A stretch of 24,862 bases of DNA from a virus, in the IMG/VR virus record IMGVR_UViG_3300031951_001138, positions 1 to 24,862 of that record. One strand, 5' to 3'. How positions within the stretch are numbered: the first letter of the stretch is position 1; each line of letters starts with the position of its first letter. A model generated the notes under the pieces. It searched no databases. It had not been told where the DNA came from and saw only the letters and a program-made list of their open reading frames with translations. Positions 1-24,862 of this stretch are shown here, one piece after another. Position numbers and translations under genes: made by a program.

Positions 1-1186
1 AGACATTTTGAACGCTCCTATCCTTATTCATCTTACCAATGGCTCGGCAAACCTTAAGGCCTTGCTTCATCAAGAAGCGACCGAACCATCCGCTTTCAAC
101 CTTCACGCCCATCTCTTGCGCCATCGCTTTGGACCAAGGCGTCGCAATATGGTACGCCGCGAAGACAACGAACTTGCCAAACAAGTCGTCGCGGCCCATC
201 CAGCGCACGACGTGCTGCGCCCAGCAGGCATATCCCTGATAGGTCTCGGGGCTTTCGCTGACCAGCATCGCGCCGAAGGCTTGGTCCGCTTCGTAGATCT
301 CGGTGGGCATCTTGCCCAGCTCGTGCAGCTTGGTGCAGATGATCTTCCCGCCGCCGCCACCGCCACCGCCGTCGCCGCCAATAGCGCTAGGCGCGTCGGC
401 TGCAGTTCCTGCTGAAGATGCGTCTGCGATAGCCGCAGCCGAATCACCGCTAATGCCTTCGGATGCCATCCCCGCCTGCCCTGCTGCCGCAGCGCCAATC
501 GCGGCGGCTTCCGACGGGCTGGACCCATTAATTGCGGCAGTTGCAGCAGCCTGGCTGGCAGCGCCTATGGCGGCATCAGATAGGCCAGCAGCAGAGGCCG
601 CAGCCGCGGCAGCGGAGGCAGCGGATGCAGCGGCGCCGCCTGTGCCACTAGGTCCGGCCGTGGCGGTGATGCCGTCAGGCGCATTTACGCCCATCGTGTC
701 GGATAAGGACTGAGAAAGCGCTTGTGCGGCCTGGGCCGCCGATTGATTCCCAATCATGCCGATTAAGCCAAGAGGAAGGCCTGTTACCAAACCAGTCAGC
801 CCTAAAGCAATTGAGTTCGGAATGCTAAGACTATTGGGCGAGACAACGCCTTCAGGCGACAAGGATAGACCGCCGAAGCCGGTGCTTACGCTTCCATTAG
901 CGGAAACACCGCTACTGCCAAACCCACCAAAGCCGCCGCTGGTTGGCGATGACCCGATAAGTCCGCCATCGCTTGCGCTGTCTGCGGCGCCAGCGAACAA
1001 ACCGGTATCGCCAAGAAGACCAGCGTTGTAGCCAAGGCCGGGCGGCATTGAATACAGCATCGGGTTGTAGCCGCCAGTAACGCCAGCGACGGGTGCGCTG
1101 TAATACGGCAGTTCCGTCTGGAATTGCCGTATCAACTGCGAATAAATGTCGTCTTCGCCGGTGTAGTACGGTAGTCGTGTTGCCAC
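1..1186 (-). CDS. Phage tail/virion protein with polyglycine linker and C-terminal KIICTKLHELG-type domain (3' end outside window)
   Basis: The frame is open from a GTG at 1186 to the left edge, at least 395 codons. The GTG has a good Shine-Dalgarno (AAGGAG, 7 nt away) and starts 1 nt after the stop of the upstream gene. The N-terminal third is Gly/Tyr/Ser-rich. Residues about 170-265 are Ala/Ser-rich low complexity. A Gly run (about 270-280) then leads into a compact domain that begins KIICTKLHELG and has many aromatic residues. From memory, this C-terminal domain is common at the ends of tail-associated proteins of uncultured environmental phages; its function is not known to me. The position after the nozzle and GNAT-like genes suits a tail or ejection protein. 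An AGGAG lies 8 nt before an ATG at position 6, so the next gene probably starts there, overlapping this one. Confidence 0.85.
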   Translation of the reverse strand, partial: MATRLPYYTGEDDIYSQLIRQFQTELPYYSAPVAGVTGGYNPMLYSMPPGLGYNAGLLGDTGLFAGAADSASDGGLIGSSPTSGGFGGFGSSGVSANGSVSTGFGGLSLSPEGVVSPNSLSIPNSIALGLTGLVTGLPLGLIGMIGNQSAAQAAQALSQSLSDTMGVNAPDGITATAGPSGTGGAAASAASAAAAAASAAGLSDAAIGAASQAAATAAINGSSPSEAAAIGAAAAGQAGMASEGISGDSAAAIADASSAGTAADAPSAIGGDGGGGGGGGKIICTKLHELGKMPTEIYEADQAFGAMLVSESPETYQGYACWAQHVVRWMGRDDLFGKFVVFAAYHIATPWSKAMAQEMGVKVESGWFGRFLMKQGLKVCRAIGKMNKDRSVQNV

Positions 1187-1187
1187 T

Positions 1188-1553
1188 TCAAAGCTCCTTG
1201 CTCACTACAAACCACTGGGGCCTGTAGCCTTCTTCCTTCATAAAGGTTCGCTCCCAGCCTCTGCGGCCCGAGAACGTTGACCTGCTGCAACCATGACGCT
1301 TTGCCCAAGCCTCGACGTATGGTCGCATGACTTTGAGTTCATCGAGGTCGCCGCCGGCCAGAAAGCAATGAAGTTCTTTCAGTCGCGGATAGACAATGAT
1401 CTCGGTAATTGCCGCGGAGTTCGGAGCCGGCCAGAACTGAAACCGCCCGTCTCGCACACCCTCCGCAATATCCTCAATTCCGTGTGTCCCTCCAGAGTAT
1501 TCTAATGCCGCCTCTAGGTATTTGGCGCATCTCTGAAACTCTAGTTCATCCAT
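1188..1553 (-). CDS. Small phage protein, GNAT-like fold suspected (121 aa)
   Basis: The start is the ATG at 1553 (MDELEFQRC), which overlaps the stop of the upstream nozzle-like gene as TAATG; the frame also opens further upstream, but inside that gene. The protein has alternating helix/strand character. Its C-terminal half holds a hydrophobic strand (LHCFLAGG), then a helix with YVEAWAKRHGCS and a closing GRRGWERTFMKEEGY. That ending is typical of small phage proteins with an acyl-CoA N-acyltransferase-like fold found beside tail genes. I see no clear acetyl-CoA P-loop (Q/RxxGxG/A), so catalysis is doubtful and a structural role is possible. Family placement is from memory only. Confidence 0.8.
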   Translation of the reverse strand: MDELEFQRCAKYLEAALEYSGGTHGIEDIAEGVRDGRFQFWPAPNSAAITEIIVYPRLKELHCFLAGGDLDELKVMRPYVEAWAKRHGCSRSTFSGRRGWERTFMKEEGYRPQWFVVSKEL

Positions 1554-3034
1554 TAACGGCCACCGGCTGCAATCGCCTCCATCCGAGGCACGCCGACACG
1601 CCAATCGTCCAGCACCGCCCCGGTGTAGCGCACCTTGACCTGGCGGCCAGAAAAGCGCACATCGGTGGGCTGAGATGCGGTGTACGGGCCGTATGTCGTC
1701 TCGGTGGACATCGGGTACTGGCGCACCTTAAAGGAAACCTGTACCTCGCCCAGCGTCTGCTCGTCCGGGATCAACTGGCGCACGCTCATCGTCTGATCGC
1801 CGTTGCCCAGCTCAACCGGCCCGGATTCGGCAAAAGGCACCGCCGAATCGTAGGCATAGCCCACCTCGTGCTCGTATATGTATCCGTCAGAAGACACCAT
1901 CAGCGGATTAGAGAACACACCGCGGTCGGTGCCAGCGGTGCGCGCTAGATCGCCAATCGCCCAATGGTTCTCGCGGTAGTTATATACAACGTAAGAATCA
2001 TTTTCCGTCGCGGAGGCCGACGGGTAGAACCACCAGATCTCGCCGTACTTGGAATTATTGACCGCGTAGATCTTGCTGGCCTGCGCGTAGTTGATGTCTT
2101 GGAAGACAAAATCTGACACGTCGCACGGCAGAGGCTTGACGTATCCGTCATAAATCCAGAACCCGGAGCGCGACATCCAGATCGCGGCCGTCTCAATCGC
2201 CGCCACGGCTTGCGAGGAAATCACCCCGCAGGCCGAGCCGACCTTCTCAAACGAGTACACATAGGGTAAACCCACATAGGTCGCCGTATGTACATCCACG
2301 TCAGTAAAGATGATCGACAGGCCGCGAATGCGTTTGCCGCACTTGATGTCGCCCACAGTCGTCAGCTCAAAATCGCCGGCCTGGTTATCCGCCGCCGGCG
2401 TCCACACCGTATTGTCTTCCTGGTCGCACCAGGCCACCTTACGGGTGTTGCCACCCGCGCCCAGAGCGAAAACGAACCTCTCCGACGTGGTCATTACCGC
2501 CTCGTTGCCCGTGGGCGCGTTCGTGATCGCAGCGGCCAGCGTGGGCGTGGAAAAGCCTAGCTGCCACTCGTAGAGCTTGCCGTCAGAGTTGGAGCAACCC
2601 ACCAGATACTCGCCCCAGGTGTCTAGGCTCCAGGTGGTGGCCGGTGTAAAGCTGCCGGTATCAGGGCGCGCCACGCCGTAAGCATAGGCGCCGTAAGGGC
2701 CATAGCCGTAGCCGACCTTGCTCACGCCGTCCGCTGATCCAGCCGTGAAACCTGTCGGGGTGATATCTTTAAGAGTGCCCGCCTCATTCATGGCGTACAG
2801 CTTGGAGTGCGTGCCGGCTGCGATCCAACGGTTGCCGCTGTTGTCGCGCCAGTTCAGAAAGCCGCGGCAGGCGCCCGTCATCTGTGAATTGGAACGCTTG
2901 CGCCACCCGCCCACCGGGCGCATGGTGCCCTCGTACCAGCGAACGAGAGAGGCGTCGTAATACCGGCCAGCCGACTGATATTCGGTGCCGTTACGATAGA
3001 CGCCTGGCGGGATCTGCAGCTTGATGTAAGGCAT
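1553..3034 (-). CDS. Tail nozzle / packaged-DNA stabilisation-like protein (493 aa)
   Basis: This 493-residue protein is almost entirely beta-rich, with recurring Trp/Tyr/Gly blade-like segments (for example WSLDTWGEYLVGCSNSDGKLYEW at about 136-158 and VYNYRENHWAIGDL in the C-terminal third). Length, beta-propeller character and the N-terminal MPYIKLQIPPGVYRNGTEY resemble the P22 gp10 / nozzle class, which closes the tail tube of short-tailed phages and holds the packaged DNA. It sits in a tail block between a C1q-like virion protein and a GNAT-like protein, with a 2-nt gap upstream and a TAATG overlap downstream. The tail role is fairly sure. Assignment to gp10 rather than another beta-propeller tail protein is inference. 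Confidence 0.85.
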   Translation of the reverse strand: MPYIKLQIPPGVYRNGTEYQSAGRYYDASLVRWYEGTMRPVGGWRKRSNSQMTGACRGFLNWRDNSGNRWIAAGTHSKLYAMNEAGTLKDITPTGFTAGSADGVSKVGYGYGPYGAYAYGVARPDTGSFTPATTWSLDTWGEYLVGCSNSDGKLYEWQLGFSTPTLAAAITNAPTGNEAVMTTSERFVFALGAGGNTRKVAWCDQEDNTVWTPAADNQAGDFELTTVGDIKCGKRIRGLSIIFTDVDVHTATYVGLPYVYSFEKVGSACGVISSQAVAAIETAAIWMSRSGFWIYDGYVKPLPCDVSDFVFQDINYAQASKIYAVNNSKYGEIWWFYPSASATENDSYVVYNYRENHWAIGDLARTAGTDRGVFSNPLMVSSDGYIYEHEVGYAYDSAVPFAESGPVELGNGDQTMSVRQLIPDEQTLGEVQVSFKVRQYPMSTETTYGPYTASQPTDVRFSGRQVKVRYTGAVLDDWRVGVPRMEAIAAGGR

Positions 3035-3036
3035 GG

Positions 3037-3918
3037 TCAGGCCGATCTGTTAGAGACAAAGGTAACAGTCATAATGATAGACGGAGTGGCCGGGATTGCG
3101 GGCGTCGATCCGCTAGCCGCAACGGCTGGGAATTGCTCAAGCGAGACGCCTGAATCGCTGACCCGCCACATCATCTCGAAATAATCGCCCTTATCCAGTT
3201 GCAGATAAAAGTTCATCGCCGCGATCAGGCGGCTAGCCGAGCCGGTTGATTTGCGCGCCTTGATGCCGAATTGACTGTTTGAGTCAGCGACGTTGACATC
3301 ATTTTTACGGAACCAGATATCTATCTCTTGGACGTCGTTGGTCGTGTTGATGAACTGCGCACTAAATTGCACGTTATAGACACCATCCTGATCGACCTGA
3401 ACCCTTGAAGGCAGATCGCCCGTCATGGCGGTGGAGGTGACGGTCTGCGACGCGGAAACCGTGTAAGTTCCAGCGCCGCCCGTCGTGCCCGTCAACTGCG
3501 CGACGATCCTCGTGCCGGCCGTGACGCCCGTGCCAGATATCTGCATCGACGGGAAAATAGCGCCAGCGGAAACCGCCGACACTGTCAGCGTCGTGGTGGC
3601 AATAGATCCCGTGAATGATGCAGTCCGGGGGTACAGCGAAATGCCATTGCTGTAGTCGGTCGTATTGAATCGGAAGAAGTACGCGACCGCGGTAGATCCG
3701 TCAGACTGATCCGTCGAATCCTGAAACGCCCCATAAGGCGTGTTGATGTACTTGCCGCCACGCGGGCTAAAAAGCGCGGCCATTGAATTAACCAACTTGA
3801 TGAAGAATGTGCGCAGCGCCCCGTTGCTTTGGTCAACAAAGCCGCGGTCGTAGCCTGGCGGCGCCGAGCCGATATCGGGCGGCGCAGGAACTTGAATCTG
3901 TTGGTTAAGGTTGGCCAT
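3037..3918 (-). CDS. C1q/TNF-like virion (tail) protein with inserted repeat-type domain (293 aa)
   Basis: Residues 1-95 hold a Pro-rich N-terminus and a helical segment ([17 protein letters not shown]). The part from about 170 ([19 protein letters not shown], then [23 protein letters not shown] and [10 protein letters not shown]) matches the jelly-roll, C1q/TNF-like domain seen in tail and fibre proteins of cyanophages and other environmental phages. Between these parts, residues about 99-167 form a Thr/Ser/Gly-rich module of the [12 protein letters not shown]...GTGVTAG...GTYTVS type, which is known from memory as a module repeated in phage and bacterial surface proteins. It appears inserted into a jelly-roll loop. 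The gene begins 6 nt after the endolysin stop. A virion role is likely; its exact place is unknown. Confidence 0.85.
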
Positions 3919-3924
3919 GCTGAA

Positions 3925-4437
3925 TTATCCGACCATCTTCTCGGCGGCGGCACCAACTTCCGCCACCCGCCGGCCCCAGCCCTTGCCAAAGGTTTCCCAG
4001 GTCGGCAGCGACTGCATGAAGGCCAAGCGCGTCGCCTGATACTTCTCGACGATATCGGCCGACTCCATCGCCGCCACTTTGCCAAGCGTGCCGGCGCCAA
4101 TTGCCCCGTCGGGCACAGCGCCCACGGTTTGCTGCAGCCACTTGGCAGCACGGCCTGGCCCGCTGTTAATCGCTGCGTCGAAGACGATGTAGTCCACACC
4201 AGTGGGCAGATCGTCGCCGCGTATCTTGTCCCAGTACTTGGTCTTGTACATGGGGCCGACGATCTCAGGCGTCAGCGCACGCATAGCCTTCTCGTCCACC
4301 TCGTGGCCAACCCACTCCTCCCAAACGCGCTTGGTTACTCCTAAATTAGTCATCCCCCCGGGATCTTTTGGGTGGTTAACAAAGTTTCCCTCGTGGTGGA
4401 GGATGGCAGCCAGTGCGGAGTCAAAGTTTTCTTTCAT
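3925..4437 (-). CDS. Endolysin, glycosyl hydrolase family 108 type (N-acetylmuramidase)
   Basis: The protein cleaves the glycan strands of peptidoglycan to lyse the host. The N-terminus has the GH108 signature HHEGNFVNHPKDPGGMTNLG (about residues 14-33), whose glutamate (E16, followed by Gly) is the expected catalytic acid. The C-terminal half (WLQQTVGAVPDGAIGAGTL) resembles the PG_binding_3 domain usually paired with GH108. At 170 residues it has the normal length for the family. There is no evident signal peptide or N-terminal membrane anchor, so release should depend on a holin. Several membrane proteins are encoded just upstream, and the start overlaps the stop of the upstream gene (ATGA). 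Confidence 0.95.
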   Translation of the reverse strand: MKENFDSALAAILHHEGNFVNHPKDPGGMTNLGVTKRVWEEWVGHEVDEKAMRALTPEIVGPMYKTKYWDKIRGDDLPTGVDYIVFDAAINSGPGRAAKWLQQTVGAVPDGAIGAGTLGKVAAMESADIVEKYQATRLAFMQSLPTWETFGKGWGRRVAEVGAAAEKMVG

Positions 4438-4922
4438 TTTGCTTTCGCCATAAGGTCAGTTTTAGCTTGGGAGCCAGCGGAAGAACCGAAGTAGTAGGCA
4501 ATGATGCCCGTCCAGGCGGTGCCCAACGATCCCAGCATCATTAGGATGGCAGGGTTGTTAGAGTCCACCTTGCCCAGCAGCATCATCACCATGATGCCGA
4601 AGAACCCAACGGTGACAATCGCAGCCAGCGCTGGCGGCACGATGGAGCGGGTGGTCGCCTGCATCTCGCGGGCAGACTTGCGGTCATCCACCGCCAGCTT
4701 CTCAAAGTTCAGGCCCAGCTCGTTAGCCTGCTTCTGAAGTTCGATCTCGGCGAGCTTGACCTGGGCGATCTGGTCAGCAGTAAGTTTGTTGTTAGCGATC
4801 AGATCGCCAACCTTTTCTTCGTCAACGCCGATAGCCTTAGAGATCGCCGATACAGCCATCCCTGCTAGTGGGCCGCCCAACGCTGTAGCGATGGTGGGCG
4901 CGATCTGTTTGAGCCATTCCAT
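4434..4922 (-). CDS. Putative holin-like membrane protein (162 aa, two C-terminal TM segments)
   Basis: The N-terminus (residues 1-31) is a hydrophobic, Gly/Ala-rich helix (IAPTIATALGGPLAGMAVSAISKAIG). A charged helical region follows, then two clear membrane segments at about 93-117 (VPPALAAIVTVGFFGIMVMMLLG) and 126-146, ending in YYFGSSAGS and a Lys-rich tail. This layout resembles phage holins of the three-TM gene-transfer-agent type, and the gene lies directly before the endolysin with an ATGA overlap. A holin role is inferred from topology and position. The 66-residue HP1-like protein at 6097-6297 is a competing holin candidate, so one of the two may be an antiholin or have another envelope role. 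Confidence 0.82.
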   Translation of the reverse strand: MEWLKQIAPTIATALGGPLAGMAVSAISKAIGVDEEKVGDLIANNKLTADQIAQVKLAEIELQKQANELGLNFEKLAVDDRKSAREMQATTRSIVPPALAAIVTVGFFGIMVMMLLGKVDSNNPAILMMLGSLGTAWTGIIAYYFGSSAGSQAKTDLMAKAK

Positions 4923-5540
4923 TTACTGTTTACTCCTTGAAAGCATCGTTGCAGCAATTTGCAAAAGCACGCGGTATTGATCCACGTCCGGCGGCTCTTC
5001 TTTCCAGCCTACCGTGATCTGCCCGACCAGCTTACCCGGCTCGGGCGGCACGCCTATTCGGCACCCGTAGGTCATACCCTTTTCCATGTACCACAAGCCG
5101 ATCTCGGACTGCGCCGTTTTGTAGTGGCCGCAAGGAATCTCGCCGGCCATCAGCGCCACGACGTCTCGGTTGTTGTTCACGTTTGAGGTGAACAGTCCAA
5201 CATCCAGCCCGTCGTGCTCCTTCTCCCTGCCCTGCTTGGTGTACGCCCTGTACAGAACTCGGTTTCCAAACATCGGATTGACCTTGAAGATCGCCACCAC
5301 CGCGGCATCGGTGTTTTTAAACAGGTGAGCCGCGACATCCTCAACCCGATCCTCGGCGATGCTTGGCAGCTTCTTTTGCTCCTTGTACGCGCCAATCAGA
5401 ATCGCCTGGTTCTGCCAGACGAAGTACCCCACGAACGCAAAGACCGCCATGAGCAGGATGGCAAATAGCTTGAACGGCGAATCAACGTAGCCTAAAACCT
5501 TCTCGATTAAGCTGTTGTGGTTGATCTTCTCGTCGCTCAC
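4923..5540 (-). CDS. Membrane-anchored phage protein of unknown function (205 aa)
   Basis: A single strong transmembrane helix lies at about residues 23-43 (LFAILLMAVFAFVGYFVW). The remaining 160 residues form a mixed alpha/beta soluble domain with two cysteines (IPCGHY, TYGCRIG) and a GVPPEPGKLVGQITVGW strand pair that loosely recalls a GAF/PAS-like sensor fold. The start overlaps the stop of the upstream gene (ATGA), and the gene sits in the lysis cassette. With the soluble domain after the helix, it should face either the periplasm or the cytoplasm. I do not recognise a named family. A role at the envelope (lysis control or superinfection exclusion) is possible but only suggested by position. 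Confidence 0.8.
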   Translation of the reverse strand: MSDEKINHNSLIEKVLGYVDSPFKLFAILLMAVFAFVGYFVWQNQAILIGAYKEQKKLPSIAEDRVEDVAAHLFKNTDAAVVAIFKVNPMFGNRVLYRAYTKQGREKEHDGLDVGLFTSNVNNNRDVVALMAGEIPCGHYKTAQSEIGLWYMEKGMTYGCRIGVPPEPGKLVGQITVGWKEEPPDVDQYRVLLQIAATMLSRSKQ

Positions 5541-5998
5541 GACATGGCCTGTTTGATGATGAAGATGATGATGCCGCCAATGAGGATGACAGCGATTGCG
5601 CCACCGATGATCTGAGCCGCCAGCAGACGCTGGGCCATGACACGGCGCCGCTCAATCTTCGCCTCGCGCTCGGCTTTGTCTCTGGCCTGCTTAATCTTCA
5701 TGCGCTCCTTGAGCATCATCTCCCACAGCTCCGGGTAGCCGCCGTAAACGAGTTGATGCTTCAGAGCTTCTTCGGCCTCGCGCAAAGCATTGGCCTGCAT
5801 CACGATTTCCATTGCCTTGCCGGTGTCTGACTGGCCCTTCTTGGCTTTGTCGTTGGCGGCTTTCTGAACGACATCCTTCGCGTCGAAGAACTTGCCGAAT
5901 TCGCCCACTAGACCATTGATGTCCTTGCCGAGCTTTATGGCTTTCTGAATTCCGGCGACGGCGGCCTGCGCGGCCGCGAAAGCGGTGATTGGGTCCAT
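5537..5998 (-). CDS. C-tail-anchored phage protein, conserved in environmental phages (153 aa)
   Basis: The N-terminal part (MDPITAFAAAQAAVAGIQKAIKLGKDINGLVGEFGKFFDAKD) is an amphipathic helical motif that I recall from many uncultured and marine phages. Residues about 60-125 form a long charged helix ending in KAEREAKIERRR, followed by one transmembrane segment at about 127-148 (IIGGAIAVILIGGIIIFII). The protein is therefore predicted to be anchored at its C-terminus, with the helical part in the cytoplasm. It lies in the lysis cassette, overlaps the next gene by 4 nt and starts just inside the window of the small ORF at 6000-6092. Its function is not known to me. Confidence 0.82.
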   Translation of the reverse strand: MDPITAFAAAQAAVAGIQKAIKLGKDINGLVGEFGKFFDAKDVVQKAANDKAKKGQSDTGKAMEIVMQANALREAEEALKHQLVYGGYPELWEMMLKERMKIKQARDKAEREAKIERRRVMAQRLLAAQIIGGAIAVILIGGIIIFIIKQAMS

Positions 5999-5999
5999 G

Positions 6000-6092
6000 T
6001 CACATCAGCACCCAGATACCGAGCTTGATTAAGCCAATCAGCGAAGCGACTAGGAATGACGCGACGGTAAACCCGATCAGCCAATCAAGCAT
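6000..6092 (-). CDS. Small membrane peptide in the lysis cassette (30 aa)
   Basis: This short ORF is MLDWLIGFTVASFLVASLI followed by GLIKLGIWVLM. Almost the whole chain is one hydrophobic helix. It has a strong Shine-Dalgarno (GAGGAG, 7 nt before the ATG) inside the gap between two lysis-cassette genes, and no other gene explains the 98 nt between 5999 and 6096. Its stop lies 1 nt upstream of the next ATG, which suggests translational coupling. It could be a holin partner, an antiholin or a small structural membrane peptide. No family is recognised. Confidence 0.6.
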   Translation of the reverse strand: MLDWLIGFTVASFLVASLIGLIKLGIWVLM

Positions 6093-6096
6093 CGGT

Positions 6097-6297
6097 CTAC
6101 TCCTCTTCGGCTTTCGCCTTTTCCTTGGCGATCTTCAGGTGCTGGTGCTTGTACCAGATGTTTACCGCCAAGCCGATGATGGCGATAAAGAGGCCGCCGA
6201 AAGCCGCGATCTCGTTGGCCGTGAGGCCAAAGTAAACAGCGGCCCCGCTGCCGCCGTATTGCGCGGTGGTGGCGACTTTGACGACTTCGACGCTCAT
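6097..6297 (-). CDS. Holin, HP1-family-like (66 aa)
   Basis: The layout is a short polar N-terminus with YGGSG, then GLTANEIAAFGGLFIAIIGLAVNIWYKHQH with one clear transmembrane segment (about 28-49), then a highly charged Lys/Glu tail. The YG.SG...GLT.NE....G......VN.YYK pattern matches my memory of the HP1-type phage holin family. Holins form lesions in the inner membrane that let the endolysin out. It is the first membrane gene after the tail-fibre block and lies about 1.7 kb upstream of the GH108 endolysin in the same unit. The function is supported by topology, family resemblance and position. Confidence 0.85.
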   Translation of the reverse strand: MSVEVVKVATTAQYGGSGAAVYFGLTANEIAAFGGLFIAIIGLAVNIWYKHQHLKIAKEKAKAEEE

Positions 6298-6326
6298 GGT
6301 TTATTCCGTATCAGCAATCAGCGGTT

Positions 6327-6677
6327 TTACAAAGCTTTGGCCATAAACATCGGATTGATGCCGGCAGGGACCATTGACGGATCGAGGATGTCCTCTTCGC
6401 GCTCGCCAGTACGAAGTGCATGGACACAGTAGGCAATCGTATCGTCAGCCAACGCGGTCAAGAAATGTCGCTTGCCCTTAGCAATAAAAATCATGTGCGG
6501 GGCCGCAAACGTGGTTTTATTACCTTCAACGTCAACCTCGACACTGCCCTTTGCCAACAGCGTAACGTGATCAAAATTGTGGGTATGTCCTTCGTTCTTG
6601 TCGCCAGACGTTACAAAATGCATCTGGCGCAACCATAGGTTGCTGACACAGATCATCTTGGTTTCTGGGTAGCTCAT
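6327..6677 (-). CDS. Cupin-domain protein (116 aa)
   Basis: This is a small single-domain beta-barrel of the RmlC-like cupin class. Cupin motif 1 is seen as GHTHNFDHVTLLAKGSVEV (about 30-48), with metal-ligand candidates H31, H33 and H37; motif 2 is PHMIFIAKGKRHFLTAL with H71. The His-x-His plus distant His arrangement suggests that a divalent metal is bound. The gene starts with an ATGA overlap at the end of the host-recognition block and precedes the holin. Whether it acts as a sugar-modifying or other small-molecule enzyme, or as a virion component, cannot be told. No signal peptide or membrane segment is visible. Confidence 0.85.
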   Translation of the reverse strand: MSYPETKMICVSNLWLRQMHFVTSGDKNEGHTHNFDHVTLLAKGSVEVDVEGNKTTFAAPHMIFIAKGKRHFLTALADDTIAYCVHALRTGEREEDILDPSMVPAGINPMFMAKAL

Positions 6678-7060
6678 AGCTGCGACACTGGGATAGCGGT
6701 CGGGTCGGACTCAAGCACGCCAAACTTCACAAGGGCTTTCGCGACTTGCTTCTCAAACTCCACTTTTGCCCACATATCGGCATTAGCTTGCGCTTCAGCA
6801 TCAATCGGCTGAACGGCAGGCTCCTGCACCAGCGCAACGATCTGATCAAAACCGGCAGCGGTCTTTACCTGCTGCTCGCGCTCAATTAGCCATGTCGGCG
6901 CACGGTGACGAATCTCTGCATCAAGCGCCGCGCCCGTGATAAACGCATCATCCACTACGGGGACGTCAATAGCGTAAGTTGCTACGTCCTTTCCTTCGTG
7001 CGTGTAAGTCACTTCAATTTGGCCAATCTCCGAGATGGCCCGCGTAATCCGATAGTCCAT
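6674..7060 (-). CDS. Phage protein of unknown function downstream of the adhesin (128 aa)
   Basis: The start is the ATG at 7060 (MDYRITRAISEIGQIEVTY), which has a GGGGGAA ribosome site and overlaps the adhesin stop as TAATG; an in-frame upstream ATG at 7099 lies inside the adhesin gene. The N-terminal 60 residues look like a beta-rich domain (IEVTYTHEGKDVATYAIDVPVV). The remainder is helical, with a Lys-rich segment (VEFEKQVAKALVKFG). Proteins of this size and position are often tail-fibre-associated or chaperone-like. No motif fixes a function here. Confidence 0.8.
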   Translation of the reverse strand: MDYRITRAISEIGQIEVTYTHEGKDVATYAIDVPVVDDAFITGAALDAEIRHRAPTWLIEREQQVKTAAGFDQIVALVQEPAVQPIDAEAQANADMWAKVEFEKQVAKALVKFGVLESDPTAIPVSQL

Positions 7061-7869
7061 TATGAAATTCCCCCAGTTCGTGTTCCAAACGCTGTCCACG
7101 TTATGTTGCTGTTTCCAGTGACCGCTCCACCGCCAGCGCCACCACCAGCCCCGTTCGGGATGGTCCCGGCATTAGCATTTCCTCCAGAACTGCCAGAGCT
7201 ACCCCATGCGCCACCGTTTCCGCCGCTACCAGTATTCCAGGCGGTCGTGAAACTGTTACGAATACCGCCGACTCCACCACTTCCAGCCGCACTGTATGTT
7301 CCGGCCGCTCCAGCAGTTGGTGTTCGAGTGTCCCAGCTTGTCCTGTTAGCACTGCCTAAACTCCCACCAGCGCTATTTGTATTAGAAGATCGACCACCGC
7401 CGCCACCGCCACCAGAAGCAGAAGATGCGGGGTCTTTACCTTGTTGCGGAACACTGACACCACCACCGCCACCGCCGCCGCCGCCGCCACCTGCGATGGT
7501 TCCGGAAGTGTTGTCAATGGTAATTGCGGAAGAAACGCTTAGGGCCAATCCTCCAGAGAAGCCAGCTTGAGCAGTATTACTGCCCCCTGCCTGGCCACCT
7601 GCACCGCCCATTCCAACAATCGTGCCGCTGTTTGTTAGCGTCACGCCGCCTGGGAACGAGCCACTCACCGTTAATGCGGGCGTGCCTGTGCTGGTCGAAG
7701 AGATGACAACGCCACTAGAAATTGTGGCAATGACTAATGATGATTCATTCCAGCCAGCATTAACCGCAAGCGTGCGAAGGTTCGCATTATTTTGGTTGCT
7801 ACTGATCGTAAACAAGAAATCTGGCGGGGGGCCGCCAGATCCTGCTAACGCATTGTGAATACCAGCCAT
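7060..7869 (-). CDS. Polyglycine-rich tail adhesin-like protein (269 aa)
   Basis: After a beta-rich N-terminus (residues 1-85), the chain carries several Gly-rich blocks. There is an uninterrupted run of 11 Gly at about 127-137, another of 7 at 153-159, and GSGG/GGNGGAWGSSGSSGG motifs from about 196 to 248, ending with a short beta tail (NITWTAFGTRTGG). Multiple Gly-rich motifs with short variable loops are the layout of gp38-type distal fibre adhesins of T-even-like phages such as S16, where they pack as polyglycine-II helices. It directly follows the tail-fibre gene with a shared boundary, so a host-receptor-binding tip is a sensible inference. The GGC/GCC codon repeats make the gene prone to length change. 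Confidence 0.82.
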   Translation of the reverse strand: MAGIHNALAGSGGPPPDFLFTISSNQNNANLRTLAVNAGWNESSLVIATISSGVVISSTSTGTPALTVSGSFPGGVTLTNSGTIVGMGGAGGQAGGSNTAQAGFSGGLALSVSSAITIDNTSGTIAGGGGGGGGGGGVSVPQQGKDPASSASGGGGGGGRSSNTNSAGGSLGSANRTSWDTRTPTAGAAGTYSAAGSGGVGGIRNSFTTAWNTGSGGNGGAWGSSGSSGGNANAGTIPNGAGGGAGGGAVTGNSNITWTAFGTRTGGIS

Positions 7870-8534
7870 TACGTCAGGCCCCCGCCAGAGATGACAGCTT
7901 CAGTCGCAGAAATGAATGCAATCGTCACAAGACCACGTTGCGCTAGTGTTCGGTTCCCAGTGTTAGCGGTGCCAACCTGGCGCAACGTCAAGCTCGACCC
8001 TTGCGTAATAGTGATGCTGGATGAGCTGTTGTTGTAGATGGTTACGACATCATTGGCCGCAAATACGTTGGCCGGGACAGTCACGCCTGCAGTCACAGCA
8101 ACAAGAGTACCCCGATCACCAATAACCAGAGTTCCTCCTGAGCTGGTTGTCGTAGGAGCCAGAAGGCTACGGAGGCGGTCGACAAATGCTGTTGTGGCAA
8201 TCGTGGTATCGGCTGTTTTTGCGGCTTGAGTAACCGCCAGAATCCCGGTCGGTATTGTTCCTGTGGAAATGTTAGACGCATTGAGGCTCGTCAGCGAGGC
8301 GCCAGATCCATTTGGCGCGAGAACATCAGTTCCAATCGCCAGACCGAGCGCAGTACGAGCAGCCGATGCAGTAGAGCCACCAGTTCCGCCCCTAGTAATC
8401 TTAAGGATCGGGCCGGCATCAAACAGCGCGTCGATGGTGTCCAGATCGGTATTGATCTTGGTGCCCCAGGTATCCGTGCTGGCGCCGACCTCGGGCTTGG
8501 TCAGCAATAGGTTTGTGGTAGTCGTATCGGCCAT
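7869..8534 (-). CDS. Tail fibre protein (221 aa)
   Basis: The N-terminus [38 protein letters not shown] is a widely shared phage tail-fibre opening. It is followed by the [20 protein letters not shown] motif (residues about 46-65) found in collar and fibre proteins. The rest is Thr/Ser/Gly-rich beta structure ending in VSGGGLT, in line with a trimeric fibre shaft or tip. A GAGGT ribosome site lies 5 nt before the ATG. At 221 residues it is short for a full fibre, so the following Gly-rich protein may form the distal tip. Confidence 0.88.
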
Positions 8535-8542
8535 TTAGTACC

Positions 8543-9244
8543 TCATGCGGCAATTTGCCACGTTTCAGAATTCACAGGGATAGGCGTCCAAGTCTCACCT
8601 GTATCCGGAATGTTTGTCCATGTTTCCGACGTATCAGATTCTGGCGTCCATTTTAGAACACCATTGACCACCATGCCAGAAGTGCATGGCAACAATATCG
8701 CCAGAGACTGGGACCGCACGCCATTGACGGATAACGAAGATTCAGCGTTGATCCTGATAGGCTGATTCACGATAACGCTGGTGCTGACCGTCATGTCAGC
8801 CCAGGCATCAATCAAGATGCTAATGAGCGGAACCCGGATAGCCGAGACCGACATCGCGCTTACATCGGTGGCCGCGAATGAGCCGATGGCGTACCGCACC
8901 GCAGAAATACTCGCAGCCGATGAGCTGGCCGCCGTAAAGGCTCCAAAAGCATAGCGAATCGGCGCCACGCTAACGGAGGAAGTCGCAGAGATTGATACCG
9001 CTGTTGATGACGTTTTAACTGCGGAAGCCGAGGCGGAAGAAGACGCCGAAACGCTAAACGATGCGCTCTTAGTGATGTTGGCCGCGACAGAGACAGCCGA
9101 CGCCCCAACACAGGCAAATGCGCTGGAGTAAACACCGGCCGCCTTTATGGCGACCGTTGACGAGGTGGAGACAGTTACGGCTGCGAGTGTTACCCCGTAG
9201 GAGTATTTACCCTGGCCGTATGGCCCGGAGCCGTATGCAGCCAT
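8543..9244 (-). CDS. Ser/Ala-rich virion protein with tandem repeats (233 aa)
   Basis: The N-terminus MAAYGSGPYGQGKYSYG is typical of phage tail proteins. Residues 20-135 are Ala/Ser/Val-rich and repetitive; one unit of about 20 residues recurs, as in SVAPIRYAFGAFTAASSSAA and SISAVRYAIGSFAATDVSAM. The C-terminus has four tryptophans exactly ten residues apart (W199, W209, W219, W229) in the pattern W-T-x-I-P-x-x-x-E-T. No clear Shine-Dalgarno is seen before the ATG at 9244. It lies between a Gp80-like protein and the tail fibre, so a tail or decoration role is likely. I do not recognise a named family. Confidence 0.8.
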   Translation of the reverse strand: MAAYGSGPYGQGKYSYGVTLAAVTVSTSSTVAIKAAGVYSSAFACVGASAVSVAANITKSASFSVSASSSASASAVKTSSTAVSISATSSVSVAPIRYAFGAFTAASSSAASISAVRYAIGSFAATDVSAMSVSAIRVPLISILIDAWADMTVSTSVIVNQPIRINAESSLSVNGVRSQSLAILLPCTSGMVVNGVLKWTPESDTSETWTNIPDTGETWTPIPVNSETWQIAA

Positions 9245-9251
9245 TTGCGGA

Positions 9252-9650
9252 TTACGTCAAGGTGACGTCCAGATCGCCGGCCGGGATACGCAGCACGTCG
9301 CCGTCGTTGATGGTGCGTGCGGTAGACAACGCAGCCCATGCCAGCATATTGCCGCCGGTGGAGGCGTCGAAAATCGCAGCCCAGCCAATCGAACCCCAGT
9401 TGCCACCAGAGGCTGCAGCGAATTCAATGGCCGCGGAGTTCGTGGCATTGGTGGGCGACGTGCCAGACACGCTAATCGTGCCGGTGGCGACACGCGCATA
9501 ACCGTTGCCAGAGACCTCAGTGCCGCCACCCGTATCGGACGGGGCAGCAGTGAACAGACCAATAAACCAAGCGGTAGGCCGGGTGGCGCTATTGGTGGTC
9601 AACAGCCAATTGAGAACCAGGTTCTCGGTGTAGTCGGTAAACGATGACAT
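9252..9650 (-). CDS. Gp80-like virion/tail protein (132 aa)
   Basis: The sequence has an N-terminal helix (FTDYTENLVLNWLLTT), then WFIGLFTAAPSDTGGGTEVSGNGYARV (about 28-54), and then a beta-rich part with IEFAAASGGNWGSIGWAAIFDA and ISV/LRIPAGDLDVTLT at the end. This WFI.L.TA.P...G...EVSG.GYAR pattern is a common small phage virion protein, often labelled tail fibre protein or Gp80-like. A strong ribosome site (AAGGAG, 8 nt) precedes the ATG at 9650. It lies between the head-tail adaptor and the tail proteins. Confidence 0.82.
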   Translation of the reverse strand: MSSFTDYTENLVLNWLLTTNSATRPTAWFIGLFTAAPSDTGGGTEVSGNGYARVATGTISVSGTSPTNATNSAAIEFAAASGGNWGSIGWAAIFDASTGGNMLAWAALSTARTINDGDVLRIPAGDLDVTLT

Positions 9651-9663
9651 TTAAAAAACTCCT

Positions 9664-10287
9664 TTATCCAAAAGTCCTGGCACGCATCATTATGGAGCCG
9701 CCAGACGTTGCTCCGCGATCATCTGCAATCTGCAACTCCTCAAGGCCACGGGTGTAGATCGCTGCCCAGACAGGGATCCGCGCATCATCCTTAAGATAAG
9801 GCGCGGCCTGCATCAGCGAGCCATACAAGTACACGTCCGGGGCTTGCGTCAAAAGCCAATTCGTCGCCACAGATCCCGACAGCTTGGACAGCTTGGCGTA
9901 ATAGATCAGCTCGGCGGTATAGGTTCCATCCGGCACTGGAAGCACTCGAATCTGGCCGCCAACAATGCCGAAGTAACCAGGACGCCCAGGAGAAATATAA
10001 GTTGTAGATTTAAGACTATCAAGTGCGTCTACAGATTCAAACGTAAGCGCCGTCACGGGATTCGTGTTCAGCTTGATCGACTTAGTCTCAAGGAAATCGG
10101 CAGGCACCGCGCTGTACTCGGTATCAATCGACGCCGTGGCGCGCACGATCATCTGGCGCGTGCGCAGCGTGCGCTCGATCTGCGCTTCAGCCAGGGCAAT
10201 AAAGTCCGGGATGATGGTGGTCAGATCGGTGCGGTTAAGCCAGTCGGCCACCGACGCCTTGAGTTCCGTGTACGTTGACAATGCCAT
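9664..10287 (-). CDS. Head-tail adaptor (connector) protein (207 aa)
   Basis: The protein is mostly helical at the N-terminus (YTELKASVADWLNRTDLTTIIPDFIALAEAQIERTLRTRQM). A central beta region follows (VPADFLETKSIKLN, YFGIVGGQIRVLPVPDGTYTAELIYYAKL), then C-terminal helices (DVYLYGSLMQAAPYLKDDARIPVWAAIYTRGLEELQIADDRG). This is the standard layout of the adaptor that binds under the portal in short-tailed phages of the T7 gp11 / SU10 type. The start overlaps the preceding glycosyltransferase stop as TAATG. Role and family are well supported by resemblance, although no catalytic motif is expected. Confidence 0.87.
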   Translation of the reverse strand: MALSTYTELKASVADWLNRTDLTTIIPDFIALAEAQIERTLRTRQMIVRATASIDTEYSAVPADFLETKSIKLNTNPVTALTFESVDALDSLKSTTYISPGRPGYFGIVGGQIRVLPVPDGTYTAELIYYAKLSKLSGSVATNWLLTQAPDVYLYGSLMQAAPYLKDDARIPVWAAIYTRGLEELQIADDRGATSGGSIMMRARTFG

Positions 10288-10946
10288 TAGGGCGCCTTTT
10301 CCTTCTCTAGATCCTTCACGATCCAGGTGTGCTCGTGCTTGTATTCAAACGTGCCGACGTGGCCGATTTCCTTCGACACATCGTGATCAATCCAGATTTT
10401 AAATCCAGCAGCCCGAGCCTTGTTGCAAAAGAAAACGTCTTCGCCAATGTAGCCACGTTTGTCGCTACGCCACGGCGTCTCGTACCACGGCTCGGATAGA
10501 CCCTTAAAGACGTCAGCCTTGATGAGCATTACGCCCATCCCGACCGAGCCGATCTCCTGCAGGCCGGTGCTCTCAGGCATTGACCAGACCAGCTCGCGGT
10601 CGCCGTTTTCCTTGTATATCTGCGCCGTCGGGCCGGTAGGCATCCTGCGCCTGGCGCAGTTGGCCGCCACGATGTCCAGATCGTGCGCCAGCAGCCGGCC
10701 GATCATGTCCTGCGGGAAACGCATATCCGAATCCACAAACAGCAGGTGCGAGCAGCCTTCGCGCATCGCATCCAGCGACAGCTCGGCGCGCTGGTTAGCG
10801 ATCAGCGTACCCTCGGAGATCTTCAGCGAAATCGCATCGTTGGTCGTCAGCGTGTGATGGCATACCATATTGACCAGGTCATAGGTGAACATGGTATGCA
10901 CCATGTCACGCGCAGGCGTGCAGACAGCTATGTAGTTCGTCTTCAT
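10287..10946 (-). CDS. GT-A-fold glycosyltransferase in the head-tail module (219 aa)
   Basis: The chain opens with a Rossmann-like strand (YIAVCTPARD). The metal/nucleotide-sugar DxD motif is seen as LLFVDSDMRFP (D72-S-D74), and the typical C-terminal acidic motif as GYIGEDVFFCNKARAAGFKIWID (about 165-187), with a later His (IGHVGTFEY). It would transfer a sugar from a nucleotide donor to an unknown acceptor in the cytoplasm. It is wedged between a head-module protein (ATGA overlap) and the adaptor (TAATG overlap), so it is expressed with the virion genes. A second, unrelated-looking GT gene lies at 16001-16702. The target may be a capsid or tail protein, or a host surface sugar. Confidence 0.88.
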   Translation of the reverse strand: MKTNYIAVCTPARDMVHTMFTYDLVNMVCHHTLTTNDAISLKISEGTLIANQRAELSLDAMREGCSHLLFVDSDMRFPQDMIGRLLAHDLDIVAANCARRRMPTGPTAQIYKENGDRELVWSMPESTGLQEIGSVGMGVMLIKADVFKGLSEPWYETPWRSDKRGYIGEDVFFCNKARAAGFKIWIDHDVSKEIGHVGTFEYKHEHTWIVKDLEKEKAP

Positions 10947-11257
10947 ACCTGCCCCGGGCGAGTGCGGAAGTGCCGATTTTCACTGTCGTTTAACCAGCGC
11001 TTCATGTATTCCTGATCGTCCAGCTTTCCTTCAGCCTTCATCTGGTAATACAGACTCAGCGGAATTGACGCCACGCGAGACCATTCGCCCCACCGTGCGC
11101 GCTCATCCACCTGATTAAATTCTTGCTTGTTCTCTTCAATGATCGCGGACACATCCTGCTGCGTCTGGATCGTTGCTTCGTCTTTCTCTTCGTCGTAATG
11201 CCAAGTCCGGGTGATTCCCAGATCCTTATTAATGTCGAACAGTTTTGAATTAGTCAT
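10943..11257 (-). CDS. Conserved small protein downstream of the capsid gene (104 aa)
   Basis: This is a polar, mostly helical protein. It includes EEKDEATIQTQQDVSAIIEENKQEFNQVDERARWGEWSRVASIPLSLYYQMKAEGKLDDQEYMKRWLNDSENRHFRTRPGQV. The ending YMKRWLND..NR.FRTRPG is familiar from small proteins placed just after the capsid gene in environmental podoviruses, where the function is unassigned. It is the first gene after the capsid terminator and overlaps the glycosyltransferase by 4 nt (ATGA). No clear Shine-Dalgarno precedes the ATG at 11257. It may be a head-completion protein; this is inferred from position only. Confidence 0.8.
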   Translation of the reverse strand: MTNSKLFDINKDLGITRTWHYDEEKDEATIQTQQDVSAIIEENKQEFNQVDERARWGEWSRVASIPLSLYYQMKAEGKLDDQEYMKRWLNDSENRHFRTRPGQV

Positions 11258-11272
11258 ATTAAAGAAGTCGTT

Positions 11273-11301
11273 AAAAAAGGGACCAGGTTTCCCTGGTCCC
11301 T
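11273..11301 (-). terminator. Rho-independent terminator after the major capsid gene
   Basis: Reading the minus strand, a 10-bp perfect stem (AGGGACCAGG / CCTGGTCCCT) closes a GAAA tetraloop and is followed at once by a run of T residues (11278-11273). It begins 11 nt after the capsid stop codon at 11312. It should cap abundant capsid transcripts, with the tail genes expressed by read-through or another promoter that I cannot identify. Confidence 0.93.
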
Positions 11302-11311
11302 CTTGCTCCGA

Positions 11312-12277
11312 TTAGGAGGTCACCAGGTCTGCGGCCAGACCGTGGGCGTTCTCAGCCAGAACCTTCAGGCCCCACTCGACGATCAGCATACGCTTTTCAG
11401 CGTCGCCGGTCTTGGCGAGTTCGACTTGTTGGTAAGGACGCAGAACAACCATCTTTGCATAATCGGGATCGATCACGAAAGCGTCACGCTCGCGCTGGAA
11501 GCGGTTAGGCACCACGTTCACGTTGCCGAAGTCCGACACATAGATGTCGGCGGCGCCGATGATGGTGGCAGGACGCGCACCGCCGTCGATGTTGAAACGC
11601 GAAGAGGCGATGCCGGCGAAGCCAGAGACGCGCTGCTTGTTGACCGGGCCGGTCATCAGAACTTTAGGAGTGCCACCTTGAGTCCACACCTTCTGAATCA
11701 CGTTCTTCAGGATGGTCTCGGTAAAGGTGCGAACGGTGCCATCAGTGCGACCCAGCGTGGGCAGGGTCGTGTAGGTGGGGTTCACGCCGTTGGTGGTGTC
11801 ATAGTCCACGTTGGTCTTGATGAACGCCTGCAGCGAAGCAGTCGTGCGAGCAGCGGTGGTGCTACCAGAGGTAGTGCCAGCGTTGTTCAGCATCGAGAAC
11901 TCTTGATCACGCTTCAACTCAGCGCTGCGTTTGGCGATCTGGTACGCGACCTCAGAGCGGCGACCTGCCTTGTTGACCACTTCTTCAGTGTTCGACAAGA
12001 CGATGGTCTTGCGGCTGATCTGCGCATAGTTCTGCAGACGCACGGTAGCGACCACAGCGTCGAACGACGTGACGTCGTCACCCTCCAGCTGCGAATTAGC
12101 TGCGGCCGCTGCAAGCGTATCGGTCTGCCACTCATAAAGAGTGTTGGTCACGTTCTCGCGACCAATGTTCGACATGAAGGGGGTCTCTTCGGGAGCAATG
12201 TTGGTGATAACGTTGCTCAGGTCTTCACGGATACCCTTGGCAGAGTAGGTGGTGAAGGTATTAGTGACGATTGCCAT
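11312..12277 (-). CDS. Major capsid protein, SU10/DUF5309-like (321 aa)
   Basis: The N-terminus MAIVTNTFTTYSAKGIREDLSNVITNIAPEETPFMSNIGRENVTNTLYEWQTD and the following VRLQNYAQISRKTIVLSNTEEVV...AYQIAKRSAELKRDQEF match the DUF5309 / SU10-type major capsid family. This family has the HK97 fold and builds icosahedral heads of short-tailed phages. The central RTFTETILKNVIQKVWTQGGTPKVLMTGPVNKQRVSGFAG and the C-terminal VWGL-like LIVEWGLKVLAENAHGLAADL also fit. A GAGGT ribosome site lies 6 nt before the ATG. The scaffold gene is immediately upstream and a strong terminator immediately downstream, as expected for a highly expressed gene. Confidence 0.95.
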   Translation of the reverse strand: MAIVTNTFTTYSAKGIREDLSNVITNIAPEETPFMSNIGRENVTNTLYEWQTDTLAAAAANSQLEGDDVTSFDAVVATVRLQNYAQISRKTIVLSNTEEVVNKAGRRSEVAYQIAKRSAELKRDQEFSMLNNAGTTSGSTTAARTTASLQAFIKTNVDYDTTNGVNPTYTTLPTLGRTDGTVRTFTETILKNVIQKVWTQGGTPKVLMTGPVNKQRVSGFAGIASSRFNIDGGARPATIIGAADIYVSDFGNVNVVPNRFQRERDAFVIDPDYAKMVVLRPYQQVELAKTGDAEKRMLIVEWGLKVLAENAHGLAADLVTS

Positions 12278-12281
12278 TTTG

Positions 12282-13280
12282 TTACCTCAATAAAAGTTCA
12301 ATTGCGGAGGCCGCATCTTGGACGCGACCAGTCTTTGCGAGACGCTGGGTTGCGCGAGCGCTGTCACTCATTTGAGATACCCGACCTGCTGCACCAGGCT
12401 TGGCAGGTTTAGGCCCGTTGTTAACGACGGGTTTGATGCCCTGGCGCTTGGCCTGCATCTGGTCATACAGCGCCGCTTTACGCAGCGCCAAGACCACCCG
12501 GTGGTCGTAAATGTTGCCCAACTCTTGAGGTGTGAATCCCATCTTCTGACCGAATTCAACGAGCATAGCTTTCTCAGCTTTGGCCTTCGCGGGATCTTTC
12601 CACGTCGGCAAAGCCTCGAGGAGCGCATCAGACTCTTTGGCCTTCACAGCCTGAAACTGCTCCATCTGCTCCTTTTGCGAGATCTCGGCAAGCCGCTGCT
12701 GTTCGGCCTGAATAGCTGCAGCCTTTTCCCGGTTCTCTCGCATCACCTCACGCTGCCTAACGTATTCGATGGGGTCCTCGTTGTAGAGGCGATCCCAGTC
12801 GATCTTCGGATCGGCAGCGGTCTTTACTTGCTCACTTAACGCACCTAACAACTGAGCATATTGCTCGCGCTCGGCCCGAATCGCCTGCAGTTCAGCTTCG
12901 GCAGCTTTACGCGCCTCGGCGACCTGCTGGGTCTTCCGGGTGTAATCCTGAGTCCTTGAATAGCCCTTCTGGAGTTCGTCCAAAGTGACCTCGACTTCCT
13001 TACCGTCAACTTTGACGGTGAAAATCTCGGGCTTTGCCTCGTCCTGGGTGTCTTCTTCTAACTCAGGTTGATCAGTAGATGCCTCCTCGGTGGACCCGTC
13101 TTCAATGTCCAGCGATTCATCAACTACTGCCGCGGTCACATCCTCTTGAGGTTGTGACTCCTGCGTCTCGCCGCCGTCTTGTTGTCCTTCTTCAGGCAAT
13201 ATTGCTGCGAGTGCTTGGACCGCTTGGTCCATATTCAGGGGGCCAGATGGCGCACTTGCCTGGGGCGTGGGTGCATTCAT
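12282..13280 (-). CDS. Capsid scaffolding protein (332 aa)
   Basis: The layout is typical of a phage scaffold. There is a disordered, very acidic Gln/Glu/Asp-rich N-terminus (residues about 30-85). A small conserved beta/helix segment follows (IFTVKVDGKEVEVTLDELQKGYSRTQDYTRKTQQV, about 86-120), then a long charged coiled-coil region (about 120-230), and a basic C-terminal end (RATQRLAKTGRVQDAASAIELLLR) of the kind that binds capsid subunits. It lies directly before the major capsid gene, with 4 nt between them. It guides procapsid assembly and is then lost or degraded. Confidence 0.92.
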   Translation of the reverse strand: MNAPTPQASAPSGPLNMDQAVQALAAILPEEGQQDGGETQESQPQEDVTAAVVDESLDIEDGSTEEASTDQPELEEDTQDEAKPEIFTVKVDGKEVEVTLDELQKGYSRTQDYTRKTQQVAEARKAAEAELQAIRAEREQYAQLLGALSEQVKTAADPKIDWDRLYNEDPIEYVRQREVMRENREKAAAIQAEQQRLAEISQKEQMEQFQAVKAKESDALLEALPTWKDPAKAKAEKAMLVEFGQKMGFTPQELGNIYDHRVVLALRKAALYDQMQAKRQGIKPVVNNGPKPAKPGAAGRVSQMSDSARATQRLAKTGRVQDAASAIELLLR

Positions 13281-13295
13281 TGGTTTAATCTTTCC

Positions 13296-13553
13296 TTATT
13301 TCTTTTGAACACGTTCGATAGCGCGCTGCGCTACCTTGCCGTTATCGATCACCTTTGTCAGCTCAGTCTTTAAATTCTCAATCGCTCGCAGCATCGACCA
13401 GCATTGCTCGCGCTTTGCCGTCTCCTCTGCTCGCGTTGACTTGAACAGCCAAACCTGATCGTTCTCCAATTTTGTAAGGGCAGCAGCGAGGGTCTCATCC
13501 TCCATTAGCTGCTGCGCCTTACGTCCTTTCCTTACTAACTCTTCATCCGTCAT
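13296..13553 (-). CDS. Small coiled-coil phage protein (85 aa)
   Basis: The whole chain is predicted helical and highly charged (KAQQLMEDETLAAALTKLENDQVWLFKSTRAEETAKREQCWSMLRAIENLKTELTKVIDNGKVAQRAIERVQKK). Its start overlaps the portal stop (ATGA) and it precedes the scaffold gene, an invariable-looking position for small head-assembly helpers. In other podoviruses short helical proteins sit at this place without assigned function. I do not recognise a named family, so a role in portal or scaffold assembly is only a guess. Confidence 0.82.
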   Translation of the reverse strand: MTDEELVRKGRKAQQLMEDETLAAALTKLENDQVWLFKSTRAEETAKREQCWSMLRAIENLKTELTKVIDNGKVAQRAIERVQKK

Positions 13554-15745
13554 TGAGCCATTCCGTTAAGGTTGATGGGTACAGGCATTTGCGGTGCCTG
13601 AGCTGCCTGCATCGCAGACTGCACCATTGCCGTCTGCGAACGCATTGCCTCACGGTCCAGATTCTGCGCGGCCATTAGTTCCGCGTTGCTGATCTGGGTG
13701 CCGTACTTTAATTCCAATTCGTATTTTTTCAATAGGTAGTCTTGCGCCATCTGGTCGCGCCGGTAGTCATCGTCGCGCATCATCTGCTGGCGCTTCAATT
13801 CCAACTCGGCCGCTTTCTTCTGGATGTCGGCCTGGATCGACTCGGCCTGCACCTGCGCCAGAACCTCTTCGGGGGTGGGTTTGGGCGGCTCCTGCGGGAT
13901 CTGAAAGTCCGCCGGGATCTGGTTGAAATACTGCGAGGCATCCTTAAAGCCGGACAGCTCGACCATTTTCTGCAGCGTGCGCGAGTACATCTGCGGCGTC
14001 ACCAGCGGGTTCGCCAGCCCATACTGGTCAACAATCGCCTTTTGCATCTGCGAGATCATCGTCAGGGTCTGCAGGCGATCATTCACGTCGCCGCCACCCA
14101 GACCGATGTTGACCGACACGTCCATCGACGCATCCCAGGCGCGCGGGTCAATCTGAACCCACTGATTGCGCAGGCGAACCATCCTCGGCTTGTCCTGGTG
14201 CGTGGTCAGCAGGAACAAGATGCCCTTAAAGAGCTTCTTCATGCCCTCGGCCATGATGCGCGCCGTCAGCTCCAGCCGCGACTGCGAGGCGCTGATCGTG
14301 GCCGCCACAGCCGCCTTGGTGGAAGACTGCAGCGCGTCGGCATTCAGACCCATCGCGGCCTTGCTCATGCCGGTGCGGTCTTCCTTGACCTGGTCCATGT
14401 ACTCGAGCATCGAGTAGCCGGCCTGGCCCACGAAGGGCTGCGCCAGAGGCTGCACCATGCCGGGGGCGCGCATACGAATGACAGCGCCCGTCTCGTTGTT
14501 CAGGACGTCGTCGATATTGACCTGGCCTTCAACAACCGCGGTGCGCGGGTGGATCGACTGCGCCAGCGAGTCCAGAGTATTGCGCAGAACCTGCGACTTA
14601 ATCTCTTGGATGTCGTGCGTGATGTCGAACACGCTCATCGCCTCAATCGGCGAGGTGTGCGGCTCAGGGTCAAACGGGAAATCGACAAACGGGATGTAAG
14701 ACGCCGGCAGGTTGCGCACCATCTTGTACGACGATCCCATGCAGCACAGCTTACGCAGCTCAGGCAGGCCGTCGCCGTCATAGTCCACGCGCACATACGC
14801 CTCGACGTACAGCAGGCGGCGCTGCATCGGGTTCATGGAATCATTCGACCCCATCGTGGTGGACAGCGGCTGGCGGGCCAGATATTCGTCGTTAGTGTCC
14901 AGATCGGTCGAAGAGATATTCGGCTCAATCTCGTCCATGTCGTAGCCCATCTGCAGAAGCTCGCCAACGGTGAGCATCTGGCGGTGGGCGATGATGCCGG
15001 CCTCTTCAAACGAGCGAGCGCGCCGGTCAATGATCAGCTCCTCGGGCGGCACAGCCATGATGCGGATACGCCCGTCGCGCAGAACGCGCTTGATCTGCAC
15101 ATCGTGCAGCATGGGCACAGGCGGGGCCATCACCCCAGCCGCGGCGGCCTGCATCTGCGCTTCGGCAATCATGGCCTCGGAGATGGCCGGGTCGGGATAC
15201 GAGACGACAACCTTCACCTCGGCGTCTTCGGCCATCAGCATCTGCACCGTGGCGTCGTCCAGGCCCGAGTAGTCCTCAATGCGCACCTCGGCGGTCTCTT
15301 CCCACCAGTATTTAGCGATGCCGCATTTACGCACCAATGCGTCCTTAAAGATCGCATAGGACTGCATAAAGCCATTGTTATCGGCAGAAAAGACGTAATT
15401 GGCGTAGTCGGTGGCCTGCTGGGCACCGGACTCGTCCTCCGGCCCACGGGGGACAAACTCGACCACGTTCTCGGACGAGAAGAAAACGCGCATCAGGCTG
15501 GGCATCATGGCCGAGACCGTGTCGCGCACCTCCATCGCCACCACTTGCGAGCGGCCGTCTTCTTCGTTGCCAAACGGGTCGCCTCGGTAGTATTCGGTCC
15601 CTTTTGCGCGAATCGGCGAAATGTCCGAATCAATATAGGAAACAGCGTCCGTTAGCTCGCCGTTAAGGATCGCTTGCAGCTCGGCGTCGTCCATCGCCTC
15701 GGGGGCGGCAACGTCCACGGATATCGGCATTTCGTCTTGATTCAT
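13550..15745 (-). CDS. Portal protein (731 aa)
   Basis: At 731 residues this matches large podovirus portal proteins, which form the dodecameric DNA channel at one head vertex. Indicative segments are the N-terminal ELTDAVSYIDSDISPIRAKGTEYYRGDPFGNEEDGRSQVV...MPSLMRVFFSS, the central PPEELIIDRRARSFEEAGIIAHRQMLTVGELLQMGYDMDEIEPN and YIPFVDFPFDPEPHTSPIEAMSVFDITHDIQEIKSQVLRNTLDSL, and a long Gln/Met-rich helical C-terminus (about 600-731) fitting the portal barrel. It lies between the terminase block and the scaffold/capsid pair. The ATG at 15745 is 4 nt after the upstream stop. Confidence 0.94.
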   Translation of the reverse strand: MNQDEMPISVDVAAPEAMDDAELQAILNGELTDAVSYIDSDISPIRAKGTEYYRGDPFGNEEDGRSQVVAMEVRDTVSAMMPSLMRVFFSSENVVEFVPRGPEDESGAQQATDYANYVFSADNNGFMQSYAIFKDALVRKCGIAKYWWEETAEVRIEDYSGLDDATVQMLMAEDAEVKVVVSYPDPAISEAMIAEAQMQAAAAGVMAPPVPMLHDVQIKRVLRDGRIRIMAVPPEELIIDRRARSFEEAGIIAHRQMLTVGELLQMGYDMDEIEPNISSTDLDTNDEYLARQPLSTTMGSNDSMNPMQRRLLYVEAYVRVDYDGDGLPELRKLCCMGSSYKMVRNLPASYIPFVDFPFDPEPHTSPIEAMSVFDITHDIQEIKSQVLRNTLDSLAQSIHPRTAVVEGQVNIDDVLNNETGAVIRMRAPGMVQPLAQPFVGQAGYSMLEYMDQVKEDRTGMSKAAMGLNADALQSSTKAAVAATISASQSRLELTARIMAEGMKKLFKGILFLLTTHQDKPRMVRLRNQWVQIDPRAWDASMDVSVNIGLGGGDVNDRLQTLTMISQMQKAIVDQYGLANPLVTPQMYSRTLQKMVELSGFKDASQYFNQIPADFQIPQEPPKPTPEEVLAQVQAESIQADIQKKAAELELKRQQMMRDDDYRRDQMAQDYLLKKYELELKYGTQISNAELMAAQNLDREAMRSQTAMVQSAMQAAQAPQMPVPINLNGMAQ

Positions 15746-15749
15746 ATCC

Positions 15750-16004
15750 CTACCATTTCACTTTATTGGCCCAGTACGCCGCGCTCATTTTGCCCTTGGC
15801 AATGTTCTGCGCGTGCCGAGCCTTAAACGCATCATTGCGCGCAGTGCCCTCGGGCGAACCCTTCACGCCCTGCTGACCAAAGCGCACCAGCTTGACCTCG
15901 TCGCCCGATTTTGCCAGCACAGCGTGGGACTTGGTGGCGTGACCCGGCGTGCGCTTGGGCTTGTTATAGCCAGCAAAAACCTCGTTACCGCGTTTTACAG
16001 TCAT
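15750..16004 (-). CDS. Small basic conserved phage protein (84 aa)
   Basis: The start is taken as the ATG at 16004 (MTVKRGNEVFAGYNKPKRTPGH), which overlaps the glycosyltransferase stop as ATGA and has GGTGGAG close by. The 17 Lys/Arg residues against 5 Asp/Glu make it strongly basic. The sequence KPKRTPGHATKSHAVLAKSGDEVKLVRFGQQGVKGSP...ARNDAFKARHAQNIAKGKMSAAYWANKVKW is, from memory, a very conserved small protein found near portal genes in cyanophages, pelagiphages and many other environmental phages. Its function is not established to my knowledge. A DNA-packaging or head-DNA role is suggested by charge and position. Confidence 0.88.
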   Translation of the reverse strand: MTVKRGNEVFAGYNKPKRTPGHATKSHAVLAKSGDEVKLVRFGQQGVKGSPEGTARNDAFKARHAQNIAKGKMSAAYWANKVKW

Positions 16005-16702
16005 TGCTCCACCCCAAACCAGGCATTCGCATACTCCGGGCGATTGGCCCGGATCCAAGGCACCGCCGCCAGCGTCAGCGCCTGACCATCCATACCCGTG
16101 GACTGCGACCCCACATGATGCACATAAGAGCGAGACAGAAAGTGCTTAAAACCCGCCGCCTCGAGGTCCTGACAATGCACATCATCGGAGTACCAATTTA
16201 GCGGCGGAAACTTCGCCACCTCCCAAGCAGCCCGCGAGATGTATCCGAATATAGGCGAAATCACCTGCATCGGGGCAATGCAATCCTCCCACGGGAAGCG
16301 AAAATAACTCAGATCCTGGTTAAACGGATTGCTGCGAATGTTCTGCATCGGCCGCGACGCATCGCAGCGCGCACACACCCAGCCAATCGGCTCGCCCACT
16401 TCCTCCTGCAGCGTCATCACGTCCTCGAGCAAATGCTCGTAACTGGTCGGCGTGAGCACCACGTCGTCATTAGCCACCACGACAGCCTTGTGGCCGTCGG
16501 CAAACGCGGCGTCGATCACGTCGTTGTAATCAGCGCCAAACGAGCGCGCAGGGCCGCGAAGCTGACGATATACGTCGTATTTACGGGCATCCACGGGTGT
16601 GCGCAGATACACCTTGGCCGCGGGCGCGTACTCGCGGCAACTGGCCAACATGACGGGCAAGCACCGCCCGCTCACGCTGGACACGACAATCGCCGGACTC
16701 AC
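16001..16702 (-). CDS. GT-A-fold glycosyltransferase upstream of the portal gene (233 aa)
   Basis: The start is a GTG at 16702 that overlaps the stop of the 51-residue gene (GTGA). The chain opens with AIVVSSVSGRCLPVMLAS. It has a nucleotide-sugar site motif in VVVANDDVVLTP (about 74-85, acidic N-D-D) and a likely acceptor/base segment LNWYSDDVHCQDLEAAGFK (about 168-186), followed by YVHHVGSQST. This is the order expected for a family-2-like glycosyltransferase. It differs in sequence from the other glycosyltransferase (10287-10946), which has a DSD motif. The target is unknown; location among head genes raises capsid modification as one possibility. Confidence 0.85.
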   Translation of the reverse strand: MSPAIVVSSVSGRCLPVMLASCREYAPAAKVYLRTPVDARKYDVYRQLRGPARSFGADYNDVIDAAFADGHKAVVVANDDVVLTPTSYEHLLEDVMTLQEEVGEPIGWVCARCDASRPMQNIRSNPFNQDLSYFRFPWEDCIAPMQVISPIFGYISRAAWEVAKFPPLNWYSDDVHCQDLEAAGFKHFLSRSYVHHVGSQSTGMDGQALTLAAVPWIRANRPEYANAWFGVEQ

Positions 16703-16854
16703 TTCTTCTTCGCGGTCTTGGCGGCCAGCTTAAAAGACTTCGCCGTCGGCGCGCCAGGCGTGCCGGGTTTACGCATCTTCTCGCCAGAGCCGGCCTTAAT
16801 ACGCTCACGCTTGGCTGCGATGTTGGCATACAAGCCAGCAGGTTTAGCTTTCAT
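16699..16854 (-). CDS. Small, very basic conserved phage protein (51 aa)
   Basis: Translation gives MKAKPAGLYANIAAKRERIK followed by AGSGEKMRKPGTPGAPTAKSFKLAAKTAKKK. It has 12 Lys and 3 Arg against 2 Glu. A GGAGGG ribosome site is 5 nt before the ATG. The start lies within the 3' end of the Cys-rich gene and the stop overlaps the next start as GTGA, so the gene is firmly embedded in the operon. From memory, peptides of the type PAGLYANI.AKR.RI.AGSGEKMRKPG recur widely in phage head modules, with no assigned role. DNA or nucleic-acid contact is a reasonable inference from the charge. Confidence 0.88.
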   Translation of the reverse strand: MKAKPAGLYANIAAKRERIKAGSGEKMRKPGTPGAPTAKSFKLAAKTAKKK

Positions 16855-17311
16855 CGTCGCCCTCCATCATGGGTTTGCCGTATTCCTCGCTATCGTCCTC
16901 GCCCTCTTCGTACTCGCCTTCTTCGTCCTCGTCCATCGCCACCCAGGCGCGGCAGGTACGCGAGGCGGCGCACTTGAAGTCAAAGATCTCGCAGTAACCC
17001 AAGTCGCCCGCCTTGATGGTGCCCCACGGATCGCCGCTGCCCTCACCCATACCCTGGGCGATGCACTGCAGCATCTTCGGCTCGCGGTCAAACGCGGCGC
17101 AGTTACCGCAGCGCGACATCTTGGCGGCCTCCACCGGCACATCCCACTCCTTGGCAATCTCACGCCAGAAACCCGTATTGGGCAGCGCCGGATTCTCCGG
17201 GCCGTACATCGCCGACTCAATGGCGCGGCCTCGGTTCTTCAGATTCAACGTAATGTCCTGCGTCGCAGGCGGGCACGCCATGCCCTCTTTACCTTGCATT
17301 TCGTCCATCAT
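16844..17311 (-). CDS. Acidic Cys-rich protein with HiPIP-like or zinc-binding cysteine layout (155 aa)
   Basis: Residues 1-60 form a mostly helical, neutral domain. C68 and C71 (RCGNCAAFD) pair with C107 (YCEIF), C114 and C120 (TCRAW), and C83 lies between. The CGNC..F ... C.IF..K......C.AW pattern recalls high-potential iron-sulfur proteins, but the gap between the second and third ligands (35 residues) is longer than usual and a zinc site is equally possible. The last 30 residues are extremely acidic (MDEDEEGEYEEGEDDSEEYGKPMMEGDDES). The start at 17311 overlaps the DUF6496 stop as ATGA; a second ATG at 17308 is also usable, with AAGGGG just upstream. Confidence 0.85.
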   Translation of the reverse strand: MMDEMQGKEGMACPPATQDITLNLKNRGRAIESAMYGPENPALPNTGFWREIAKEWDVPVEAAKMSRCGNCAAFDREPKMLQCIAQGMGEGSGDPWGTIKAGDLGYCEIFDFKCAASRTCRAWVAMDEDEEGEYEEGEDDSEEYGKPMMEGDDES

Positions 17312-17484
17312 TTCCCCTTTTTTGCCATCTTGGCAGGCTTGGATTTGCCGGCCTCAGATAGCGCAATTGCTATAGCCTGCTTCGGATTCTTCACCACCTT
17401 GCCGCCGGCACCCGAGTGCAGCGTGCCCGATTTGTACTCACCCATCACCTTGCCAATCTTCTTGGCCGCTTTGGTCATCTTCAT
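17308..17484 (-). CDS. DUF6496-like small basic protein (58 aa)
   Basis: The sequence MKMTKAAKKIGKVMGEYKSG followed by TLHSGAGGKVVKNPKQAIAIALSEAGKSKPAKMAKKGK matches the DUF6496 pattern (KVM.E.K.G.L.SG.G..V...KQAIAIALSEA). It carries 15 Lys and only 2 Glu. The start is the ATG at 17484, which has AGGAG 7 nt upstream and lies 13 nt after the terL stop; longer in-frame openings to 17589 would sit inside terL and lack such a site. The family is widespread in bacteria and phages and has no firm function that I know. Charge suggests nucleic-acid binding. Confidence 0.88.
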   Translation of the reverse strand: MKMTKAAKKIGKVMGEYKSGTLHSGAGGKVVKNPKQAIAIALSEAGKSKPAKMAKKGK

Positions 17485-17497
17485 CACATCGCTCCTG

Positions 17498-18934
17498 TTA
17501 AGCAATCCTGGGAATGTTACGACGCAGCGGCTGGTTCCACTTGCTCGACACGCTTGAGCCATAAGCACCCACCACAGCATCGCCCGCAAACGTCAAACAA
17601 AACGCATCGGCGCGGTCAGGACTCGGCAATCCCCGTTTCCTGATCTCATCCTTGCCCTCAATCTGAATCTTACCGCTACTCGTGAACGAATAACGCACCG
17701 TCGCCAACTCCGAGACCAGCATCTCATCGCGAGGCATCCAGCAGTCGCGAGCCTCCAGCCACGCCTTGGCCTTGTGCCACAGCTCCGCCTTCAAGTTCCT
17801 ATAGGTCGATCCCATCGCCGGGGACTCGGCCACGTTGATGCCGCGAGCCGGCAGCCGCAGCTCACGCAAGCGATCCACCACGCCGGCGCCCAGACCGATG
17901 CTGTCCACCAGGATCTCGCCAGGGCGCTGGCTCGGCTGCAGCGCCTCGTACTCCGCCACCACGGCACCCGTAAGCTGCATCAAGTCCAGGTTCTTCCACG
18001 TCTTCACGGGTTCTAGCAGCGCATTACCCTGGCGCTTGCACAAGGCGCTGCGGTCGCTGCCAAAGCGGGCGACGTCCAGGCCCCACACGACGGGCGCGTG
18101 TTGGCTCGGGCTGACATCGCGGGCCATCGCCATCTCGAGCAGCTCCATCGGGATGACTGTGTCGTCATCGCTGCGCGGGAACTCACCCAGAACACGAATG
18201 CGGTAGGCGTTGCTCTCTTCGCCGTACCTGCTTTTCATCTCCTCGACGTAAGCCGCGCTCACCCGCGGCGAGTCCTCGCAATTGACCCGCATCGTCACCC
18301 AGTCACCCGCCAGGCGGTTATGCGTGTCGTAAAAGAAACCGCTGGAGCGCACCGGGTTGCCCAGCAGCAGCGTCACGGCGCTATGCCCCGACATTGAGCC
18401 GGCGGCAGCCTCGAATACCTGCTCCGGGATACCGCTAGCCTCGTCGGCCACCAGCATCACGTTATCGGAGTGGACACCTTGCAAGGCCTCGGGCTGCTCT
18501 GCTCTTGAGGTCCTCGCGGAGATGAACGCCTCGGTATTGGCATCTTTGACCTCGATGCGGTCTTGCTTGACTTCAAGCTGGTCCGCCAGCATCGGCGGCA
18601 GCACCTTCACCCAGCGCTTGACCTCCGCGAAGAGCGCGTCGTAGAGCTGGCTGCTGGTCGGTGCCGTGACGACGATCTTGACGGGGAAGCGCAGGAACAG
18701 ATACCACAGCATCGCCCACGCGGCGGCCGTTGACTTGCCGACGCCGTGGCCGCTACGCACGCTGATGCGGCGGTTGTTTTGGGCGATGTGGTTCAGGAAT
18801 TCCACCTGCCAGGTGTCCGGCGTGGTGTTAAGCACCTCGCGGACAAACCGCACCGGGTTGTTCTTGTACAGCTTGACGAACTCGACAAACGGGTTATTCG
18901 CCAGCTCAACTTCTAAATTTTTTTTCGGGGACAC
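17498..18934 (-). CDS. terL: Terminase large subunit (packaging ATPase-nuclease, 478 aa)
   Basis: The N-terminal ATPase domain has Walker A GHGVGKST (62-69), Walker B VMLVADEAS (159-167; D164, E165) and coupling motif LLGNP (190-194). The C-terminal RNase-H-like nuclease domain shows its acidic residues in VVWGLDVARFGSDRSA (D287), ILVDSIGLGAGVVDRL (D344) and SPDRADAFCLTFA (D440, D443). It cuts concatemeric DNA and pumps it into the procapsid through the portal. The start is a GTG at 18934; an in-frame stop lies 2 codons upstream and no clear ribosome site is seen. Eight A residues (18918-18925) follow the start, so the extreme N-terminus deserves caution. About 480 residues is a normal length. 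Confidence 0.96.
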   Translation of the reverse strand: MSPKKNLEVELANNPFVEFVKLYKNNPVRFVREVLNTTPDTWQVEFLNHIAQNNRRISVRSGHGVGKSTAAAWAMLWYLFLRFPVKIVVTAPTSSQLYDALFAEVKRWVKVLPPMLADQLEVKQDRIEVKDANTEAFISARTSRAEQPEALQGVHSDNVMLVADEASGIPEQVFEAAAGSMSGHSAVTLLLGNPVRSSGFFYDTHNRLAGDWVTMRVNCEDSPRVSAAYVEEMKSRYGEESNAYRIRVLGEFPRSDDDTVIPMELLEMAMARDVSPSQHAPVVWGLDVARFGSDRSALCKRQGNALLEPVKTWKNLDLMQLTGAVVAEYEALQPSQRPGEILVDSIGLGAGVVDRLRELRLPARGINVAESPAMGSTYRNLKAELWHKAKAWLEARDCWMPRDEMLVSELATVRYSFTSSGKIQIEGKDEIRKRGLPSPDRADAFCLTFAGDAVVGAYGSSVSSKWNQPLRRNIPRIA

Positions 18935-18947
18935 TTTTTACCGTGAC

Positions 18948-18968
18948 GGGGGTAGGGGGGGTGTGGGG
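18948..18968 (+). other. G-run cluster with quadruplex potential before terL
   Basis: The plus strand has 5, 7 and 4 consecutive G, separated by TA and TGT. The middle run can supply two G-triplets, giving four in all, so an intramolecular quadruplex is possible. It lies 14 nt upstream of the terL start codon, on the strand complementary to the mRNA, so the RNA would be C-rich there. No function is shown. Confidence 0.5.
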
Positions 18969-19169
18969 ATGATTATGTGCGCAAATGCGGCGCTGTGGAA
19001 TCGGTAACTGTTCGGCTCCACAACAACCGCCCCCGCCGCCGCGCTGAAGGGGGGGGTCTCACGCCGGCCGCGGCGGCGAGGCCGCGCTGGCGCTGTGAAC
19101 AACTTGCTGCCGCTTTTAGGCATCTCGTATTCGTTCGGATGCGCTTTGCGTACTATTGGCGCGTCGAAA

Positions 19170-19210
19170 GAAATACAACAGTCATTATGTCAAATGACTT
19201 TCGTTGTTTC
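19170..19210. promoter_or_regulatory. Composite inverted repeat (operator-like) in the AT-rich part of the terS-terL gap
   Basis: The core is a perfect 7-bp inverted repeat, AGTCATT (19180-19186) and AATGACT (19193-19199), with a 6-nt spacer. Outer arms GAAA-TA-CAAC (19170-19179) and GTTGTTTC (19203-19210) also pair, except for a 2-nt bulge and a 3-nt internal loop. It looks like a dimeric-regulator site or a cruciform beside the DnaA-box-like cluster. No T-run follows on either strand, so it is not a terminator. Confidence 0.55.
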
Positions 19211-19246
19211 CGCGCTGAATTGCTTAATCCATAGGCGATTTAGCGC

Positions 19247-19294
19247 GTATCCACAGGCCTATGTGGACAACTTAGGCACTGCGTCTGTGGATAA
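19247..19294. promoter_or_regulatory. Cluster of DnaA-box-like nonamers
   Basis: Three sites fall within 48 bp. GTATCCACA is on the plus strand (19247-19255), TTGTCCACA on the minus strand (19262-19270), and TTATCCACA, an exact match to the DnaA-box consensus, on the minus strand (19286-19294). The first two differ from the consensus by one base. Two of the three lie inside the last codons of terS. A weaker match (TTGTTCACA, minus strand, 19094-19102) lies further left. An origin or a host-DnaA-responsive site is inferred. Confidence 0.6.
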
Positions 19295-19705
19295 GTTCTC
19301 GACAACCTCGACGTGCCGCAGCGCGTTCATGCGCAGGTCCTGGACGTTAATGTTGATCTGCGCGGCCTTTTGTGAGCCATAAGTCTTAGGATCCCACCGC
19401 TCGGCGATCCACTGGCGCGTTTTGATGCGCAGCGCCGCGTGCGCGGCGTGCTCGGGATCGCTCTGGTCGGCGATGGCCAGCGTCTCTGAGGCGAGCTGAT
19501 CAGCCGCTTGTGCGCGCGCACGCGTGAGTTTATCACCGTCAGGATCAACCTCGTCCATCCATCGCTCGAGTGCTTTGCGGCTAATTCCCATCTCCAGGCA
19601 GATCTCGGTCTTGGTCTTGCCACCCTCAACCATCGACCAGATCATGTCGTCAGGCAGCTTCGCCAGCATCTTCATATCCTGATGAAACTTCGGTGTCCCA
19701 GCCAT
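19259..19705 (-). CDS. terS: Terminase small subunit (148 aa)
   Basis: The start is the ATG at 19705 (MAGTPKFHQD), with a perfect-looking GGAGGG 7 nt upstream; an upstream in-frame start at 19747 has no such site. Residues about 28-52 (GGKTKTEICLEMGISRKALERWMDE) form a helix-turn-helix that would bind the packaging site. The central helices (LASETLAIADQSDPEHAAHAALRIKTRQWIAERWDPKTYGSQ) match the oligomerisation region of small terminases with the A.LR..TRQW.AER..P..YG motif. It recognises concatemeric DNA and loads TerL. The last codons contain two DnaA-box-like nonamers, each giving Leu-Ser-Thr at the protein level. Confidence 0.92.
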   Translation of the reverse strand: MAGTPKFHQDMKMLAKLPDDMIWSMVEGGKTKTEICLEMGISRKALERWMDEVDPDGDKLTRARAQAADQLASETLAIADQSDPEHAAHAALRIKTRQWIAERWDPKTYGSQKAAQININVQDLRMNALRHVEVVENLSTDAVPKLST

Positions 19706-19793
19706 TAAAACGCCCTCCAAGCCGTTTTCGTGCCCAATAGCACCCAATCCACACGCAGCGCCTGAAAGCGCCCCAAAACCCGATTTAACGCCT

Positions 19794-20459
19794 TCATTCC
19801 ATCTTCTCGAAAGGTTTCATGCCGGCCGGGAACATTTTAGGCGCCTGACTTGGCGCATCAAGGTCCAGGTCGTTGCCGAAGTCGTCGAACCCTGAGCCGT
19901 TAGCCTGGACACTGACGACAGTCGCCGGCATACCAAGTGTCGCCTTCAGCCTGGCGATGTCGTTACCAAAGCCGGCCTCGAGCATCTTGGCGATCTCCTG
20001 GATCGACCAGACATTGCGATCCTCAACGTCTGGCCGCATTCGGTGATACGCCGCCGCGTCGGCCTCGGTTGACACCACTGCCAAGACGCCCCCGTCGTCC
20101 ATCTCCCACTCAATCGCCTTGACCTCACCCACGGGCGCAATGCCTTCGGCAGTAGCCCACTGCTCCATCGCCCGCATGGCCCTGATCATTCCATCGGCGG
20201 CCGCTCGGGCCTTGTCGATGTTCTGCGATTCCTGCGCAGCCCAGACCCGCTCCACCTGCGTCCACACTTTGATACGAAACTCTACATCAACCAAATTAAT
20301 TAATCTGCCGACACCCCACCGCTCCTCGTGCTCACGCTTTGCCGACTCCAGCTCCACCAGCTTGGATTTCCAGAAACGCGAGAACTCCGATTCTGGAAAC
20401 GCGAGCGGTTGCGGGCTGGGTAACTGACCTCGAATCTTTGCTGTTTTTTTGGTTGCCAT
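19794..20459 (-). CDS. Conserved phage protein of unknown function upstream of terS (221 aa)
   Basis: The sequence begins with a Lys-rich leader (MATKKTAKIRGQ). A helical middle follows (FSRFWKSKLVELESAKREHEERWGVGRLINLVDVEFRIKVWTQVERVWAAQESQNIDKARAAADGMIRAMRAMEQWA), then a short beta/helix part (IEWEMDDGGVLAVVSTEADAAAYHRMRPDVEDRNVWSIQEIAKMLE) and a disordered acidic end. The EERWGV.RL..LV motif and this layout recall proteins encoded just before terminase genes in alphaproteobacterial phages and prophages, without known role. AAGGAAG precedes the ATG at 20459. The decamer array ends less than 30 nt upstream of this start, so the array could act as its operator. Confidence 0.85.
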   Translation of the reverse strand: MATKKTAKIRGQLPSPQPLAFPESEFSRFWKSKLVELESAKREHEERWGVGRLINLVDVEFRIKVWTQVERVWAAQESQNIDKARAAADGMIRAMRAMEQWATAEGIAPVGEVKAIEWEMDDGGVLAVVSTEADAAAYHRMRPDVEDRNVWSIQEIAKMLEAGFGNDIARLKATLGMPATVVSVQANGSGFDDFGNDLDLDAPSQAPKMFPAGMKPFEKME

Positions 20460-20486
20460 CTTCTTCCTTGTTAGTGTCTGCTAACT

Positions 20487-20622
20487 GTGACCATTCGTCA
20501 CGGTCCGTGACGTTACGAATCGTAGCAAGATATACCCTTGCTACGATTCGTCACGCTCTTTCACGTACTTTCCGGCTGTGACGAATCGTCACGATTCGTC
20601 ACACGATTTGACCATTCGTCAC
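20487..20622. repeat. Phased GTGAC/GTCAC decamer array (iteron-like)
   Basis: GTGAC or GTCAC pentamers start at 20487, 20497 and 20507 and again at 20578, 20588, 20598 and 20618, exactly 10 bp apart (20 at the last step, where TTGAC at 20608 fills the gap). Another is at 20550, with TTCAC at 20560. The fuller unit is close to GTSACSATTC. The nonamer ATTCGTCAC occurs at 20493, 20546, 20594 and 20614, and its complement at 20578. TGACCATTCGTCACG occurs twice (20488, 20609). The array spans the 3' end of the primase-helicase gene and the gap after it. Origin iterons or operators are the likely roles. Confidence 0.82.
20511..20555. repeat. Perfect 15-bp inverted repeat (hairpin) inside the decamer array
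   Basis: ACGAATCGTAGCAAG (20515-20529) and its exact reverse complement (20537-20551) enclose a 7-nt loop. One mismatch further out, three more pairs extend the stem to 20511-20555. It begins 6 nt after the primase-helicase stop on the minus strand. No T-run follows, so it is not a classical terminator. The outer parts of the stem contain the array motif, so dimeric protein binding or a single-strand initiation hairpin is plausible. Confidence 0.8.
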
Positions 20623-22678
20623 GCTCTTCCCACTCCTCAATCCAGGCCCAATCGCCTTCAATTCTCACGTTCTCTGGCCGCCCAGAATCGCTCCTTACGC
20701 GCTTCCATGCAGCCCTAAACGCTGCAGATCCGGCCTCGTCATTGCCCATTTTTTGAGCAAATTCCGCCCTCCAATCCTCCACCTTCGCGCACTTCCTGGT
20801 GCCCGCCGACACCTTCCAATGTGTGCCTTTCTTATTAATTAAAGCCCTTAGCGCGTCCACCGCCAGCACCTGCTTCTTGCCCTTGCCTGAGCGATTTAGT
20901 CCTACATACTTCGCCTCAATCGCCGTCCGCTGCGCCGCTTCATCCGATGGATTGACGGCCAGAGACTTGCGCGGCTCATCAAGCGACAGCGTCGCGGCTG
21001 ACCCCTCATCGATGTCGATCTCGACCATCTCAAAGCCGTAGCGCACCCCGTCCTCGCCGTCCTTTTGCTTACTGATGGTGACCACACCCCGCGGCTGATC
21101 GTCAAAGCGCAGCAGCTCCAGCTCGGTATCCACGGCCCCGAGCAGCGATGAATGTCCCCGCAGCCCTTTAGCCTGGTCCTTACCTGAGTGGTGGATAACG
21201 AGCAGCGCGGCCTCGAAGACTTGCTGCAGGTGCCCGCAACTGGTGATGAATGCACCCATGTCCTCGGAGCTGTTCTCATTGCCCCCGCCGAAGGCCCGGG
21301 CTAGCGTGTCGATGACGATAAGGTCAATCTTTAGCTGGCGTGTTTCTGACAACTCGGCCACCGCAAGCATGAGCGAGTTGATGTCCTCGGTGCTGGATCT
21401 GAGGTTGATCTGGTGTCTGAGGATATAGATCGGGATGCCTGCGTTGATTTCGTGGTGGATGCGGCACGCTTTGATGCGCGCGCCGATGCCGCCGTGGCCT
21501 TCGCCGGCGATGTAGACCACGGCCCCGTTCTCGGACGGCGTCGCCGCTTGGCCCATCCACGGCGCTGCGCGCGCGATTGATGCGGCCAGATCCAGCGCAA
21601 TGAACGATTTGAATGATCCTGGCGGGCCGTACAGCGCGACAAAGCCGCGGCGAGGTATGACCCGCTCAATGAGCCACTCAACCGGCTCGTCCTTGATCTC
21701 ATCCCATGCCTCGAGGGTTAGGTTCTTGCGTGGTGGCGCTGCCGCGGCGGCTTGCTCATCCGTCGCGTTCGATTGTTTCACCAATTGTTTCTCGTTGACG
21801 TCATTGGCGAGCGGCTCCGGCGGCTTCTCGCGCAGCCGCTCGGGCGCTTGGACCTCTGTCTCCGAGGTGACCGGCGCTTGCGCCTTCACCAGATCGGCGA
21901 GGTCCTGGCGCGTCTTGCCTTGGCTGTAGATCCATTCGTAAGCATCGTCGCCCTGTTCCTCGCCGCCCAGGTCCACAACGCGGATTGACTTGGCAACGGG
22001 CAGCAGCTTTGCCGCGGCTTTCTTGGCGTACTTCCAGCCTGGCGTGTCGTTGTCGGGCAGGATCACGACGTTCGCGCCGGCAAAGTATTCCGTGATGGCG
22101 TCGGGCCAGGTGCCTGATCCTGCGTGGCTGGACGTGGCGACGCTGCCGAGGCTGATGATCGCATCGGCCGCCTTCTCGCCTTCCGTCAGGTAGACGTAGC
22201 GGCCTTTACTGACGGCGTCGCGCAGCTCTGGCAGCTTGTACGGCACGATGCGGGCGTCGCCCAGCGTGGCGTGTCTGCGCCCTGCCTCGTCCACCTTGAT
22301 CAGCTTGTAGTCCTTGCCCTTGGCGTCCGCGGTGCGAAATCGTTGCTTGATGAAAAGCGTCACACCTTCCTCGTCGCTGTAGTGCCACTCCTGCTCAAGC
22401 TGCCTGGTGATGGGCTTGATCAGCGCCAGAGGCTCGACGTTGCGGCCTTCCAGCTCCGGCAGGAAACCGCGTTCTCTCATGGTGGAGAACACGCTGCCCT
22501 GATCACACCCACCGTGACAGTGGAATAGCGCTTTGCCGTCCGGGCCTTCGCTAATCGACAGGGACGGGTTCTTATCGCCGTTGCCTCTGCCGTGCCCCGG
22601 GACTGGGCAGCTTGCCAACCATTGACCGTTTACCTTCTTCGCGTTGCCTAATTGCTTTGCGATTTCTTCGGCTTGCAT
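20561..22678 (-). CDS. Primase-helicase: zinc finger, TOPRIM, RepA-like ATPase (705 aa)
   Basis: The N-terminus has a zinc-finger-like CPVPGH...FHCHGGC set (C24, H29, C54, C58). A TOPRIM domain follows, with YLTEGEKAADAI (E167) and VVILPDNDTPG (D209, D211), as in T7-type and archaeal-type primases. A Gln/Ala/Pro linker (about 265-318) leads to a RecA-like ATPase of the RepA/AAA_25 type: Walker A ALYGPPGSFKS (348-358), Walker B IDLIVIDTLAR (D457) and LLVIHHSGKDQAKGLRGHSSLLGAVD (492-517). The C-terminal 120 residues look like an accessory or winged-helix region. It would lay primers and unwind DNA at the fork. The last codons overlap the decamer array. CTGAAGG precedes the ATG at 22678. It follows a terminator, so expression needs read-through or a local promoter. 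Confidence 0.94.
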   Translation of the reverse strand: MQAEEIAKQLGNAKKVNGQWLASCPVPGHGRGNGDKNPSLSISEGPDGKALFHCHGGCDQGSVFSTMRERGFLPELEGRNVEPLALIKPITRQLEQEWHYSDEEGVTLFIKQRFRTADAKGKDYKLIKVDEAGRRHATLGDARIVPYKLPELRDAVSKGRYVYLTEGEKAADAIISLGSVATSSHAGSGTWPDAITEYFAGANVVILPDNDTPGWKYAKKAAAKLLPVAKSIRVVDLGGEEQGDDAYEWIYSQGKTRQDLADLVKAQAPVTSETEVQAPERLREKPPEPLANDVNEKQLVKQSNATDEQAAAAAPPRKNLTLEAWDEIKDEPVEWLIERVIPRRGFVALYGPPGSFKSFIALDLAASIARAAPWMGQAATPSENGAVVYIAGEGHGGIGARIKACRIHHEINAGIPIYILRHQINLRSSTEDINSLMLAVAELSETRQLKIDLIVIDTLARAFGGGNENSSEDMGAFITSCGHLQQVFEAALLVIHHSGKDQAKGLRGHSSLLGAVDTELELLRFDDQPRGVVTISKQKDGEDGVRYGFEMVEIDIDEGSAATLSLDEPRKSLAVNPSDEAAQRTAIEAKYVGLNRSGKGKKQVLAVDALRALINKKGTHWKVSAGTRKCAKVEDWRAEFAQKMGNDEAGSAAFRAAWKRVRSDSGRPENVRIEGDWAWIEEWEERDEWSNRVTNRDDSSQPEST

Positions 22679-22703
22679 TTGAGCCTTCAGTTTTTATTGA
22701 GAC

Positions 22704-22732
22704 AAAAAAACCGGGACCGTGATGGCCCCGGT
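22704..22732 (-). terminator. Rho-independent terminator between SSB-like and primase-helicase genes
   Basis: On the minus strand ACCGGGGCC and GGTCCCGGT form a 9-bp stem (one G-U pair) with a 5-nt loop, followed at once by seven T residues (22710-22704). It lies 18 nt after the SSB-like stop. It separates the nuclease/SSB transcripts from the primase-helicase. Confidence 0.92.
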
Positions 22733-22749
22733 CTGTTTACCGACGAGCG

Positions 22750-23328
22750 TTAAAACATCTCGTCTTCAGCCACCGCCCGAGCCGTGGCCCTAGCGGGCGC
22801 CGGCGCTGCAGCAGGTGCAGGCGCAGGTGCCTCATACTCCTCGGCCTCTACGGGCGCTCCCATGCCGGCAGGGCGGTCGATCCACGACGTGATCACGAAC
22901 TGCGGGATACGTGTGGTGCCCTTGCCGATCTTCTCCATGCGGCTGCCCTTGTACTCGACCACGGGCAGCTTGCCCGCGTTGGCCTCGCGCTGCGCGGCGC
23001 AGGCGGTGTACAGGCTTTCCAGTCCCATGTTGGGACCGACGCCGTTGGAGGACCACGACGCGGTACCGATCTCCTTGTTGTAGAACGTGACCTCAAAGCC
23101 GCGCTTGTGCTCAGGCGTAGGCTGCGCACCCTTGCGGCCCAGCTCGCTGTCGGGTTGCCAGTCACGCACACCAGCACCGAGGAGCAGCCAGCCGGTCTTC
23201 ACGTTGTCGATATCGAACACCACTTTTTTGATCTCGACCTCGACGCCGTCGCTGTTGGTCCAGGCGTTAGCTTGAGGAGAGAAGCGCAGGAAATTGGAGT
23301 TGCCCCCACCAGATGACAGATTCAGCAT
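22750..23328 (-). CDS. SSB-like single-strand DNA-binding protein (192 aa)
   Basis: Residues 1-150 form a beta-rich core (FLRFSPQANAWTNSDGVEVEIKKVVFDIDNVKTGWLLLGAGVRDWQPDSELG...HKRGFEVTFYNKE...TRIPQFVITSWIDRP) of a type that I recall encoded next to DUF2800 nucleases in many phages. An Ala/Pro-rich flexible linker (about 165-185) leads to an acidic tip ending AEDEMF. An OB-like core, a flexible linker and an acidic tip with a final Phe is the layout of SSB and T7 gp2.5, where the tip binds partner replication proteins. No strong ribosome site is seen before the ATG at 23328. The role is inferred from layout, neighbours and the tail. Confidence 0.8.
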   Translation of the reverse strand: MLNLSSGGGNSNFLRFSPQANAWTNSDGVEVEIKKVVFDIDNVKTGWLLLGAGVRDWQPDSELGRKGAQPTPEHKRGFEVTFYNKEIGTASWSSNGVGPNMGLESLYTACAAQREANAGKLPVVEYKGSRMEKIGKGTTRIPQFVITSWIDRPAGMGAPVEAEEYEAPAPAPAAAPAPARATARAVAEDEMF

Positions 23329-23380
23329 TTTTGCTTTTCGCTTTCAGAAGTTTCAGAGTTGACCCGTATTGGGACGGGCA

Positions 23381-24496
23381 TTATTGACGCAGGCTTGCGT
23401 CCCTTGCAATGGTGACCCCTGAGCTTTCCTTAACGGTTAAGTCCTCAAGAATCCCCTTTTGCTCCTTTGCTAACAGCTTTTCCACAGCCGCCGGCGAAAT
23501 AAATTCAGTTATGTACAGCTTGTCCACAGATAGTCCGGCCTCAATCAGCGCGTCCTTGGCCGCCGCCTCGCTGGCCCACTTGCGCGTGGCTCGCTTGGGC
23601 GCGAGCTGCCACCCCGGCAGCGTGCCCCCGTCCTTCATGCGCTCGAGGGCGTGCTTACGAAGTGCGTCCACGAAGGCCTCGACGATCGGAGCGCGGTCCA
23701 AGAGGTCGCTGATCTGCTCGTCAGACAGGCGCACCATCACGTCCTTGATCTGATCCTTATTCATCGCGACGACGTTGGGCTGCGCCTCGATGACGGCGAG
23801 AGCCTCGCGCTGCGCTGGGCAGATCAGCTTTGCCGGGCAGTACTGGCACGCCTTCTCGGTGGGCGTGGGCTTCCTATCCGCGTCCAGCGCCTTCGTGATG
23901 GCGGGCCGCAGCACTTCGTCATCCCAATCGTAGAGATCGGCCAGCGTCATGCGGTGGATGCGCGTCGCGCCGGTGCGCGGCTGCACGATCTGCAGCTCGA
24001 TCTGGGCGACCTTGTGTGCCAGGTTCAGCGTCCTGATGGCCGACAGCGCGTAGATCTTCAGTTGCTCGCTGTCCTCATCGACGTACCCGCTGCCGGTCTT
24101 CAGGTCGGCAATGACAAGCGTGTCCTGCCCGACGCCGATCACGTCCGCGGTGCCGCGCAGCACGACGTCGTCGTTGTTGACGTAGGAGACCTTCTCCTCG
24201 ACGCGCACGTTGCCGTCGCCGACGAACTCCTCGATCTGCTTAATGTTGTCGATGTGTGCCTGCGCCATGTCGCAATGCCACTGCGCCATCACGACGCCTT
24301 CGATGGTCTTGCCTAGGCTGTTGGCGGGATCGTCCTCCGTGAGGTAGCACGTCTCGGCCAGCGCGTGGATGGCGGTGCCCGCCATCGCTGCATCGCCGCT
24401 GGGCGTGGGGGGGATGTCCTTGGACAGCAGCGCGCTGGCCGGGCAGGCGATCCAGCGCGAGGCGGCCGAGGGGCGAAGGATTAGGGGTTCGCTCAT
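23381..24496 (-). CDS. PD-(D/E)XK nuclease of the DUF2800 type, Cas4/AddB-like cysteines (371 aa)
   Basis: The start is the ATG at 24496 (MSEPLILRPSAASRW), overlapping the upstream stop as ATGA with GAGGG upstream; the frame opens further but inside the preceding gene. Nuclease motifs are GTAIHALAE (H44), RGTADVIGV (D118), VIADLKTG (D131, K133) and Q145. One N-terminal cysteine (WIACPA, C18) and three C-terminal ones (CQYCPAKLICP; C217, C220, C226) match the Fe-S cluster layout of Cas4 and AddB. The later GGTLPGWQLAPKRATRKW is typical of DUF2800. It probably resects DNA ends for recombination, with the SSB-like protein encoded next to it. A 5-bp hairpin (23363-23378) without a T-run lies in the 52-nt gap after it. 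Confidence 0.93.
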   Translation of the reverse strand: MSEPLILRPSAASRWIACPASALLSKDIPPTPSGDAAMAGTAIHALAETCYLTEDDPANSLGKTIEGVVMAQWHCDMAQAHIDNIKQIEEFVGDGNVRVEEKVSYVNNDDVVLRGTADVIGVGQDTLVIADLKTGSGYVDEDSEQLKIYALSAIRTLNLAHKVAQIELQIVQPRTGATRIHRMTLADLYDWDDEVLRPAITKALDADRKPTPTEKACQYCPAKLICPAQREALAVIEAQPNVVAMNKDQIKDVMVRLSDEQISDLLDRAPIVEAFVDALRKHALERMKDGGTLPGWQLAPKRATRKWASEAAAKDALIEAGLSVDKLYITEFISPAAVEKLLAKEQKGILEDLTVKESSGVTIARDASLRQ

Positions 24497-24723
24497 TGGT
24501 CGTAACCCTCTTGACCTGCGTACATCGTCCATTCTTTTGCCTTTTCCAGCATAAATAAACCTTCGGCGCGAGTCATCTTTGAAGACCTGATGAAAAGATC
24601 TCCATCGTCGTCGTATGCAATCACCATGACATCGGTCAAGTTTTTTTTCATTGCAGATTGCAGGGCTTGCTCTGCTGTGTAGTTGTTACTCGCCGGCAGC
24701 TCTACTACATTTTTATTATTCAT
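24493..24723 (-). CDS. Small phage protein of unknown function (76 aa)
   Basis: The ATG at 24723 gives MNNKNVVELPASNNYTAEQA followed by LQSAMKKNLTDVMVIAYDDDGDLFIRSSKMTRAEGLFMLEKAKEWTMYAGQEGYDQ. A GTG five codons earlier (24738) is an alternative start. The core (LTDVMVIAYDDDGDLFIRSSKMTRAEGLFMLEKAKEW) looks like a small beta-hairpin plus helix domain. I recall similar short proteins in the early regions of many environmental phages, usually without function. The stop overlaps the nuclease start (ATGA), so it shares that operon. No catalytic motif or membrane segment is visible. Confidence 0.82.
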   Translation of the reverse strand: MNNKNVVELPASNNYTAEQALQSAMKKNLTDVMVIAYDDDGDLFIRSSKMTRAEGLFMLEKAKEWTMYAGQEGYDQ

Positions 24724-24730
24724 TAGCTTT

Positions 24731-24823
24731 TCACTCACCGTAAATCCAAGCCCTTGCGGTCCAGATGTGCCCCGTCTTTTCGCAAAGCCACCATCCCAGC
24801 CTTACGTACCAAGTCTGTTCCAT
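24731..24823 (-). CDS. Short aromatic-rich ORF (30 aa)
   Basis: Translation gives MEQTWYVRLGWWLCEKTGHI followed by WTARAWIYGE. AAAGGA lies 5 nt before the ATG, and the stop falls just before the next gene, matching the tight packing seen elsewhere. Six Trp in 30 residues is unusual, and the single Cys with a nearby His is not a full metal site. A TGA 1 nt upstream of the ATG (24825-24827) may be the end of a further gene whose last codons run off the right edge. No family is recognised. Confidence 0.5.
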   Translation of the reverse strand: MEQTWYVRLGWWLCEKTGHIWTARAWIYGE

Positions 24824-24862
24824 GTCAATCCTTTCCTAAAGGTGAAACGTGCGGCTGCGGAT

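Follow-up and report, generated by a model that had tools for sequence, protein, structure and literature searches.

A short repeated word stands in several copies between the gene of a RepA-type primase-helicase and that of a 221-residue protein in a virus and its relatives, and from phage to phage it changes in all copies of the array together, along with the C-terminal domain of the helicase, which is either replaced or mutated. We consider it likely that this array is a replication origin which the phage's own primase-helicase reads through that C-terminal domain. The system is best read as an initiator-origin specificity cassette like those of the P4, SaPI and PLE replicons, but with a RepA-type helicase. 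A preceding sequence-only reading had guessed at an iteron-like origin read by the C-terminal domain of the primase-helicase, and this is now the best-supported interpretation, as the word co-segregates with that domain.

The window, that is the whole stretch of DNA analysed, comprises one entire IMG/VR virus record and is 24,862 bases long. Around the array its genes run on the minus strand in the order exonuclease, 192-residue protein, primase-helicase, array, 221-residue protein, TerS, TerL and SU10-like portal (Table 1). The only Pfam match of the primase-helicase is AAA_25 (RepA/RecA-like, 4.8e-41), it matches PHROG primase/helicase families, and several of its matches are annotated as RepA helicase, which places it with the RepA-type hexameric helicases rather than with those that have an SF3 or D5-type core; a search for a RepA_N DNA-binding domain gave no match at E 0.001. 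Primase, helicase and predicted DNA-binding domain form a single polypeptide, with no separate RepC or RepB' proteins. The DnaG/TOPRIM type of the primase part was assigned by reading the sequence, and this half appears to vary by group, being of a zinc/TOPRIM (DnaG-type) kind in the window and apparently of the archaeo-eukaryotic type in Roseobacter phages, while the RepA-type helicase and C-terminal domain seem to be common to both groups (20561-22678 in the window; L177:3352-5577). The 221-residue protein gave no usable Pfam or PHROG match and was modelled as a helical bundle, for which no convincing structural match emerged; it belongs to a widespread conserved phage family that in this group always lies directly downstream of the array. 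A DNA search of phage records returned no match, and a host search across bacterial genomes returned no relative.

Table 1. Positions of the array, its hairpin and the flanking coding regions in the window.
Feature	Position	Strand	Remarks
221-aa gene of unknown function	19794..20459	-	always follows the array downstream in this group of phages
Last unit cluster	20487..20511	-	adjoins the start of the 221-aa gene
Hairpin (near-perfect palindrome)	20511..20555	-	arms bear inverted units
Near-invariant hairpin core	20527..20539	-	AAGGGTATATCTT (AAGGGTATAYCTT in the window's clade)
First unit cluster	20576..20623	-	direct units and an inverted one; in the window it runs into the end of the primase ORF
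RepA-type (AAA_25) primase-helicase gene	20561..22678	-	705 aa, with a DnaG/TOPRIM-type primase part at the N-terminus
Coding region of the C-terminal domain, residues 598-683	20630..20887	-	predicted winged helix; candidate for reading the repeats
Predicted recognition helix 3, residues 652-662	20693..20725	-	AF2 topology
Codon of Ala656, the best word-predicting column	20711..20713	-	rank 1 of 888 columns

Eight exact GTGAC/GTCAC pentamers fall within 136 bp of the window (20487-20622); elsewhere in the window such clusters hold at most three, and in 200 dinucleotide-preserving shuffles at most four, and the density in the array is far above chance expectation. All seven pentamers listed in the sequence-only reading were found in place, as were near-matches at 20560 (TTCAC) and 20608 (TTGAC), and to these we add an eighth exact copy, GTCAC at 20550. 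The two 10-bp grids onto which the pentamers had been sorted are literally there, but they combine units of opposite orientation, and the helical phasing drawn from them, with a protein on one face of the DNA, did not hold up: across 90 distinct related arrays, units of the same orientation are spaced at a scattered 6-15 bp (modes 7 and 10-12), and a helical grid is therefore not a conserved property. It had also been noted that the units encode the end of the protein. The primase stop does lie within the array of the window (RVTNRDDSSQPEST), but a coding role is not upheld, because the primase gene stops 5' of the array in many relatives (for example L005, L006, L010 and L020), and the overlap is thus incidental. 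Absent from the earlier account are the concerted change of the word from phage to phage, described below, and the hairpin, the arms of which are 19 bp long and 95% complementary (20511-20529 and 20537-20555); the single-strand DNA fold of the whole array region has a z of -8.6, and the covariation of the stem was equalled in 0 of 500 shuffles.

Scanning viral contigs with the primase, the 221-residue protein and a distant homologue of the latter yielded about 150 loci. Related phages that have the gene and lack the array had been named as grounds for giving up the proposal, and among the relatives an array in which one word occurs two or more times is kept between the two genes at 126 of the 127 loci that hold both; the exception, L170, has one recognisable word copy. 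The arrays contain 2-11 units, each made up of a variable word of 4-5 nt and a nearly constant RAA ([A/G]AA), and follow a constant plan in which direct and inverted units lead to a hairpin with inverted units in its arms, then usually to one more unit, and then to the start of the 221-residue protein. The core of the hairpin is nearly fixed within a clade, being AAGGGTATAYCTT in that of the window, CGAGAGTCTAGAAGACTCG in a second clade and AACCCTTTAGGGTT in Roseobacter phages. One relative whose primase is 87% identical to that of the window bears the core type of the other clade (GAGTCTATGAAGACTC; L009:2400-2520), which implies that the hairpin core can be exchanged too. In two loci, L010 (past the primase stop, at about 6056-6230) and L012, the stop and the array are separated by an additional AT-rich stretch of about 170-200 bp, with degenerate units at its edges, perhaps a partial second array.

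Beyond these relatives the picture is mixed. Some very distant RepA-type helicase genes are without a clear array at the 3' end, namely those of Caulobacter GB2A, Microcystis Mae-JY30, Gordonia Puppers and a Salmonella prophage. Arrays with a hairpin do stand at the 3' end of such genes in Rhizobium phage RHph_N65, EBPR siphovirus 5, Burkholderia phage BcepGomr, Alteromonas phage XX1924 and, as the two weakest cases, E. coli phages IME_EC2 and sortkaff, and each of these distant phages has a word of its own; EBPR siphovirus 5 has GGCGGAAGTA and its relative RHph_N65 has GGCGGAGAT. The annotated gp17 of EBPR siphovirus 5 (L189:4702-4896) covers the iterons and is probably a spurious gene call. 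In the Manatee Spring phage the array adjoins the homologue of the 221-residue protein, and the helicase gene is some 1.5 kb away; the annotated start of this 218-residue gene (L089:7869-8525) reaches into the array, and its true start is likely the ATG at 7956. The same phage has coding repeats around GAACGTGCGTCC in the linker region of its RepA gene (L089:4980-5140).

An autoregulatory operator had been put forward as the alternative to an origin: the C-terminal domain, or some other regulator, would bind the array and control the 221-residue protein and the packaging operon, and replication would start elsewhere. The array does lie directly upstream of the 221-residue gene in all relatives, and it keeps that place in the Manatee Spring phage despite the distance of about 1.5 kb to the helicase gene. 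However, a scan of the array site for promoters and terminators found no sigma-70-like promoter and no T-run terminator, the proposed reader is a helicase-primase, and six to eleven copies together with a long hairpin exceed what an operator usually has. In RHph_N65 the array sits between two convergent genes, its neighbour being unrelated, a setting that favours an origin over an operator. The role of a lysogeny repressor is also unlikely in roseophages, nearly all of which are without an integrase (PMC12629253). We therefore regard an operator as an unlikely main function, although regulation as a side effect is still compatible with the data. GC skew gives no support for an origin at the array, since in complete Roseobacter genomes its detrended minimum falls at 8-9 kb, and the array, at 3-4.5 kb, is unmarked.

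The argument for an origin read by the helicase starts from the way in which the words vary. At least 14 words occur (GTGAC, GGTC, GTGTC, GGGAC, GAAC, GTTAC, GTAAC, GCGAC, GAGAC, GGGAAC, ATCAG, ATCGG, CTAC and GTAT), and in most arrays nearly all units carry a single one, which differs from phage to phage; in some arrays GTGAC and GGTC occur side by side. The words are essentially restricted to the one array, both in complete Roseobacter genomes and in long contigs, with no second site of the kind of P4 crr. Pairwise DNA alignments fall to an identity of about 0.4 between -360 and about +100/+150 around the gene end and exceed 0.9 outside on both flanks, and we propose that the last coding part of the helicase gene makes up, with the adjoining array, a specificity cassette of some 450-500 bp.

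Which protein follows the word can be seen in five Roseobacter phages with complete genomes, of which CRP-823 and CRP-811 have the word ACTACAAA and CRP-821, CRP-822 and CRP-831 the word TGTATAAA. The two groups are separated by 35 columns in the primase-helicase, nearly all within its last ~110 residues, by 10 in the 189-residue homologue of the 221-residue protein (three of them a difference in the N-terminal start) and by 0-1 in the other candidate proteins tested. The same holds more widely, among 90 distinct loci: in pairs with an ATPase identity of 0.95-1.0 the C-terminal domains are 84% identical between phages with a common word and 46% between those with different words, and the 221-residue proteins 87% and 86%. 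On trees of the C-terminal domain the word changes 16-17 times, against a minimum of 15, compared with 32 changes on the ATPase tree, 30 on that of the 221-residue protein and 62 when shuffled. The DNA-binding domain and the iterons co-vary as a module, as in PLE, and the 221-residue protein was rejected as the reader of the word, which it does not track in either the pair identities or the trees.

The C-terminal domain is predicted, with moderate confidence, to be a DNA-binding winged helix. Its AF2 model has the topology H-b-b-H-H-b-b and is of moderate quality (mean pLDDT 65.6, core about 70-88), and its best structural matches are the winged helices of ORC, Cdc6, MCM and CAP (Z 6-7.5). The structural matches listed do not include the winged helix of P4 alpha, an absence that is still compatible with kinship; a PDB sequence search with a profile of the domain gave no match.

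Within this domain a single residue of the predicted recognition helix goes furthest in predicting the word. Position 656 was noticed first by eye, and a later unsupervised ranking of all columns of both proteins, which took as its target the three bases preceding the constant part of the unit, placed it first with an AMI of 0.70 (next 0.54); its association with the word was reached in 0 of 2000 within-clade permutations. A matched-pair test gave 656 and 652, both in helix 3, as the top well-covered columns; column 693 headed that list and was set aside, as it lies in the poorly covered tail. Residue K goes with GAC followed by A, M or V with AAC, T with TAC, S with GTC, and A with GAC followed by G, the exceptions being L012 (GGTC with A), L030 (mixed words with S) and L111 (GTTAC with K). 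The pairings of K with GAC-A and of M with AAC both recur in two clades, between which the domains have an identity of only about 30%. The Manatee Spring phage, held out when the pattern was derived, has the word GGGAC-A and, in an alignment by eye, the residue K.

Co-segregation alone could be hitchhiking, as the C-terminal coding region and the array are physically adjacent and are exchanged as one block; the actual reader would then be a host factor or another protein such as that of the 221-residue gene, the array's constant neighbour. That gene serves as the control. Its start codon, 28 bp from the array, is nearer to it than the recognition helix is, yet the protein does not track the word, so linkage alone is insufficient. 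Residue 656, moreover, outperforms every other column with equal linkage, and its pattern reappears in different clades; the C-terminal domains of L025 (GGTC) and L050 (GAAC) are 91% identical, with S656M among their few differences; and an array is also found where the next gene is convergent and unrelated. A linkage artefact is, in our view, improbable.

The two remaining explanations we hold to be very improbable. Were the array a cos or pac packaging site, its units would be TerS binding sites and its hairpin the cut site; in the window it does lie two genes upstream of TerS-TerL, and cos sites likewise join repeats with a partly palindromic cut site, but CRP-823 has the same TerS and TerL as CRP-831 and CRP-821 (100% identical) and a different word, by which TerS as the reader is rejected (portal and HNH, too, are 100% identical between CRP-823 and CRP-831), the array is several genes away from terS in the CRP phages, and the hairpin core differs among clades. 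Were the hairpin an RNA element that works in the transcript as terminator, processing site or riboregulator, the strong fold and the stem covariation would fit, but there is no T-run, an Rfam search found no match, inverted protein sites predict the covariation equally well, and RNA pairing would not require the common word of the dispersed direct units.

From these comparisons of sequences we infer a mechanism in which the C-terminal winged helix of the RepA-type helicase-primase would bind the repeat word directly, as an iteron, and the array would act as the origin. Several copies of the word would load helicase hexamers beside the hairpin, the helicase-primase thus loading itself, and the conserved hairpin core at the putative origin would probably be the site where the DNA opens or a primer starts, comparable to the ssi hairpins of RSF1010. 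The phages would change word and reader jointly, either through recombination of the cassette or through changes of recognition-helix residues such as 656.

The principle is already known from P4, SaPI and PLE. P4 has a helicase of superfamily 3 (SF3) and carries repeats at a further site, crr. P4 alpha joins primase, helicase and C-terminal winged helix in one protein that binds repeats at the phage origin (PMC4234260); the same parts, with a predicted winged helix, are united here, but with a RepA-type helicase, one array, a unit-flanked hairpin and many words. The C-terminal domain of SaPI Rep (and of SCCmec Cch2) reads iterons directly downstream of the rep gene (PMC7581432), and here too iterons stand at the 3' end of a helicase gene; the helicase families are different, and the present case is one of tailed phages with a hairpin and a residue-level series of words. 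In the PLE satellites of Vibrio cholerae the DNA-binding domain of a RepA_N initiator and its iterons co-vary and are swapped as modules, with cognate pairing proven, and this switching is possibly driven by an origin-cutting nuclease, ICP1 Odn, which targets the PLE origin (PMC8263062). Reader and iterons are exchanged in the same modular way here, although PLE has an N-terminal DNA-binding domain, iterons of about 30 bp and two module types, in contrast to the at least 14 words and the predicted winged helix fused to a helicase-primase described above. The oriV of RSF1010 has iterons and hairpins for priming (ssi) and a separate helicase, RepA (PMC4234260), of the same family by name, but RepA, RepB' and RepC are three proteins and not one polypeptide. 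The pRN1-type origin, proposed also in phages such as BIP-1, is a stem-loop 3' of a gene for a primase-helicase-winged-helix replication protein (PMC4234260), but its helicase is of the SF3 type and iterons are absent. The novel features are a RepA-type helicase, a hairpin flanked by units, the number of different words and the residue-level word series. We found no description of the array in the open literature, and the paper on Roseobacter phages does not mention iterons (PMC12629253).

We give about even chances to the wider proposal that phages with a RepA-type helicase-primase carry a fast-switching origin "password", in which a fused winged-helix reader and its iterons co-evolve by exchange of the cassette and by single changes in the helix, with a readable amino-acid-to-base code. 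Putative origins become predictable from sequence alone for many environmental and isolated phages. The roughly 90 reader-word pairs, some of them near-identical and differing by a handful of residues, are a natural data set that makes an old question, how the specificity of initiator and origin changes jointly, directly testable. The frequent exchange of cassettes between conserved flanks suggests strong diversifying selection on phage origins, so far known mainly from satellites such as PLE. Candidate forces for the switching are origin-targeting nucleases, by analogy with ICP1 Odn and PLE (PMC8263062), or interference among co-infecting relatives, and the turnover of words may be driven by conflict with such relatives, with satellites or with nucleases that cut origins.
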